A stretch of 64,000 nucleotides of DNA from the NCBI GenBank assembly GCA_020161575.1, contig JAIUNR010000004.1, positions 248,001-312,000 on the forward strand, in the 5' to 3' direction. The number at the start of each line of letters is the position of its first letter. Position 1 is the stretch's first letter. This DNA comes from Pseudomonadota bacterium (GTDB taxonomy: Bacteria; Pseudomonadota; Alphaproteobacteria; Rhizobiales; Beijerinckiaceae). Positions 1 to 64,000 of the stretch are shown here, piece by piece. The translations under genes were made by a program, and so were the position numbers. The notes under the pieces were generated by a model that made no database searches, was not told where the DNA came from, and was given only the letters and a program-made list of their open reading frames with translations.

Positions 1-135
1 GTTGCCCTCGACGAGGATGACATCCGCCGGCTTGAGCACCGCGCGCAGGACCGTGAAGTCAGGGGTCGTCGCCGGCTTGTACCCCGCAAGCGGCTTTTCG
101 AGAAACCTGGCGATGAAGCGGCCGACGAGATTCAT
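1..135 (-). CDS. YiiX-like papain-fold lipo-hydrolase, N-terminal 45 residues only
   Basis: Only the first 45 codons are inside the window; the gene runs off the left edge. The start is ATG at 135, preceded by a good ribosome-binding site (GGGGAG). The visible protein reads MNLVGRFIARFLEKP and ends with LKPADVILVEGN, which resembles the segment ahead of the catalytic core in YiiX/YebB-like permuted NlpC/P60 (papain-fold) proteins, where an 'L(R/K)PGDVLLVEG' motif is typical. The catalytic Cys and His would lie outside the window, so the family call is an inference from this short match. Confidence 0.45.
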   Translation of the reverse strand, partial: MNLVGRFIARFLEKPLAGYKPATTPDFTVLRAVLKPADVILVEGN

Positions 136-284
136 TCAGCGCTCCCCTACCTCCCCGTTGAACATCACATGAGGCTAGGCGCGCTTGTTTACCGAAACCC
201 TGTCACCCCCGCCCGAACGGCCGGTCTTGCCACCCTGAATTGAAATTAACTTTACAGGTTCCTGAATCGAATCGCAGAGCGGGC

Positions 285-1505
285 TCAATCCGCGCCAAGA
301 ATCAATTGCTCCTCGAGCATCAGCCGGGCGCGGGCGCGCATCTTCTCGGTCTCGCTTTTCAGCTGGCCGCAGGCGGCGAGAATATCGCGGCCGCGCGGGG
401 TGCGGATCGGCGAGGCATAGCCGGCATCAAAAATGACCTCGGAGAAGCGTTCGATCTGCCCCCAGTCGGAGCATTCATATTGCGAGCCCGGCCATGGATT
501 GAAAGGGATGAGGTTGATCTTGGCGGGAATGCCGCGCAGCAGCTTCACCAGGGTCCGCGCCTCGGCGAGGGAATCATTGACGCCCTTGAGCATCACGTAT
601 TCGAAGGTGATGCGACGCGCATTGGTCAGGCCCGGATAATCCGCGCAGGCCTGCATCAGCTCGGCGATCGGATATTTGCGGTTGATCGGCACCAGCACAT
701 CGCGCAGCGGATCATGGGTCGCGTGCAGCGAAATCGCCAGCATGGTGCCGGAATCCGCGCCAAGCCGCGCGATTTCGGGGATTACGCCTGACGTCGAGAC
801 CGTGATCTTGCGCTTCGAAAGCTGGAGCCCTTCCGGGTCTGTGAGAACGCCGATCGCGTCACGCACATTCTCGTAATTGTAGAGCGGTTCGCCCATGCCC
901 ATGAAGACGATATTGGTCACGAACCGCCCGCCATCATCCGGCACGAAGGCACCTTCAGGCGGGGTCCGACCGGGGTAATCGCCAAGGCGATCACGCGCGA
1001 CCAGCACCTGCCCGACGATTTCATGCGCCTCGAGATTGCGCACGAGTTTCTGCGTGCCCGTATGGCAGAAAGAGCAATTGAGCGTGCAGCCGACCTGCGA
1101 GGAAACGCAGAGCGTGCCACGGTCGCGCTCAGGGATATAGACGCATTCGACCTCGGCGCCCTTATCGAACTTGCCGCGCGGCGGATAACGCAAAACCCAT
1201 TTGCGCGTGCCATCCGCCGAGACCTGCTCGCGCACGATTTCCGGCCGGGCGAGGGTCGCCGCCGCCTCGAGCTTGGCGTGAAGGGCACGCGCGACATTGG
1301 TCATCTCGGAAAAATCGCGCGCCCCGCGCACGTAAAGCCAATGCCAGAGCTGCGAGACCCGCATGCGGATCTCCTTTTCCGGCACGCCCAACCCGCGCAG
1401 GAAATCGGCCAGGGCCGCACGCGGCAAACCGGCAAGCGTCGGCCTGCCTTCGGCGCGCACCGAAGCCTCGATCTCCGGCTTCTTCTCGATCAGAACATCG
1501 TTCAT
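285..1505 (-). CDS. rlmN: Dual-specificity 23S rRNA/tRNA adenine-C2 methyltransferase RlmN
   Basis: A cytoplasmic radical-SAM enzyme that methylates C2 of A2503 in 23S rRNA and A37 of some tRNAs. The 406-residue protein carries the cluster-binding CX3CX2C motif at about residues 140-147 ([12 protein letters not shown]), the following GMGEPL motif, and a C-terminal cysteine (AACGQL) that matches the methyl-carrying Cys of the family. The frame is open further upstream, but ATG at 1505 (MNDVLIEKK) has a GGGAG site at the right distance and gives the usual family length. It lies 40 bases downstream of the IalB-family gene on the same strand and may share its transcript. Confidence 0.95.
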
Positions 1506-1545
1506 CGTCACTCCCGGTCGTCCCGAACCGGGCGACCCGCACCCG

Positions 1546-2148
1546 TCAGGGGCATTCCTTGGCAACGGCTTCCAGCGCCTTGCCAAAACCGTTCAGCGAA
1601 TATTTGTCGGTCGTCTCGTTACCGCGTGCGGAAGAAACCTTGATCGTCAGCGCGGCGTTCCTCTTCATCGCCTCGATCAGCTGGTTTTCCTGCGCCGCAT
1701 TCTTGAGGAAGGCGTTATCCGCGCTGGCGACAAGCGCAAAAGCGCCGGTGCCGATCTGAAGCGCGCCGTCCTGCCCGGTCTTGCCCGCGAAACCGAGCTT
1801 GATCGCGACCTCGTTCTTCGTTCCATCCGCCACGCGGCTGGAAATGAAGAGATAACCTGGATCACGCGCGAGCTTGGCCGGCAGGCGCTCCTTGGGCTGG
1901 CTGAGCGCGTAGCAGATTTTCTGCTTGTCCTTGCCGGTGATCAACGCCTTCCAGTCACCGAAGGTTCCGACAAGGAATGCCTGCGCGCCACCGGGAAGCG
2001 TGGCCGTTTCCTTCGCCGCCGGCGCCGCCTTGGGCGGAACCTTCGGTGGAGCCTTTTTCTGCTGCTGCTGCGCGAGCGCGGCGACAGGCGCGAGAAGGAC
2101 AAGGGTGGTCAGAAAAACAGCGGGCTTCCGCACGGCAAGATTCGTCAA
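1546..2148 (-). CDS. Invasion-associated locus B (IalB) family secreted protein
   Basis: A 200-residue exported protein. Residues 1 to about 26 form a signal peptide ([19 protein letters not shown] followed by Q). A low-complexity Gln/Lys/Pro/Ala linker comes next, then a domain with [16 protein letters not shown] and FISSR elements typical of the IalB family (Pfam IalB), ending in a conserved Lys-Glu-Cys-Pro tail. IalB proteins are periplasmic or outer-membrane associated; in Bartonella they affect erythrocyte invasion, but most family members occur in free-living alphaproteobacteria with no known role. The start is TTG at 2148, supported by a GAGGA site. No ATG fits better. Confidence 0.8.
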
Positions 2149-2445
2149 CGCTTCTGTTCCTCGTCTTTCAATTCCCTCGCCGCCACCGCCCGACCGCGCT
2201 CCAGCCTCGCGGCGATAGCGTCCCTTGCAGGAAAGACAAGGCCAGATTTGGGCATGGGATTGGATTTTGGCGTTTTCCCGCGCCCTACATAGCGTGAATC
2301 GCGTGCTTTATACAATTCCTCCTCCCGGCATGGTGAAGGACAGATCCTGCGTGCAAAGGCCAAATCCGTGATATGAGAGCGCGCCGGACGAGCGATTCCC
2401 GCGTCCTGGCCAAACTCTTCCTTGTCCGGGGATCAGGGGCGTGCT
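2149..2445. other. Intergenic region between ialB-like gene and ECF sigma gene
   Basis: About 297 bases between two divergent genes, so promoters for both must lie here. I see an AT-richer stretch near 2300-2320 (TTTATACAATTCC) but no promoter pair I can assign with confidence, no RNA gene and no clear terminator. Confidence 0.4.
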
Positions 2446-3015
2446 GTGCCTGCCACCGACCGCTGGTCCGATCTGATGCGCGCCGTCGCCGAACGCGGGG
2501 ACCGCGCGGCTTTCACCGAGATTTTCGATCATTTCGCGCCGCGCCTCGAGGCCTATCTCATCCGCCTCGGGCTTGATTCCGGTAGCGCGGAAGAGATCTC
2601 GCAGGAAGTGATGATCACGCTCTGGCGCAAGGCCGGGATGTTCGATGCCGGAAAATCCTCGTTGTCGACCTGGCTCTACCGCATCGCGCGGAACCGACGT
2701 ATCGATGCCGCGCGGCGCCAGCGCACCGAGCCGGTCGACCCGCAATCGCCGATCATCCTCGAACTGGCCGATGAAATGCGCGCCGACAGCGCGTTCGACG
2801 GCCAGCAGCGCGACGATATCGTGCGGAACCTGCTCCGCGATCTGCCGCCGGAGCAGCGTGCATTGGTTGATCTCGCCTTTTACGGCGGCCTGACGCATTC
2901 GGAAATCGCCGCCCGCACCGGCCTGCCGCTCGGAACGGTCAAGTCGCGGCTGAGACTGGCTTTCGCGCGGCTGAAAAGGGCGCTGGAAGCCGCCGGTGTC
3001 GCCGAGGCGCGCTGA
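2446..3015 (+). CDS. ECF-family RNA polymerase sigma factor (RpoE/ECF11-like)
   Basis: A 189-residue extracytoplasmic-function sigma factor. Region 2 is visible in the first half (FTEIFDHFAPRLEAYL, then EEISQEVMITLWRKA and STWLYRIARNRRID) and region 4 at the C-terminus (LPPEQRALVDLAFYGGLTHSEIA...GTVKSRLRLAFARL). The region-2 sequence is closest, from memory, to the RpoE-ChrR type (ECF11) that answers singlet oxygen or peroxide. I prefer GTG at 2446, which follows an AGGGG site, over TTG at 2422, which has none. No anti-sigma gene of ChrR type lies next to it: the downstream neighbour is on the other strand and encodes a DUF1232 protein, so control must come from elsewhere or from transcription. 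Confidence 0.9.
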   Translation: MPATDRWSDLMRAVAERGDRAAFTEIFDHFAPRLEAYLIRLGLDSGSAEEISQEVMITLWRKAGMFDAGKSSLSTWLYRIARNRRIDAARRQRTEPVDPQSPIILELADEMRADSAFDGQQRDDIVRNLLRDLPPEQRALVDLAFYGGLTHSEIAARTGLPLGTVKSRLRLAFARLKRALEAAGVAEAR

Positions 3016-3023
3016 GCGCGTCT

Positions 3024-3398
3024 TCAGCCCCGTGCGAGCGTCTCGCGCGCCTTGTCGCGATGCTCCGGCAAAATGGCGCCCCGAACCGAGGCGATCGCCG
3101 TCGCCAGTACCGCAGCATCATCGGTGAAGCCAAGAAGCGGCACGATATCGGGGATCGCATCCGCGGGCATGACGAAATAGGCCATGGCCGCAAGAAGCGT
3201 TATTTTCACGCGCAGGCTCGTCGCGGGATCGCGCACGCAATGGAAAGCGGCGAGGATGTCCTCGGCGAAGGGAAGTGAGCGGGCTAGCTTGCGTACGCGC
3301 TCGAGCGTTTCAGCCAGAACGCCCTCTTCGTCGCGCATGGCACGCCGCGCGGCGTCCATCTCGGCCTTGGAAAAAGGCTCGCGCCAGGTTTCTTCCAT
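3024..3398 (-). CDS. DUF1232 (YkvA-type) small membrane protein
   Basis: A 124-residue protein of the YkvA/DUF1232 family. The hallmark is the segment KITLLAAMAYFVMPADAIPDIVPLLGFTDDAAVLATAI at about residues 65-103, with a short hydrophobic stretch and the conserved (Y)xxxPxDxIPD(x)xPxxGxxDD signature. The family's function is unknown. Start ATG 3398 follows a GGGAGGG ribosome-binding site. It converges on the ECF sigma gene, leaving only 8 bases between stop codons, so no separate terminator is possible between them. Confidence 0.85.
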   Translation of the reverse strand: MEETWREPFSKAEMDAARRAMRDEEGVLAETLERVRKLARSLPFAEDILAAFHCVRDPATSLRVKITLLAAMAYFVMPADAIPDIVPLLGFTDDAAVLATAIASVRGAILPEHRDKARETLARG

Positions 3399-3549
3399 CT
3401 CTGCACCCTCCCGATGCCGAGCGGATTCTCACCGCGATTGTGGCGGGCTTGTGGAGGAAGCGCCAAACAGCAGAAGCGCGGCGGACTTGCATCTTGCGCC
3501 CCGGCACGCATAACCGGCAGAGGATCGTCGCAGCAGGATGGAGGACAGG

Positions 3550-4335
3550 ATGCAGCTCGACAAGACCGTTTCGGCCATCGTTACCGGCGGCGCTTCCGGC
3601 CTCGGCGAAGCAACCGCCCGGCATCTCGCGCGTTTCGGCGTCCGCGTCGGCCTGCTCGACCTCAACGCCGAACGCGGCGAAAGCGTCGCCCGCGAGATCG
3701 GCGGCCTCTACCATGGCTGCGATGTCACCGACGAGGCTTCGGTGACGAGCGCGCTTGCCGCGATCAGGACACAGCACGGCACCGAGCGTATCCTTGTCAA
3801 TTGCGCCGGCATCGTCGCGGGCAAGCGGACGGTCGCGAAAGACCGCGAGAGCGGCAAGCTCGTGGCGCATGATCTTGCGAGCTTCACCCGCACGATCTCG
3901 ATCAACCTGATCGGCTCCTTCCGCATGATCGCGCATTGCTCGGTCGCGATGGCTGCCCTTGATCCGTTCGACAGCAATGGCGGGCGCGGTGTGATCGTGA
4001 ACACCGCCTCGGTCGCGGCGGAGGACGGGCAGATCGGGCAGGCCGCCTATTCCGCTTCAAAAGGCGGGATTGTCGGGCTGACGCTGCCGGTTGCGCGCGA
4101 TCTCGCGGGCTACGGCATCCGCGTCATGTCGATCATGCCGGGGATCTTCCATACTCCGATGTTCGACCAGATCGCCGAGGATTACCGCAAGTCGCTGGCG
4201 GCGCAGGTGCCTTTCCCCTCGCGATTGGGCAACCCGGCGGAATACGCGTCTCTGGTCGAGACGATCTGCCGCAACGATTATCTCAACGGGACCACGATCC
4301 GCCTCGACGGCGCGATCCGCATGACGCCGAAATAA
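3550..4335 (+). CDS. Short-chain dehydrogenase, 3-hydroxyacyl-CoA dehydrogenase type II-like (HSD10)
   Basis: A 261-residue classical SDR that uses NAD(H). The cofactor motif TGGASGLG sits near residues 13-20, the NAG-equivalent NCAGI follows in mid-sequence, and the catalytic Ser-Tyr-Lys set is seen as NTASV...YSASKGG. The overall sequence (MQLDKTVSAIVTGGASGLG; SIMPGIFHTPM near the end) resembles HSD10, the type II 3-hydroxyacyl-CoA dehydrogenase that works in fatty-acid and isoleucine breakdown; the exact substrate is inferred. ATG at 3550 is chosen over 3538 because a GGAGGA site lies inside the upstream extension. It stands alone between two oppositely oriented genes. Confidence 0.88.
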   Translation: MQLDKTVSAIVTGGASGLGEATARHLARFGVRVGLLDLNAERGESVAREIGGLYHGCDVTDEASVTSALAAIRTQHGTERILVNCAGIVAGKRTVAKDRESGKLVAHDLASFTRTISINLIGSFRMIAHCSVAMAALDPFDSNGGRGVIVNTASVAAEDGQIGQAAYSASKGGIVGLTLPVARDLAGYGIRVMSIMPGIFHTPMFDQIAEDYRKSLAAQVPFPSRLGNPAEYASLVETICRNDYLNGTTIRLDGAIRMTPK

Positions 4336-4342
4336 GGCGCTC

Positions 4343-4442
4343 AGAGCGGAATCCGATCTGCCCCGATCAGACCATCCGCTCTATCTTTTTGTTTTGACGC
4401 ATTTTCTTTCGATCAACCGGTATCCACTTGATCGGAAAATGC
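4343..4442. repeat. Palindromic intergenic repeat typical of Hyphomicrobiales
   Basis: Two nested inverted repeats fill the gap between the SDR gene and thpR, whose 3' ends meet here. The first has perfect arms AGAGCGGA (4343-4350) and TCCGCTCT (4375-4382). The second pairs GCATTTTC... (from 4399) with ...GAAAATGC (to 4442) around the core ACCGGTATCCACTT. From memory, the reverse-complement wording (AGTGGATACCGGTT flanked by AAAATGC-type arms) is a widely dispersed intergenic repeat in rhizobia and relatives. It could act as a two-way terminator between the convergent genes. Confidence 0.7.
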
Positions 4443-4444
4443 TC

Positions 4445-4978
4445 TCAATGCAGCGGATAGGCGGCCTCGACGATATAGGGGCCGCCGCCGAAGGTCTCGC
4501 GCGCCGAGAACAGGGCGAAGCGCTCCGCCTGGAATTCAGCCCTCGGATTGGGGGCGTTGGCGGCAAGATAATCCGCGACATCAAGCACCGAGGTGGCGCG
4601 CAGCCGCGCCAGGGTCACATGCGGGGTGAATTTGCGTGGCTCGGGCTTCAGGCCCAGACGGCGCAGACAACGCTCGCTCTCCGCCTGCAATTCGAGCAGC
4701 GCCCGGCCCGGCGCGACCTGCGCGTAAAGCGTATGGGGTTTATCTCCGCCGAAAACGCCGAGCCCGATCACGCTCACCGGGACCGGCTCATGGCCGATAT
4801 CCGCAAGTTCATCCTCGATCTCGCGCGCGGCGCGCCGGTCGATATCGCCGATGAAGCGCAAGGTGAGGTGATAATCGGAAGGATCGACCCAGCGCGCGCC
4901 GGGCAGGCCGCCCCTGAGCATGGCCAGCGCATTCGCGACATTCTCCGGCAATTCGAGGCCGACAAAGAGACGAGGCAT
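4445..4978 (-). CDS. thpR: RNA 2',3'-cyclic 3'-phosphodiesterase ThpR (2H family)
   Basis: A 177-residue member of the 2H phosphoesterase superfamily (older name LigT). The two signature HxTx motifs are at residues 37-40 (HLTL) and 120-123 (HVTL), each supplying a catalytic His. The protein opens with MPRLFVGLELPE, as is usual. The enzyme opens 2',3'-cyclic phosphates of RNA ends to 2'-phosphates; its physiological substrate is not established. ATG 4978 follows a strong GGGAGGA site. The 5059-5631 gene lies just upstream on the same strand and may be co-transcribed. Confidence 0.93.
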   Translation of the reverse strand: MPRLFVGLELPENVANALAMLRGGLPGARWVDPSDYHLTLRFIGDIDRRAAREIEDELADIGHEPVPVSVIGLGVFGGDKPHTLYAQVAPGRALLELQAESERCLRRLGLKPEPRKFTPHVTLARLRATSVLDVADYLAANAPNPRAEFQAERFALFSARETFGGGPYIVEAAYPLH

Positions 4979-5058
4979 TGGCCATCCTCCCGAATCACGC
5001 TGAGGACGAGCTTATCATTCTTTGCGCCGGAGCAATCATCCTGCGCCGGCAAACCGGC

Positions 5059-5631
5059 TCACGCCTTGCGCTTACGCCAGAAACGCAAGGTCTCGAAGGG
5101 GGCGATCTCCTCGAAACCCGCGCTTTTCGCCCAGGCTGGGATGAGTTTCGCGGCACCTGCGTAAGCAAAGGAGCCTGTGTAAAACCCGACAAGCCCGCCC
5201 GGTTTTACCTTCGCTCCCAAGGCTTCAAGCACCCCGGCATCGTCGAAAGCCGCGAAGGGCGCGTTCGTCGCGGACCAGAATTCGCACAAATGGAACAGCG
5301 TCACGATGTCGAAATCAGGCAGCAGGCGCGGATCGATCTGATAGATATCCGAGAACACGACCTTGTAATGGCGGCCGAGATCGGGGTTCGAGACCACGAG
5401 ATTGATGTAGGAGAGATATTCGGCCTGCGTCGCGGTGACGCCCAGCACCGAATGCCCACCCGCGGGCGCCTGAAGCCCGACATGATGGTGATCGCCCGTG
5501 CCGAAATGGAAGATCGTCTGATTCTTCAGGCCGTTTTGCGACAGATAGCTCGAAAAATGCACATCGCACGGGCATTGCGCCACATCGAGCGGCCAGGGAT
5601 CTTTCCATAGATCCAGAATCTTCTTTCCCAT
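5059..5631 (-). CDS. Uncharacterised protein with methyltransferase-like fold features
   Basis: 190 residues, not confidently recognised. The segment NQTIFHFGTGDHHHVGL (about residues 37-53) resembles the glycine-rich first motif of a class I SAM-dependent methyltransferase, and LLPDFDIVTLFHLCEF (about residues 103-118) and VKPGGLVGFYTGSFAY look like later strands of the same fold (the 'KPGG' turn is characteristic). The N-terminus KKILDLWKDPWPLDVAQCPCDVHFSSYL is unusual, with a CPC pair and a following His. Its substrate is unknown. It sits between tesA and thpR, all on the same strand; the 63-base gap to tesA suggests a loose transcription unit. Confidence 0.6.
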   Translation of the reverse strand: MGKKILDLWKDPWPLDVAQCPCDVHFSSYLSQNGLKNQTIFHFGTGDHHHVGLQAPAGGHSVLGVTATQAEYLSYINLVVSNPDLGRHYKVVFSDIYQIDPRLLPDFDIVTLFHLCEFWSATNAPFAAFDDAGVLEALGAKVKPGGLVGFYTGSFAYAGAAKLIPAWAKSAGFEEIAPFETLRFWRKRKA

Positions 5632-5694
5632 CGTGTTCCGCCCTTTCTTCGCAGGACGCGGAAAGTGAGGGAAGAGCGAGCCAAAATCAACGCC

Positions 5695-6351
5695 CTACGG
5701 CTTGAGAAGCGCCTCGACCGCAGGGAGGATACGTTCGACGATCACCCGAACCCCCTTCGGGTTGGGGTGAATGCCATCGGAGAGGTTGAGTTCGGCCTTG
5801 CCTTGCACGCCTTCGAGGAAAAAGGGGTAGAGCGGTACGCCGTGCTTTTGGGCGAGGCGCGGATAGATCGCGTCGAAGGCTTTGACATAAGCCTCGCCAT
5901 TGTTGCGCGGCGCGTACATGCCCGCGAGCAGCACGCGGATCTTGCGCTCTGCAAGGCGCGTCAGAATAGAATCGAGCGCCTTTTCCGTGACCGCAGGATC
6001 AACGCCGCGCAAGGCGTCATTGGCGCCAAGTTCGAGAATGACGAGATCCGTCCCCTCCGCGACGCTCCAATCCACCCGCTCGAGCCCCGCACTGGCAGTG
6101 TCGCCGGAAACCCCGGCATTCTCGATCACGACATTGTGTCCGCGCGCCTTGAGCGCCGCTTCGAGCACAATCGGAAAGGCATCCGAAGCACCAAGCTGGT
6201 AGCCCGCCGAAAGGGAATCACCGAAAGTCACGATGCGAAAGCTCTTCGCGAAGGCATTCGTGCCGCTAAACGCGAGCACGGCCATGACCACCAGCCCCGC
6301 GACATGACGAAAAAGCAAGGAAGCGGAAGGCAAGGTGTAAACGCTTTTCAC
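5695..6351 (-). CDS. tesA: Periplasmic SGNH esterase / lysophospholipase TesA
   Basis: A secreted SGNH (GDSL) hydrolase acting as acyl-CoA thioesterase I, arylesterase or lysophospholipase. GTG at 6351 is the best start: AGGAG lies 8 bases upstream, whereas ATG 6387 lacks any such site. This gives 218 residues with a signal peptide (residues 1 to about 35, ending NAFA). The four blocks are visible: GDSL with Ser46, a Gly in ENAGVSGDT, GAND (109-112), and DGIH with Asp192 and His195. It is divergent from ybbA-ybbP, the same arrangement as tesA/ybbAP in Escherichia coli. Confidence 0.92.
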   Translation of the reverse strand: MKSVYTLPSASLLFRHVAGLVVMAVLAFSGTNAFAKSFRIVTFGDSLSAGYQLGASDAFPIVLEAALKARGHNVVIENAGVSGDTASAGLERVDWSVAEGTDLVILELGANDALRGVDPAVTEKALDSILTRLAERKIRVLLAGMYAPRNNGEAYVKAFDAIYPRLAQKHGVPLYPFFLEGVQGKAELNLSDGIHPNPKGVRVIVERILPAVEALLKP

Positions 6352-6417
6352 GCGCGATCTCCTGACAAAAGCCTTATTGCGCCCCATCTTGGGCGCGAAG
6401 CCGACGAAAGAGCCAAG

Positions 6418-7185
6418 ATGTTACGCCAGGAACCCGACGACAAGATGGTTGCATCCGCCAAAACCCCTACGCCGCCCGCGATCCTGATGCGCGATGTCGA
6501 GTTGACCCTGGGCCAAGGCGCCTCACGGGTCCATATTCTCAAATCCGTTTCGCTCGAAATCGCGCAAGGCGAGGCGATCGGGCTGGTAGGCCCCTCGGGT
6601 TCGGGAAAATCGACCCTGCTGATGACGGCGGCAGGGCTCGAAAAACCCGATTCGGGGATGATCGCGATCGCGGGCGAGGAAATCACACGCCTCTCCGAGG
6701 ATGCGCTGGCGCGCTTTCGCGGCCGGCGGATCGGCATCGTGTTTCAGGCCTTCCATCTCATCCCCACGATGAATGCGCTGGAAAATGTCGCGATTCCGCT
6801 TGAGCTGGCGGGTGAAGCCGATGCGTTCGGGCGCGCAAGGACGGAACTCGAAGCCGTGGGCCTCGGCGCCCGGCTAGGGCATTATCCCGGCCAGCTTTCA
6901 GGCGGCGAGCAGCAGCGCGTGGCGCTCGCGCGCGCGTTGGCGCCACGCCCCGCCATCCTCGTGGCGGATGAGCCGACCGGCAATCTCGATGAAGCCACGG
7001 GGCGCGAGATCGTCGATCTGCTCTTCGCGCTCAAGCGCGATCGCGGCACCACGCTCCTGCTGGTGACGCATGATCTCGGCCTCGCGCGGCGCTGCGACCG
7101 CATGGTGCGACTGCGTTCGGGGCATATCGTCGAAGACCGGGCGGCGCGTGAAGCAGAAGCCAGCGAAGCGGGAGCCACGGCATGA
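6418..7185 (+). CDS. ybbA: ABC transporter ATP-binding protein YbbA
   Basis: The 255-residue ATPase of a MacB/LolD-type ABC complex. Walker A is GPSGSGKST at about 58-66, the Q-loop is GIVFQAF, the signature LSGGEQQ is at 160-166, Walker B ILVADEP is at 180-186, and the switch His is in LLVTHDL. The long frame upstream of 6418 is antisense to tesA and is not part of the gene; ATG 6418 is preceded by GAAAGAG, and ATG 6445 is a possible alternative. It overlaps the permease gene by 4 bases (ATGA), so the two are translationally coupled. The substrate is unknown; lipid or lipoprotein handling is likely by analogy. Confidence 0.93.
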
Positions 7186-9749
7186 GCGTTGCCACCACCC
7201 CGCTACGCCTCATCCTGCGGCTTGTCCTGCGGGAAATCCCGCATTCCTTCCGCCATTTCTCGATCCTCATCGCCTGTATCGCGCTCGGTGTCGGAGCGAT
7301 CGTGGCGGTCGTCTCGCTTTCGCGCGCGCTTGATGCGGGTCTGGCAGGCGAAGGGCGCGTGATTCTCGGGGCGGATGCCGCCTTCACGCTGGTACAACGT
7401 GAAGCCAACCCTGCCGAAATTGCCGCGCTGGAGCGCCATGGCAGGGTGTCGCGCCTTGTTCTGGCGCGTGGCATGACCTCCGGCGCGCAAGGCGAGGCCA
7501 CGTTGGCCGAGATCAAGGCCATCGATTCGGCCTACCCGGTTGCGGGTGAGCTCAAGCTCGAAGGCGAGCCGCTGCCCCCGGCTTCGGTGATGTCCCTGCT
7601 CCAGCCTGATTCGCGCGGGCTTCACGGTCTCCTGCTCGATCCCGTGCTGGCAGGGCGGTTCAGCGTGCGTGTCGGCGATACGATCTCGATCAGCACGACA
7701 CCTTTCCGCGTTGCCGGGCTTATCGCCAGCGAACCGGACAAGCTGGCCGGCGGGCTCGGTTTCGGCCCGCGCATCATCCTCACCCGCGACGGCCTGACCG
7801 CGACGGGGTTGATCGAGCCCGGTTCGCTGGCGCGTTTCGTCTACCGACTCGATCTCGGCCCCGGTGCCGATGCCGCGCGGCTGGAGGCGGTTCTCGCCGC
7901 AATCCAGAAGGAGGTGCCCGATGCGGGCTGGCAGGTCGCGAGCCGGATGCGGGCCTCGCCGCAATTGCAGCGGCAGGTGGCCCGTTTCACGCAATTCCTG
8001 ACGCTTGTCGGGCTGACGGCCCTGCTCGTGGGCGGCGTCGGCGTCGCCAATGCGGCGCGCGCCTTCGCCGAAGGGCAGGTGATGCGCATCGCGACGCTCA
8101 AGAGCCTTGGCGCGACGCGCGGCTTCGTCTTCGCCTCCTCCATGGCGCAGGTGCTGGCTTTCGCGCTGATCGGCGTAGTTCTCGGCCTCGTGATCGGCGT
8201 CGGGTTGCCGTATCTTGCGATCACGCTGCTGGGCGATCTGCTGCCCTTTCCACTGGTGCCCGGCGTCTATGCTTCAGAACTTCTCGGCGGTCTTGCCTTC
8301 GGTCTCGTCACGGCCTTCGCTTTCGCGATCCTGCCGCTGGCCCGCGGCAAGGCGGTGCCGGCCTCGACGCTCTTCCGCGATGCCTTCGGGGAAGCGCGCT
8401 TCCGGCCCTCTCCCGGCGATCTGCTGCTGCTGACCTTCGCTCTGGGCGCCTTCGTCGCGCTGGTGATCGGGCTGGCAAGCGACAGGCTGATCGCGAGCTT
8501 CTACCTGCTCGCCGCGGCCGGCGCGATCGTGACGCTCAGGCTTGTCTCCTTCCTCGTGATGCGGGGTGCGCGCGCGCTGCCGCATCCGAAAACGCCGGTG
8601 CTCCGTCTCGCGCTGGCGAATATCCATCGCCCCGGCGCGCTCACGCCGTCCGTTGTGCTCTCGCTCGGGCTCGGGATGACGCTGCTGGTGGCGCTGACCC
8701 TCATCGATATCAATCTCGGGCGCAATTTCCGGGCGGCCCTCCCCGGCGTCGCGCCAACCTTCTTCTTCGTCGATATTCCCGCGCGCGAAATGCCGCGCTT
8801 CGCCGCTTTCCTCAAGGCGGAAGCACCCGGCGGCGTGGTGGAGCAGGTCCCGCAGCTGCGCGGCAGGCTCATCGAGATCAACGGCGTTCCCGCCAGCCGG
8901 ATCAACGCGGCCGAACGCGTTTCCTGGGTTCTCGATGGCGATCGCGGCATCACCTACGCCGCCAAGCCGCCGGAAGGATCGAGCATCGCTCGCGGCGAAT
9001 GGTGGCCCGAGGATTATCGCGGCATGCCGCTTGTCTCCTTCGCCAAGGATGTCGCCGACGGGCTCGGCCTCACGGTGGGCGACAAGATCGTGGTCAATGT
9101 GCTCGGCAGGCGGATCGAGGCGCGGATCGCCAATCTTCGCGAGGTGCGCTGGCAGCGCCTCGGCATCAATTTCGTGATGGTTTTCTCGCCCAACACCTTC
9201 GCCGGCGCGCCCTACACCGCGCTTGCGACGCTCGCCTACCCGACCGGGACGGATATCGCCAGCGAGGCTGCCCTGGCCACGAAGGTCGCGAAGGAATTCC
9301 CGAATATCTCCTCTGTCCGCGTGCGCGATGCGCTGCTGGCGGTCGACAAGATCGTCTCGCAGCTCGCGCTGGCGATTCGCGCCTCCAGCGCGATCGCGCT
9401 CATCGCCTCCATCCTCGTGCTCGGCGGCGCGCTTGCGGCGACCGCGCGCAGCCGCCAGCATGAGAGCGTGATCCTGAAAACGCTCGGCGCGACGCGCGGA
9501 ACCCTGATCCGGGCGATGCTGGTCGAATATGCCCTGCTCGGCGGTATCGCCATTGTCTTCGGACTGATCTGTGGAGCAATCGGCGCCGGGCTGGTCGTGG
9601 GCAAGATCATGAATCTGGATTTCGTGATCCCATGGCTCCCAATCGTCTCGACAGCGTTTTCTGCCTTCCTGATCACGATTATTTTGGGAATGATCGGAAC
9701 ATGGCATCTTCTGGGCCAAAAACCGGCGCCCTACTTGCGCCATGCTTGA
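7182..9749 (+). CDS. ybbP: ABC transporter permease YbbP (FtsX/MacB fold)
   Basis: An 855-residue inner-membrane permease. It starts with a transmembrane helix ([26 protein letters not shown]), then a periplasmic MacB-like domain (about residues 50-255), then FtsX-type helices ([41 protein letters not shown]). A second periplasmic domain (about residues 500-720) is followed by a second FtsX set ending [27 protein letters not shown]. The sequence ([13 protein letters not shown]) repeats the 'KxLGATRG' coupling motif of the first half ([10 protein letters not shown]), consistent with a duplicated FtsX unit. It partners with YbbA, which overlaps it. Confidence 0.92.
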
Positions 9750-9852
9750 AGAAATTCGAGTTGGAACTATGCCACTTTTCTGACAAACATCTTGAATGAA
9801 GCCTGAGGAGAGCATCCTTCTTGTAGGTCGCTGGCCAACAAGACTATACCCC

Positions 9853-9881
9853 CTTGAATAAATGCACGAAGCTTGCCATAT
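9853..9881 (+). promoter_or_regulatory. Possible heat-shock (sigma-32 type) promoter for the Bax-inhibitor gene
   Basis: CTTGAA at 9853-9858 and CCATAT at 9876-9881, with 17 bases between, resemble the -35 and -10 elements of RpoH promoters. They lie about 70 bases upstream of the start codon at 9953. The match is from consensus memory only. Confidence 0.35.
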
Positions 9882-9952
9882 TCGCGGGAAGCTTCGCATG
9901 TTGCGAAGCAGCAATCCGGCCCCGGAGCCGGAAAGACGCAAGAGAGGGTTTC

Positions 9953-10744
9953 ATGGCCGATTATGACCGCAACGCTTATGCCCCTTATGCCACGGGCATG
10001 GGCCGCACCATAAGCGCTGCCCAATATGATCAGGGCCTGCGCTCCTATATGCTCGGCATCTACAATCACATGGGAATCGCGCTGGCCATTTCCGGCCTCG
10101 TCGCGATCGGCACCTTCATGCTCGGCACGACCACCAACCCGGCGAATGCCGTGGGGCGGTTCGCCGGTCAGCTGATCACGCCGTTCGGCGCCGCCATCTG
10201 GGCGAGCCCGCTGAAATGGGTGGTGATGCTCGCGCCGCTCGCCTTCGTGTTCCTGCTCTCCTTCCGCTGGGAGAAGATGAGCTTCGGCGCCTTGCTCGGC
10301 ACCTTCTACGCCTTCGCCGGCGTGATGGGGCTTTCGCTCTCGTCGATCTTCGTCATCTACAAGCTCGGCTCGATCGGGCAGGTCTTCTTCATCACGGCGG
10401 CTTCGTTCGGCGCGCTCTCCCTCTTCGGCTACACGACGAAGAAGGATCTCTCCGGCATGGGCAAGTTCATGATGATGGGCCTGTTCGGGCTGATCATCGC
10501 CAGCCTCGTCAATATCTTCATGAAGTCGTCGGCGCTCCAGTTCGCGATCAACATGATCGGCGTGCTGGTTTTCGCGGGCCTCACCGCCTGGGATACCCAG
10601 CGCCTGAAGGAAGAATATGACGCCGTCGCCGGCGACGAGGTTCTGATGCAGAAATGGTCGCTGATGGGCGCCCTGACCCTGTATCTCAACTTCATCAACA
10701 TGTTTCAGATGCTGCTGAGCCTGATGGGCAACCGCAACGAATAA
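9953..10744 (+). CDS. Bax inhibitor-1 / YccA family membrane protein
   Basis: A 263-residue integral membrane protein of the BI-1/YccA/YbhL family. After a hydrophilic N-terminus (MADYDRNAYAPYATGMGR) there are about seven hydrophobic helices, including IALAISGLVAIGTFMLG, MLAPLAFVFLLSF, FFITAASFGALSLFGY and INMIGVLVFAGLTAWDTQ. The last contains the conserved 'TAWDTQ' with the Asp implicated in pH-dependent calcium leak in characterised relatives. Bacterial members modulate FtsH or act as ion-leak channels. ATG 9953 follows an AGAGAGGG site. A strong terminator follows the gene, so it is probably monocistronic. Confidence 0.92.
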   Translation: MADYDRNAYAPYATGMGRTISAAQYDQGLRSYMLGIYNHMGIALAISGLVAIGTFMLGTTTNPANAVGRFAGQLITPFGAAIWASPLKWVVMLAPLAFVFLLSFRWEKMSFGALLGTFYAFAGVMGLSLSSIFVIYKLGSIGQVFFITAASFGALSLFGYTTKKDLSGMGKFMMMGLFGLIIASLVNIFMKSSALQFAINMIGVLVFAGLTAWDTQRLKEEYDAVAGDEVLMQKWSLMGALTLYLNFINMFQMLLSLMGNRNE

Positions 10745-10771
10745 GCTTCGCTGCAAGGCACGAAAGATAAA

Positions 10772-10797
10772 AGCCCCGGGAAACCGGGGCTTTTTTT
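10772..10797 (+). terminator. Rho-independent terminator after the Bax-inhibitor gene
   Basis: A perfect 8-bp stem AGCCCCGG / CCGGGGCT with a GAAA-type loop, followed directly by seven T residues. It starts 28 bases after the stop codon at 10744. Confidence 0.93.
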
Positions 10798-10910
10798 CTT
10801 GCCCTCGAAAAGGGGAGGCCGGCGGCTTGGCAAGCATGCAAGACAGGCTCCTTGCGCCTTGACACCAGCCCGGCCCTCGCGCCAACTCCTCGCAACTTGA
10901 GGAGATTCCC

Positions 10911-12167
10911 ATGACTTCCTTCAATCAGGAACTTGAAACACGCCTGACGCGCTATGCCGCGATCGACAGCCAATCGAATGAAAACGGCAGCGGCTCCCCC
11001 TCGACCGCGATCCAGTACGACATCCTGCGACTGCTCGAGGGCGAGCTGCGGGAAATCGGCGCTTCCGATGTCGAGCTGACCGATTACGGCACCGTCCTGG
11101 CCACCATCCCCGGCACTGTCCCGGGCCCGACGATCGGCTTCCTCGCCCATGTCGACACCGCGCCGCAATTCAACGCGAGCGGGGTCAAACCGCGCGTCAT
11201 CCGCGGCTATAACGGCGGCGCGATCACCTTCCCGGATAACCCCGCGCTGGCGCTGACGCCCGAGCACAACCCCTATCTCGGCACCAAGCAGGGCCATGAC
11301 ATCATCACGGCTTCGGGCCTCACCCTGCTGGGCGCGGATGACAAGGCCGGCGTCGCCATCCTGATGACCGCCGCCCGCCATCTGCTCACGAATCCCGACA
11401 TCAAGCGCCCCACCCTGCGCATCGCCTTCACACCCGACGAGGAAATCGGCCGCGGCGTGCACAGCCGCCTGCCGGCCGATCTCAAGGCCGATTTCGCCTA
11501 TACGTTCGATGGCGGCGCGGTCGGCGAGATCGAGTATGAATCCTTCTCGGCGGACAGGGCCGTGGTCACCGTCAAGGGGGTGTCGATCCATCCCGGCCTC
11601 GCCAAGGATAAGCTGGTCAACGCCATCCATCTCGCCTCCAAGATCGTCCAGACCCTGCCGCAAGCAACGATGACCCCGGAGACCACGGACGGGCGCGACG
11701 GCTTCATCCATGTCACCGACATGAAGGGCGGTTCGTCCGAGATGGTGGTGAAGTTCATCCTGCGCGATTTCGAGCGCGACGGTCTGGCGGCGAAGGGCGC
11801 CCTGCTTCAGCAGGTCTGCGCCACGGTCGCGGCCTGCGAGCCGCGTGCGGAAATCACCTGCACCATTACCCCGCAATACCGCAACATGCGCTATTGGCTC
11901 GAAAACGACATGACCCCGGTCGATCTCGCGCGGGAAGCGGCGCGCAAGCTCGGCATCGAACCCATCTCGGTGCCGATCCGTGGCGGCACGGATGGTTCGC
12001 GCCTCACGGAGATGGGCATCCCCTGCCCGAACCTCTTCACCGGGATGCAGGATATCCACGGGCCGCTGGAATGGATTTCCGTTCAGGACATGGCGCTGGC
12101 CACCGACCTCTGCCTCTCGCTGGTGCAGCTGGCGGCAAAGCCCACCGCGTCAGGCAAACCCGCCTGA
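10911..12167 (+). CDS. pepT: Peptidase T (tripeptide aminopeptidase)
   Basis: A 418-residue cytoplasmic metallopeptidase of family M20B that removes the N-terminal residue of tripeptides. Metal-binding and catalytic motifs are visible in order: GFLAHVDTAP (His and Asp), LLGADDKAGVAIL (bridging Asp), TPDEEIGRG (catalytic Glu-Glu), TFDGG, and the C-terminal PIRGGTDGS and PNLFTGMQDIHG (His). The start has an excellent GAGGAG site. It is flanked by terminators on both sides and so is a single-gene unit. Confidence 0.96.
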   Translation: MTSFNQELETRLTRYAAIDSQSNENGSGSPSTAIQYDILRLLEGELREIGASDVELTDYGTVLATIPGTVPGPTIGFLAHVDTAPQFNASGVKPRVIRGYNGGAITFPDNPALALTPEHNPYLGTKQGHDIITASGLTLLGADDKAGVAILMTAARHLLTNPDIKRPTLRIAFTPDEEIGRGVHSRLPADLKADFAYTFDGGAVGEIEYESFSADRAVVTVKGVSIHPGLAKDKLVNAIHLASKIVQTLPQATMTPETTDGRDGFIHVTDMKGGSSEMVVKFILRDFERDGLAAKGALLQQVCATVAACEPRAEITCTITPQYRNMRYWLENDMTPVDLAREAARKLGIEPISVPIRGGTDGSRLTEMGIPCPNLFTGMQDIHGPLEWISVQDMALATDLCLSLVQLAAKPTASGKPA

Positions 12168-12203
12168 CGCACCCAGCGCATTACAGCCGCTTGAAAACGA
12201 AAA

Positions 12204-12229
12204 GGCCGCCCTCGGGCGGCCATTCATGT
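12204..12229 (+). terminator. Terminator-like hairpin after pepT
   Basis: Perfect 7-bp arms GGCCGCC (12204-12210) and GGCGGCC (12215-12221) with a 4-base loop, preceded by AAAA and followed by a weak T-containing tail. It sits between pepT and the convergent tRNA gene and could act in both directions. Confidence 0.7.
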
Positions 12230-12253
12230 CTCTCTGGGGAAACGAGAGAAAAT

Positions 12254-12328
12254 TGGAGCGGGTAAAGGGATTCGAACCCTTGACCCCAACCTTGGCAAGG
12301 TTGTGCTCTACCCCTGAGCTACACCCGC
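12254..12328 (-). tRNA. tRNA-Gly (anticodon GCC)
   Basis: Reading the minus strand, the 75-base gene begins GCGGGTGTAGCTCAGGGGTA and ends with GGTTCGAATCCC...ACCCGCTCCA. The acceptor stem (GCGGGTG with its complement), D-arm, T-arm (GGTTCGAATCC) and an encoded CCA are all present. The anticodon loop within CCTTGCCAAGG gives GCC, which reads GGC and GGU glycine codons. It is a single gene, not in a cluster; no second tRNA is visible in the flanking bases. Confidence 0.97.
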
Positions 12329-12458
12329 ATCCGTCGCCGGTTGCAACAACCGGAGGCGCGCTCTATGCCCCATCCTCGAAATCAATGCAAGCCCTTCCTG
12401 CGCACAGCTTGCGATTTTTTCCTCCCCCATTGCCTCCAGAAAATAACCGGACACGCCC

Positions 12459-12974
12459 ATGCTTCCCTCCGATGATCCCTCCCTCCCCGCTTTCGCGCTG
12501 CTCCAGAAGCTCGGCATTGCCTGCAAGACGGTGGAGCATCCGCCACTCTTCACGGTCGAGGAATCGCAAGCGCTGCGCGGCACAATCCCCGGCGGGCATA
12601 CGAAAAATCTCTTCGTCAAGGACAAGGCGGGCAGGTTCTTCCTGATCACGGCGGAAGAAGATTTCGCGCTCGATCTCAAGACCATCGACAAGGTCATCGG
12701 CGCGAAAGGGCGTGTCTCCTTCGCCAGCGCCGACCAGCTGATGGCGAATCTGGGTATCGCGCCTGGCTCCGTGAGCCCGCTCGCCCTCGTGCATGACAAG
12801 GCCGGAGCGGTGACCTTCATCCTCGAGAAGAAACTGCTCACCCATGCGTTGATCAACGTCCATCCGCTGATCAATACACGCACCACCGCGATATCCGCCG
12901 ACGATCTTCTCGCCTATTGCCGCGCCACCGGCCATGAACCCGTAATCGCCGATCTGCCCTGCCGGAGTGTATAA
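12459..12974 (+). CDS. YbaK/ProX-type aminoacyl-tRNA(Pro) editing deacylase
   Basis: 171 residues of the YbaK/aminoacyl-tRNA synthetase-associated (INS-like) domain. Recognisable elements are KTVEHPPLFTVEES, the phosphate-loop-like GTIPGGHTKNLFVKDK with the conserved Lys of trans-editing enzymes, VSPLALVHD, and ALINVHPLINTRTTAI near the end. Free-standing members (ProX/PrdX) hydrolyse mischarged Ala-tRNA(Pro); assignment to that subfamily rests on the overall wording of the sequence. It is followed 108 bases later by cnoX on the same strand. Confidence 0.85.
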   Translation: MLPSDDPSLPAFALLQKLGIACKTVEHPPLFTVEESQALRGTIPGGHTKNLFVKDKAGRFFLITAEEDFALDLKTIDKVIGAKGRVSFASADQLMANLGIAPGSVSPLALVHDKAGAVTFILEKKLLTHALINVHPLINTRTTAISADDLLAYCRATGHEPVIADLPCRSV

Positions 12975-13082
12975 AAACGGCCACGACCCGCTTGCCGAGG
13001 TTGCGAAGGCACGCGCTTGCCCCCAAATAGAAGCCGAGTTCGATTGCCTGCCGAAAATTGTCCAGCCGAAAGACAGACCGCC

Positions 13083-13961
13083 ATGACCGAAGCCGCCGAT
13101 CTTGTGAAAGACACGACCACCGCCAATTTCCGGCAGGATGTGCTGGCCGAATCGATGAAGCAGCCGGTTCTGGTGGATTTCTGGGCGCCCTGGTGCGGCC
13201 CGTGCAAGCAGCTTGCACCCGTGATCGAGAAAGTGGTCCGCGCCAGCAAGGGCAAGGTGAAGCTCGTCAAGATGAATATCGACGAGCATCCGCAAGTGGC
13301 TGGCCAGCTCGGGGTGCAATCCATCCCTGCGGTTTTCGCGTTCGATCGCGGCCAGCCTGTCGATGGCTTCATGGGGAATTTGCCCGAAAGCCAGATCAAG
13401 GGGTTCATCGAGCGCCTGATCGGTCCGCTCGGCGCGGATAGCGCCGCGTTGCTCGCCGAAGCCAAGGCCATGCTGGAGGCGCATGATGCCGCCGGTGCCG
13501 CGGAGCGTTTCGCCGCGCTCCTCGCCGAGGATTCGGAGAATCCGGAAGCGCTGGGCGGCCTCGCGCGCGCCTACATTCTCGCCGGCACGCTCGATCAGGC
13601 ACGCCGGATCCTCGAAACCGTGCCGGAAGGCAAGCGCGGCCATGCCGCGATCGCCGGCGCGATCGCCGCGCTCGATCTCGCCGAACAGGCGGCCGCTTTC
13701 GGCGATGTCGGCGATCTGCGGCGCAAGGTGGAGGCCAATCCGGCGGATCATCAGGCACGATTTGATCTCGCTTTAGCGCTCAATGCCCATAACCGGCGCG
13801 AGGATGCCGTGGATCAGCTGATCGCGATCCTGCGCAAGGATCGCGCCTGGAACGACGAAGCCGCGCGCAAGCAGCTTCTCCAGTTCTTCGACGCCTGGGG
13901 ACCGATGGACGAAGCGACCCTTTACGGTCGCCGCCAGCTTTCCGCCACCCTGTTCGCCTGA
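13083..13961 (+). CDS. cnoX: Chaperedoxin CnoX (thioredoxin domain plus TPR, YbbN family)
   Basis: 292 residues. Residues about 10-115 form a thioredoxin domain with an intact active site WCGPC (FWAPWCGPCKQLAPVIEKV) and the cis-Pro region (QSIPAVFAF). Residues about 130-290 are a TPR-type helical domain (repeats seen in AERFAALLAEDSENPEALGGLARAY and ADHQARFDLALALNAHNRREDAVDQL). The family holds unfolded proteins during bleach stress and passes them to GroEL; many alphaproteobacterial members keep the redox-active CxxC that the E. coli protein lacks. ATG 13083 gives the family N-terminus. It is likely in an operon with the LON-domain and Trm112 genes. Confidence 0.92.
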   Translation: MTEAADLVKDTTTANFRQDVLAESMKQPVLVDFWAPWCGPCKQLAPVIEKVVRASKGKVKLVKMNIDEHPQVAGQLGVQSIPAVFAFDRGQPVDGFMGNLPESQIKGFIERLIGPLGADSAALLAEAKAMLEAHDAAGAAERFAALLAEDSENPEALGGLARAYILAGTLDQARRILETVPEGKRGHAAIAGAIAALDLAEQAAAFGDVGDLRRKVEANPADHQARFDLALALNAHNRREDAVDQLIAILRKDRAWNDEAARKQLLQFFDAWGPMDEATLYGRRQLSATLFA

Positions 13962-13977
13962 ACCGGAGGAGGATCGG

Positions 13978-14649
13978 ATGCCGAGCAACGTCCAATACGC
14001 GGCCACGACCGATCTTCCCGAAACGCTGCCGCTCTTTCCCCTGCCGGGCGCGCTGCTTTTGCCGCGCGGCCTCATCCCGCTCAACATTTTCGAGCCGCGC
14101 TATGTCGAGATGTTCGATGCCGCGCTCGCCGGCGGCCGGCTGATCGGCATGATCCAGCCCCGTCACAACCAAGGTCGGACAAGCGCGGCTCCTGAGCTTT
14201 ACCCCGTGGGTTGCGCGGGCAGGATCACGCAATTCGCCGAAACCGGCGACGGGCGCTACCTTGTTCAGCTTACCGGCATCGCCCGTTTCAAGCTGGTGGA
14301 GGAAATGCCCGGCATGATGCCCTACAGGCAGGCGAGCGTCGATTTCACGCCTTACGCGCATGATCTTTCCGCGCGGCTCGGCGAGGACGAGGTCGATCGC
14401 GGCGCCGTGATCGCCGCCCTGCGCAATTACAGCGAAGCCAACGAAATCCCGATCGACTGGAAGAATGTCGGCGAGGCCGCCAACGAAGCGCTCGTCAACG
14501 CGCTTTCCATGCTCGCGCCCTTCGGCCCGGCCGAGAAGCAGGCCCTGCTTGAAGCCCATGATCTCAAGGCGCGCGCGGAAATGCTGGTCGCGCTGACGGA
14601 ACTCGATCTCGCCCGCGAGGAGGGTGACGGCGGGCCGAAAATGCAATAA
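13978..14649 (+). CDS. LON substrate-binding domain protein (ATP-independent)
   Basis: 223 residues matching the N-terminal LON domain only: LPLFPLPGALLLPRGLIPLNIFEPRYVEM at about residues 18-46, then RLIGMIQPR, VGCAGRITQFAETGDGRYLVQLTGIARFKL and a helical C-terminal half. There is no AAA+ module or Ser-Lys protease dyad, so it is not a protease by itself. Such proteins are often adjacent to cnoX-type thioredoxins and Trm112 in alphaproteobacteria, hinting at a protein-quality role. The start has a strong GGAGGAGGA site 16 bases after cnoX. Confidence 0.92.
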   Translation: MPSNVQYAATTDLPETLPLFPLPGALLLPRGLIPLNIFEPRYVEMFDAALAGGRLIGMIQPRHNQGRTSAAPELYPVGCAGRITQFAETGDGRYLVQLTGIARFKLVEEMPGMMPYRQASVDFTPYAHDLSARLGEDEVDRGAVIAALRNYSEANEIPIDWKNVGEAANEALVNALSMLAPFGPAEKQALLEAHDLKARAEMLVALTELDLAREEGDGGPKMQ

Positions 14650-14676
14650 CCGCATCAATGCGAAGAGGAGCACAGC

Positions 14677-14886
14677 ATGAGCGGCACCGAGACGGCACAG
14701 ACGACGCATGAGCGGGGAATCGATCCCAAACTGCTTGAGTTGCTCGTCTGCCCCCTGACCAAATCGACTCTCGATTACGATGCGGTCCATCAGGAGCTGA
14801 TCAGCCGCGCCGCCGGCATCGCCTACCCGATCCGCGACGGAATCCCGATCATGCTGCCGGAAGAAGCACGCAGGATCGAGCGCTGA
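14677..14886 (+). CDS. Trm112 family zinc-ribbon-like protein
   Basis: 69 residues. It contains the typical core [20 protein letters not shown], then [28 protein letters not shown]. Trm112 proteins activate several SAM-dependent methyltransferases in eukaryotes and archaea; bacterial YcaR-like members are thought to have a similar partner role. Only one of the Cys of a zinc site is obvious (VCPLTK), so metal binding is probably lost, as in many proteobacterial copies. It lies 27 bases after the LON-domain gene, behind a GAGGAG site. Confidence 0.9.
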
Positions 14887-14932
14887 CCAACGCCAGCACC
14901 CTCTCGTTTTCTACCGCGCGACCGGAAATCCC

Positions 14933-16165
14933 CTACCCGCGGAACAGCCGTGGCGCCGCGCGGCCCTGCCCGGCCGCAGCACCAACAAGGTGCCTCTTCG
15001 CGCCCGGCAACCGATCAACAATGCCCATCCCGAAATCACGCAGCACGCGCAACGGCCCGGAATCATTCGAAAAGAGCCGGTTGATGCCGTCGGTAGCAAA
15101 AGCCATCGCCACCGCGGCGGGACGCCGCGCTGCCTGATAGCTTTCGAGCAGATCCGGCGCACCGGGATCGAGGCCGAGGCGCAGGCGGTCCGCCACCTTC
15201 TCGGCCAGCAGGGCCGCATCCTCGAAGCCGAGATTGAGCCCCTGCCCCGCAAGCGGATGAACCACATGGGCCGCATCCGCCACCAGCGCCAGCCTCTCAC
15301 CCACGAAGCGCCGCGCCAGCATCAGGCGCAGCGGATGCGCGGAAATCGCCTCCACCGCCGTGATCTCACCGCGCCAGCCTGCGGCGCGATGCGCGATCTC
15401 CCGCAATTGTGCCTGCGGCTCCTCCTTCAGGATGCGATCGGCGATACTCGATTGCTCGCTCCAGACGATGGAAGAGCGGTTCTCATCCAGCGGCAGCAGC
15501 GCGAAAGGACCAGAGGGGAGGAAATGCTGCACCGCCTCTCCGTGATGCGGAAGCGTGTGGCGGATCGTCGCGACAATCGCGGTCTGGCCATAGGCCCAGC
15601 CGTGATCGACGATGCCGGCCATGCGACGGATGGGGGAATTGGCGCCATCAGCGCCGATCAGAAGCGCCGCCTTCACGCCGGCCTCGCCCATATCGATCGC
15701 GATATGGTCCGGCCCGGCCTGGAAAGCAGTGATTCGCGCGGGGAGAACCACGATCCCCGCCTCACGGCAGGCCGCGCACAGGGCGGCGTTGAGCAAGCCC
15801 AGCGGCACCATATGCGCCAGCGGGGCCCCTTCCTCCGCAGGCGCATCGATATCGAGCAGGCGGGGGCGGATCTCCTCGTTGAGAGCGCTGTCCGACAGGG
15901 CCATAGCGCGCATCGGCCAATGCGCGCCGGCGAGGCGCTCCCAGACGCCGATCGCGTCCAGGAACCGGCGAGAGCCGGCATTGAGCGCGAGAATACGCGC
16001 ATCCGGGCCTTTGGGCGGCACGCCCGCCTGCGGATTGGCATCGACGATGGTGATATCGGCGGGGGAAACGCCCTCGGCGACGAGCGCCAAAGCTGTCGCG
16101 GCGCCGGCCGCGCCGAAACCGCCGATGACGATTCGCGGTTGCTGCGCTTGATCGGGGACAGGCAT
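14933..16165 (-). CDS. UbiH/UbiF/COQ6-family FAD-dependent ubiquinone hydroxylase
   Basis: A 410-residue flavoprotein monooxygenase. The FAD dinucleotide motif is near the N-terminus (IVIGGFGAAGAATALALVAEG, with Phe in the usual Gly-x-Gly position), the DG motif is LLIGADGANSPIRR, and the second FAD motif is ALVADAAHVVHPLAGQGLNLGFEDA. This set is characteristic of the hydroxylases of ubiquinone biosynthesis. Which ring position it hydroxylates cannot be told from sequence reading alone. ATG 16165 (MPVPDQAQQ) has an AAAGGA site; the upstream extension is not coding. It converges on the Trm112 gene. Confidence 0.88.
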   Translation of the reverse strand: MPVPDQAQQPRIVIGGFGAAGAATALALVAEGVSPADITIVDANPQAGVPPKGPDARILALNAGSRRFLDAIGVWERLAGAHWPMRAMALSDSALNEEIRPRLLDIDAPAEEGAPLAHMVPLGLLNAALCAACREAGIVVLPARITAFQAGPDHIAIDMGEAGVKAALLIGADGANSPIRRMAGIVDHGWAYGQTAIVATIRHTLPHHGEAVQHFLPSGPFALLPLDENRSSIVWSEQSSIADRILKEEPQAQLREIAHRAAGWRGEITAVEAISAHPLRLMLARRFVGERLALVADAAHVVHPLAGQGLNLGFEDAALLAEKVADRLRLGLDPGAPDLLESYQAARRPAAVAMAFATDGINRLFSNDSGPLRVLRDFGMGIVDRLPGAKRHLVGAAAGQGRAAPRLFRG

Positions 16166-16308
16166 GGCGATTTCCTTTCGAACAATCCTATAAGCCGCAA
16201 TGGCGCATCCCGAAAGAGCCGCTTTCGTTCCGCTTCGCCTTGACGCAGTGCAACAGCCCCGGCACGCTGGCGCCAACAAGCTGAATTCCCGCCCATCATC
16301 CCGGCATT

Positions 16309-17163
16309 ATGATGACCCCGCTCGAAACCCTTCTCCACCATCTCGATCTCGAACCGCTCGATCGCAATCTCTGGCGCGGATTCACTCCTCGAACCGGACG
16401 CACCCGCGTTTATGGCGGGCAGGTGATCGCCCAGGCGCTGGTCGCGGCGATCCGCACGGTAGAACAGCGCGCCTGCCACTCCCTGCATGGCTATTTCATG
16501 CTGCCCGGCGACCCCGCCCTGCCCATCCTCTTCGAGGTGGATCGCATCCGCGACGGACGCAGCTTCGCCACGCGCCGCGTTCGCGCGATCCAGAACGGCG
16601 CGGCGATCTTTGCGATGATGGCCTCGTTTCACGCCGAGGAAGCCGGTCTTCACCACCAGATGCCGATGCCGGAAGTCGCGTTACCGGACCAGCTCCCGGA
16701 TGATGAGGCGATCCGCGAGCGCTACGTGCCCCTGCTCAGCGAGAACCGGCAAGCCTATTGGCGCGCGAAACGCCCGATCGAGGTCCGCCCGGCCGATCCC
16801 GACGCCTATTTCCTGCGCAAGCCCGGCGAAGCGCGCCACCATATCTGGTTCCGTGCCTCGGAGAGATTGCCGGATGATCCGATGGTGCATACGGCGATCC
16901 TCGCCTATGCCTCCGACATGACCATCCTCGACAGCGCGGCGGTGCCACATGGCAAAAGCGTCGCCGATGCGGATATCCAGGCGGCAAGCCTCGATCACGC
17001 GCTCTGGTTCCATGAGAGCTTTCGTGCCGATGACTGGCTGCTCTACAGCCAGGACAGCCCCTGGTCCGGCCATGCGCGCGGACTCGGGCGCGGGTTGATC
17101 TACCGGCAGGATGGCCGGCTTGTCGCCACGGTGATGCAGGAAGGGCTCATCCGCCCGGTGTAA
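16309..17163 (+). CDS. tesB: Acyl-CoA thioesterase II
   Basis: A 284-residue double-hotdog thioesterase. The first domain shows RTRVYGGQVIAQALVAA and SLHGYFMLPGDPALPILFEVDRIRDGRSFATRRV; the second shows YASDMTILDSA, LDHALWFH and WLLYSQDSPWSGHARGLGRG. Residues equivalent to the Asp-Gln-Thr/Ser catalytic set fall in the 'SDMTILD' and 'SLDHALWFH' blocks. It hydrolyses medium- and long-chain acyl-CoA to free acid and CoA. It is a single gene divergent from the UbiH-type gene. Confidence 0.95.
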   Translation: MMTPLETLLHHLDLEPLDRNLWRGFTPRTGRTRVYGGQVIAQALVAAIRTVEQRACHSLHGYFMLPGDPALPILFEVDRIRDGRSFATRRVRAIQNGAAIFAMMASFHAEEAGLHHQMPMPEVALPDQLPDDEAIRERYVPLLSENRQAYWRAKRPIEVRPADPDAYFLRKPGEARHHIWFRASERLPDDPMVHTAILAYASDMTILDSAAVPHGKSVADADIQAASLDHALWFHESFRADDWLLYSQDSPWSGHARGLGRGLIYRQDGRLVATVMQEGLIRPV

Positions 17164-17196
17164 GGGGTGGAAATCGCGCATCATGCCCATGGATTG

Positions 17197-17210
17197 TGCA
17201 GATTGCTGCA
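17197..17210. promoter_or_regulatory. Dyad upstream of the glnK sigma-54 promoter (candidate activator site)
   Basis: TGCAG-ATTG-CTGCA, perfect 5-bp arms, about 97 bases upstream of the -24 element. Its position suits an enhancer for an NtrC-like activator. It does not match the canonical NtrC spacing, so the binding protein is uncertain. Confidence 0.4.
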
Positions 17211-17267
17211 TCGCAACATATGCGTGCAAGCCACACCCATACAAGAAAAAGCAGCGCAAATCCTAAA

Positions 17268-17280
17268 AATCAATATTTTA
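17268..17280 (+). promoter_or_regulatory. Consensus IHF-binding site
   Basis: AATCAATATTTTA fits the IHF consensus WATCAANNNNTTR exactly. It lies between the upstream dyad and the sigma-54 promoter, where IHF usually bends DNA so that the activator can reach polymerase. Confidence 0.65.
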
Positions 17281-17306
17281 CAACAGGTTATCAGCGTCTC
17301 GCCCTT

Positions 17307-17322
17307 TGGCACGCCGCTTGAT
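17307..17322 (+). promoter_or_regulatory. Sigma-54 (RpoN) promoter of glnK-amtB
   Basis: TGGCACG (17307-17313), four bases, then TTGAT (17318-17322) matches the -24/-12 consensus TGGCACGNNNNTTGCW with one substitution. It is 82 bases upstream of glnK and in the correct orientation. glnK-amtB operons are classic nitrogen-limitation (NtrBC/RpoN) targets. Confidence 0.85.
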
Positions 17323-17325
17323 TGA

Positions 17326-17742
<417 letters not shown>

Positions 17743-17806
17743 ACTGTCCTGCCCCGCCCCTCCGGCGATTCCGCCCCGCGCGAATCCCGCAATCCGTGAG
17801 TTTGCC

Positions 17807-19294
17807 ATGTCGATCCCAAATCTCTCGCCAAACCTTTCCCGCTTTCTCTTGCGCCTGGGCGCGGGAACCTCGCTGGCGCTGCTCGCGCTCCCGGCCTTGG
17901 CCAATTCGCCCGCCGCACAACCGCACAAGGCGGATATCGGCTGGATGATGGTTTCCACGCTTCTCGTCTTGCTGATGACGGTGCCGGGCCTCGCGCTGTT
18001 TTATGGCGGGCTGGTGCGCTCGAAGAACATGCTCTCGATCCTCACCCAGGTTCTCGCCACCTTGTGCATGGTCGCGCTGATCTGGGTCTTTTACGGCTAT
18101 TCGCTCACCTTCACCGGCGGCTCCTTTTCGAGTGTGATCGGCGGCTTCGACAAGGCCTTCCTGCGCGGTGTCGATCTCGCGGCCAACGTGCCGACCTTCT
18201 CGAACGGCGTGGTGATTCCCGAAATGCTCTACATGGCCTTCCAGATGACCTTCGCCTGCATCACGCCGGCGCTGATCGTCGGCGCCATCGCGGAGCGGGC
18301 GCGCTTCTCGGCACTCCTGATCTTCATCGCGCTTTGGGTGACCTTGGTCTATTTCCCGCTCGCCCACATGGTCTGGTACTGGCAGGGACCGGATGCGATC
18401 GCCGCCGCCGCCAAGGCTGTCGCGATCGCCGGTGACGAAGCCGCCAGGAAACTCGCGCTGGAAAAACTCGACGCGGTGAAGGCCGATGCGGGCCTCCTCT
18501 TCCAATGGGGCGCGCTCGATTTCGCCGGCGGCACGGTGGTGCATATCAATGCGGGCATCGCGGGGCTGGTCGGCGCCGTCATGATCGGCAAGCGCATCGG
18601 CTACGGGCGTGATCTGCTCGCCCCGCATTCGCTCACCATGACAATGATCGGCGCGGCCCTGCTCTGGGTCGGCTGGTTCGGCTTCAATGCCGGCTCCAAT
18701 CTCGAAGCCAACACCACCGCCGTGCTGGCCATGGTCAATACCTTCGTCGCGACAGCAGCGGCCGGTTTTTCCTGGCTCATTGTGGAATGGGTGGCGAAGG
18801 GCAAGCCCTCGCTGCTGGGGCTGGTCTCCGGCGTGGTCGCGGGGCTTGTGGCGGTGACGCCGGCTTCTGGCTTCGCCGGACCGATGGGGTCGATCATCCT
18901 CGGGCTCGTTTCCGGCGGCGCCTGCTTCTTCGCCTGCACGACGCTGAAAAATGCGCTCGGCTACGATGATTCGCTTGATGTTTTCGGCATCCATTGCGTT
19001 GGCGGCATCCTCGGCGCCATCGCAACGGGCATTCTCGTCAACCCCGCTTTGGGCGGGACTGGCATTCCCGATTACGAATCGAAGCCCGGCGAGCTCGTTG
19101 CCGCCGCCTACGAGTTCGGGCCTGCGGTTTTGGCGCAGATCAAGGCGGTCGCCTTCACGCTGGTCTATTCGGGGGTTGTTTCGGCAATTCTCTACAAGGT
19201 CGTGGACCTTGTCGTCGGGCTCAGGGTCCCGCAGGATCATGAGCGGCAGGGCCTCGATATCGTTGCCCATGGCGAGCGCGCCTACATGCCGTGA
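17807..19294 (+). CDS. amtB: Ammonium transporter AmtB
   Basis: A 495-residue inner-membrane ammonium channel. The N-terminus has a cleavable signal peptide (LGAGTSLALLALPALA), then about 11 transmembrane helices beginning IGWMMVSTLLVLLMTVPGLALFYGGLVRSKN, a family signature. Pore residues are in the conserved blocks DFAGGTVVHINAGIAGLVGA (first His) and FGIHCVGGILGAIATG (second His). ATG 17807 lies 64 bases after glnK, and the two are co-transcribed. The C-terminal tail GLRVPQDHERQGLDIVAHGERAY is the standard GlnK-interacting tail. Confidence 0.97.
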   Translation: MSIPNLSPNLSRFLLRLGAGTSLALLALPALANSPAAQPHKADIGWMMVSTLLVLLMTVPGLALFYGGLVRSKNMLSILTQVLATLCMVALIWVFYGYSLTFTGGSFSSVIGGFDKAFLRGVDLAANVPTFSNGVVIPEMLYMAFQMTFACITPALIVGAIAERARFSALLIFIALWVTLVYFPLAHMVWYWQGPDAIAAAAKAVAIAGDEAARKLALEKLDAVKADAGLLFQWGALDFAGGTVVHINAGIAGLVGAVMIGKRIGYGRDLLAPHSLTMTMIGAALLWVGWFGFNAGSNLEANTTAVLAMVNTFVATAAAGFSWLIVEWVAKGKPSLLGLVSGVVAGLVAVTPASGFAGPMGSIILGLVSGGACFFACTTLKNALGYDDSLDVFGIHCVGGILGAIATGILVNPALGGTGIPDYESKPGELVAAAYEFGPAVLAQIKAVAFTLVYSGVVSAILYKVVDLVVGLRVPQDHERQGLDIVAHGERAYMP

Positions 19295-19376
19295 AGCGCG
19301 CAGAAGAGCCGGAGCGGAAGGCGCCGGAGAGGATTCCTTCTCTCCTCCCCGGCTCGACTGCAAGGACACATCTTGC

Positions 19377-19410
19377 ACGGCGGTTTCCTCGGGGGGCCGC
19401 CGTTTTTCTT
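19377..19410 (+). terminator. Rho-independent terminator after amtB
   Basis: Stem ACGGCGG (19377-19383) with CCGCCGT (19397-19403), a 13-base loop, then TTTTCTT. It is 83 bases after the amtB stop codon and ends the glnK-amtB unit. Confidence 0.85.
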
Positions 19411-19585
19411 GTGCCCTGCTTTTCTTGCCCAGCTTTTCTCGCCCTTGCCGCCCAAGAGCAAACAGAACCTTAACCCGATTGACGCAAAACTGCGCTTTGA
19501 GCTGCGGTTCGGAAAAGAGGCCAGAAACGCCCATCCGCGCCGCCGGTGCCGCAAAGGCTCTTGTATTGCGTAAGGAACCGGCCCC

Positions 19586-22138
19586 GTGATGCGGACAACA
19601 CGCCTCACCCAATCCTCCCTCGACGTGCTGCCGCACGGCATGAGCGAAACCTTGTCACGCCGGATGAAGGACATCATCGGCATCGGCTTGATCGCCACCG
19701 CCATCCTGCTTGTGCTGGCGCTGGCTACCTGGTCTGTGACCGATCCCAGCTTCTCGAACGCTACCAGCGCCAAGGCCCGCAACCTGCTCGGTCTTCCCGG
19801 CGCCATCGTCGCCGATCTCGGCATGCAGCTCTTCGGCATCGGCTGCATCGCGCTGGCCTTCGGCTTCGGCATCATCGGCATCCGGCTGATCTGGTTGCAC
19901 GGCGAGGAACGCATCCGCTGGCGGATCGCGACCGCCGTGATCGGCCTGTTCTGCGCCTCCGGCCTCGCTTCAGCCCTGCCGCCCGCGGAACGCTGGCCGC
20001 TTCCCTCGGGTCTTGGCGGCGCGCTGGGCGATGCGCTGTTGCATCTGTCCGGCTGGATCAGCCTCGGCGCCTATGGTTATGGTCGGCTCTTCGCGGCGCT
20101 GCTTTTCGGCATCGGCGCCATCCTGAGCTTTTCGCTGCTGACGCGCGGGGTCAGCACCCTGCGCGAACGCGACGAGGAGGAAGACGAAGCGGCAAACGAC
20201 GAACCTTCCGCGGCGATCCTTTCCATCGGCGCCCTGCTTCACTTCTTCTATGTCCTGCGCGGTTTTCTGGGGCGGATCTTTCCGCAGCGCGAGCGGATCG
20301 CTGGCCATGCGGGCCTCGGCGCGCGGATTGCCAATGCGGCCAGACACCGCCGGGACGATACGTTCGAGGAAGAGCTGCGCCCGCCCCAGCCGCGCCGCAA
20401 GCCGGTCTTCGCGCCGTCGGCGCGCGCGGCGGAGCCGGCCTTCGACGACGAGGACGAATTCGACCCCCTGCCGCCTGTCTCTCCCCAAACAGCGCCGGAA
20501 TATCGCCCGGCGGGGGAAGCGCCTTCGGCGCGCGTCACCGCACCGGCCGGCGCCCTCAAGCCCGGCAAGCGCGAGACGCGCGAGGCGCAGGTCTCGATCT
20601 TCCAGCACGAGGAATACACCTTCCCGCCGCTCTCGCTGCTCGCCGAGCCGAAACGGGCCTCGACACCCCAGATTTCCACCGACGCGCTGGAGCAGAATGC
20701 GCGCCTGCTCGAAGGCGTGCTCGACGATTTCGGCATCCGCGGCGAGATCATCAACGTGCGCCCCGGCCCGGTGGTGACGCTCTACGAACTCGAACCCGCG
20801 CCGGGTACGAAATCGAGCCGCGTGATCGGGCTTGCGGAAGATATCGCGCGCTCCATGAGCGCGGTCGCCGCCCGCGTGGCGGTTGTACCGGGCCGCAACG
20901 CGATCGGCATCGAATTGCCGAACCAGAAGCGCGAGACCGTGCTTCTGCGCGAATTGCTTGCTTCCGAGGATTTCGAGAAATCGAAGCTGCGCCTGCCGAT
21001 CTGCCTCGGCAAGACGATCGGCGGCGAGCCGGTCATCGTCGATCTCGCGCGCATGCCGCATCTGCTCGTCGCCGGCACGACCGGCTCGGGCAAGTCGGTC
21101 GCGATCAACACCATGATCTGTTCGCTGCTCTACCGGCTGAAGCCGGAAGAATGCCGCCTGATCATGATCGATCCGAAAATGCTCGAACTCTCGATCTATG
21201 ACGGTATTCCCCATCTGCTCACCCCCGTCGTCACCGATCCGAAAAAGGCGGTGGTCGCGCTCAAATGGGCCGTGCGCGAGATGGAGGACCGCTATCGCAA
21301 GATGTCGAAGATCGGCGTGCGCAATATCGACGGCTACAATGCCCGGATGGAAGAGGCGCAGGGCAAGGGCGAGGTCATCACCCGCACGATCCAGACCGGC
21401 TATGACCGCGATACCGGCGAGGCGCTCTACGAAGAAGAGGTGATGGCGCTCGAGAAGATCCCCTATATCGTCGTCATCGTCGACGAAATGGCGGATCTCA
21501 TGCTCGTCGCCGGCAAGGAGATCGAGGGCGCGGTACAGCGCCTCGCGCAGATGGCGCGTGCCGCCGGCATCCATATCGTGATGGCGACGCAGCGCCCCTC
21601 TGTCGATGTCATCACCGGCACGATCAAGGCGAATTTCCCGACCCGCATCTCCTTCCAGGTTACCTCCAAGATCGACAGCCGCACCATTCTCGGCGAAATG
21701 GGCGCCGAGCAGCTGCTCGGCCAGGGCGATATGCTCTACATGGCCGGCGGCGGACGCATTTCCCGCGTCCACGGGCCGTTCGTGGCCGATGGCGAGGTCG
21801 AGAAGGTTGTCGCGCATCTGAAAACCCAAGGCCGGCCCGATTACGTTGATGCCGTCACCGCCGATGCGGAGGGCGAGGAGGGCGCAGGCGGGGGCGAGGA
21901 CAGCCCGGTCTTCGACAAGGGCGAGTTCGGCGACGAGAGCGCGGATCTCTACGACCAGGCGGTCGCGGTGGTTCTGCGCGACAAGAAGGCCTCGACTTCC
22001 TACGTCCAGCGCCGTCTCCAGATCGGCTACAATCGTGCGGCCTCGATCATCGAGCGCATGGAGCGCGAGGGGATCGTCGGTCCCGCCAACCATGCCGGCA
22101 AGCGCGAGATCCTGCTTGAAGGCGGACGGGAAGAATGA
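19586..22138 (+). CDS. ftsK: DNA translocase FtsK
   Basis: An 850-residue septal DNA pump. Four hydrophobic helices lie in the first 185 residues, followed by an acidic/proline-rich linker (about 200-360), then the RecA-like motor with Walker A GTTGSGKS at 497-504 and Walker B IVVIVDEMADLM. The C-terminal gamma winged-helix (about 780-845; DLYDQAVAVVLRDKKASTSYVQRRL) reads KOPS sequences and activates XerD. The start is GTG 19586 or the adjacent ATG 19589; AAGGAA is upstream. KOPS-like octamers in this window point away from the oriC candidate. Confidence 0.96.
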   Translation: MMRTTRLTQSSLDVLPHGMSETLSRRMKDIIGIGLIATAILLVLALATWSVTDPSFSNATSAKARNLLGLPGAIVADLGMQLFGIGCIALAFGFGIIGIRLIWLHGEERIRWRIATAVIGLFCASGLASALPPAERWPLPSGLGGALGDALLHLSGWISLGAYGYGRLFAALLFGIGAILSFSLLTRGVSTLRERDEEEDEAANDEPSAAILSIGALLHFFYVLRGFLGRIFPQRERIAGHAGLGARIANAARHRRDDTFEEELRPPQPRRKPVFAPSARAAEPAFDDEDEFDPLPPVSPQTAPEYRPAGEAPSARVTAPAGALKPGKRETREAQVSIFQHEEYTFPPLSLLAEPKRASTPQISTDALEQNARLLEGVLDDFGIRGEIINVRPGPVVTLYELEPAPGTKSSRVIGLAEDIARSMSAVAARVAVVPGRNAIGIELPNQKRETVLLRELLASEDFEKSKLRLPICLGKTIGGEPVIVDLARMPHLLVAGTTGSGKSVAINTMICSLLYRLKPEECRLIMIDPKMLELSIYDGIPHLLTPVVTDPKKAVVALKWAVREMEDRYRKMSKIGVRNIDGYNARMEEAQGKGEVITRTIQTGYDRDTGEALYEEEVMALEKIPYIVVIVDEMADLMLVAGKEIEGAVQRLAQMARAAGIHIVMATQRPSVDVITGTIKANFPTRISFQVTSKIDSRTILGEMGAEQLLGQGDMLYMAGGGRISRVHGPFVADGEVEKVVAHLKTQGRPDYVDAVTADAEGEEGAGGGEDSPVFDKGEFGDESADLYDQAVAVVLRDKKASTSYVQRRLQIGYNRAASIIERMEREGIVGPANHAGKREILLEGGREE

Positions 22139-22184
22139 CTTGTCTGAATAACTTGCCTGAATAACTTGCCTGAATGACTTTCCT
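22133..22184. repeat. Four tandem 13-bp repeats at the ftsK stop codon
   Basis: Units GAATGACTTGTCT (22133), GAATAACTTGCCT (22146), GAATAACTTGCCT (22159) and GAATGACTTTCCT (22172) run head to tail. Units two and three are identical. The first unit contains the TGA stop codon of ftsK, so the array begins inside the coding sequence. Confidence 0.92.
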
Positions 22185-22265
22185 GCCCGTCGCGATTTGG
22201 CCATGAAGGCGCGATAGCCAGATCGGGTGAGAAAAGCTTAAGCCGCCGGAGAGTTTCAGCAGATC

Positions 22266-22991
22266 ATGAACCGCCCGAGCCATAAAGACCGCCTGCCAAT
22301 GCCGCGCGCCGTGGCGATGGCCTGTGCCTTTCTCATGACCGGATCGGCTTTGATGCCAGCCGCCGCGCAGGTGCCGCCGCCGCGGCCAGCACAGCTGAAC
22401 ACCCCGAAGGCCTCACCCGCGCCCCCTGCTGCCGCGCTGAAAAACGAGGCACCACCGAGCCTCGAGCGGATCAACGGCTATCTCAACGGCATCCGTGGCC
22501 TTCAGGCGGATTTCCTCCAGATCGCGCCCGACGGGCGCCAATATCCGGGCGTGCTCTACATGCTGCGTCCGGGGCGGATGCGGTTCGAATACCATCCGCC
22601 CGCGACGCTCGAAGTCGTCTCGGACGGGCGCTCGGTCATGATCCGCGACAAGAAGATGAAGACCGAGCCCGACAAGTATTTCATCGGCCAGACGCCGCTG
22701 AAATTCCTCCTCCAGCCCAAGATCGATGTCGCCAAGGATGCCAAGCTGGTTGATCTCAAGCGGATCGGGCCGGAAATCGTCATGACGCTGGAGGATAAAT
22801 CGACCTTCGGCGGCACCTCGATCATCCGTGTCCATTTCGATGGCGAGAATTATGCCTTGCGTGAATGGACGGTTGTTGACGCGCAAGGCGCTTCAACCCG
22901 CGTCGCTCTGTCCAACGTTGATCTTACAGCCCTGCCTGACAAGAGCCTCTTCATCGTCGACGAGCCGAAGCTGATGGAGCCGAGAAACTGA
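22266..22991 (+). CDS. lolA: Outer-membrane lipoprotein carrier protein LolA
   Basis: A 241-residue periplasmic chaperone that receives lipoproteins from LolCDE and delivers them to the outer membrane. A signal peptide (about residues 1-34, ending AAA-Q) precedes a proline-rich stretch and then the LolA half-barrel: INGYLNGIRGLQADFLQI, GVLYMLRPGRMRFEYHPPATLEVVSDGRSVMI, LKFLLQPKIDV and GASTRVALSNV. Alphaproteobacterial LolA often replaces the E. coli Arg43-type core with this PGRMRFEY form. Position after ftsK is typical of the order. Confidence 0.93.
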   Translation: MNRPSHKDRLPMPRAVAMACAFLMTGSALMPAAAQVPPPRPAQLNTPKASPAPPAAALKNEAPPSLERINGYLNGIRGLQADFLQIAPDGRQYPGVLYMLRPGRMRFEYHPPATLEVVSDGRSVMIRDKKMKTEPDKYFIGQTPLKFLLQPKIDVAKDAKLVDLKRIGPEIVMTLEDKSTFGGTSIIRVHFDGENYALREWTVVDAQGASTRVALSNVDLTALPDKSLFIVDEPKLMEPRN

Positions 22992-23091
22992 TTCTCCCAA
23001 ACCGGTGGAAATCAGCTTCTTCGGCAAAGCCCTGCTTCGCCTCTGCCATGGCCTCGGCTAAGGTCTCACGACCCGCCGCCGGAATGCCTTC

Positions 23092-23907
23092 ATGACCAAA
23101 ACCCTTTCTATCGCGACCTGGAACATCAACTCGGTTCGCCTGCGAATCGATCTTGTCACCCGTTTCCTCGCCGAGCAGCAACCCGATGTGCTCTGCCTTC
23201 AGGAGACGAAATGCCCCAACGACGCCTTCCCCCATGCCGCCTTCGAGAAAGCGGGCTATCGCTATCGCACCATCGCCGGGATCAAGGGCTATAACGGCGT
23301 CGCGATCGTCTCGCGCCTTCCCATCGCGCCGGTCGAAGCGCGCGAGATGTGCGGCAAGCCCGATGCCCGCCATATCTGCGCACGGCTGGGCGAAGGCGCG
23401 GATGCCATTACGCTGCACAATTTCTATGTCCCCGCCGGCGGTGATATCGCGGATCCCGAAGCCAATCCGAAATTCGCGCACAAGCTCGCTTTCCTCGAGG
23501 AGCTGACGCGCTTCTCCGAAACCGCGCGCAAGACGGACCCGCGCTCCGTTCTCGTCGGCGATCTCAATATCGCGCCGCTCGAACATGATGTGTGGAGCCA
23601 CAAGCAGCTTCTGGATGTGGTCAGCCATACGCCCATCGAGACGAAGGGGCTGATGGAAACCATCGCCACCGGCGACTGGATCGATGCGATGCGTCTGCTG
23701 AGCCCGGAGCCGAAAAAGCTCTATTCCTGGTGGAGCTATCGCTCACCGGATTGGGACAAGGCCGACAAGGGCCGCCGGCTCGATCATGTCTGGCTCGGCA
23801 AGGGGCTCGATGGTGCGCTCAAGGCGGGCCATTTCTTTCGCGAGACGCGCGGATGGGAGCGCCCTTCCGACCATGTCCCGGTGATGGTCACCCTCGATCT
23901 AAGCTGA
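23092..23907 (+). CDS. xthA: Exodeoxyribonuclease III
   Basis: A 271-residue AP endonuclease and 3'-5' exonuclease of base-excision repair. The family blocks are complete: WNINSVRLR, PDVLCLQETK with catalytic Glu38, the GYNGVAIVSR segment, HNFYVPAGGD, LVGDLNIAP with the Asp-Asn pair, WWSYR and the terminal PSDHVPVMVTLDL with Asp-His. The length is normal. It converges on the cNMP-binding gene, with two inverted repeats between them. Confidence 0.95.
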   Translation: MTKTLSIATWNINSVRLRIDLVTRFLAEQQPDVLCLQETKCPNDAFPHAAFEKAGYRYRTIAGIKGYNGVAIVSRLPIAPVEAREMCGKPDARHICARLGEGADAITLHNFYVPAGGDIADPEANPKFAHKLAFLEELTRFSETARKTDPRSVLVGDLNIAPLEHDVWSHKQLLDVVSHTPIETKGLMETIATGDWIDAMRLLSPEPKKLYSWWSYRSPDWDKADKGRRLDHVWLGKGLDGALKAGHFFRETRGWERPSDHVPVMVTLDLS

Positions 23908-23956
23908 ATTCCCGCCGCCGATTCAGCGCGGATATCGATCTGCCACGGTCAGATCG
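23903..23956. terminator. Two adjacent hairpins between convergent xthA and cNMP genes
   Basis: GCTGAAT (23903-23909) pairs with ATTCAGC (23921-23927), and CGATCTG (23936-23942) pairs with CAGATCG (23950-23956). Both arms are perfect, but there is no T-run, so a terminator role is inferred from the position between converging genes. Confidence 0.4.
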
Positions 23957-24392
23957 CCAGAGCACCGAGCCGGCTCGCAAGGCTGCGTGCTTCCGCCGCC
24001 AGGTAATCGCGCAAGGCCTGCGCACTCGCGGGATGTGCCTCAAGCACGCGCTGGACCAGATCGCGCGAGAGGACGAGCACCATGGCATTGTCGCGCGCAA
24101 GCGCCGTTGCCGCGCGCTCGACCGCGGAGAAAAGCGCGTTCTGCCCGATGAGCGCGCCTGGCCCGAACAGGTGCGGCGAAGGCGCGCCGTCATCCGAGCA
24201 ATCGAGCACGATTTCACCCGCCAGGACAAGAAAACCGCCATCGGAAAGCTCGCCGCGCCGGAACAGCATGTCCCCGGCGCGCAATTGCCGACGATTGGCC
24301 GAAAAGGCGATGAGGCGCAGCGCTTCCACTTCCACGCGCTGGAAGAGCGGAAGCGCCTTGAGGGTGGTGATGATGTCGTCGAGCTTGGTCAT
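23949..24392 (-). CDS. Cyclic nucleotide-binding domain protein
   Basis: A 147-residue single-domain protein of the cNMP-binding (Crp-like) fold: FQRVEVEALRLIAFSANRRQLRAGDMLFRRGELSDGGFLVLAGEIVL is the beta-roll opening, and LFGPGALIGQNALF is the expected phosphate-cassette region. The Arg of a true cAMP cassette (xxRxA) is present in loose form as ERAATALA. There is no helix-turn-helix DNA-binding domain. It starts 3 bases after the response-regulator stop, so the two are surely co-transcribed and probably act in one signalling pathway. Confidence 0.85.
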   Translation of the reverse strand: MTKLDDIITTLKALPLFQRVEVEALRLIAFSANRRQLRAGDMLFRRGELSDGGFLVLAGEIVLDCSDDGAPSPHLFGPGALIGQNALFSAVERAATALARDNAMVLVLSRDLVQRVLEAHPASAQALRDYLAAEARSLASRLGALAI

Positions 24393-24395
24393 GGC

Positions 24396-25082
24396 TCAGG
24401 GTACCAGCTTGTAGCCGCCGCTCTCGGTGACGAGAATGCGCGCGCGGCCAGGATCGACCTCGATCTTCTGACGAAGCCGGTAGATATGGGTTTCGAGCGT
24501 GTGCGTGGTGACATTCGAATTATAGCCCCAGACTTCCTGAAGCAGCACATCGCGCCCGATGACCTTCTGACCCGCGCGATAGAGGAAGCGCAGGATCGCG
24601 GTTTCCTTTTCCGTCAGGCGGATCTTCGAGCCCTTGTCCGTCACCAGCAGCTTGGCGCCGGGGCGGAAGGAATAGGGGCCGACGGCGAAGATGGCATCGT
24701 CACTCGCCTCGTGCTGGCGCAGATGCGCGCGGATGCGCGCCAGGAGCACCGCAAAGCGGAATGGCTTGGTGACGTAATCATTGGCGCCCGCTTCCAGCCC
24801 CAGAATGGTATCGGCCTCGCCGTCATGCCCGGTGAGCATGATGACCGGGGAGCGGAAACCTCCCTTGCGCAGGATCTTCACCGCCTCGCGACCATCGATA
24901 TCAGGCAGGCCAACATCCATGATCACGAGATCGAAATGATCGCTCTTCGCCATTTGCACGGCGGCGGTCGCGGTATCGACATCCTTGATCTGGAACTCGT
25001 CATAAAGCTGAAGCTGCTCCACCAGGGCGCCGCGCAACTCTGAATCGTCGTCGCAGACGAGGATCTTGCGGATATTGCTCAT
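24396..25082 (-). CDS. OmpR-family response regulator transcription factor
   Basis: A 228-residue two-component regulator. The receiver domain (about 4-122) has acidic residues in LVCDDD (11-13), the phosphoacceptor Asp56 in LVIMDVGLPD, the LTGHDG switch Thr, and the Lys in DYVTKPF. The C-terminal winged helix (about 130-226; LTEKETAILRFLYRAGQKVIGRDVLLQEVWG, THTLETHIYRLRQKI) binds DNA. ATG 25082 is chosen because it has a GGGG site and gives the standard receiver start MSNIRKILVCDD; the frame is open for 22 codons upstream. No histidine kinase gene is adjacent, so its kinase is encoded elsewhere. Confidence 0.93.
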   Translation of the reverse strand: MSNIRKILVCDDDSELRGALVEQLQLYDEFQIKDVDTATAAVQMAKSDHFDLVIMDVGLPDIDGREAVKILRKGGFRSPVIMLTGHDGEADTILGLEAGANDYVTKPFRFAVLLARIRAHLRQHEASDDAIFAVGPYSFRPGAKLLVTDKGSKIRLTEKETAILRFLYRAGQKVIGRDVLLQEVWGYNSNVTTHTLETHIYRLRQKIEVDPGRARILVTESGGYKLVP

Positions 25083-25236
25083 GAAAGCCCCGATATGCGT
25101 TTCTTGCTTTATAGGCGCAGGTTGCGCCGAATCAGCCGTAGATGGCAAGCTGCCTCGTCGATTTAAACCCCGGCGAGGCTGAGGTCACGCAAACGTGCGC
25201 CGGATGTGAAATCGAAAAGGATCAACAGGGAAACGT

Positions 25237-25779
25237 ATGTACGATCGTCTGAGAACCATTTTCGTGCATCGCACCGGTTTTACGAAAACAGGGCGAATCG
25301 CGCATGTCGCCTGCCTGCGCTTCGGGGCGATCACCCTGCCCTGCCGGATCGGCCGCACGGGCATCACGCATCTCAAGCGCGAGGGCGACGGCGCGACGCC
25401 CGCCACGATCATGCGTCCGGTTCGTGGCTTCTGGCGCGCCGACCGGCGGCTGAAACCCGCCACCGGCATTTCCATGCGCCCGATCCGCAAGGGTGACGGT
25501 TGGTGCGAGGTTCCGGGAGATCGCAATTACAATCGCCTCGTCAAGAAACCCTATGCCGCGAGCCACGAAGAGATGATGCGCGACGATCATCTCTATGACG
25601 TGGTACTCGAACTCGACTGGAACCATCGCCCTCGTCGGCAGGGGCGCGGCTCGGCGATCTTCTTTCATCTCACGCGGCCCGAGCAGGGGCCGACCGCCGG
25701 CTGTATCGCGGTCGACCGGCGTTTCGTCGATTTCCTTCTGGCACGGCTCTCGCCACGCACGCGGTTCGTGGTGCGCTGA
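25237..25779 (+). CDS. L,D-transpeptidase catalytic-domain protein (YkuD fold)
   Basis: 180 residues ending in a YkuD active site: His144 in SAIFFHL and Cys156 in PTAGCIAVD, matching HX(n)SxGC with Ala or Thr before Gly. The earlier part (GRTGITHLKREGDGATPATIM and a WRAD segment) matches the subgroup of small YkuD proteins in which the substrate loop 'KxEGDGxTP' is conserved. No clear signal peptide or membrane helix is visible, unusual for a peptidoglycan enzyme. Start ATG 25237 follows an AGGGAA site. It is divergent from the response regulator and its stop is only one base from that of the convergent YggS gene. Confidence 0.87.
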   Translation: MYDRLRTIFVHRTGFTKTGRIAHVACLRFGAITLPCRIGRTGITHLKREGDGATPATIMRPVRGFWRADRRLKPATGISMRPIRKGDGWCEVPGDRNYNRLVKKPYAASHEEMMRDDHLYDVVLELDWNHRPRRQGRGSAIFFHLTRPEQGPTAGCIAVDRRFVDFLLARLSPRTRFVVR

Positions 25780-25780
25780 T

Positions 25781-26485
25781 TTATCCGTTCGCACCATGCG
25801 CCGGCCGCGCGCCGAAAATCGCGGAGCCGACCCGGACATGCGTGGCGCCGAGCTGGATCGCGGCGTCATAATCCGCGCTCATCCCCATGGAGAGCGTCTC
25901 GATCCCGTTGCGCCGCGCGATCCGCGCGAGCAGCGCGAAATGCGCGGAGGGCGGCTCATCCGCCGGGGGGATGCACATGAGGCCGGCAATCGCCAACCCA
26001 TAGGTCTCACGGCACAGGCGGAGAAAGGCATCGGCCTCTTCGGGCAGGATACCCGCCTTCTGCGGCTCCGCGCCGGTATTCACCTGAACATAAAGCGCCG
26101 GTGTCTTTCCGCTCCTGTCGATTTCCTTGCGCAGGGCACCGGCAAGGGATTCGCGGTCGAGCGTTTCGATCACGTCGAAAAGCGCGACAGCCTCCTTCAC
26201 CTTGTTGGTCTGGAGCGGCCCGATGAGATGCAGCTCGATGCCGGCAAAACGCGCGCGAAGCGCCGGCCACTTGCCCTGCGCCTCCTGCACCCGGTTCTCA
26301 CCAAAAACGCGCTGCTCCGCCGCGAGCGCGGGTTCAATCTCGCCAGCGGTTTTGGTTTTCGACACCGCGACCAGGGTTACCGAACCTCTGCCGCGCCCGT
26401 GATCCGCCTCGGCGCGCGCGATATCGGCGCGTATCGCGGCGAGATTAGCGGCGACATGTCCCGCCTCCTGTCGTTCTTCAGCCAT
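25781..26485 (-). CDS. yggS: YggS-family pyridoxal phosphate homeostasis protein
   Basis: 234 residues with a fold-type III (alanine racemase-like) barrel. The PLP-binding Lys43 is in VTLVAVSKTK, followed by the conserved FGENRVQEAQGKW, HLIGPLQTNK, VQVNTGAEPQKAG, GLMCIPP and MGMSADYDAAIQLGATHVRVGSAIFG. It binds PLP but has no racemase activity; loss disturbs vitamin B6 and amino-acid pools. ATG 26485 with AAAGGG upstream is the start. The longer open frame runs into the leuS control region and is not coding. Confidence 0.94.
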   Translation of the reverse strand: MAEERQEAGHVAANLAAIRADIARAEADHGRGRGSVTLVAVSKTKTAGEIEPALAAEQRVFGENRVQEAQGKWPALRARFAGIELHLIGPLQTNKVKEAVALFDVIETLDRESLAGALRKEIDRSGKTPALYVQVNTGAEPQKAGILPEEADAFLRLCRETYGLAIAGLMCIPPADEPPSAHFALLARIARRNGIETLSMGMSADYDAAIQLGATHVRVGSAIFGARPAHGANG

Positions 26486-26615
26486 GGAAAGCCCTTTGCA
26501 CGCGGCGCTTTGAGCCCGCAAATCCTGTTTCTCCGTTGACCGCAAAGCGCGAATGATGTCCATACCCAATCGAATTTGCCTTGCAGGGCGGCGATTTGCG
26601 CCCGATCCTGCGCCG

Positions 26616-29249
26616 ATGACCGAGAAGAACACGCTGATGCGCTCGAGCCGATACAATTTCCGCGAAGCCGAAACCCGCTGGCAGAAAATATGGGATGAGG
26701 GAAAGGTCTTCGAAACGAAGACGGATGACCCGCGCCCGAAATATTACGTGCTCGAGATGTTTCCCTATCCGTCGGGGCGTATCCATATCGGCCATGTCCG
26801 CAACTACGCGATGGGCGACGTGATCGCGCGGTATCGCCGCGCCAAAGGCCACGCCGTTCTCCACCCGATGGGCTGGGACGCTTTCGGCATGCCGGCCGAG
26901 AATGCGGCGATGGAGAAGAAGAGCCATCCCGCGACATGGACCTATGCCAATATCGCGACCATGAAGGCCCAGCTCAAATCCATGGGCCTGTCGCTCGATT
27001 GGAGCCGTGAGATCGCGACCTGCGATCCTGACTACTACAAGCATCAGCAGCGCATGTTCCTCGACTTCCTCAAAGCGGGGCTGGTGACGCGCAAGACCTC
27101 CAAGGTCAATTGGGACCCGGTCGATCATACCGTGCTCGCCAACGAGCAGGTGATCGACGGGCGCGGCTGGCGCTCCGGCGCCCTGGTCCAGCAGCGCGAA
27201 CTCACGCAATGGTTCCTGAAAATCTCGGATTATTCCGAGGAATTGCTGGCCGCCCTCGACGATCTGCCGCGCTGGCCGGAAAAGGTGCGCCTGATGCAGG
27301 CGAACTGGATCGGGCGCTCGGAAGGCCTGATGCTGCGCTGGGCGCTGGTGGAGAACACCGCGCCGGCCGGGTTCAGCGAACTTGAAATCTACACCACGCG
27401 GCCGGACACGCTTTACGGCGCCTCCTTCATGGCCGTGGCGGCGGATCACCCGCTGGCGAAAGCCGCCGGAGAAAAAGACCCCAAGCTCGCGGCCTTCCTC
27501 GAGGAATGCCGGCGCATGGGCACATCGCAGGCAACGCTCGAAACGGCGGAGAAGAAGGGCTACGATACCGGCATCCGGGCGCGACACCCTCTCGATCCCT
27601 CCTGGGAATTGCCGGTCTATGTCGCTAATTTCATCCTGATGGAATACGGCACCGGCGCGATTTTCGGCTGCCCGGCGCATGATCAGCGCGATATCGATTT
27701 CGCGCGTGCCTGCAATCTCCCGATCAAGCCCGTGGTCCGGCCCGCGAGCCAGAGCGATGCCGAGGCGAATGCCGCCTTCAGCCCGGATACCCCACCCTTC
27801 CTTGATGACGGCATCCTGTTCAATTCCGGCTTCATGAACGGAATGGACGTCGATGCCGCCAAGGAAGCGGCGATCAAGCGTTTCGAAGGCGAATCGCTTG
27901 GCGGGCGCCCGACCGGCCAGCGCAAGGTGAATTTCCGCCTGCGCGATTGGGGAATCTCGCGCCAGCGCTACTGGGGCTGCCCGATTCCCATCATCCATTG
28001 TGACGATTGCGGCATTGTTCCGGTCCCGAATCAGGACCTTCCGGTCAAGTTGCCGGAAGATGTGACCTTCGACGTGCCGGGCAATCCGCTCGATCGCCAC
28101 CCGACATGGAAACACGTCGCCTGCCCCTGCTGTGGCAAGCCGGCACGGCGCGAGACCGACACGATGGATACCTTCGTGGACAGTTCGTGGTATTTCGCGC
28201 GCTTCACCGATCCATCAAACAGCCAGGCGCCGACCACCCTTTCGGCCGTCAACAAATGGCTGCCTGTCGATCAATATATCGGCGGCATCGAGCACGCGAT
28301 CCTGCATCTGCTCTATTCGCGCTTCTTCACCCGCGCGATGACCATGACAGGCCACGCCGATATTAAGGAGCCCTTCGCCGGCCTGTTCACGCAGGGCATG
28401 GTGGTGCACGAGACCTACAAGAACGTGGACGGCCAATGGGTCGCGCCCGCCGAAATCCGGATCGAGAGCAGCGGCGATGCCCGCAAGGCCTTCGAGATCG
28501 CCTCCGGCCGGCCGGTGACCATCGGCTCGATCGAGAAAATGTCGAAGTCGAAGAAGAATGTCGTCGACCCCGATGACATCATCGAGAGTTATGGTGCCGA
28601 CACCGCGCGCTGGTTCGTGCTCTCGGATTCCCCGCCCGAGCGCGACGTGATCTGGAGCGAAGAGGGCGTACAGGGCGCGGCCCGGTTCGTCCAGAAGGTC
28701 TGGCGGATCATCGGCGAAGCCTCCGCCCTGCCGGCGGCCGGAAGCACTGCAGGTGATGTCCATCCTGTCACGAAGGCGGCGCATCGCGCGATCCTCGGCG
28801 TGGGCGAGGATATCGAGCGTATCCGCTTCAACCGCTGTATCGCCCATATCCACGAACTCGCGAACGAGATCTCGACCGCGCTCGCGAGCCCCGATAAAGC
28901 CGCGCATGCCGGCGTGATCCGCGAAGCCTGCCGGATCATGGTCCTGCTTTTCGCGCCGATGATGCCGCATCTCGCGGAGGAATGCTGGCGCGATCTCGGC
29001 GGAGAAGGCCTCGTCGCAAACACCGATTGGCCTGAAGCGGATGCTGCGCTCGTCGCCGAATCTGAGCTGGTCCTGCCGGTTCAGATCAACGGCAAGAAGC
29101 GCGGCGAAATTTCCGTGCCGGCCGATGCCGATGCCGCGGCAACCGAAGCCCTTGTGCGCGTCAATCCGATGATCGAGGCCCTTCTTGAAGGTCGAGCGAT
29201 CCGCAAGGTCATTGTCGTACCGGGCCGGATCGTCAATATAGTGGTGTAA
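26616..29249 (+). CDS. leuS: Leucyl-tRNA synthetase
   Basis: An 877-residue class Ia synthetase that charges tRNA-Leu. The HIGH motif is at 57-60 ([13 protein letters not shown]), the CP1 editing domain follows ([21 protein letters not shown], then [16 protein letters not shown]), and KMSKS is at 641-645. A zinc-ribbon-like insertion (CDDCGIVP...[23 protein letters not shown]) is present. ATG 26616 is taken as the start; ATG 26637 (MRSSRYN) is possible because neither has a strong ribosome-binding site. It heads the leuS-lptE-holA operon, whose order is conserved in this order of bacteria. Confidence 0.96.
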
Positions 29250-29288
29250 GGGCGAGCATCGCCGATGGAAAACGCGGGAAAAGATGCA

Positions 29289-29882
29289 ATGAAACAATCC
29301 GGCCTGGGCAAACTGGCATCCGTGGCCTTGCTCGCCACGCTGCTCGGCGGCTGCCTCCAGCCCCTTCATGCGCCTCAGCTTGGCAATACCGGCGTTTCCT
29401 CCAGCCGCCTGTCGGAAGTCGTCGTCGACCGGATCGACGGTTACCTCGGCTATGCGCTGAAAAGCGAGCTGGATTTCCTGCTCTCGGCCAGTGGCGCGCC
29501 AACGCGCAACGGTCGCTACCTTCTCAAGGTCAAGACCCAGCAGTCCAAGGCTTCGAGCATTCTCGACGCTCGCACCGGACTTTCGCAATCGGCGAGCGTG
29601 CAGGTCGAGGCGGTCTATGTCCTCACGGACCAGCAGCAGAGCAGCAAGATCGTCGCCTCGGGCAAGACCTTCGCGTCCGCTTCCTTTGACCGCACGCAAC
29701 TGCGTTACGGCAATCTGCGCGCCGAGCGCGACGCCGAGGAGCGGGTTGGCAAGGCGCTTGCCGAGCGGCTCCGGATCATCCTCGCCACAGCTCTTTCAGG
29801 TTATGGAAATGCCGGCGCGGCGCCCGAACTCTCTCCGCCCGATCCGGATGCGCCAGCCCGCAATCCGGGCGACGAAGGCTGA
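29289..29882 (+). CDS. lptE: LPS-assembly lipoprotein LptE
   Basis: A 197-residue outer-membrane lipoprotein that plugs LptD and delivers lipopolysaccharide to the surface. The lipobox LLGGC puts the lipid-carrying cysteine at residue 22. The mature part shows a hydrophobic first strand (LHAPQLG...), KSELDFLLSASGA, a central RYLLKVKTQ strand, and a C-terminal helix (RAERDAEERVGKALAERLRIILATAL). Identity rests on lipobox plus the leuS-lptE-holA context, since the family diverges fast. ATG 29289 and ATG 29265 are both possible; the former gives a normal-length signal peptide. Confidence 0.88.
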   Translation: MKQSGLGKLASVALLATLLGGCLQPLHAPQLGNTGVSSSRLSEVVVDRIDGYLGYALKSELDFLLSASGAPTRNGRYLLKVKTQQSKASSILDARTGLSQSASVQVEAVYVLTDQQQSSKIVASGKTFASASFDRTQLRYGNLRAERDAEERVGKALAERLRIILATALSGYGNAGAAPELSPPDPDAPARNPGDEG

Positions 29883-29894
29883 GGTCGCGCGGAA

Positions 29895-30911
29895 GTGGCC
29901 GCGCTCAAACCCAGCGAGATTACACGCTTTCTTGCTTCCGGCTGCCTCAAGACGCCGCTGATCCTGCTGCACGGGCCCGATGAGGGATTGGTGAGGCTGC
30001 GCGCGAAAGCCATCGCACGAGCGATACTGGGCGAGGGTGCAGACCCGCTCTCCCGCCTCGATTATGATGCAGAGAGCCTGAACAGCGATCACGGCCGCCT
30101 GCTCGACGAGGCCAATGCAATCGCGATGTTCGGCGGCAAACGCGTTATTCTCGTCGGTAATGCCGGAAAACTGCAGAAAGTGGCATGGCAGCCGCTCTTC
30201 CAGGTGCCGCCGCTCGATTCCACCATCATCTTTCAGGCGGATGACCTCGCCAAGACATCGCCTCTTCGCGTGGCCGCGGAGCAATCGGGCGATGCCGTTG
30301 CCATTGCCTGCTATGCGCCCTCACGCCAGGATCTCCAGGAAATTATCGACCGCCGCGCGCAGGAAAACGGCCTATCGATCACGCCGGTTGCGCGCGCTTA
30401 TCTCGCCGAACTGCTCGGCACCGATCAGGCCTTGTCCGAGCAGGAAATCGAGAAACTCATTCTCTATTGCAAGGGGCGACTCGCGATCGATGTCGCCGAT
30501 ATCGATACGATGATCACGGATTCGTCCGAGCTTTCCGGCTCGGAGCCAATCGATCGCGCTTTCGAAGGCAAGCTGGAAGATGTGGAATCCGTAGCCTTGA
30601 GATCATTTCGGGAGGGAATCAATCCCTCCGGCCTGCTCGCCATGGCGATCAATCATGCGCTGCTCCTCAGGAGGCTGGCTCACGCGCGCCAGAATTCCTC
30701 CCTCGATGCCGCGTTGCGCGCCGAGCGCGTTTTCTTCCGCCGGCAGGATCGGGTCAAGCTTCAGGCCGGGTTGTGGGACCAGCAAGGCCTTGCCCGCACC
30801 CTGGACGTGCTGGCAAGTGCGCAGGACCAGACCCGACATACGCCGGGCCTCGAAGAGATCATTGCAATCCGCGCGCTTTGGTCGATCGCGCTGGCCTCAC
30901 GCCGTCGGTGA
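29895..30911 (+). CDS. holA: DNA polymerase III subunit delta
   Basis: The 338-residue clamp-loader wrench. The N-terminal AAA+-like domain begins AALKPSEITRFLASGCLKTPLILLHGPDEGLVRLRAKAIA, the mid-section has ILVGNAGKLQKVAWQPLF and AEQSGDAVAIACYAP, and the C-terminal collar domain includes REGINPSGLLAMAINHALLLRRLAHAR. As in other delta subunits the ATP-binding motif is degenerate. It starts at GTG 29895, 12 bases after lptE. Its last 15 bases overlap the end of convergent parB. Confidence 0.92.
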   Translation: MAALKPSEITRFLASGCLKTPLILLHGPDEGLVRLRAKAIARAILGEGADPLSRLDYDAESLNSDHGRLLDEANAIAMFGGKRVILVGNAGKLQKVAWQPLFQVPPLDSTIIFQADDLAKTSPLRVAAEQSGDAVAIACYAPSRQDLQEIIDRRAQENGLSITPVARAYLAELLGTDQALSEQEIEKLILYCKGRLAIDVADIDTMITDSSELSGSEPIDRAFEGKLEDVESVALRSFREGINPSGLLAMAINHALLLRRLAHARQNSSLDAALRAERVFFRRQDRVKLQAGLWDQQGLARTLDVLASAQDQTRHTPGLEEIIAIRALWSIALASRRR

Positions 30912-31793
30912 ACCGATTGCCGCCAGCCGATGGCTCAGGGCCTCGAGCTGCTCGATGGTGCGGTAGCGGATCTTGAGAATTCCGCCCTTCTCGCCGCGGT
31001 GATCAACGGAGACCTCCAGCCCGAGGATCTCCGACAGGCGCTTTTCAAGAACCAACGTATCCGCATCCTGCGCCGGCTTGCGCTTGGGTTGGCGAGCTTC
31101 ATCGGGCGCTTCGGTCTCGCGTTGCGCGATGCGCTCGACATCCCTTACCGTAAGCCCTTGGTCAACAATGCGTTTTGCAACAAGCTCTGGGTCGGATACC
31201 GAAAGAAGCGCGCGGGCGTGTCCGGCCGAGACCGCCCCCGAATTGACATGCGCCTTCACGCTTTCGGGCAGGCGCGAAAGACGCAGCGTATTGGCCACAT
31301 GGCTGCGGCTTTTGCCCATGACCTTGGCAAGATCGTTTTGCGTGTACGAGAACTGAGCAATGAGATTTTCATAGCCACGCGCCTCATCCAACGGATTGAG
31401 ATCCGCGCGCTGAATATTCTCGATAATCGCGAATTCCAGAGCCTGCCGGTCATCGGCTTCGACAATGACCACCGGCACGTCATGCAGTCCGGCACGCTGG
31501 GCAGCGCGCCAGCGACGCTCGCCGGCGATGATCTCATAAGCATCCGGCAACCCGGTAACATTCCGAACCACAATCGGCTGGATAATGTCACGCTCCCGAA
31601 TCGATGCGGTCAGCTCTTCAAGCTCCGCCTCGGGAAAGGCCTGCCGGGGATTGAGCGGGTTTGGCCGCAGGAATTCGATGGGAACTCGGCGCTGCGCGCG
31701 GTTGCGGCTTTCGGCTTCTGTTTCGTTGCCGACATCGCCCAGCAGGGCCGCCAATCCGCGCCCGAGGCGCATGCGGGGGTTGTCTTCAGCCAT
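30897..31793 (-). CDS. parB: Chromosome-partitioning protein ParB
   Basis: A 298-residue CTPase and centromere-binding protein. The opening MRLGRGLAALLGD is typical. The CTP-binding ParB/Srx domain covers IPIEFLRPNPLNPRQAF, ELTASIRERDIIQPIVVR, and the GERRWRAAQRAGL box; the helix-turn-helix comes next (LAKVMGKSRSHVANTLRLSRLPESVK), then the dimerisation tail. It spreads from parS sites, two of which lie 1.4 and 3.4 kb away in this window. The second of two adjacent ATGs (31793) sits better behind AAGGAGGGG. It lies 10 bases after parA. Confidence 0.95.
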   Translation of the reverse strand: MAEDNPRMRLGRGLAALLGDVGNETEAESRNRAQRRVPIEFLRPNPLNPRQAFPEAELEELTASIRERDIIQPIVVRNVTGLPDAYEIIAGERRWRAAQRAGLHDVPVVIVEADDRQALEFAIIENIQRADLNPLDEARGYENLIAQFSYTQNDLAKVMGKSRSHVANTLRLSRLPESVKAHVNSGAVSAGHARALLSVSDPELVAKRIVDQGLTVRDVERIAQRETEAPDEARQPKRKPAQDADTLVLEKRLSEILGLEVSVDHRGEKGGILKIRYRTIEQLEALSHRLAAIGSPTA

Positions 31794-31803
31794 CATCCCC
31801 TCC

Positions 31804-32595
31804 TTATTCCGCAGCCAGCAGGCTACGTTCGCGCTGGATCACTTCCGAGGCCAATCGCAAATAGGCCTGGCTTCCGGTGCACTTGAGATCATAGAGCAAT
31901 GCCGGCTTGCCATAGGACGGCGCCTCGGAAAGCCGGACATTACGAGGAATTACGGTCTCGAAAACCTTCCGCCCCAGGAACTGGCGCACGTCGCGAATGA
32001 CCTGATTGGCGAGATTGTTTCGCGGGTCGAACATCGTCAGGACAACCCCATGGATCTCAAGCTGCGGATTGATGCTGGAACGCACCTGCTCGACCGTCTT
32101 AAGCAATTGGCTTAGCCCTTCCAGGGCGAAGAACTCGCATTGCAGCGGCACAAGAATACCGTCCGCCGCGGCCATCGCGTTGATCGTCAGAAGATTGAGC
32201 GAGGGCGGGCAATCAATCAGGATATAGGAAAAGGCGGCGCCGTCCTTCTGGATTGCCGATTTGAGCCGGTATGTCCGATCCTTCGCGGTAGCCAGCGTGA
32301 TCTCGGCACCGAGGAGGTCCATCGTTGCCGGAATGATCGACACCCTCGGAACATCCGTCACGACCGCGGCTTCGGCGAGGCTCGCCTCCCCCATCAGGAC
32401 GTCATACGCGCTCTGCTTGCGCGCGCGCATCTCCACGCCCAACCCGGTCGAGGCGTTTCCCTGTGGATCAAGGTCAATCAGGAGGACGGTCTCGCCAATC
32501 GCGGCCAGCGCCGTCGCCAGATTGATGGCCGTTGTCGTTTTTCCAACGCCGCCTTTCTGGTTGGCAACAGTCAGAACACGAGGCGTATTGGACAT
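31804..32595 (-). CDS. parA: Chromosome-partitioning ATPase ParA
   Basis: A 263-residue deviant-Walker ATPase that forms a nucleoid gradient and moves ParB-parS complexes. The P-loop is NQKGGVGKTTTAINLA at residues 12-27, carrying the signature KGGxGK lysine; Walker B is LLIDLDPQGNASTGLG and the second motif YILIDCPPSLNLLT. The C-terminal DNA-binding helix region is VFETVIPRNVRLSEAPSYGKP. A GGAGCC site precedes the ATG. It forms an operon with parB. Confidence 0.97.
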   Translation of the reverse strand: MSNTPRVLTVANQKGGVGKTTTAINLATALAAIGETVLLIDLDPQGNASTGLGVEMRARKQSAYDVLMGEASLAEAAVVTDVPRVSIIPATMDLLGAEITLATAKDRTYRLKSAIQKDGAAFSYILIDCPPSLNLLTINAMAAADGILVPLQCEFFALEGLSQLLKTVEQVRSSINPQLEIHGVVLTMFDPRNNLANQVIRDVRQFLGRKVFETVIPRNVRLSEAPSYGKPALLYDLKCTGSQAYLRLASEVIQRERSLLAAE

Positions 32596-32649
32596 AGCAA
32601 TGGCTCCATGGCTTAACTCCAGAGCCGTTTTTCCGATTTCACCTCTGTT

Positions 32650-33282
32650 TCAAGGCTGCGGCATCGTGATCTCGAGGATCTGCGCGCCGCGATCGGTCAG
32701 GCTCTTGTGATAGCGACAACAGAAATGCCAGCTTTGTTGGGCCTGGGTCAATTCTTCTTCGAATCCCCGCCCCTTTGGAAAGAGGGCGGTTGCCCCCCTT
32801 TTCAACAGGAGATTGGTGAAACCCATGAGATCACCGAGAGGGGCCAGCGCGCGCGCAGTGACAAAATCGGGCTGAGGAAGCGTCTCCACCACTGCTTCGA
32901 TCCGTGCGGCATGGATGGTTGCCGGCAGGTTCAGCTCTCCCGCCACGAATCGAAGAAAAGCCGCCTTCTTGCCGTTGCTCTCAACCAGATCGATATGCGC
33001 TCCCTTGATGTCAGCGAGGAAACACCCGATCACGATACCCGGTAGTCCACCACCGGAACCAATATCCAACCAACGGGCATTCGTACGGCCCAGCGCCAAA
33101 ATCTGCACGGAATCGGTGATATGACGTTGCCAGACCTCCGACACAGTCGAGGGTCCGATGAGATTGATCCGCGCCTGCCATGCAAGGAGATGAGAAACGT
33201 ATCGCTCAAGGCGCCCGAATGTTTCACGTGAAACAGGGACAATGGCGTTGAGTCGATCCAACTGACCAGATACTTCAGGCAA
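32650..33282 (-). CDS. rsmG: 16S rRNA (guanine-527-N7) methyltransferase RsmG
   Basis: A 210-residue SAM-dependent enzyme (old name GidB) that methylates G527 of 16S rRNA; its loss gives low-level streptomycin resistance. The SAM motif [14 protein letters not shown] is at about residues 72-85, followed by [12 protein letters not shown] and [10 protein letters not shown]. The start is TTG 33282 with GGAGAAGGGGG upstream, overlapping the mnmG stop by 8 bases. A perfect parS site (33220-33235) lies within the coding region and is translated as part of VSRET. Confidence 0.94.
33220..33235. promoter_or_regulatory. parS centromere site 1 (inside rsmG)
   Basis: The perfect 16-bp palindrome TGTTTCACGTGAAACA, identical to the consensus bacterial parS. 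It is about 6.2 kb from the left edge of the oriC candidate and 1.4 kb from parB. Confidence 0.97.
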
Positions 33283-35143
33283 GCGCGGCCCCCTTCTCCA
33301 GCTTTCGCAATGTTGCGGCGAGAAGGACGAGCGCTGTCGGCGTCACGCCCTCAACCGCCGCCGCCTCCGCAAGATTGCGCGGACGCCGGGCCGATAGTTT
33401 GGCCGCGACTTCGTTGGAGAGACCAGTCAGCGCTTGAAATTCGAAATCGTCGGGAATCATGATTGCACGATCCCGCTCGATCCGTGCAATCTCCTGGCGT
33501 TGACGTTCGAGATAGACCGAATACATCGCTTCGGTCTCGAGCGATTCCTGCGCCCAAAGGGGGCAGCTGACCAGTGATTCATCCATCACGGCAAGATCGG
33601 TAAAGCGGACCATAGGCAGTGCCAGAAGCGCCATGCCGCTCCGCCTCTGCCCATCGGCATTCACGTTGATCCCCTTTTGAACCGCCTGCTGCGGCGACAA
33701 CTGAATTGCCTCCAGCTTTTGACGATAGAGGGCGAGGGTGCTCATCCGAGCGACGAAATGATCCGCACGCGCGCGCCCAACGCATCCCCACTCCATCCCA
33801 AGACCGGTAAGGCGTTGGTCAGCATTATCCGCGCGCATCGAAAGCCGATATTCCGCGCGCGAGGTAAACATGCGGTAGGGTTCCGAAACACCATGGCGCG
33901 TCATGTCATCAATCATCACGCCGATATAGGCCGTAGCTCGATCAAGCTCGATGGATTTCATATCACCAGCGAATCGAGCGGCGTTCAGGCCTGCGATCAG
34001 GCCTTGGCCTGCCGCCTCTTCATAACCTGTCGTCCCATTGATCTGGCCAGCCAGGAAGAGACCCTGACAGTTCCTCACCTGCAGCGTTGGTTCAAGCTGG
34101 AGCGGGTCGATAAAATCGTACTCGATCGCATACCCGTATTGGAGAATGCGGGCACCCTCCAGACCAGGAATTGAATGGATCATCCGTTCCTGACTTTCCG
34201 CAGGAAGGGAGGTGGAGAGGCCATTTGGATAGACGGTCGGATCATCGAGCCCTTCCGGCTCCAGAAAGATCTGGTGCCCGTCCCTATCTCCGAAACGATT
34301 GATCTTGTCCTCGATCGAGGGACAGTAGCGCGGGCCGATACCTTCAATCGCCCCGCTGAACATCGACGAGAGATGAATATCCCCCCGGACAATCTCATGC
34401 GTAGCCGCTACGGTGCGCGTGATGCCGCAGGCGATCTGCGGTGTTTCGATTCGAGTTGTGAGGTAGGAAAATGGTTCCGGGGGCGAATCGCCATGTTGCG
34501 TGTCACAGCGGGCCCAATCGATCGTACGACCATCCAACCGCGGCGGCGTCCCCGTTTTCAGGCGGCCAAGCCGCAAGCCCAGAGCATCGAGACGCGCACT
34601 CAGCCGATTGGCTGCCCGCTCGCCGGCTCTGCCTCCTTCCAAGCGCTCGCCACCACGATGCATGATCCCGCGTAGAAATGTGCCTGTTGTAAGCACAACG
34701 CTTGCGGCAGAAAGGATACGTCCGCCCTCCAAGGCAACGCCCTCAACCCTCCCGTTGGAGAACAGCAGGTCCGACACCTCGCCTTCAATGATGCGAATGC
34801 GTTCCTGCTCGCACAGCAAATCCTGTACCGCGGTTCGATAAAGTGCGCGATCAGCCTGCGCGCGGGGGCCACGAACAGCCGGCCCCTTGGATCGGTTGAG
34901 CATCTTGAACTGAATTCCCGCCCGATCAATGGCACGCGCCATAATGCCATCGAGGGCGTCAATCTCTCGGACAATATGCCCTTTGCCCAACCCACCAATG
35001 GCGGGGTTGCAAGACATCACACCGATCGTGCTCGCTGAGAGCGTTACAAGCGCAGTACGTGCGCCAAACCGCGCGGCAGCGGATGCGGCCTCGACACCCG
35101 CATGCCCGCCCCCAACAACGATGACATCAAATCGATCGCTCAT
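33275..35143 (-). CDS. mnmG: tRNA U34 carboxymethylaminomethyl-modifying enzyme MnmG
   Basis: 622 residues; with MnmE this FAD- and NADH-dependent enzyme builds the cmnm5 group on wobble U34. The FAD motif is [12 protein letters not shown] at about residues 9-20, followed by ATR-type signatures ([24 protein letters not shown], and [12 protein letters not shown]), [15 protein letters not shown] and [22 protein letters not shown]-terminal helical domain binds MnmE and tRNA. ATG 35143 with GGAAGAG is the start. The frame is open upstream through the second parS site, but that stretch is not part of the family. Confidence 0.97.
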
Positions 35144-35155
35144 TCGCTCTTCCGG

Positions 35156-35171
35156 TGTTTCACGTGAAACA
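35156..35171. promoter_or_regulatory. parS centromere site 2 (between mnmE and mnmG)
   Basis: A second perfect copy of TGTTTCACGTGAAACA, lying in the 46-base gap between mnmE and mnmG and 1,936 bases from site 1. It is about 4.3 kb from the left edge of the oriC candidate. Confidence 0.97.
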
Positions 35172-35189
35172 TTCCTGCCTGATGCATTC

Positions 35190-36497
35190 CTACTTCCCGA
35201 TGCAGAATCGGGAGAACACCACATCAAAAATATCATCCGCCCCGATTCTTCCTATCAGGCCATCCAGTGCGATGCCGGCAGTACGCAGCTCCTCGGAGCG
35301 GAGCTCAAGCTGCGATGGTCCATAAGCCGCCGCTCTCAGCAAGGCGGCGGCGGCCTCCCGCAGGCGAGCTGCCTGTCGCTCATGTGCCACGATCATATCG
35401 CCCCCGCCGCTCGCCATCAATTCCCGCGCTCGATCACCGATCAGCTTTGTAAGCGCAGGAAGGCCCAACCCTGTCGTTGCGCTGACAGCCAGGCAGCCCG
35501 CGGGAATCTGCGCGCTGGAGGAGAGATCCGCGCGTGATCGGATTTCCAAAGCATCTGCAATCGGACATTCCGCAGGCGAATCGGTGGGGTTCAGCCAGAT
35601 GACGAGATCCGCTTGCGAAACCGCTCCTTGCGTACGCCTCATCCCTTCCTGCTCGATAAGGTCATCGCTCTCTCGCAATCCGGCAGTGTCGCGGAGGATA
35701 ATCGGGTAGCCATCGATATCGAGATGCGCTTCCACAATATCGCGGGTTGTCCCGGCCACAGGCGAGGTAATCGCGACTTCGCGGTTGGCAAGCGCATTGA
35801 GAAGGCTGGACTTGCCACTATTGGGCGGGCCGGCCAGCACGACGACCAGCCCCTGTCTCAGACGTTCGGCTGCCCCGACACCACCGGCAGCGCGCTGAAT
35901 TTCCACTGCAAGATCGTTGATCTGTCGTTCCGAGTCCGAATCGATAAAGCGTTCAACTTCGTCCTGGTCGATGAAGTCGATACAGGCTTCGGCCATGCCC
36001 AGAAGTTGCGTCAGCTGGCTGCGCCAACGCGCGGCCGCAGCATGGAGTCCCGCGCGATAGTGACGGGCGAAGCGCGCCTGCGCCACGGTCTCCGCCGCAA
36101 GCAGATCTCCGAGCGCCTCGACATCCACCAGATCCATCTTGCCGTTTAGGAAGGCGCGCCGGGTGAATTCACCGGGTTCCGCGCGGCGCAGGCCAGGAAG
36201 AAGCTCGAGCGCCTGATCCAGCGCCTTGAGAATGCCGGGACTACCATGGACCTGAAGCTCGGCAACATCCTCTCCGGTAAAGCTTGCCGGAGAGGAGAAA
36301 AAAAGAACCACACCCGAATCGATTTCCTCGCGCGTTGCGGGATGGTGAATCGTTGCGAGCGTAGCCAGACGCGGTTGGGGAACCCTGCCGATAAGGACAG
36401 TCAGAGCAGACCCTACACCCGGGCCAGAGATGCGGATGACAGCGACCCCGGCGACCCCGCTACCCGAAGCGCGCGCAAAGATCGTCTCGGTCGCCAT
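35190..36497 (-). CDS. mnmE: tRNA modification GTPase MnmE (TrmE)
   Basis: A 435-residue G protein that works with MnmG. The N-terminal tetrahydrofolate domain (1 to about 118) starts [22 protein letters not shown]; helical regions flank a GTPase domain with G1 GPPNSGKSS (223-231), G2/G3 at [26 protein letters not shown], and a G4 region near residues 330-340. It ends in the invariant CIGK motif with the catalytic Cys432. The G4 NKxD motif is not in its standard form (I see WLNPTDS), worth noting though some family members vary. It lies 31 bases after rho on the same strand. Confidence 0.95.
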
Positions 36498-36528
36498 CGC
36501 ACCATTCCTCCCGTGCGCGCCGGCGGCG

Positions 36529-37794
<1,266 letters not shown>

Positions 37795-37996
37795 GAGATA
37801 CACCTTGCCTATGCTTGAAAACCGCATCCCGCGGCCGGAGGGTGGGAAACACATCGGCGCCGAAGCGCCGCGAACCACGATCAACACCGCCGTGACGACG
37901 GAAGATCCACGACAACGCCGCTGACAGGGGGCGTCATCCGTCGAGCGCGTCGTTAGCCTGTTTCCTGTCGGCGCACAAGCCCGACAATACGCCGTG

Positions 37997-38422
37997 TCAG
38001 AAAGGTTTAACGATTACCAATAACACGATGCCGATCATCAGCAAGGTCGGCACCTCGTTCTGGATGCGAAAGAAGCGCGGCTGATGACGGCGCTGGTCTT
38101 GAGCGAATTCCTTCAGCCAGCGTTCCTGAAAAGCGTGATGAACGCTCAGGGCGATGACCAGCACGAGTTTGGCGTGCAGCCAGCCGCCGCGAAAGCCGAA
38201 CGTGTCCCAGGCCATCCACAAGCCGGTCATCCAGGCAACCAGGCTGGCGGGCCGCATGATCGCCGCCATCAGCCGGCGTTCCATGATCTTGAAGGTCTCG
38301 CTTGCTTCCGATCCCGGCGAAGTCCCGGCGTGATAGACGAAGAGACGCGGCAGATAGAGCAAGCCGGCCATCCACGAGATGATCGCGAGGACATGGATCG
38401 ACTTGACGATGAGAAAGCTCAT
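37997..38422 (-). CDS. hemJ: Protoporphyrinogen IX oxidase HemJ
   Basis: A 141-residue integral membrane protein that oxidises protoporphyrinogen IX to protoporphyrin IX, the penultimate step of heme synthesis. Four hydrophobic helices are visible ([74 protein letters not shown]), with the conserved His in helix 1 and in VHHAF used for heme binding. Its start overlaps the end of hemE by 4 bases (ATGA), so both enzymes are made together. Confidence 0.94.
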
Positions 38423-39438
38423 CCACGCACCTTTTTCAGCATCCTCTCGACATGCGCGATCGGCGTATGCGGCAGGATACCATGGCCGAGATTGAAGACA
38501 TGGCGGGTCCCACGGGTGGTTGCGAGAATATGATCAACCGCTTCATCGAGCGCTTCCCCGCCAGCAACGAGCACCAGGGGATCGAGATTGCCCTGCGTCA
38601 CGATTCCATCGTCAAGCGCCGCGCGCGCGGCCTCCAGGCGACAGGAGGTATCAAGGCCGATGGCATCCGCTTTCGTATGCAGGGAAAACGCCGAAAAACC
38701 ACCGGGCATGGCCCGCGGAAAGGCGATAACCGGAACAGCCGGAAAACGGGCATTGACCCCGGCGACGATCCGCGCCGCTGGCTCCTCGCAATAACGGCGG
38801 AACTCGCCTTCAGGAAGCACGCCCGCCCATGAATCAAAAATCTGCACGGCTTCCGCGCCGGCTTCGATCTGCGCGCAAAGATGCGTGATGCAGGCCTCGA
38901 CCAGGGTATCAATCAGATTGCCAAAGGCCGCGCGATGACGATAGGCAAAGTCACGTGCCGGCGCCTGATCCGGCGTGCCCTTACCGGCGATCATATAGGT
39001 CGCCAGCGTCCAGGGCGCGCCGCAGAAGCCGATCAAGGCTGTCTCAGGCGGAAGTGCCGCCCTGACGCCCCGCAAGGCCTCATAGACCGGCTGGAGCTTC
39101 GCCAGATCGATCCGGCGCGAAAGACGAGAGAGATGCTCGGGCGTCTCGCATGCATCGAGGCGCGGGCCCTCACCCTCCACGAAACGAACCTGCTGCCCGA
39201 GCGCGTCGGGGATCACGAGGATGTCGGAAAAGATGATCGCGGCGTCAAAGCCAAAACGGCGGATCGGCTGAAGGGTTGCCTCGACAGCTAATTCCGGCGT
39301 GTAGCAGAAATCAAGAAAGCTACGCGCGCTGGCCCGGATCTCTCGATATTCCGGCAGATAACGTCCCGCCTGCCGCATGAGCCAGATCGGCGGGCGTTGA
39401 GCGACGGGACCACGAAAGGCCTCAAGGAAGGGCTTCAC
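38419..39438 (-). CDS. hemE: Uroporphyrinogen decarboxylase
   Basis: A 339-residue enzyme that converts uroporphyrinogen III to coproporphyrinogen III. The N-terminal signature PIWLMRQAGRYLPEYRE is at about 17-33, with the substrate-binding Arg and the downstream Asp in FSDILVIPDALGQQV. Also seen are GFCGAPWTLATYMI, FDSWAGVL and FNLGHGILP with the C-terminal His. The start is GTG 39438. It is the last leftward gene before the candidate origin and is co-transcribed with hemJ. Confidence 0.96.
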   Translation of the reverse strand: MKPFLEAFRGPVAQRPPIWLMRQAGRYLPEYREIRASARSFLDFCYTPELAVEATLQPIRRFGFDAAIIFSDILVIPDALGQQVRFVEGEGPRLDACETPEHLSRLSRRIDLAKLQPVYEALRGVRAALPPETALIGFCGAPWTLATYMIAGKGTPDQAPARDFAYRHRAAFGNLIDTLVEACITHLCAQIEAGAEAVQIFDSWAGVLPEGEFRRYCEEPAARIVAGVNARFPAVPVIAFPRAMPGGFSAFSLHTKADAIGLDTSCRLEAARAALDDGIVTQGNLDPLVLVAGGEALDEAVDHILATTRGTRHVFNLGHGILPHTPIAHVERMLKKVRG

Positions 39439-39870
39439 GGTTTTCCAAGCCTTTCAAAACAAGAAAAGAGAATCTTCTCTTTTATTTCTATTCTCTAGGC
39501 CGACTTAATCCGGAATTCGTTGCATATCCACACTTGGCTGCCAGAGATGGCAGAAAAACGTATTCCCCGCAGGGGAACCCTGCATCGATAGCGCATTGAA
39601 TTAAGTGCTGTTTCATCGCTTTCGGCACGGTTTATCCCCGCTTATCCCCGCTCTTCCCGGTTCACTAGGCAGTATCCTCCCGCAAGCATCCTTGTGAATG
39701 AAGGAACGGGTCATCCACAGCGTCCGACCTTGCAGCAGACGATCCCGGCGGATTCAGCCGCCGGAAGCACGGTTATCCAGAGCTTGACAACAGGGCTGTG
39801 GGGAAGTCGGTTGAAATCCGGAGCGGCCTTTGAAGCCCTCTGTTTTGGACCCTTCACCGAAACGAGTTTC
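39439..39870. other. Candidate chromosomal replication origin (oriC) between hemE and ppsR
   Basis: A 432-base gap without a gene between divergent hemE and ppsR. It contains an AT-rich tract (39451-39500) with a 9-bp inverted repeat AAAAGAGAA / TTCTCTTTT (39464-39483), a second inverted repeat GCAGGG / CCCTGC (39569-39583), and six nonamers close to the DnaA box TTATCCACA: ATATCCACA 39524, TTATCCCCG 39632 and 39642, TCATCCACA 39711, TTATCCAGA 39773, and TTCCCCACA on the minus strand at 39797-39805. Three differ by one base, three by two. GAATC at 39470 and GATTC at 39751 are potential CcrM sites. The hemE/RP001(ppsR) junction is the known origin locus in Caulobacter and Rickettsia. Confidence 0.85.
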
Positions 39871-40704
39871 ATGGGCCGCAGTTTCTTTCATCTCCATCTG
39901 GTTTCCGATTCCACGGGTGAAACCCTGATCACGGTCGCCAGGGCCGCCACAGCCTATTATTCCGGTATCTCACCGATCGAGCATGTCTATCCTCTGATCC
40001 GCAATGACCGTCAGCTCGACCGCGTGATCACGGAGATCGAGAATGAGCCGGGGATCGTGCTCTACACGCTGGTGGATGAGACGCTTTCCGCGCGCCTTCA
40101 GAATGCATGCGCGGAGCATGGCTGCCCGCATCTTTCGGTGCTTGATCCCGTCGTCAATCTTTTCCAATCCTATCTCGGCGTCGCCACCACCCCAAAAGTC
40201 GGCGCGCAACATATGCTGAACGCGGAGTATTTCCGCCGTATCGACGCACTGAATTTCACGATGATGCATGATGACGGGCAATTGACCGAGAATCTCGATC
40301 AAGCCGATGTCGTGTTGGTGGGTATCAGCCGCACGTCGAAGACGCCCACCAGCATCTACCTCGCCAATCGCGGGATCAAGACCGCCAATGTTCCCCTGGT
40401 GCCGAACATGCCGATCCCGTCGGTGCTGGAAACGCTGACCAGACCGCTGGTGATCGGGCTCGTCGCCTCGCCCGAACGCATCGTCCAGATCCGCCAGAAC
40501 CGCCTGCTCGCGCTCAATGCCGGCGACAAGGACGCAACCTATATCGATCGGCAGGCGGTCACGGAGGAGGTCACGCAGGCACGTCGCCTCTTTGATCGCC
40601 ATGGCTGGCCTGTGATCGATGTCACCCGCCGCTCGATCGAGGAAACCGCCGCGGCGATTATCGATCTCTATCGCTCCCATCGTCTGGCTTCGATCGCGCA
40701 ATGA
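39871..40704 (+). CDS. ppsR: Pyruvate, phosphate dikinase regulatory kinase/pyrophosphorylase (DUF299)
   Basis: A 277-residue bifunctional protein that phosphorylates and dephosphorylates PEP-synthesising dikinases using ADP and pyrophosphate. It opens with [15 protein letters not shown], the family signature, and carries a P-loop-like [18 protein letters not shown], then [14 protein letters not shown] and [20 protein letters not shown] 39871 is the family start; the frame is open back to a GTG at 39694, but that portion overlaps the DnaA-box region and is not conserved in kind. It is the first rightward gene from the origin and overlaps maf by 4 bases. Confidence 0.92.
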
Positions 40705-41330
40705 ATAATCCCGTCTCCTCCTTCTGGCTGGCCAAAGAACCCCTCGCTTTGGCTTCGGGCAGCATCACCCGGCGGAAAATGCTGGAGGATGCGAAAATCC
40801 CGCTCGAAATCGTGAGAGCGCCGGTCGATGAGGGCAAGTTGGCCGCGGACCTGCTGGCCGCTGGCGCAGGCCCGGCTACCATCGCCTCCGAACTCGCGCG
40901 CGCAAAGCTTGAAGCTGCGATGGCGCTTCTGCCGAACCGCCTCATTCTCGCCGCCGACCAGACGCTCGATCAAGATGGACAGCTCGGCATGAAATCGCCG
41001 ACAAGGGAGGGCGCGCGCGATGCCTTGCGCCATTTGCGCGGGAAGCGTCACCACCTTCATTCCGCCGCCTGCCTCGCGCTCGATGGCAAGGTCGTCTGGC
41101 AGGGGTTGGAGAGCGCGGCCCTGACAATGCGCGATTTCTCGGATGCGTTCCTTGAAGCCTATATGGTCGCCATGGGCGATACGCTTCTCGATTCGGTGGG
41201 GGGCTACCAGCTCGAAGCGCTGGGCATCCATCTCTTTGAACGGGTAGAGGGTGATCACGCGGTCATTCTCGGCCTGCCGCTTCGATCCGTACTGGATGCC
41301 CTGCGCCGGTTAGGCGCGTTGCTTGTGTGA
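40701..41330 (+). CDS. maf: Maf-family nucleotide pyrophosphatase
   Basis: A 209-residue nucleoside-triphosphate pyrophosphatase that removes modified or non-canonical nucleotides. The N-terminal signature [14 protein letters not shown] is at about 13-26 (the usual LASxSxRR form), followed by [15 protein letters not shown] with the catalytic Asp and [17 protein letters not shown]. Its order after ppsR and before aroE-coaE-dnaQ is standard for alphaproteobacteria. The start ATG overlaps the ppsR stop (ATGA), suggesting coupled translation. Confidence 0.93.
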
Positions 41331-41337
41331 GGGATGC

Positions 41338-42195
41338 ATGAAGAAAGCCATCATCATCGGCTATCCCGTGGGTCATGCGCGCTCTCCCCTCATTCACGGC
41401 TACTGGCTCGGAAAAATGGGGATCAAGGGCGATTACGAGCGTGCCGAGGTCAAGCCGGGCGATGTCGCCGCCGCCTTGCGTCGCTTCGGTCGCGAGGGCT
41501 ATGCTGGCGGCAATGTCACGGTGCCGCACAAGGAAGAAGCCTTTCTTGCCTGTGACCATGTGAGCGAGGCGGCGCGGCGCGCGGGCGCTGTCAACACGTT
41601 CTGGTACGAGAACGGACAGCTTGTGGGCGACAATACCGACGGGGCGGGATTCGCGGCCCATCTCGAACAGCAATATCCCGGTTGGAACAATCCCGCCGCC
41701 TCGATCCTCATCCTGGGCGCCGGCGGCGCGGCCCGTGGGCTCATCGGCCCGCTCGCGGCGCGAAAACCCCGGCGGATCCGCATCGCGAACCGATCGCCGG
41801 CGCGCGCGCAGACGCTATGCGACGCCTTCGCGCAGACGGGTGTTTCAATCGAAGCGCTCGCATGGGAGGCGCGCGAGGCCGCGCTGGCCGATACCAGCCT
41901 GCTTATCAATACGACCAGCCAGGGCATGGCCGGGCAAGCGCCGCTCGATATCGCGCTGGACAACCTGCCGAAAACGGCCATCGTCGCCGATATCGTCTAT
42001 GTGCCGCTCGAAACCGCTCTGCTGGCTGACGCGCGCAAGCGGGGCCTGCCGGTGCTCGACGGGCTGGGGATGCTGCTGCATCAGGCGGTGCCGGGCTTTG
42101 AGCGCTGGTTCGGCGCGCGCCCGGTGGTGGATGACGCCCTGCGCGCCCGCATCGTCGAGGATCTCCTCTCGCCGGCCCCCCGCAAGGAGGGCTGA
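41338..42195 (+). CDS. aroE: Shikimate dehydrogenase (NADP+)
   Basis: A 285-residue enzyme that reduces 3-dehydroshikimate to shikimate in aromatic amino-acid synthesis. The N-terminal substrate domain has IIIGYPVGHARSPLIHGYW (SxS-type shikimate motif) and NVTVPHKE with the catalytic Lys; the second domain has the NADP motif ILGAGGAARGLIGPL followed by RIANRSPARAQ. NTDGAGFAAHL and LLINTTSQGM are also conserved. ATG 41338 is the start, 7 bases after the maf stop. Confidence 0.96.
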   Translation: MKKAIIIGYPVGHARSPLIHGYWLGKMGIKGDYERAEVKPGDVAAALRRFGREGYAGGNVTVPHKEEAFLACDHVSEAARRAGAVNTFWYENGQLVGDNTDGAGFAAHLEQQYPGWNNPAASILILGAGGAARGLIGPLAARKPRRIRIANRSPARAQTLCDAFAQTGVSIEALAWEAREAALADTSLLINTTSQGMAGQAPLDIALDNLPKTAIVADIVYVPLETALLADARKRGLPVLDGLGMLLHQAVPGFERWFGARPVVDDALRARIVEDLLSPAPRKEG

Positions 42196-42198
42196 ACG

Positions 42199-42789
42199 AT
42201 GTTCAGGCTGGGCATGACGGGCTCGATCGGGACCGGAAAATCGACGACGGCGGCTATGTTCCGCGCGCATGGCGTTCCGGTTCACGATGCCGATGCCGCC
42301 GTTCGCGAAGTCTATGCAGGTGAAGCCGTTGATCCCGTGGGCAAGGCGTTTCCGGGCGTTATCAGTGACGGGAAGGTCGACCGCAAGCTGCTTGCCGCCC
42401 AGCTCAAGGCCGCGCCGGAACGCTTCGCCGAGCTGGAGCGGATCGTCCACCCGCTTGTCCATGCTGTCGAGCAGCGCGCCATCGCGGCGGCCGCGCGGGC
42501 AGGGTCCCGCCTGATCCTGCTCGATATCCCGCTCCTTTTCGAAACCCGCGCCGAGCGGCGTTGCGACGCCGTTCTGGTAACGGTTGTCGCGCCGGAAGAA
42601 CAGAAGCGCCGGGTTCTCGCGCGGCCGGGCATGGACGAAGCGCTTTTCCACGCCATTCTGGCGCGCCAGATGCCCATGGCAGAGAAATGCCGGCACGCCC
42701 ATGCCATAATTGATACCGGCTCGGGGTTCGAGGCGGCGCGGCACGAAGTCGCGGCGCTGCTCCGGGCGCTTGCTGCCGTTGCGACGTGA
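42199..42789 (+). CDS. coaE: Dephospho-CoA kinase
   Basis: A 196-residue enzyme performing the last step of coenzyme A synthesis. The P-loop is LGMTGSIGTGKSTTAAMF at residues 4-21, then HDADAAVREVYAG with the substrate-binding Asp, HPLVHAVEQ, LLDIPLLFETRAERRCDAVLVTV and the C-terminal lid sequence RVLARPGMDEALFHAILARQMP. A GGAGG site precedes the ATG, 3 bases after aroE. A KOPS-type GGGCAGGG lies within it. Confidence 0.96.
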   Translation: MFRLGMTGSIGTGKSTTAAMFRAHGVPVHDADAAVREVYAGEAVDPVGKAFPGVISDGKVDRKLLAAQLKAAPERFAELERIVHPLVHAVEQRAIAAAARAGSRLILLDIPLLFETRAERRCDAVLVTVVAPEEQKRRVLARPGMDEALFHAILARQMPMAEKCRHAHAIIDTGSGFEAARHEVAALLRALAAVAT

Positions 42790-42793
42790 GCCG

Positions 42794-43531
42794 ATGCGCG
42801 AAATTGTTCTCGATACCGAAACGACTGGCCTCGATCCTCATCGCGGTGATCGGCTTTGCGAAATCGGCTGCGTGGAGATCGTCAACCGCTTCCTCACCGG
42901 GCGCATCTTCCATCAGTATCTCAACCCGGAACGCCCCATGGCGCCCGAGGCTTTCGCCGTGCACGGGCTCTCCGATGCCTTTCTCGCCGACAAGCCTGTC
43001 TTCCGCGATGTCGCCGACGATTTCCTCGCCTTCATCGGCGAGGACCCGCTGGTCATTCACAATGCCAGCTTCGATATGGGTTTTCTGAATGCCGAGCTGA
43101 AGCGGCTTGGCAAGGGGCCTATTCCACCCTCGCGCGCCATTGATTCGCTACAGATCGCGCGTCGCCGGCATCCCGGCGCGCAGAATTCGCTCGATGCGCT
43201 CTGCGCGCGCTACGGTATCGACAATTCGCGCCGCACCAAGCATGGCGCGCTCATGGATGCCGAGATCCTCGCCGAGGTTTATGCGGAACTCACGGGCGGC
43301 AAACAATCCAGCCTCGGCCTCGGCACGGCGATGGATGCGCCGGGGAAGGGTCATTCCGGCGCCGAATCGGAAGAGGTCTCCCGGGCTCGCGCGCCGATCA
43401 AACAGATCCGCTTGCTGACGCAGGACGAAATCGATGCCCACCGCGCCTTTATCGCCGAAATGGGCGACAAGGCCCTGTGGCACGCTTATCCTGACATTTC
43501 CGGGAAATCGGAGCCGGGTCAGGTGGAATAA
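42794..43531 (+). CDS. dnaQ: DNA polymerase III epsilon subunit (3'-5' proofreading exonuclease)
   Basis: A 245-residue DEDDh exonuclease. Exo I is IVLDTETTG with Asp7 and Glu9, Exo II is in IHNASFDMGFLN, and Exo III is in KHGALMDAEILAEVY with the catalytic His and Asp. The C-terminal tail (from about residue 190, QIRLLTQDEIDAHRAFI) carries the segment that binds the polymerase alpha subunit. ATG 42794 is 5 bases after coaE; the frame upstream overlaps coaE and is not coding. Confidence 0.95.
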   Translation: MREIVLDTETTGLDPHRGDRLCEIGCVEIVNRFLTGRIFHQYLNPERPMAPEAFAVHGLSDAFLADKPVFRDVADDFLAFIGEDPLVIHNASFDMGFLNAELKRLGKGPIPPSRAIDSLQIARRRHPGAQNSLDALCARYGIDNSRRTKHGALMDAEILAEVYAELTGGKQSSLGLGTAMDAPGKGHSGAESEEVSRARAPIKQIRLLTQDEIDAHRAFIAEMGDKALWHAYPDISGKSEPGQVE

Positions 43532-43551
43532 AAAAGGGCGCCAGAGCGCCC
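43531..43551 (-). terminator. Rho-independent terminator of secB (shared gap with dnaQ)
   Basis: Perfect stem GGGCGC (43536-43541) and GCGCCC (43546-43551) with a CAGA loop; on the minus strand it is followed by six T residues. It serves the leftward fxsA-secB unit and may also slow transcription from dnaQ. Confidence 0.85.
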
Positions 43552-43578
43552 TTCGACGATCGCCGGATGCAGCCGAAA

Positions 43579-44037
43579 TCAGCTGTTCATCTGCTGCTTG
43601 CCGAGCTCGGCCATGCGCGCCTGATAGAGGGCGGCGAAATCGATCGGCTGGAGCAGGAAGGGCGGGAAGCCGCCATCGCGCACCGCATTCGCGAGGATCG
43701 CGCGGGCGAAGGGGAACATCAGCCGCGGGCACTCGATCATCAAGACCTGATGGACATGCATTTCGGGGATGTCGGTCAGGCGGAAGACGCCGCCGAAATT
43801 GATCTCGAAGTTAAACAGCAGGCCCTCGCCCTCGCCGGCCTTGCCGGAAAGCTGAAGCTCGACCTCGAATTCACCGGCCGTGAGCGGCTTGGCATTCACG
43901 TTGACTTCGATCGAGATGTTCGGCGCGGTTTCCTGCGGTCCGAGCGAACGCGGCGCATTCGGGTTCTCGAAGGAAAGATCCTTCACATACTGCGCCAGCG
44001 ATTCGAGCTGCGGCGCGTTGCCATTGCCTTCGGCCAT
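43579..44037 (-). CDS. secB: Protein-export chaperone SecB
   Basis: A 152-residue tetrameric cytosolic chaperone that keeps preproteins unfolded and hands them to SecA. Recognisable elements are LAQYVKDLSFENPNAPRSL near the start, NVNAKPLTAGEFEVELQLSG, FNFEINFGGVFRLTDIPEMHVHQVLMIECPRLMFPFARAILANAVRDGGFPPFLLQPIDFAALY, which is the strongly conserved core. The length is normal. It lies downstream of fxsA on the minus strand and ends at a clear terminator. Confidence 0.97.
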   Translation of the reverse strand: MAEGNGNAPQLESLAQYVKDLSFENPNAPRSLGPQETAPNISIEVNVNAKPLTAGEFEVELQLSGKAGEGEGLLFNFEINFGGVFRLTDIPEMHVHQVLMIECPRLMFPFARAILANAVRDGGFPPFLLQPIDFAALYQARMAELGKQQMNS

Positions 44038-44112
44038 GTTGTCATCCTGTTATCTGGCGACGAGCCCATGCACGCAGCCTCAGGCTCCGCTTACACCGTC
44101 GCGCTCCCGCTC

Positions 44113-44607
44113 TCAAGAGGAGAGGGTTTCCGGCGGTTTGGGCTTGCGCGGCGTGCGGCGCGCCGGTTTGCGGTTGCCCAATTCCTTCCATTCGGAAGCG
44201 GCCAGCTCGATCTCGCGTGGATCGCCCGGTTCCTGTCGGTTGCGCCATAGGGCCAGAAGCCGCTTTCTCAGGCTGGGTGAGAACAGTGCGAGGGCAAGAA
44301 AAGCTGGCGCAATTCCGGGCAGAACGAGCAGGATCGCGCTCGCGACGGTGAAACCGGCGGCATGGATCGCCTCCTGGCCCGAATCGCGCCGCGCCGCCTC
44401 GGCGATGGTTCTGAGGCCGTGGATCATCGCGGCTCCTACGAGCAACAGCCCGATTCCGCCCTTGACGGTCATCAGCAGGATCAGCGCCGCCCAGCCGATC
44501 CGGGCAGCGACAAGCTGCATCAGCGCGATTTCCAGCGCGATCCAGCCGAGCAGCAGAATGATTCCGGCGCGCAGCAGGCGCCGCGAAGGATTGGGTAGGG
44601 TGCTCAT
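44113..44607 (-). CDS. fxsA: FxsA family membrane protein
   Basis: A 164-residue membrane protein. Helices are visible at AGIILLLGWIALEIALMQLVAARIG, WAALILLMTVKGGIGLLLVGAAM and GFTVASAILLVLPGIAPAFLALALF; the 'VLPGxxPxFLxLALFxPSLR' section is the family hallmark. In E. coli, FxsA relieves exclusion of phage T7 by F plasmid when overproduced; the normal role is unknown. A basic C-terminal tail (RKPARRTPRKPKPP) is cytoplasmic. ATG 44607 is preferred over a TTG at 44613. It is divergent from the Tim44-like gene. Confidence 0.88.
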   Translation of the reverse strand: MSTLPNPSRRLLRAGIILLLGWIALEIALMQLVAARIGWAALILLMTVKGGIGLLLVGAAMIHGLRTIAEAARRDSGQEAIHAAGFTVASAILLVLPGIAPAFLALALFSPSLRKRLLALWRNRQEPGDPREIELAASEWKELGNRKPARRTPRKPKPPETLSS

Positions 44608-44785
44608 GGCCAAGGCCTAGCCGCCAAATCAGGCGCTGGCGATGAAAAATCAGCTTTCGCCTAAAATTTATGCGCCGATACGTGCCGTCGCGCCTCAAGG
44701 ATAGCGAAGATGGAAAACAGGCCCTATATGGTAACGGGGCCGGCGCTGCCGGCGTAAAGGACAATTCCGGCAGCGGACAAGAACC

Positions 44786-45505
44786 ATGCAAAGCAACGAT
44801 TTCATTCTCACGCTCGTTTTCCTCGGCCTTGCGATTTTCGTCATCGTGAAGCTTCGCTCGGTCCTCGGACAACGGACCGGGCACGAAAAGCCGCCGCAGG
44901 ATCTTTTCCAGCGCCGGCAGGATGATGGCGCCGCCCAGAACGGCGCCCAGGGCGCGAGCAATGTCGTGCCGCTGCCGAATATGCGGCGCGAGCAGATGGA
45001 GCCGGCCGCTGATCCCGCAACGCGCCTTGCCGGGCTTGTCGCCAAGGATTCCCCGGCGGAAAAGGGCGTGCTCGCGATCATGGAAGCGGATGCGAGCTTT
45101 GATCCCGCCGAGTTCATCGGTGGCGCCCGCGCCGCCTACGAGATGATCGTGATGGCCTTCGCGAATGGCGATCGCAAGACATTGAAGGACCTGCTGGCCA
45201 AGGAGGTCTTCGACGGGTTCGATGGCGCCATTGCCGAGCGCGAGCAGAAGGGCGAGAAGGTCGAGACGCAGTTCGTCTCCATCGACAAGGCCGAGATTTC
45301 CGATGCGCTGTTGCGGGCGCGTTCCGCCCAGGTCACGGTGCGTTTCCTTTCGAAACTCATCAGTGCCACGCGCGATGCCGGCGGCAATGTCATCGATGGG
45401 AACGCCGAGAAGGTGATCGATGTCACCGATATCTGGACCTTCGCGCGCGATGTGACCTCGCGCGATCCGAACTGGCGGCTTATCGCCACCGAATCGGCGC
45501 AATGA
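44786..45505 (+). CDS. Tim44/TimA domain membrane protein
   Basis: A 239-residue protein with one N-terminal transmembrane helix (FILTLVFLGLAIFVIVKL), a disordered linker (to about 95), and a C-terminal Tim44-like domain (FDPAEFIGGARAAYEMIVMAFANGDRKTLKDLLAKEVFDGF; KVIDVTDIWTFARDVTSRDPNWRLIAT). The domain is the bacterial relative of mitochondrial Tim44, called TimA in Caulobacter, where it is membrane-bound; its partner is not known. It begins an operon with mltA, which starts 3 bases after its stop. A 9-bp hairpin lies just ahead of the start. Confidence 0.92.
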   Translation: MQSNDFILTLVFLGLAIFVIVKLRSVLGQRTGHEKPPQDLFQRRQDDGAAQNGAQGASNVVPLPNMRREQMEPAADPATRLAGLVAKDSPAEKGVLAIMEADASFDPAEFIGGARAAYEMIVMAFANGDRKTLKDLLAKEVFDGFDGAIAEREQKGEKVETQFVSIDKAEISDALLRARSAQVTVRFLSKLISATRDAGGNVIDGNAEKVIDVTDIWTFARDVTSRDPNWRLIATESAQ

Positions 45506-45508
45506 GCC

Positions 45509-46693
45509 ATGCGCCGGGCCCTTCTGGCGCTCGGCTTTCTTGCCTTCGTGAGCCCGGCCATGTCCAGCCCCGCCCCGCCAGAAGAGCTGGCGCGCCTGCC
45601 GGAAGGCGCGCGGGCGATCGCGCACGGCTTCGCCGATCTGCCGGGCTGGGCGGAGGATGATCACGCGGCGGCTTTCGTCGCCTTTCGTGTCACCTGCGAA
45701 TCGATCCTTGCCGAAAAGCCTGCCCTGCGTGACGCACTGCCGGCCTCGACCGCGCTTGTCGAAGCGTGCCGGGCCGCGATGGCCGCGGGCACAGAGATTT
45801 CGCGCACGCAGGCGCGGCGCTTCTTCGAGGCGTATTTCCAGCCTTTCGAGATCCTGCCCGCTTCGGGAAACGGCTTTCTCACGGCCTATTACGAGCCGGA
45901 ACTCGAGGCTTCCGCCTCCCGCAACGACGATTTTCCGGTGCCCGTTCTCGCGCGGCCGGCGGATCTGGTGACGCTGAAACAAGGCGAGACCCGGCCGGGC
46001 CTCGACCCCAAGCTCCAGAGCGCAAGGCAAACCGCCGCCGGTCTTGAGCCCTTTCCCGATCGCGCCGCGATCTGGGCCGGCATCCTCGACGGTCAGGGGC
46101 TCGAAATCGCCTGGCTGCGCGATCACGCGGATCTCTTCATCACCCAGGTCCAGGGTTCGGCGCGAGTGAAATTCACCGATGGTAGCCGGGCGCGCCTCGT
46201 CTATGCCGGACGCAACGGTCACCCCTATACCTCGGTGGGGCGTAAAATCGTCGAGAGCGGTGGCATGGCGCTCGAGGAGATGACGCTTGCCAAACTGATG
46301 GCCTATCTGCGCGCCGATTCCGCGCGTGGGCGGGCGCTGATGGAGCAGAACCGCTCCTATGTCTTCTTCGCGCTTGATCGTGATCTGCCGGCGGATCAGG
46401 GGCCGATCGGCGGCGCCGGCGTGCCGCTCACCTCCGGGCGCAGCCTCGCGGTGGATCGCACGATCTGGCCTTATGGCTTGCCGGTCTTCATCGAGACCAA
46501 TCCCCTCACCCCGGCCGGTCCGCGGGCGCGGATCGCCCGGCTGATGGTGGCGCAGGATACCGGTTCTGCCATCCTCGGGCCGGCCCGGGGCGATTACTTC
46601 ATGGGCTCCGGCGCGCAGGCGGGCGACCGCGCCGGCCTGGTGCGCGATTCGATGCGCTTCATCATCCTGCTGCCGCGCGGAGCGGCGAAATGA
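45509..46693 (+). CDS. mltA: Lytic murein transglycosylase A (MltA family)
   Basis: A 394-residue peptidoglycan-cleaving enzyme. It has a signal peptide (ALLALGFLAFVSPAMSS-AP), no lipobox cysteine (so soluble or otherwise anchored, unlike E. coli MltA), an MltA beta-barrel domain (FFEAYFQPFEILPASGNGFLTAYYEPELEAS) and a C-terminal 3D domain with conserved Asp residues (LMVAQDTGSAILGPARGDYFMGSG) that holds the catalytic Asp. Its start is 3 bases after the Tim44-like gene and its end overlaps the Smr gene by 4 bases. Confidence 0.94.
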   Translation: MRRALLALGFLAFVSPAMSSPAPPEELARLPEGARAIAHGFADLPGWAEDDHAAAFVAFRVTCESILAEKPALRDALPASTALVEACRAAMAAGTEISRTQARRFFEAYFQPFEILPASGNGFLTAYYEPELEASASRNDDFPVPVLARPADLVTLKQGETRPGLDPKLQSARQTAAGLEPFPDRAAIWAGILDGQGLEIAWLRDHADLFITQVQGSARVKFTDGSRARLVYAGRNGHPYTSVGRKIVESGGMALEEMTLAKLMAYLRADSARGRALMEQNRSYVFFALDRDLPADQGPIGGAGVPLTSGRSLAVDRTIWPYGLPVFIETNPLTPAGPRARIARLMVAQDTGSAILGPARGDYFMGSGAQAGDRAGLVRDSMRFIILLPRGAAK

Positions 46694-47271
46694 AACGCCT
46701 CAAGCCTGAAGCGCCGCCCAGACCCCGCCGGAAGCGAGGCGATATCAGCCCGGAGGATCACGCGCTCTGGGCGCATGTAACCCGCAGCGCGAAACCGCTT
46801 CCGGGCCGCAAGCCGCTTGATATTCCGCAGATGCCGCAGGCGGAGCCGGCCCAGATGCCGATGGGCATGACCGGCGCGCCCGCTCCTTCCGCACCTTTGA
46901 AGCCGCGCGGCCTGCCGCCGCTGGCCGGGATCGAGAAGCGGGTCATGCGCCAGCTTTCCCGTGGCACCGCGCCGCTCGAAAGGCGGATCGACCTGCACGG
47001 GATGCGTCAGGCCGAGGCGCATGCCGCGCTCCTCTCCTTCATCCACTCCGCCCATCATGACGGCGTGAGGCTGGTGCTGGTGATTACGGGCAAGGGGGGC
47101 GGCGTAGATTCGCGCGGCGAGGAAAAGGGAATCCTGCGTCGTTACGTGCCGCATTGGCTGGCTGACCCGGTGATGCGCCGCCTTGTGCTGGGCTTCGAAA
47201 GCGCCGCGCGCGGGCATGGCGGCGAGGGCGCGCTTTATGTGCGCCTGCGCCGGAAGCGTGATCCCGCCTGA
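46690..47271 (+). CDS. Smr domain protein
   Basis: A 193-residue protein. The basic, proline-rich N-terminus (KRLKPEAPPRPRRKRGDI) is followed by an Smr domain (about residues 95-185) with the metal or nucleic-acid motif RRIDLHGMRQAEAHAALLSFI and VLVITGKGG...LRRYVPHWLADPVMRRLVLGFESA. The TGxG loop and LDLHG motif are the nuclease-family hallmarks; bacterial Smr proteins bind and sometimes nick DNA or cleave RNA. It is coupled by a 4-base overlap to mltA. Confidence 0.92.
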   Translation: MKRLKPEAPPRPRRKRGDISPEDHALWAHVTRSAKPLPGRKPLDIPQMPQAEPAQMPMGMTGAPAPSAPLKPRGLPPLAGIEKRVMRQLSRGTAPLERRIDLHGMRQAEAHAALLSFIHSAHHDGVRLVLVITGKGGGVDSRGEEKGILRRYVPHWLADPVMRRLVLGFESAARGHGGEGALYVRLRRKRDPA

Positions 47272-47365
47272 TCACCTGACTTGCTTCGCTTGACCTTGCC
47301 CGGCTTCTCGGTCATGCAGCGCCGCATCCTTCTTTTTTGCCGTTCTTCCCGATAAAGGCCCGTTC

Positions 47366-48361
47366 ATGAGCTCCCAATTCGATGTCCTGACCATCGGCAA
47401 CGCGATTGTCGACGTGATCGCACGCGCTGAGGAGGATTTCCTCGTCACCCATGGCATCACCAAAAGCTCGATGACGCTCATCGACGAGCATCGGGCGGAG
47501 ATGCTTTACGCGGCGATGGGACCGGCGACGATCATTTCCGGCGGCTCGGCGGCGAATACCGCGGCCTGCATCGCCTCTTTCGGCGGCAAGGCGGCCTTCA
47601 TCGGCTGCGTGAAGGCCGATCCGGTCGGCGACATCTTCGCGCATGACATCGTTTCCACCGGCGTCGCCTATGGTACGGCGCAGATGGCGGAAGGCCCGGC
47701 TACCGCGCGTTCCTTCATCCTCGTGACGCCCGATGGCGAGCGCACGATGAACACCTATCTCGGTGCCTGCCAGAACCTGACGGAGAAGCAGATCGACCCG
47801 GCGGTGGTTTCCGCCGCGAAGGTCACCTATCTCGAAGGCTATCTGTGGGATCCGCCGCTGGCCAAGATCGCCTTCCGCAAGGCGGCGGAAATCGCCCACA
47901 AGGCGGGGCGCGAGGTCGCGATCACCCTGTCGGACAGTTTCTGCGTCGACCGCTACCGCGCCGAATTCCGCGATCTGATCAAGACGGGAACCGTCGATCT
48001 CGTCTTCGCGAACGAGCATGAGCTGAAGGCGCTTTACGAGACCGCCGATTTCGATACCGCGCTCGAAGCCTTGCGCGCCGAGGTCAAGCGCGCGGCGGTG
48101 ACGCGCTCGGAGAAGGGCGCGGTGATCATCGAGGGCAACACCAATGTGGTGGTGCCAGCGCATCCGATCGCGGGTCTGGTCGATGCGACCGGCGCGGGCG
48201 ATGCCTATGCCGCCGGTTTTCTCCATGGCTATACCAACGGCATGGGCTTCGAGAAGGCGAGCCGCCTCGGCGCGCTCGCGGCGGCGCATGTCATCCAGAA
48301 GATCGGCGCCCGTCCGGGCCGACCGCTGAAGGAGCTGGCGCAGGAAGAAGGGTTGATGTGA
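47366..48361 (+). CDS. Adenosine kinase (PfkB family)
   Basis: A 331-residue sugar-type kinase. PfkB motif 1 is ATIISGGSAANTAACIASFGGKAAFIGCVKADPVGDIF and motif 2 contains DATGAGDAYAAGFLHG with the catalytic Asp. The N-terminus (FDVLTIGNAIVDVIA) and the PfkB2 context indicate the adenosine-kinase branch found in alphaproteobacteria; ribokinase-like specificity cannot be excluded by eye. It is a single gene; an AAGG site precedes ATG 47366. A REP-like repeat follows its stop. Confidence 0.85.
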   Translation: MSSQFDVLTIGNAIVDVIARAEEDFLVTHGITKSSMTLIDEHRAEMLYAAMGPATIISGGSAANTAACIASFGGKAAFIGCVKADPVGDIFAHDIVSTGVAYGTAQMAEGPATARSFILVTPDGERTMNTYLGACQNLTEKQIDPAVVSAAKVTYLEGYLWDPPLAKIAFRKAAEIAHKAGREVAITLSDSFCVDRYRAEFRDLIKTGTVDLVFANEHELKALYETADFDTALEALRAEVKRAAVTRSEKGAVIIEGNTNVVVPAHPIAGLVDATGAGDAYAAGFLHGYTNGMGFEKASRLGALAAAHVIQKIGARPGRPLKELAQEEGLM

Positions 48362-48370
48362 GATTGGCTG

Positions 48371-48466
48371 TCATTGCGAGGAGGCGCTATGCGCCGACGC
48401 GGCAATCCATCTTGCTCACGATGCGGGGAAAGATGGATTGCTTCGTCGCATGGCTCCTCGCAATGA
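48371..48466. repeat. Palindromic REP-like element A
   Basis: TCATTGCGAGGAG (48371-48383) and CTCCTCGCAATGA (48454-48466) are perfect 13-bp terminal inverted repeats, and GCAATCCATCT (48402-48412) with AGATGGATTGC (48431-48441) form a perfect inner pair. The wording 'tcattgcgagga...gcaatccat' is that of a repeat dispersed in Hyphomicrobiales genomes (from memory). It sits between the convergent adenosine-kinase and coaA genes. Confidence 0.85.
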
Positions 48467-48475
48467 TGGATGCGT

Positions 48476-49444
48476 CTACAGTTTCCGCAGCGCCACTTCC
48501 TCGATCATGTGGCTCTCGCCCTTGTAGAGAATGAGGTCGGCGCGCGGGCGCGTGGGGAAGATGTTCTCGCGCAGGTTGGGCAGGTTGATCCGATCCCAGA
48601 GGCCATTGGCGATCTTCAGCGCCTCTTCCTCGCCGATCTCGGCGTAGCGGCGGAAGAAGCTCTCGGGCTTGCGGAAAGCGGTGAGCCGCAGCGTCATGAA
48701 ACGGTCGACATACCATTTGCGCAGGAGATTCTCCTCCGCGTCGATATAGATCGAGAAATCGAAGAAATCCGAGACATAAGGCACAGGGCGCGCATCGCGC
48801 GGCAGGCGCGGCGGCTGGAGCACATTGAGCCCCTCGACGATGAGGATATCCGGGCGATCGATGGTGATCTGCTCGCCGGGAACGACATCATAGACAAGAT
48901 GCGAATAGAGCGGTGCGGTGACGTTGCGTTCCCCCGCCTTGATCCGCGCGAGGAATTTCAGCAAGGCGGGCGTATCGTAGCTCTCGGGAAAACCCTTGCG
49001 CTCCATCAGGCCGAGGCGCTGCAATTCCGCGTTGGGGTGAAGGAAACCGTCGGTGGTGACGAGGCTGACCTTGGGCGTATTCGGCCAGCGCGCCAGCAGT
49101 TTTTCGAGCGCGCGGGCGGTGGTGGATTTGCCCACCGCCACCGAGCCGGCAATGCCGATGATGTAGGGCACCTTGCCGTCGCCGGCGGAGAGGAAGCGCT
49201 GCGTCGCCTTGAACAGCCCCTGCGTCGCCGCGACATAGAGGGAGAGCAGGCGCGAGAGCGGGAGATAGATCTCCGCCACTTCTTCGAGGCTCAGCCTGTC
49301 ATTGATGGATTCGAGCCCGCGGACTTCGTCGAGTGTCAGGTTGAGCGGTGCATCGGCCCTGAGGCTGGCCCATTCGTGACGATTGAAGACACGGAACGGC
49401 GAGAGATCGACATCCGGGGCGAGTTTTGAAACCTCGGCGTCCAT
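48476..49444 (-). CDS. coaA: Pantothenate kinase (type I, CoaA)
   Basis: A 322-residue first enzyme of coenzyme A synthesis, feedback-inhibited by CoA. The P-loop [17 protein letters not shown] is at about residues 95-111, then [62 protein letters not shown], and [26 protein letters not shown], the strongly conserved blocks. It is the last gene of the his-coaA unit; its end lies ten bases from REP element A. Confidence 0.95.
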
Positions 49445-49463
49445 TCTGGCTCCCTTGCGGCCG

Positions 49464-49787
49464 TCAGACCGGCTTCCTCGCGGCCTTTTCCTCGATGCCG
49501 GATTGCCGCGTGCGGCTTTCCAGTTCCGACATCACATCTTGCACCGCAATATCAGCCATGTGAAGTACGACCAAGAGGTGATAGAGCACATCGGCGCTTT
49601 CCTTCACCAGCTCCCCGCGCTCCTGCGCCAGGGCGGCGACGACGGCCTCCACCGCCTCCTCACCCAGCTTCTTGGTCGCCTGCGCCATGCCGCGCGCCTT
49701 CAGCTTGGCGGTATAGGAGGTCGCAGGATCGCCATCGGCGCGCTCGGCGATGAGTTTTTCGAGATCGGCAAGAGAGAAAGTGGTCAT
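49464..49787 (-). CDS. hisE: Phosphoribosyl-ATP pyrophosphatase HisE
   Basis: A 107-residue enzyme of histidine synthesis that hydrolyses PR-ATP to PR-AMP. It is the separate (not fused to HisI) form. Core residues are seen in [35 protein letters not shown] and [19 protein letters not shown], with the conserved Glu-Glu and Asp that bind Mg. It lies 7 bases after hisF and 19 bases before coaA, so it is in the middle of the operon. Confidence 0.96.
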
Positions 49788-49794
49788 TTCCGCC

Positions 49795-50571
49795 TCAGTT
49801 CAAACGCATCGGAATGCCGGCGCGGGCCATATGCGCCTTGGCCTCGGCGATCGTATAGGTTCCGTAATGGAAGATCGAGGCGGCAAGCACCGCGCTCGCC
49901 TTGCCGAGCGTGACGCCCTCCACGAGATGATCGAGCGTGCCGACCCCGCCCGAGGCGACCACCGGCACGGTGACGGCCTCCGACACCGCGCGCGTCAGCG
50001 CGAGATCGAACCCGGCCTTGGTCCCGTCCCGGTCCATCGAGGTGAGCAGGATCTCGCCCGCGCCGAGATCGGCGACCTCGCGGGCGTATTCAAGCGCGTC
50101 GAGCCCGGTAGGGTTGCGCCCGCCATGGGTGAAAATCTCCCAGCGCGCCGCCTCGCCCGGCGCGCTGACGCGCTTGGCATCGATGGCGACGACGATGGCC
50201 TGCGCGCCGAATTTCTCCGCCGCGCGGGCGACGATCGTGCGATCCTTTACGGCGGCGGTGTTGATCGAGACCTTGTCGGCCCCCGCGAGCATCAGCGCGC
50301 GCACATCGGCCACCTCGCGCACGCCGCCGCCGACCGTCACCGGCATGAAGCAATTCTCGGCGGTGCGGCGCACGACATCGAGGATCGTGCCGCGCGCCTC
50401 GTGGGAGGCGGTGATATCGAGGAAGCACAGTTCATCCGCGCCGGCGGCGTCATAGGCTTTCGCGCTCTCCACCGGATCGCCGACATCGGCGAGATCGACG
50501 AAATTGACGCCCTTGACGACGCGGCCGTTCTTGACATCGAGACAGGGGATGATGCGGGTCTTGAGCGTCAT
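49795..50571 (-). CDS. hisF: Imidazole glycerol phosphate synthase subunit HisF
   Basis: The 258-residue synthase subunit of IGP synthase, a TIM barrel. The catalytic Asp11 is in [16 protein letters not shown] and the second Asp is in [11 protein letters not shown]; other markers are [43 protein letters not shown] and [14 protein letters not shown]. Together with HisH it makes imidazole glycerol phosphate and AICAR. Its start overlaps the end of hisA by 4 bases. Confidence 0.97.
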
Positions 50572-51320
50572 GCCGGCATCTTTCCCGCCGGCTGCCTTTT
50601 TGCCATCAAGGCCAGCGCTTCCGCCGCATCGAGGCGACCGTCATAGAGCGCGCGGCCGGTGATCGCGCCGGCGAGATGGGCGCAATCGGGCTGCATCAGA
50701 CGCTCGATATCCGCGAGCGAGGCGAGCCCGCCGGAAGCGATGACGGGGATCGAGAGGGCATGGCCGAGCGCGATCGTTCCCTCGAAATCAAGGCCGGAGA
50801 GCATGCCGTCGCGCGCGATATTGGTGTAGATGATCGCGGCGACGCCGGCATCCTCGAACCGCCTGCCGAGATCGGCGGCATCGAGGTCCGAAGTTTCCGC
50901 CCAGCCCTCCACGGCCACCTTGCCGTCGCGCGCGTCGATCCCGACCGCAACTTTTCCTGGAAAGGCACGCGCCGCCTCGCGCACGAAAGCGGGATCGCGC
51001 AAGGCCGCCGTGCCGATGATGACGCGGGCGATGCCGCGCGAAAGCCAACCCTCCACCTGCGCCATGCCGCGGATGCCGCCGCCGAGCTGGACGGGGAACT
51101 TCACCCTGGCGAGAATGGCTTCCACCGCCGCGCCGTTGACCGGCTTGCCCGCGAAGGCGCCGTCGAGATCCACCACATGCAGGGCCTCGAAACCCTGCGC
51201 CTCGAAGGCGGCGGCCTGTGCGGCGGGATCGTCGTTGAACACGGTCGCTTCGGCCATGTCGCCCTGTTTCAGGCGCACGCATTGGCCGTTCTTGAGATCG
51301 ATGGCGGGGTAGAGGATCAT
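50568..51320 (-). CDS. hisA: ProFAR isomerase HisA
   Basis: A 250-residue (beta/alpha)8 isomerase converting ProFAR to PRFAR. The first catalytic Asp is in [20 protein letters not shown] and the second Asp in [12 protein letters not shown]; also seen are [19 protein letters not shown] and [17 protein letters not shown]. It is related to HisF and forms part of the same operon. The HisA start follows an AAGGGACG sequence, 16 bases after hisH. Confidence 0.97.
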
Positions 51321-51336
51321 TGTCGTCCCTTGCGCC

Positions 51337-52002
51337 TCACGGCGCCCATTTCAGGAAATTGGCAAGCATGGCGATGCCGAGCTTCTGGCTTTTTTCCGGG
51401 TGGAATTGCGTGCCGACGATGTTGTCGCGCGCGATGATCGCGGAGACCGGGCCGCCGTAATCGGCAGTTGCGACAAGATCACGCGAATCGCGCGGGAGAA
51501 GATGGAACCCATGCAGGAAATACGCATGAGAGGAAAGGACCTGCGCGGCATCATCGCCGAAGGGAAGCCCGTCGAGGATCGGGTGATCGGCGAGCCTTTC
51601 GAGCGTGTTCCAGCCCATATGCGGTACTTTGAGGTGCCGCGCCTTCGGATCGAGCGCGACGACACGACCGGGTATCCAGCCGAGACCCTCCGTCTCCCCG
51701 CGCTCCTCGCCGATATCCGCGAGAAGCTGCATGCCCACGCAAATGCCGAGAAACGGCTTTCCTTTCACGCGGACCTGTTCATGCAGCACGTTCTCAAGCC
51801 CGGCGACCGAGGCGAGCGCTTCGCGGCAATCGCGGAAGGCGCCATCGCCCGGGAGGACGAGGCGATCCGCAGCCGCGATCATGGCGGGATCGGCTCCGAT
51901 CGTCACCGAGGCGGCGATGCCGGCCTCGGTTGCGGCGCGTTCGAGCGCCTTGCCGGCGGAATGGAGATTGCCGGCGCCGTAATCGATGAGCGCGATCTTC
52001 AC
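51337..52002 (-). CDS. hisH: Imidazole glycerol phosphate synthase subunit HisH (glutaminase)
   Basis: A 221-residue class I glutamine amidotransferase that feeds ammonia to HisF. The catalytic Cys is in [14 protein letters not shown], and the His-Glu pair in [14 protein letters not shown] 52002 is chosen over the upstream ATG because GAGGAAG lies just ahead and the protein then begins [14 protein letters not shown], the family start. It overlaps the end of the DUF2628 gene by 4 bases (GTGA), so the two are translationally coupled. Confidence 0.95.
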
Positions 52003-52481
52003 GGATGCTTCCTCGATTCGGGAAACAGCCCGATCACGGGCGAGCCCCAAGGGCCGCGCGGCGCCTCGTCAGGCGTCGAGGAGGCAGGGCCCGCGGATGC
52101 CTTCCCCGCCATGACGGCGAAATAGCGCTGCTCTAGGTGATCCTCGTCACTGCCCAGAATGAGACCGTTTTCCGAAAACCCCGCCTGCGCGAGATCGAAG
52201 CGCCGCACACTGGCGCCTTCGAATCCCCAGAGGATCGCAAGCGCGAGGATAACCAGCAGTCGCGCCGCTTCCGGGATCGGCAGTTGCCAGATCCCCGCGA
52301 TGAGCAGGATCTGCGCGATCAGCGTGATCGTGCCGAAAACCCAGTGGCGCTTCATGATGAGCCAGAGCGGGCCGAAGAGAAATGCCTGCCAGCTCCAGCC
52401 GTCGCGCACGAAACGGGTGTTTTCCAGCCGCGTTACCCGGTCCTTTGAGTCTTTGGGTTCGTGGATCGTGAATCGTGCCAT
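51999..52481 (-). CDS. DUF2628 membrane protein in the his operon
   Basis: A 160-residue protein of unknown function. It has a motif FVRDGWSWQAFLFGPLWLIMKRHWVFG (about residues 26-52) typical of DUF2628, followed by two hydrophobic helices (TITLIAQILLIAGIW; AARLLVILALAILWGFEG), then a cytosolic tail rich in Gly and Pro. The frame is open much further upstream, but that part is antisense-like and overlaps hisB. It lies between hisB and hisH with a TGATG overlap and a GTGA overlap respectively, a constant position in Hyphomicrobiales his operons. Confidence 0.85.
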   Translation of the reverse strand: MARFTIHEPKDSKDRVTRLENTRFVRDGWSWQAFLFGPLWLIMKRHWVFGTITLIAQILLIAGIWQLPIPEAARLLVILALAILWGFEGASVRRFDLAQAGFSENGLILGSDEDHLEQRYFAVMAGKASAGPASSTPDEAPRGPWGSPVIGLFPESRKHP

Positions 52482-53074
52482 CAGACCGACAATGTCCCTT
52501 TGGTGGAAGGCACGCTTTGCGCCGCCCGCGGATCGGTTTCGCTCGCCTTGCGCAGCACGCGGGCGAGGCCCTTGAACAGGCTCTCGGCGATATGATGACT
52601 GTTGAGCCCGTAAAGGCATTCGGCGTGGAGGGTCACGCCCGCATTCGAGGCGAAGGCCTGGAAGAATTCGCGCACGAGCTCGCAATCGAAGGTGCCGATC
52701 TTGTCGCTCGGAAAATCCGCCTTGAAGACGAGGAACGCGCGGCCGGAAATGTCGAGCGCGAGGCGCGAGAGCGTCTCGTCCATCGGCATCAGGCAATCGG
52801 CGTAGCGGGTGATGCCCTTCTTGTCGCCGAGCGCGCGCGCGAAAGCCTGCCCCAGCGCGATGCCGACATCCTCGCTCGTATGGTGATCGTCGACATGCAG
52901 ATCGCCCTCGGCGCGGATGGCGAGGTCGATCAGCGAATGCCGCGCGAGCAGATGGAGCATATGGTCGAGAAAGCCGATTCCGGTCGCGATATCGGCGCGG
53001 CCGGTTCCGTCGAGATCGAGGGCGACGGCGATTTTCGTCTCGCCTGTTTCCCGCTTGATTTCGGCGCGGCGCAT
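52481..53074 (-). CDS. hisB: Imidazoleglycerol-phosphate dehydratase HisB
   Basis: A 197-residue manganese enzyme of histidine synthesis (single-domain form without the phosphatase found in E. coli). The metal ligands are in two repeats: [15 protein letters not shown] with [11 protein letters not shown], and later [20 protein letters not shown] 53074 gives a standard N-terminus ([15 protein letters not shown]). It is the first gene of the his operon and is divergent from hslV, with 138 bases between. Confidence 0.97.
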
Positions 53075-53212
53075 GGTTCTCTCCTGCCTCGGCGGCGCCA
53101 GGCTGGCGCCATAGGCCCGCTTTAGCGAAAAAGGGCGGGATCGGCAATTCACGCGGCGCGACTTCCTGCCTTTGCGAAACGCCTTGGCGATGCCTACATT
53201 GCCGGAACACAC

Positions 53213-53782
53213 ATGACGGAGTTTCCCTTGTCCGATGATCACGCGCCGCAAAGCTGGCATGCCACGACCATTCTCATGGTCCGCAAGGGCGGAAAAACCG
53301 TGATCGGCGGTGACGGGCAGGTCAGCCTTGGCCCGACGATCATCAAGGGCAACGCGAAGAAGGTGCGCCGCATCGGCAAGGGCGATGTCATTGCCGGTTT
53401 CGCCGGCGCGACCGCCGATGCCTTCACCCTGTTCGAACGGCTTGAGGCCAAGCTCGAACAATTTCCCGGCCAGTTGACGCGCGCCTGCGTGGAGCTGGCC
53501 AAGGATTGGCGCACGGACCGCTATCTGCGCCGGCTTGAAGCGATGATGCTGGTGGCGGATGGGAGCACCGGCCTCGTCCTTTCCGGCACCGGCGATGTGC
53601 TCGAGCCCGAGGGCGGGGTCATGGGGATCGGTTCGGGCGGCATGTTCGCCCTCGCCGCGGCTCGCGCGCTGGTCGATACGGAACTTGACGCCGAAGCCAT
53701 CGTGCGCCGCGCGATGAAGATCGCGGGCGAGATCTGCGTCTATACCAATGGCAACCTCGTCATCGAGAGCATTGAATCATGA
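53213..53782 (+). CDS. hslV: ATP-dependent protease subunit HslV (ClpQ)
   Basis: A 189-residue proteasome-like peptidase. The propeptide [17 protein letters not shown] is cleaved to expose the nucleophile Thr18 ([23 protein letters not shown]), followed by [34 protein letters not shown]. The propeptide is longer than in E. coli, as is usual in alphaproteobacteria. It forms the HslUV protease with hslU, but a membrane-protein gene lies between them and overlaps hslV by 4 bases. Confidence 0.97.
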
Positions 53783-54849
53783 TTTCCGAACCCGTCCTGC
53801 GCCTGGCGGTTGCGCGCGCCATCGTCACCGCCGATCAGGCCGAGCGCCTGCGCCAGCTCGCCAGCGAGCATGCCGTGCGCGAATTCGAGGTCGCGCCCGA
53901 TCACGAGAAGCTGCGTTTCATCACAGGCTTCGGCGATATTTTCGTCGTGATCGGGCTTGGGCTGTTCCTCGGCGCCGCGGGGTATTTCCTCGCTGATAAC
54001 ATGCCCCCCCTGCTGCTCTGGGGTGGTTTGGCGGTGCTTTCATGGGGATTGGCGGAGCTTTTCACCCGCCATCGCCGCATGGCCTTGCCGAGCATCGTGC
54101 TGCTGGTGCTGTTTTCCGGCTTTTCCTTCCTCGCGCTGCACCTGCTGCTGACCGGCCTGTTCGGCAAGGGCTGGCCGGAGCACTCCGTTCTGCCGGATTT
54201 CGGTCATGCCGGCATCCTTGGCACCACCGCGCTGGCCAATTGCGCGCTGGTGGCGTTGCATTACTGGCGTTTCAGGGTGCCGGTCACCGTCGCCTCCGGT
54301 GTCGGCGCGCTGGCGCTTGCGGCCTTCGCCTTCCTGCTGGCGCTGGCGCCGGGCTTCATGACCCGGTTCGGCGGCTGGGTGATCCTGGCCTTCGGGATCG
54401 GCGTCTTCGCGCTCGCGATGCGGTTCGACCGTTCCGATCTTGCGCGCGAGACGCGGCGGACGGATATCGCCTTCTGGCTTCACCTGATGGCGGCGCCGCT
54501 GATCGTGCATTCCTTCATCGCGGTTGTTTTCGGCGGGGTGCACGACGTGACTTTCGCGAAGGCGATCGGCCTGCTCGCGGTTTTCGCCGGCCTTGCCGTG
54601 CTGGCGCTGCTGATCGACCGCCGGGCGATCCTTGTCTCGGCGCTGGTCTATGCCGGCACGGCCTTCGGCACTGTTTTCCGCGAAACCGCCCTTTCCAATG
54701 CCGCCGTCCCGGCATCGCTGCTGGTTCTCGGCGTTTTCATTCTCGGTCTTTCCTCGGGCTGGCAGCCGCTTCGCCGCGGCGTCCTCGCCCTCGTGCCCGC
54801 GCATATCCGCGCCGGGCTCCCGACCCTCTCGAACAGAAGCAACGCATGA
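53779..54849 (+). CDS. DUF2157-like polytopic membrane protein between hslV and hslU
   Basis: A 356-residue protein not confidently recognised. After a cytosolic N-terminus (about 50 residues; [16 protein letters not shown] has the look of the DUF2157 N-terminal domain) come about ten hydrophobic segments, e.g. [75 protein letters not shown] and [17 protein letters not shown]. It overlaps hslV by 4 bases and hslU by 4 bases, so translation of the three is coupled. No enzyme motif is visible. Its role could relate to HslUV substrates or be incidental. Confidence 0.75.
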
Positions 54850-56153
54850 CGTCCTTTTCCCCCCGAGAAATCGTTTCCGAACTCGATCGCCACATCGTCG
54901 GCCAGAAGGAGGCCAAGCGCGCGGTCGCGATCGCGCTGCGCAACCGCTGGCGGCGCCAGCAGCTCGAAGGCGCGATGCGCGAGGAGGTGCTGCCCAAGAA
55001 CATCCTGATGATCGGCCCCACCGGCTGCGGCAAGACCGAGATCGCGCGGCGCCTTGCGAAGCTTGCCGGAGCGCCGTTCCTGAAGATCGAGGCGACGAAA
55101 TTCACCGAGGTCGGGTATGTCGGCCGCGATGTCGAGCAGATCGTGCGCGATCTTGTCGAGATCGGCATCGGCCTCCAGCGCGTTGCGCGTCGCAAGGATG
55201 TCGAGGCCAAGGCGAAGGTGGCTGCGGAAGAGCGCGTGCTCGACGCGCTGGTCGGCGCCACCGCCTCGCCAGGCACGCGCGATTCCTTCCGCAAGAAGCT
55301 GCGCGCGGGCGAGCTTTCGGACAAGGAAATCGAGGTGGAGCCGCAGGCGCAGGGCGGCGGGATGCCGATGTTCGAGATTCCCGGCATGCCCGGCGGGCAG
55401 ATCGGCGCGGTTTCGCTCGGCGACATGTTCGGCAAGGCATTCGGCCAGCGCGGCAAGCCGCGCCGCATGAGCGTGGCGGATGCCTACGAGCCCCTGATCG
55501 CCGAGGAGAGCGACAAGCTGATCGATCAGGATCGCATCGTCTCCGATGCGATCCGCGCGGTGGAAGAGAACGGCATTGTCTTCCTCGATGAAATCGACAA
55601 GATCTCGGTGCGCGAGGGCCGTTCGGGCGGCGATGTCTCGCGCGAGGGCGTGCAGCGCGACCTGCTGCCGCTGATCGAGGGCACGACGGTCGCCACCAAG
55701 CACGGGCCGGTAAAGACGGATCACATCCTCTTCATCGCCTCCGGTGCCTTTCATGTCGCCAAACCCTCGGATCTTCTGCCCGAATTGCAGGGTCGCCTGC
55801 CGATCCGTGTCGAGCTCAAACCGCTGGGCGAGGCGGATTTCCGCCGCATCCTCACCGAGACCGAGGCCTCGCTGGTCAAGCAATATGTGGCGCTGATGGC
55901 GACGGAGGGCGTAACGCTCACCTTCACCGAGGATGCCGTCGCCGCCGTGGCGCGCGCGGCTTTCGAGGTCAACACGCATGTCGAGAATATCGGCGCGCGC
56001 CGCCTGCAGACCGTTCTTGAACGTGTGCTGGACGAGGTGAGCTTCACTGCGACGGATCGTTCCGGCGAGACGATCGTGATCGACGGCGCGCTGGTCGAGC
56101 GTGAGGTGGGAAGCCTCGCGAAGAACGCGGATCTTTCCCGGTTCATCCTCTGA
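54846..56153 (+). CDS. hslU: ATP-dependent protease ATPase subunit HslU (ClpY)
   Basis: A 435-residue AAA+ unfoldase. It opens [20 protein letters not shown], with Walker [10 protein letters not shown] at 57-65; an inserted I-domain (about 110-240) carries the glycine- and methionine-rich [19 protein letters not shown]; Walker B is [11 protein letters not shown], and the sensor region is [19 protein letters not shown]. The C-terminus is the HslV-docking tail. The start ATG overlaps the preceding stop (ATGA). Confidence 0.97.
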
Positions 56154-56187
56154 GGGCGCGGCAAAGGCGGTAAATCCGGTTTTCGCC

Positions 56188-56216
56188 TTGACTTTACGAG
56201 CTGCCTCTGGCTTATG
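56188..56216 (+). promoter_or_regulatory. Possible sigma-70 promoter of rplU-rpmA
   Basis: TTGACT (56188-56193) and CTTATG (56211-56216) with 17 bases between; the -35 is strong and the -10 weak. It lies about 140 bases upstream of rplU, in the gap after hslU. Confidence 0.4.
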
Positions 56217-56359
56217 CGCCCCTTCACAGCGCGGCGGAAGAACCGCGCCTTTCGTTTTGCGCCAATGGCCGGGGGTAATCCTTGGTCGCGGAGCGCTGAA
56301 AACCCAAAAAGGCTGCCCGGCCCTCATGGTCGAAGGCGGTGAGACAAAGGACTAAAACG

Positions 56360-57013
56360 ATGTTCGCAGTCATCAAGACCGGCGGCAAGCAATATACCGT
56401 TGCTGCCAACGACGTGATCACCATCGAGCGCCTCGCGGGCGAGGCCGGTGACGTGGTCGCCTTCTCCGAAGTTCTCATGATCGGTGGCGATAAGGCCGTG
56501 GTCGGCACCCCCTTCGTGGCCGGCGCCACGGTGGCCGGTGAGCTGGTCGAGCAGGCCCGTGGCCCGAAGGTTATCTCCTTCAAGAAGCGCCGCCGCCAGA
56601 ATTCCAAGCGCAAGAAGGGTCATCGTCAGGATCTGACGGTGGTGCGCATCACCGAGATCCTTACCGACGGCAAGAAGCCGGCGGGTCTCAAGGCTGTCGC
56701 CGCCAAATCCGCCGAGGCGAAGCCGGCCAAGGAAGCCAAGGCTGCCGCCGGGTCGATCGACGACACCAATCTCTCGCTCATCGCGGGCATCGGCCCGACG
56801 ATCGAGAAGAAGCTTCGCGCCGCCGGCATCACCACCTGGACCCAGATTTCCAAGTGGAAGAAGGCCGATATCGAGAAGCTCGACGAGGAGCTGAAGCTGG
56901 GCGGCCGCGCCACGCGCGAGGAATGGGTCCAGCAGGCCAAGGAACTTCTCGCCGGCAAGCCGCCGCGCGCGAAGGTCGACCAGGCCGAGCAGGCCTCGGG
57001 CGAGGATCGCTGA
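56360..57013 (+). CDS. rplU: Ribosomal protein bL21 with C-terminal helix-hairpin-helix extension
   Basis: 217 residues, about twice the usual 103. Residues 1-103 are a normal bL21 ([12 protein letters not shown]; GKKxYRRRQ-like [16 protein letters not shown]). Residues about 104-135 are an Ala/Lys linker, and 136-217 form a domain with the helix-hairpin-helix-like core [24 protein letters not shown] (140-163) followed by acidic-basic helices. Similar extended L21 proteins occur in other Hyphomicrobiales, but the tail's role is unknown. ATG 56360 is the L21 start; the frame is open 7 codons upstream. Confidence 0.95.
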
Positions 57014-57152
57014 TTTAGCCGGCATCTCTGCCCCGGCTGCGGCCGATCGGTAAAGATGCCTGACATTTTTCGCGTGATTTCGCGCGAGGTTTCGGGTAAG
57101 GGTCGTCCATATCGGATTTGACCGACCCCTTTTGGGATCGAAGGAGCATAAA

Positions 57153-57422
57153 ATGGCTCACAAAAAAGCTGGCGGTTCGTCGCGCAACGGTCGCGATTCG
57201 CATTCAAAGCGTCTTGGCGTGAAGAAGTTCGGCAACGAGATGGTCGTCGCCGGCAACATCATCGTTCGTCAGCGCGGCACGAAGTGGCATGCGGGCATCA
57301 ATGTCGGCATGGGCGTCGATCATACGCTTTTTGCCACGTGTGATGGTCTTGTCGCCTTTAAACAAAAAGGCCCGCGTCAATACGTAAACGTCATTCCGGC
57401 TACGGCCGAAGCAGCAGAATAA
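57153..57422 (+). CDS. rpmA: Ribosomal protein bL27
   Basis: An 89-residue ribosomal protein of the peptidyl-transferase region. It begins [16 protein letters not shown], the exact family signature, whose N-terminal end reaches into the tRNA CCA site, and continues [44 protein letters not shown]. There is no N-terminal processing sequence of the Firmicutes kind. A perfect AAGGAG site lies 6 bases upstream. It forms a unit with rplU, 139 bases downstream of it. Confidence 0.98.
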
Positions 57423-57442
57423 CCGGCGGATGGGAACATCTT

Positions 57443-57481
57443 CTCACCGCCGGGTTCCTCGGGAACCAAACCGGCGGTGAG
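57443..57481 (+). terminator. Compound hairpin after rpmA
   Basis: CTCACCGCCGG (57443-57453) pairs perfectly with CCGGCGGTGAG (57471-57481), and a second stem GGTTCC / GGAACC lies in the loop. No T-run follows. It may be a stabilising 3' structure for the rplU-rpmA mRNA or the first of two terminator hairpins. Confidence 0.6.
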
Positions 57482-57523
57482 CAGGAAACGGGCACAAGAG
57501 CCCCAATCCGCAGAAACCTGAAG

Positions 57524-57556
57524 GGGAGGCCGGGGAACCGAGCCTCCCTTTCTTGT
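57524..57556 (+). terminator. Rho-independent terminator after rpmA
   Basis: Stem GGGAGGC (57524-57530) and GCCTCCC (57542-57548), an 11-base loop, then TTTCTTGTTT. It is about 100 bases after the rpmA stop. Confidence 0.85.
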
Positions 57557-57605
57557 TTCCGGCCAGGTTTCGTCAGAAGACCGGCCCTTTTAGCGGAAGA
57601 AGCCC

Positions 57606-58229
57606 ATGTTTCCCGAATTGTTCCGTGACGATGTTTTCACTCTCGAGACGCCCCGGCTGTTCCTGCGCTGGCCGAAGGCGGCGGATCAGGCCGCAATTGT
57701 TGAGTTCGCCGGCGACCGTCGTGTCGCGGAAATGACCACGCATATTCCCCATCCCTATCCGCCCGAGGAGGCGATGCGCTTCATTCTCGCCGCGCGGGAG
57801 GCGAATACCGGCGGCGATGCGCTGCGTCTCGCCATCGTTCACCGCCGGGAGCCGAAGAAGCTCATCGGCATGATCGGCTTGCAGGCGCGCGATTCCGACG
57901 GCGCCCGTGAACTCGGCTATTGGCTCGGCGTCCCGCATTGGGGGCAGGGTCTGATGACCGAGGCGGCGCAGGCGATCATCGATGCCGCCTTCCTCTATTC
58001 CGGCCTCAAGGCGGTGAAGGCGAATGTGCGCGTCACCAATGCGGCGTCGCGCAAGGTGCTGGAGCTGTGCGGCTTCCAGTATGAGGGCGGCGGCATGATC
58101 CACCATTCGGTGCGCGGCGATTCCATGCCGGCGGATGGCTACCGCCTGACGCGCGATGTCTGGGCGAGCCTCAAGGGCTGGCGGATGCCGCTGCCGCAGG
58201 GGCGCGAGAACGCCGCGGTGGGGATGTGA
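57606..58229 (+). CDS. GNAT-family N-acetyltransferase (RimJ/RimL type)
   Basis: A 207-residue acetyltransferase. The acceptor strand LETPRLFLRWPKAADQAAIVEF is followed by the acetyl-CoA motif GYWLGVPHWGQGLMTEAAQAIID (the Q/RxxGxG loop in the GQG form) and VRVTNAASRKVLELCGFQYEG. The RimJ/RimL branch acetylates protein N-termini and some small molecules; the substrate is unknown. The stop is one base before the start of a second GNAT gene, suggesting co-translation of a tandem duplicate pair. Confidence 0.9.
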   Translation: MFPELFRDDVFTLETPRLFLRWPKAADQAAIVEFAGDRRVAEMTTHIPHPYPPEEAMRFILAAREANTGGDALRLAIVHRREPKKLIGMIGLQARDSDGARELGYWLGVPHWGQGLMTEAAQAIIDAAFLYSGLKAVKANVRVTNAASRKVLELCGFQYEGGGMIHHSVRGDSMPADGYRLTRDVWASLKGWRMPLPQGRENAAVGM

Positions 58230-58230
58230 C

Positions 58231-58845
58231 ATGTTGCCCGATAGCATCGAGACCGGGCGGCTGAAGCTGCGCGTCGCGCGTCCCGAGGATGCCGATGCGC
58301 TCTTCGCGCTATTCAACAACTGGCAGGTGATCAAATGGCTGAGCGCGCCGGAATGGCCGCCGACGCTTGAGAGAACGCGCGCCTTCATCGAGAAATGCGC
58401 GGTCGAGGGGCCGGATTTCGAGGAGCACCGCGTGATCCTGCTCGAGGGCGCGCCGGTCGGCGGCATCGGCTGGCGCAATCGCCCCGCCGGGCCGAACCAG
58501 AGCGAGGCGGGGCCGAATATCGGCTTCTGGCTGGGCGAAGCTCATTGGGGGCAGGGCATCATGAGCGAGGGGGCCGAAGGGCTTGTCGCGGCGCTTTTTG
58601 CCGCCTCTCCGATCCCGGCGATCCATTCCGGCGTCATTGCGGGCAACGAGGCCTCGCTGCGCATTCAGGAGAAGCTCGGCTTCGAGATCACGGGACGTGG
58701 CACGATCTTCTCCAACCCGCTTCAGCGCGAGATGCCGCTGATCAGCACCAGAGTGACGCGGGCCGGATTCGCGACGCGCAAGGGCGGGCGGAGCGCGCCC
58801 TTGCGAGGCGGGACCGGAGATCCCGACACGGCGATCCAGACCTGA
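58231..58845 (+). CDS. Second GNAT-family N-acetyltransferase, C-terminus encoded by a repeat element
   Basis: A 204-residue protein similar to its upstream neighbour: IETGRLKLRVARPEDADALFALFNNW, then GFWLGEAHWGQGIMSEGAEGLVAALF (GQG acetyl-CoA loop) and NEASLRIQEKLGFEITGRG. The natural end appears to be near TRVTRAGFATRK; from about residue 190 onwards (LRGGTGDPDTAIQT) the protein is encoded by the palindromic element B, which also supplies its TGA stop. ATG 58231 is one base after the preceding stop. Confidence 0.85.
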   Translation: MLPDSIETGRLKLRVARPEDADALFALFNNWQVIKWLSAPEWPPTLERTRAFIEKCAVEGPDFEEHRVILLEGAPVGGIGWRNRPAGPNQSEAGPNIGFWLGEAHWGQGIMSEGAEGLVAALFAASPIPAIHSGVIAGNEASLRIQEKLGFEITGRGTIFSNPLQREMPLISTRVTRAGFATRKGGRSAPLRGGTGDPDTAIQT

Positions 58846-58884
58846 GAAAGAAGGATGGTTTCGTTGCCGGCGCCCCTCGCAAGG
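58799..58884. repeat. Palindromic REP-like element B
   Basis: CCTTGCGAGG (58799-58808) and CCTCGCAAGG (58875-58884) are perfect 10-bp terminal inverted repeats. The inner sequence (GATCCAGACC...GAAAGAAGGATGG) aligns with element A at 48371-48466, so both belong to one family. It overlaps the last 15 codons of the GNAT gene. Confidence 0.8.
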
Positions 58885-58897
58885 ACGATACCCAACC

Positions 58898-58975
58898 ACC
58901 GGGCTTGTCCCGGTCCTTCCCGTCTTCTATTGCAGGAAAGGTCGTGGATGCTTGGATTAAAGCCAGGCATGACAC
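58898..58975. repeat. Further degenerate palindromic repeats before obgE
   Basis: ACCGGG (58898-58903) pairs with CCCGGT (58909-58914), and a later stretch (GTGGATGCTTGGATTAAAGCCAGGCATGACA) looks like a decayed copy of the common 'gtggatg...aagcc..gcatgac' rhizobial repeat. The block extends the mosaic of element B towards obgE. Confidence 0.5.
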
Positions 58976-58979
58976 TTGA

Positions 58980-61161
<2,182 letters not shown>

Positions 61162-61165
<4 letters not shown>

Positions 61166-62454
61166 ACCGGGACGTTTCCGGCCCTGCGGAAAAGGCGCAG
61201 CTCGTCGCGACGATGCGGGCGATGGGCCGCCGGGCGCGGGAAGCCTCCCATGCCCTGGCCTTGATGCCGGCGGCGCAGAAATCGCGCGCCCTTCTCGCTG
61301 CGGCGAGCGCGATCCGCGCCAGCGTGCCGGCGATCATCGAGGCGAACGAAAAGGATTGCGCCGAAGCGCGCGCGGAAGGGCAGGGCGCTGCCTTTCTCGA
61401 TCGCCTGCTGCTGGATGATAGGCGCATCGAAGCCATTGCGCGGAGCATCGAGGATGTTGCGGATCTGCCCGATCCTGTCGGTGCGGTGATGACGGAATGG
61501 ACACGCCCGAATGGTCTGCGAATCGCGCGGGTGCGCACGCCGCTCGGCGTGATCGGCGTGATTTTCGAGAGCCGCCCGAATGTCACGGCGGATGCCGGCG
61601 CGTTGTGCGTCAAGGCCGGCAACGCGGTGATCCTGCGCACGGGCTCCGGCGCCCTGCGTTCCTCCATCGCCATCCATGCGGCGATGGTGCGGGGGCTTGT
61701 GACGGAAGGGGTGCCGGAAGCCGCGATCCAGCTTGTTCAGGTGGGAGATCGCGAGGCGGTGGGGCAGATGCTCGCGGGTCTCGACGGCAATCTCGATGTC
61801 ATCGTGCCGCGCGGTGGCAAGGGCCTCGTCGCGCGTGTGCAGGCCGAGGCGCGGGTGCCGGTTTTCGCCCATCTCGACGGCAACAACCATGTCTATGTGC
61901 ATGAGAAGGCCGATCTCGCGATGGCGCAGAAGGTGCTGCTCAATTCGAAACTGCGTCGCACGGGCGTCTGCGGATCGGCGGAAACCCTGCTTGTCGATGA
62001 AGCCATCGCGAAAACGCATCTCACCCCGCTTGTGAAAGCGCTGCTCGATGCCGGTTGCGCGGTGCGCGGCGATGCGGCGACGCAGGCGGTCGATCCGCGC
62101 GTGAGCCAAGCCAGCGATGAGGATTGGCGCACCGAATATCTCGATGCGATCATCGCCGTCAAAGTTGTGGCTGGGATCGAGGCGGCCCTCGCGCATATCG
62201 CGCGCTATGGTTCGCACCATACCGATTGCATCATCACGGCGGATGAGGGCGCGGCTTCGCGTTTCCTCGCCGAGGTGGACAGCGCCATCGTGCTCCACAA
62301 CGCCTCGACGCAATTCGCGGATGGCGGCGAATTCGGCTTTGGCGCCGAGATCGGCATCGCCACGGGGCGGATGCATGCGCGCGGGCCGGTGGGCGTGGAA
62401 CAGCTCACCAGTTTCAAATATGTGGTGAGGGGCGAGGGAACGGTGCGGGGGTGA
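61162..62454 (+). CDS. proA: Gamma-glutamyl phosphate reductase
   Basis: A 430-residue NADPH-dependent reductase that makes glutamate-5-semialdehyde. It belongs to the aldehyde-dehydrogenase superfamily: [38 protein letters not shown] is the cofactor and substrate region, and the catalytic Cys is in [50 protein letters not shown] is near the end. GGAGAAGAGG precedes ATG 61162, and the stop leaves a 70-base gap to nadD. Confidence 0.97.
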
Positions 62455-62524
62455 ACAGTCCTTCGGGCAAGCGGGCAGACGAAAAGCCGACAAGGCACAT
62501 TGTTTTCCCGGTTGCTTCATCGTT

Positions 62525-63148
62525 ATGTTCACCGCAATGAAGCGTCCTTCCCTCCCGCCGCTTGTTTCCGGTCTGCGCGTCGGTCTTTTCGGCGGCTCGT
62601 TCAATCCGCCGCATGAAGGGCATATGCTTGTGGCGGAAACGGCGTTGCGCCGCCTTGGGCTCGACAGGCTGTGGTGGCTGGTGACGCCGGGCAATCCGCT
62701 CAAGGATGTCTCCGGCCTGCCATCGCAGGAAGCGCGGATGGAAGCGTGCCGCGCGTTGATCGGCCATGAGCCGCGCATCCTCGTCACCGGCATCGAGCGC
62801 GAGATCGGCACGCGTTATACGGCCGAGACGATCCGCTTCCTCAAGGCGCGCGCGCCGGCGGTGAATTTCGTCTGGATCATGGGGGCGGATAACCTCGTCG
62901 CGTTCCATCGCTGGCAGGATTGGCGCTGGATCGTCGAGAATGTGCCGATCGCCATCATCGATCGGCCCGGCTCGACCCTGAAAGCGGCGGCAAGCACGGC
63001 GGCGCGCACCTATGCCGCCTATCGGATCGACGAGAGCGACGCGCCCAGGCTGGCTTCGCTGGCCGCCCCGCGCTGGATCTTCCTCCACGGGCCGCGCTCG
63101 AACCAATCTTCGACGAAGCTGCGCGCGGGATCGCTGAAATCGGGCTGA
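62525..63148 (+). CDS. nadD: Nicotinate-nucleotide adenylyltransferase NadD
   Basis: A 207-residue enzyme that adenylates nicotinate mononucleotide in NAD synthesis. The nucleotidyltransferase signature VGLFGGSFNPPHEGHMLVAE is at about 19-38 (GGxFxPPHxxH with the catalytic His), followed by LWWLVTPGNPLKDV and NFVWIMGADNLVAFHRWQDW. ATG 62525 or ATG 62537 could be the start; neither has a clear ribosome-binding site. Normally rsfS follows nadD in this order, but here a DUF1217 gene follows instead. Confidence 0.94.
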   Translation: MFTAMKRPSLPPLVSGLRVGLFGGSFNPPHEGHMLVAETALRRLGLDRLWWLVTPGNPLKDVSGLPSQEARMEACRALIGHEPRILVTGIEREIGTRYTAETIRFLKARAPAVNFVWIMGADNLVAFHRWQDWRWIVENVPIAIIDRPGSTLKAAASTAARTYAAYRIDESDAPRLASLAAPRWIFLHGPRSNQSSTKLRAGSLKSG

Positions 63149-63171
63149 TCGGGCCCCGCCATCACATAAAA

Positions 63172-63188
63172 TTAACCAAATTCGTTAA
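63172..63188. promoter_or_regulatory. TTAAC-N7-GTTAA inverted repeat upstream of the DUF1217 gene
   Basis: TTAAC (63172-63176) and GTTAA (63184-63188) with 7 bases between, 35 bases upstream of the start codon at 63223. The left half reads TTAACCA, resembling CtrA half-sites; CtrA controls many flagellar genes in alphaproteobacteria, but the spacing differs from TTAA-N7-TTAA. Confidence 0.4.
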
Positions 63189-63222
63189 CAATCCGCCGGC
63201 ATGCCGATCAAGGATTGATACG

Positions 63223-63951
63223 ATGTTCTCCGTTGCCGGTGCCTTTCAGGGAATTTCGCTGTTCTCGCGCCTGACAAAGAAGGGCGGGGCCACCGATCAG
63301 AGCGCCCAGTTCGCGCGCCGCAAGGATGTGCAGGGCGAGGTTTCCTTCTTCCGCGAGAAGATCAAGACGATCAAGAATCCGCAGGAATTCCTCAATAATC
63401 CGCGGCTGATGCAATTCGCGCTGACCGCTTTCGGGCTTGGCGGCGAGAAGATCTCGAAGGCCAATCTCGACCGCGCCATGATGACGGATGGCGCGAACCT
63501 GAATTCCGGGATCGATCCGCGCGTGCGCGACATGATCACGGGCTTCGACTTCTTCCGCAGCGGCGTCGAGAAACTCTCCGATCCCGCTTTTGTCGACAAG
63601 GTTGTCCGGCAATATGTCGAGAACGGCGCGGAAAAGAACGCCGCGAATGGCAGCACCGATGTCGCGAACGCGCTCTATTTCCGGCGCAGGGCGGCGAGCA
63701 TCACCAATGTTTCCGAGATCGTGGCCGATCCGGCCCTGTTACAGGTGGCGGTCGATTCGCTCGGCATGTCCGGCGAAGCGGTCAAGAAAATGAGCCTGCC
63801 GCAGATCCATGCCGCGATCGCGAAGGGCGTGGACGTGAGCAAGCTCAAGGATCAGGCCTTCGTCGATTCCTTCATCAAGCGCGGGTTGGTGCGCAAGGAG
63901 ATGGCGGAGTTTCGTGCCTCGCGGAACAGCCTCGTCGATTTCCTCGCCTGA
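63223..63951 (+). CDS. DUF1217 protein (flagellum-associated family)
   Basis: A 242-residue protein of the DUF1217 family, usually found next to flagellar basal-body genes in alphaproteobacteria. Repeated family motifs are seen: NPQEFLNNPRLMQFALTAFGLG, FDFFRSGVEKLSDPAFVDKVVRQYVENG, and VSEIVADPALLQVAVDSLGM, ending FIKRGLVRKEMAEFRASRNSLVDFLA. ATG 63223 is the family-like start; the longer frame overlaps nadD. No flagellar gene is visible in the 49 bases left of the window. Confidence 0.85.
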   Translation: MFSVAGAFQGISLFSRLTKKGGATDQSAQFARRKDVQGEVSFFREKIKTIKNPQEFLNNPRLMQFALTAFGLGGEKISKANLDRAMMTDGANLNSGIDPRVRDMITGFDFFRSGVEKLSDPAFVDKVVRQYVENGAEKNAANGSTDVANALYFRRRAASITNVSEIVADPALLQVAVDSLGMSGEAVKKMSLPQIHAAIAKGVDVSKLKDQAFVDSFIKRGLVRKEMAEFRASRNSLVDFLA

Positions 63952-64000
63952 TTGCAACGCCCTCATTTCTGGAAAAAATGCCCATTTTGGGCTTGCGGCG

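Follow-up and report, generated by a model that had tools for sequence, protein, structure and literature searches.

The hemE-ppsR intergenic region as the probable chromosomal replication origin of a Rhabdaerophilum-like bacterium

The surroundings of the divergent genes hemE and ppsR were analysed in a 64,000-base stretch of DNA (the window), which comprises bases 248001-312000 of contig C4 (387,050 bases) in a genome of 3,186,646 bases and 17 contigs. The nearest named relatives by ppsR were Rhabdaerophilum calidifontis (86% identity) and Beijerinckiaceae MAGs. The features of the locus are summarized in Table 1. The genes hemE (one copy in the genome), hemJ, rho, mnmE, mnmG, rsmG, parA and parB run leftward, and ppsR, maf, aroE, coaE and dnaQ run rightward. 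This layout, obtained from gene calls and curated models, is in accordance with that given in a preliminary description of the DNA, and the PRK05339 match of ppsR confirmed it as the RP001-type gene. The names mnmE, mnmG and rsmG were given by eye from the translations, and the other flanking genes were run against NCBIfam, where maf and parA had matches below the model cut-offs only; the latter is probably parA judging from its position beside parB. Two exact 16-mers, which we take to be parS sites from their motif, stand near parAB at distances of 4.3 and 6.2 kb to the left of the gap. The genome also has a RAMA-domain (CcrM-type) gene and a gene for GcrA. No Rfam match was found in 38300-41000, and no claim of a known RNA, for instance a CcnA-like one, is made there.

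The space between hemE and ppsR had been described as the largest gene-free gap. The codon-model gene call (66 genes) also gave it as the longest gene-free stretch of the window, with 372 b against 317 b for the next, even though this call placed the ppsR start early, at 39811. The codon model was trained on 15 genes of the window, including hemE and ppsR. A GC3 check of genes and gaps called wrong frames and was discarded, and the codon model was used instead.

Table 1. Coordinates of the genes and sequence features at the hemE-ppsR locus (positions in the window)
Feature	Position	Strand	Remarks
parB	30897..31796	-	TIGR00180, 189 bits, cut-off 58
parA-type partition ATPase	31804..32595	-	ParA/MinD-family matches below their cut-offs
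putative parS, exact 16-mer	33220..33235	.	motif match
putative parS, exact 16-mer	35156..35171	.	motif match
hemE, left boundary gene	38419..39438	-	TIGR01464, 395 bits, cut-off 303
hemE-ppsR intergenic region, proposed chromosomal origin (oriC)	39439..39870	.	432 bases, between divergent genes
AT-rich tract, proposed DNA unwinding element	39450..39499	.	least stable 50-mer of the window
AT-rich perfect inverted repeat, 9-base arms, 2-base centre	39464..39483	.	4/200 mononucleotide shuffles reach 9
GANTC (GAATC), CcrM-type methylation site, centre of the inverted repeat	39470..39474	.	inside the least stable 30-mer of the gap, 39463-39492
DnaA box ATATCCACA	39524..39532	+	matrix score 8.7; TCCACA core here in 11/14 aligned gaps
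weak DnaA box TTATCCCCG, first of tandem pair	39632..39640	+	score 7.4
weak DnaA box TTATCCCCG, second of tandem pair, 10 b apart	39642..39650	+	score 7.4
DnaA box TCATTCACA	39693..39701	-	score 12.5; TGTGA or TGTGG kept in 7/14 aligned gaps
DnaA box TCATCCACA, best in the gap	39711..39719	+	score 14.0
second GANTC (GATTC)	39751..39755	.	motif match
DnaA box TTATCCAGA	39773..39781	+	score 6.8
TTGACA, possible -35 of a ppsR promoter	39784..39789	+	7/14 aligned gaps; next DnaA box in the spacer
DnaA box TTCCCCACA	39797..39805	-	score 7.5; TGTGG kept in 10/14 aligned gaps
ppsR (COG1806/RP001 type), right boundary gene	39871..40704	+	PRK05339, 347 bits, cut-off 225

The AT-rich tract and the inverted repeat that had been noted in the gap were both recovered, the repeat with perfect 9-base arms. 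The 387-kb contig has three such 50-mer places, the tract among them. At a length of 30 bases, the least stable stretch of the gap belongs to seven such places of the contig, and one other position of the window is less stable. In 52 related gaps, the twelfth that corresponds to this tract is the richest in AT. Further inverted repeats (39745-39764, 39538-39553, 39563-39577 and 39569-39583) were set aside as they fall in stretches that are not kept in the genus alignment.

The DnaA boxes of the gap were counted by mismatch and by matrix. With at most one mismatch to TTATCCACA, four sites were found in the 64 kb and three of them lie inside the gap (39524, 39711 and 39773), where 0.021 are expected in 432 b (Poisson P(≥3) = 1.6e-6); exact TTATCCACA was not found in the gap. 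The matrix, trained outside the genus, added boxes at 39632, 39642, 39693 (minus strand) and 39797 (minus strand), giving a total of seven. The earlier description of six DnaA-box-like nonamers is therefore corrected in its total, while its three single-mismatch sites and the occurrence of boxes on both strands stand. Conservation of the boxes was read from 14 aligned gaps (the own one, 12 others from the genus and one from a sister genus, L137). The best-scoring box at 39711 is poorly kept in the genus, with TCCACA there in only 3 of the 14, and the middle of the gap with the two TTATCCCCG boxes is poorly conserved in the genus alignment.

For the DnaA matrix, EM was run with a fixed site prior and a second-order background on 44 gaps from outside the genus, and the own gap was not in the training. 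It converged on TTATCCACA when seeded with that box itself or with NNNTCCACA. Two CtrA-like seeds led to the reverse complement of the box in a shifted frame (GTGGATAAG), an A-rich seed led to TGGATAAGT, and the seed TCCACAGNN led to TCCACAGGC. A free-EM matrix drifted into an AT-rich motif, ranked AT-rich DNA and was discarded. The scan covered 1.86 of the 3.19 Mb of the genome in 76,354 overlapping 432-b windows. The gap holds six sites at a score of at least 7, and all seven windows with six or more sites sit at the gap; this cut-off was not set beforehand, and the uniqueness of six sites holds at that cut-off only. At a cut-off of 8 the gap has three sites, a number equalled or exceeded at 57 distinct loci, its own included. 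At lower cut-offs the loci at the level of the gap, again counting its own, were 5 for cut-off 6 (seven sites), 6 for cut-off 5 (eight sites), 26 for cut-off 4 (nine sites) and 204 for cut-off 3. The summed DnaA affinity of the gap ranked 31 of the 76,354 windows. The matrix comparison that had been suggested in the preliminary description thus gave an excess over the rest of the 1.86 Mb examined, at a cut-off not set beforehand. The 52 related gaps had a median of six sites, whereas 184 control stretches of the same loci averaged 0.96; many of these gaps, though not the own gap, belonged to the matrix training set.

DnaA reservoir and reactivation sites are known as datA and DARS. The dense weak boxes would also suit such a site, with the true origin nearby or at dnaA. 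Against this reading, no other stretch examined has six boxes at cut-off 7, and the window has no other equally unstable 50-mer. The GC skew bears on the same question. The genome is in 17 contigs, so the skew was judged contig by contig only. The cumulative skew of the whole of C4 forms a clean V, with negative mean skew left of the minimum and positive mean skew right of it. The minimum falls at position 41081 of the window, 1.2 kb right of the gap, which could be counted in favour of a reservoir. A bootstrap with the switch assumed in the gap gave minima straying by 1.65 kb (median) and 7.7 kb (95%); the offset lies within this error and is compatible with a switch in the gap. The skew analysis proposed earlier thus agrees with the location. 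The other contigs were sampled over 1,477,487 b. Skew was positive in 17 of 17 samples of C1 and 7 of 7 of C7, and negative in 12 of 12 of C2, 11 of 11 of C3 and 8 of 8 of C5, while C6 was mixed (three positive of seven). No skew switch was seen within the samples of five of the six other contigs above 250 kb; as the contigs are not oriented relative to each other, the samples show only that a second clean switch was not seen. All 12 samples of C2, the contig that carries dnaA, agree in sign, and the reservoir reading was regarded as hardly credible. The sign changes more than once in C6 and C8, and these contigs may contain the terminus or foreign DNA.

The skew was also followed in two relatives. 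In a single-contig genome of the same family (G025, 4.24 Mb, 20 stretches) it flips at the hemE-ppsR junction: 5 of 6 stretches are negative before it, 9 of 10 positive after it and then 4 of 4 negative, with 2 of the 20 of wrong sign. The second flip lies between 2.82 and 3.10 Mb, and the point opposite the junction is at 2.82 Mb. In a genome of the same genus (G003) the test was noisy and showed a weak flip, which was taken as weak support, with nine mixed stretches left of the junction and three of four positive to the right; three further stretches on other contigs were left out of this count.

The neighbourhood is conserved among relatives. Of 80 named loci, 61 have hemE next to ppsR in divergent orientation, and their gaps measure 336-676 b (mostly 370-460). 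The same arrangement was found in 46 of 48 class-wide loci. The 61 loci less nine near-duplicates make up the 52 related gaps, from which the own gap is excluded. The top hexamer in these gaps is the DnaA-box core TCCACA/TGTGGA, with 99 occurrences against 10.4 expected from dinucleotide shuffles, in 47 of the 52; at stricter redundancy removal TCCACA is found in 43 of 48. hemE was not found in the stretch examined at the other 19 of the 80 loci (for example L162, L168, L175, L181, L184 and L185). By eye, a HemJ-like protein is next to ppsR in eight of these (L142, L162, L165, L168, L175, L181, L184 and L185), and Rho in L174. At L199 only 413 b upstream of ppsR were covered. At L156, ppsR has moved and follows a plus-strand gene resembling CoA-transferase.

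hemE and ppsR are divergent, and their promoters must therefore lie in the gap. The TTGACA block before ppsR, present in half of the aligned gaps, is in accordance with this. The combination of TTGACA with a DnaA-box core before ppsR, taken as a strict pattern, occurred in only 2 of the 52 dereplicated gaps. A gap that is a divergent promoter region, with DnaA acting as a transcription factor and the origin placed elsewhere, is nevertheless very improbable: the skew switch coincides with the gap both here and in G025, DnaA boxes still stand upstream of ppsR at the loci where hemE was not found, and the gap belongs to the most easily melted DNA in the contig by predicted stability.

The chromosomal origin of Sinorhizobium meliloti lies at hemE. 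That organism belongs to the same order. Like the gap studied here, its origin is without CtrA motifs; the origin of S. meliloti is also unbound by CtrA, as stated in the available text of PMC4433202. The hemE/COG1806 junction is the chromosomal origin of Caulobacter and Rickettsia according to the part of PMC1914354 available, as the preliminary description had stated, and the experimental status of the Caulobacter junction also speaks against a mere reservoir. The Caulobacter crescentus origin Cori (hemE / CC0001) has the same boundary genes, an AT-rich tract and mostly weak DnaA boxes. Excerpts of PMC4468827 and PMC4285127 give it two moderate G-boxes and five W-boxes with the consensus TCCCCA, and the tandem TTATCCCCG pair and TTCCCCACA resemble the latter. 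Cori also contains five CtrA sites and one IHF site, whereas the own gap has consensus sites of neither: CtrA TTAA-N7-TTAA was found 0 times in it, and IHF WATCAN5WTR and WATCAAN4TTR were absent, though the IHF consensus is degenerate and IHF may still bind. The CtrA sites are not defining for the class, since the S. meliloti origin also has none (PMC4433202). In the related gaps of the order (L140-L205), 16 of the 52 contain TTAA-N7-TTAA, with 19 occurrences in all where 0.5 are expected, and it was absent from the own gap; a 2015 review (PMC4468827), in the portion available, has such sites unseen in origins beyond Caulobacter and possibly Rickettsia. In the Rickettsiales (Rickettsia, Wolbachia, Ehrlichia and Anaplasma) the available text of PMC1914354 likewise describes a hemE boundary and DnaA boxes, with COG1806 also in Rickettsia. 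Unlike here, CtrA sites are reported there in most, not all, and the flanking gene is changed in Wolbachia.

The basal unwinding system (DnaA box, spacer and DnaA-trios) was compared as well. The gap shares with it DnaA boxes near an AT-rich tract. That system has a spacer of up to 16 b after the box and then at least three NAN trios on the opposite strand, whereas no box of the seven here has more than two NTN triplets in succession within the next 16 b; no box of the gap stands before [TA]A[GA] triplets in this geometry either. For A-rich triplets [TA]A[GA] on the minus strand the excess was mild, with a mean longest run of 2.62 versus 1.98 shuffled in the genus and 2.47 versus 1.89 in the order, where 6 of 45 gaps had runs of at least four against 0.7. 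In the class outside the order (L246-L293), the AT tract on the hemE side often passes into G-periodic triplets, for example TAGTAGTTG, after which TGTGGAT follows. These have the DnaA-trio geometry, yet their middle base is often T or G, not A; trios without the middle adenine are suspected in the available part of PMC8287927. The pattern T[ATG]G, which was defined after inspecting the sequences, had a mean longest run of 2.77 versus 1.49 shuffled on the plus strand (minus strand 1.19 versus 1.25). Runs of at least four were found in 11 of 43 class gaps outside the order, where 0.1 are expected; the 8 gaps of the genus and the 45 of the rest of the order had none. Plus-strand [CT]TT runs of at least four were seen in the AT tract of 6 of 45 order gaps outside the genus (0.1 expected), by eye mainly in Beijerinckiaceae MAGs.

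The results taken together suggest, with a probability of about 0.95 on the sequence evidence, that the gap is a bidirectional, DnaA-dependent chromosomal replication origin of the hemE-ppsR type. The candidate put forward in the preliminary description is thus supported by the skew switch, the DnaA-box excess and the conserved neighbourhood. As an origin it is ordinary, being of an already known kind and placed as expected for the class. In the proposed mechanism, DnaA would load first on the better boxes at 39711 and 39693 and then on that at 39524. It would spread to the weak boxes, namely the two tandem TTATCCCC boxes, which are separated by one helical turn, and those at 39773 and 39797. 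The DnaA oligomer would melt the AT-rich inverted repeat region at 39450-39499 beside hemE. Helicases would load at the melted tract, and two forks would leave, one via hemE-rho-parAB and the other via ppsR-dnaQ. The gap, the boxes and their excess, the AT tract, the skew switch, the conserved neighbourhood and the nearby parS sites are the observations behind this scheme, from which DnaA binding, its loading order and melting at 39450-39499 are predicted.

The AT-rich tract also holds a CcrM-type site, and the distribution of GANTC in the related gaps was analysed. GANTC occurred 186 times against 107.8 expected, in 51 of the 52 gaps, and was densest in the AT-rich twelfth beside hemE (54 of 186). 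Within the first 75 b beside hemE, 44 of the 52 gaps contain it (11.5 expected), and it was the strongest XYNZW pattern there among the patterns seen in at least 10 gaps; the 75-base window was picked after the pile-up had been seen. At stricter redundancy removal the figure was 41 of 48 against 10.6, with a maximum of 19 in 500 shuffles. Seven of the nine near-duplicates dropped before these counts also have GANTC in the first 75 b (L136 and L138 do not). The base at N was A in 27, T in 16, C in 12 and G in 11 cases, and the presence of all four bases is what conservation of the methylation site itself would predict. A test on the least stable 60 b is free of the choice of window. GANTC was present there in the own gap, in 6 of 9 gaps of the own genus and one sister (1.5 expected), in 34 of 44 of the rest of the order (7.4 expected) and, in the class outside the order, in 18 of 35 with CcrM (6.4 expected) and 2 of 7 without CcrM (1.2 expected), the last control being too small. 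CcrM was scored by the RAMA domain (PF18755) only. Of the 48 class loci, the two without divergent hemE, L272 (sub-cut-off RAMA) and the near-duplicates L247, L256 and L276 were left out of this count. The positional tests used mononucleotide shuffles and counted loci as independent of phylogeny. AGNCT was also raised in the AT tract (19 of 44, below the 34 of 44 of GANTC), as expected from AT-rich inverted repeats.

The GANTC in the proposed unwinding tract likely has some conserved function. It adjoins the start of hemE, and GcrA, of which this genome has a gene together with the RAMA-domain one, acts on promoters with methylated GANTC according to the available text of PMC8116508. Methylation-controlled transcription of hemE from a GcrA/CcrM promoter, without any function in the origin, is accordingly a serious possibility, with a chance a little short of even. 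The reported dispensability of CcrM for initiation control in Caulobacter (PMC3973325, text available in part) fits this, as does Agrobacterium, where excerpts of PMC11514494 report no obvious difference at ori1 and a delayed ori2 on CcrM depletion. However, 16 of 18 loci without hemE found beside ppsR keep a GANTC in the least stable tract against 3.0 expected (the nineteenth, L156, was excluded as ppsR had moved there), although that promoter could also serve the gene standing in place of hemE. The site also lies inside the least stable DNA. An unwinding element built around a CcrM site throughout the Hyphomicrobiales, in which full or hemi-methylation or CcrM itself helps to time duplex opening, is an unlikely proposal. 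CcrM is reported to open a bubble at its own recognition site (PMC6787082), and several GANTC motifs are present in the origin of Caulobacter and close species according to 2009 work cited in PMC3973325. The published Caulobacter and Agrobacterium data argue against GANTC methylation as a simple initiation switch. Among the matches listed from one library, none describes, in its title or the start of its abstract, a GANTC site in the unwinding tract conserved across the Hyphomicrobiales.

The analysis gives a defined 432-base probable origin for Rhabdaerophilum-like bacteria, a little-studied genus whose name a full-text search found in four papers, once or twice in each. In a fragmented assembly, the gap would also fix where the replicon begins and which way it runs. 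The comparison makes testable the old question of why CcrM sites occur in alphaproteobacterial origins while CcrM is reported to be dispensable for initiation control in Caulobacter. If the proposal on the unwinding element is true, alphaproteobacteria would have in this site, within the unwinding tract itself, a counterpart of Dam/SeqA control, and it may offset the loss of the DnaA-trio-like element that is seen outside the order.
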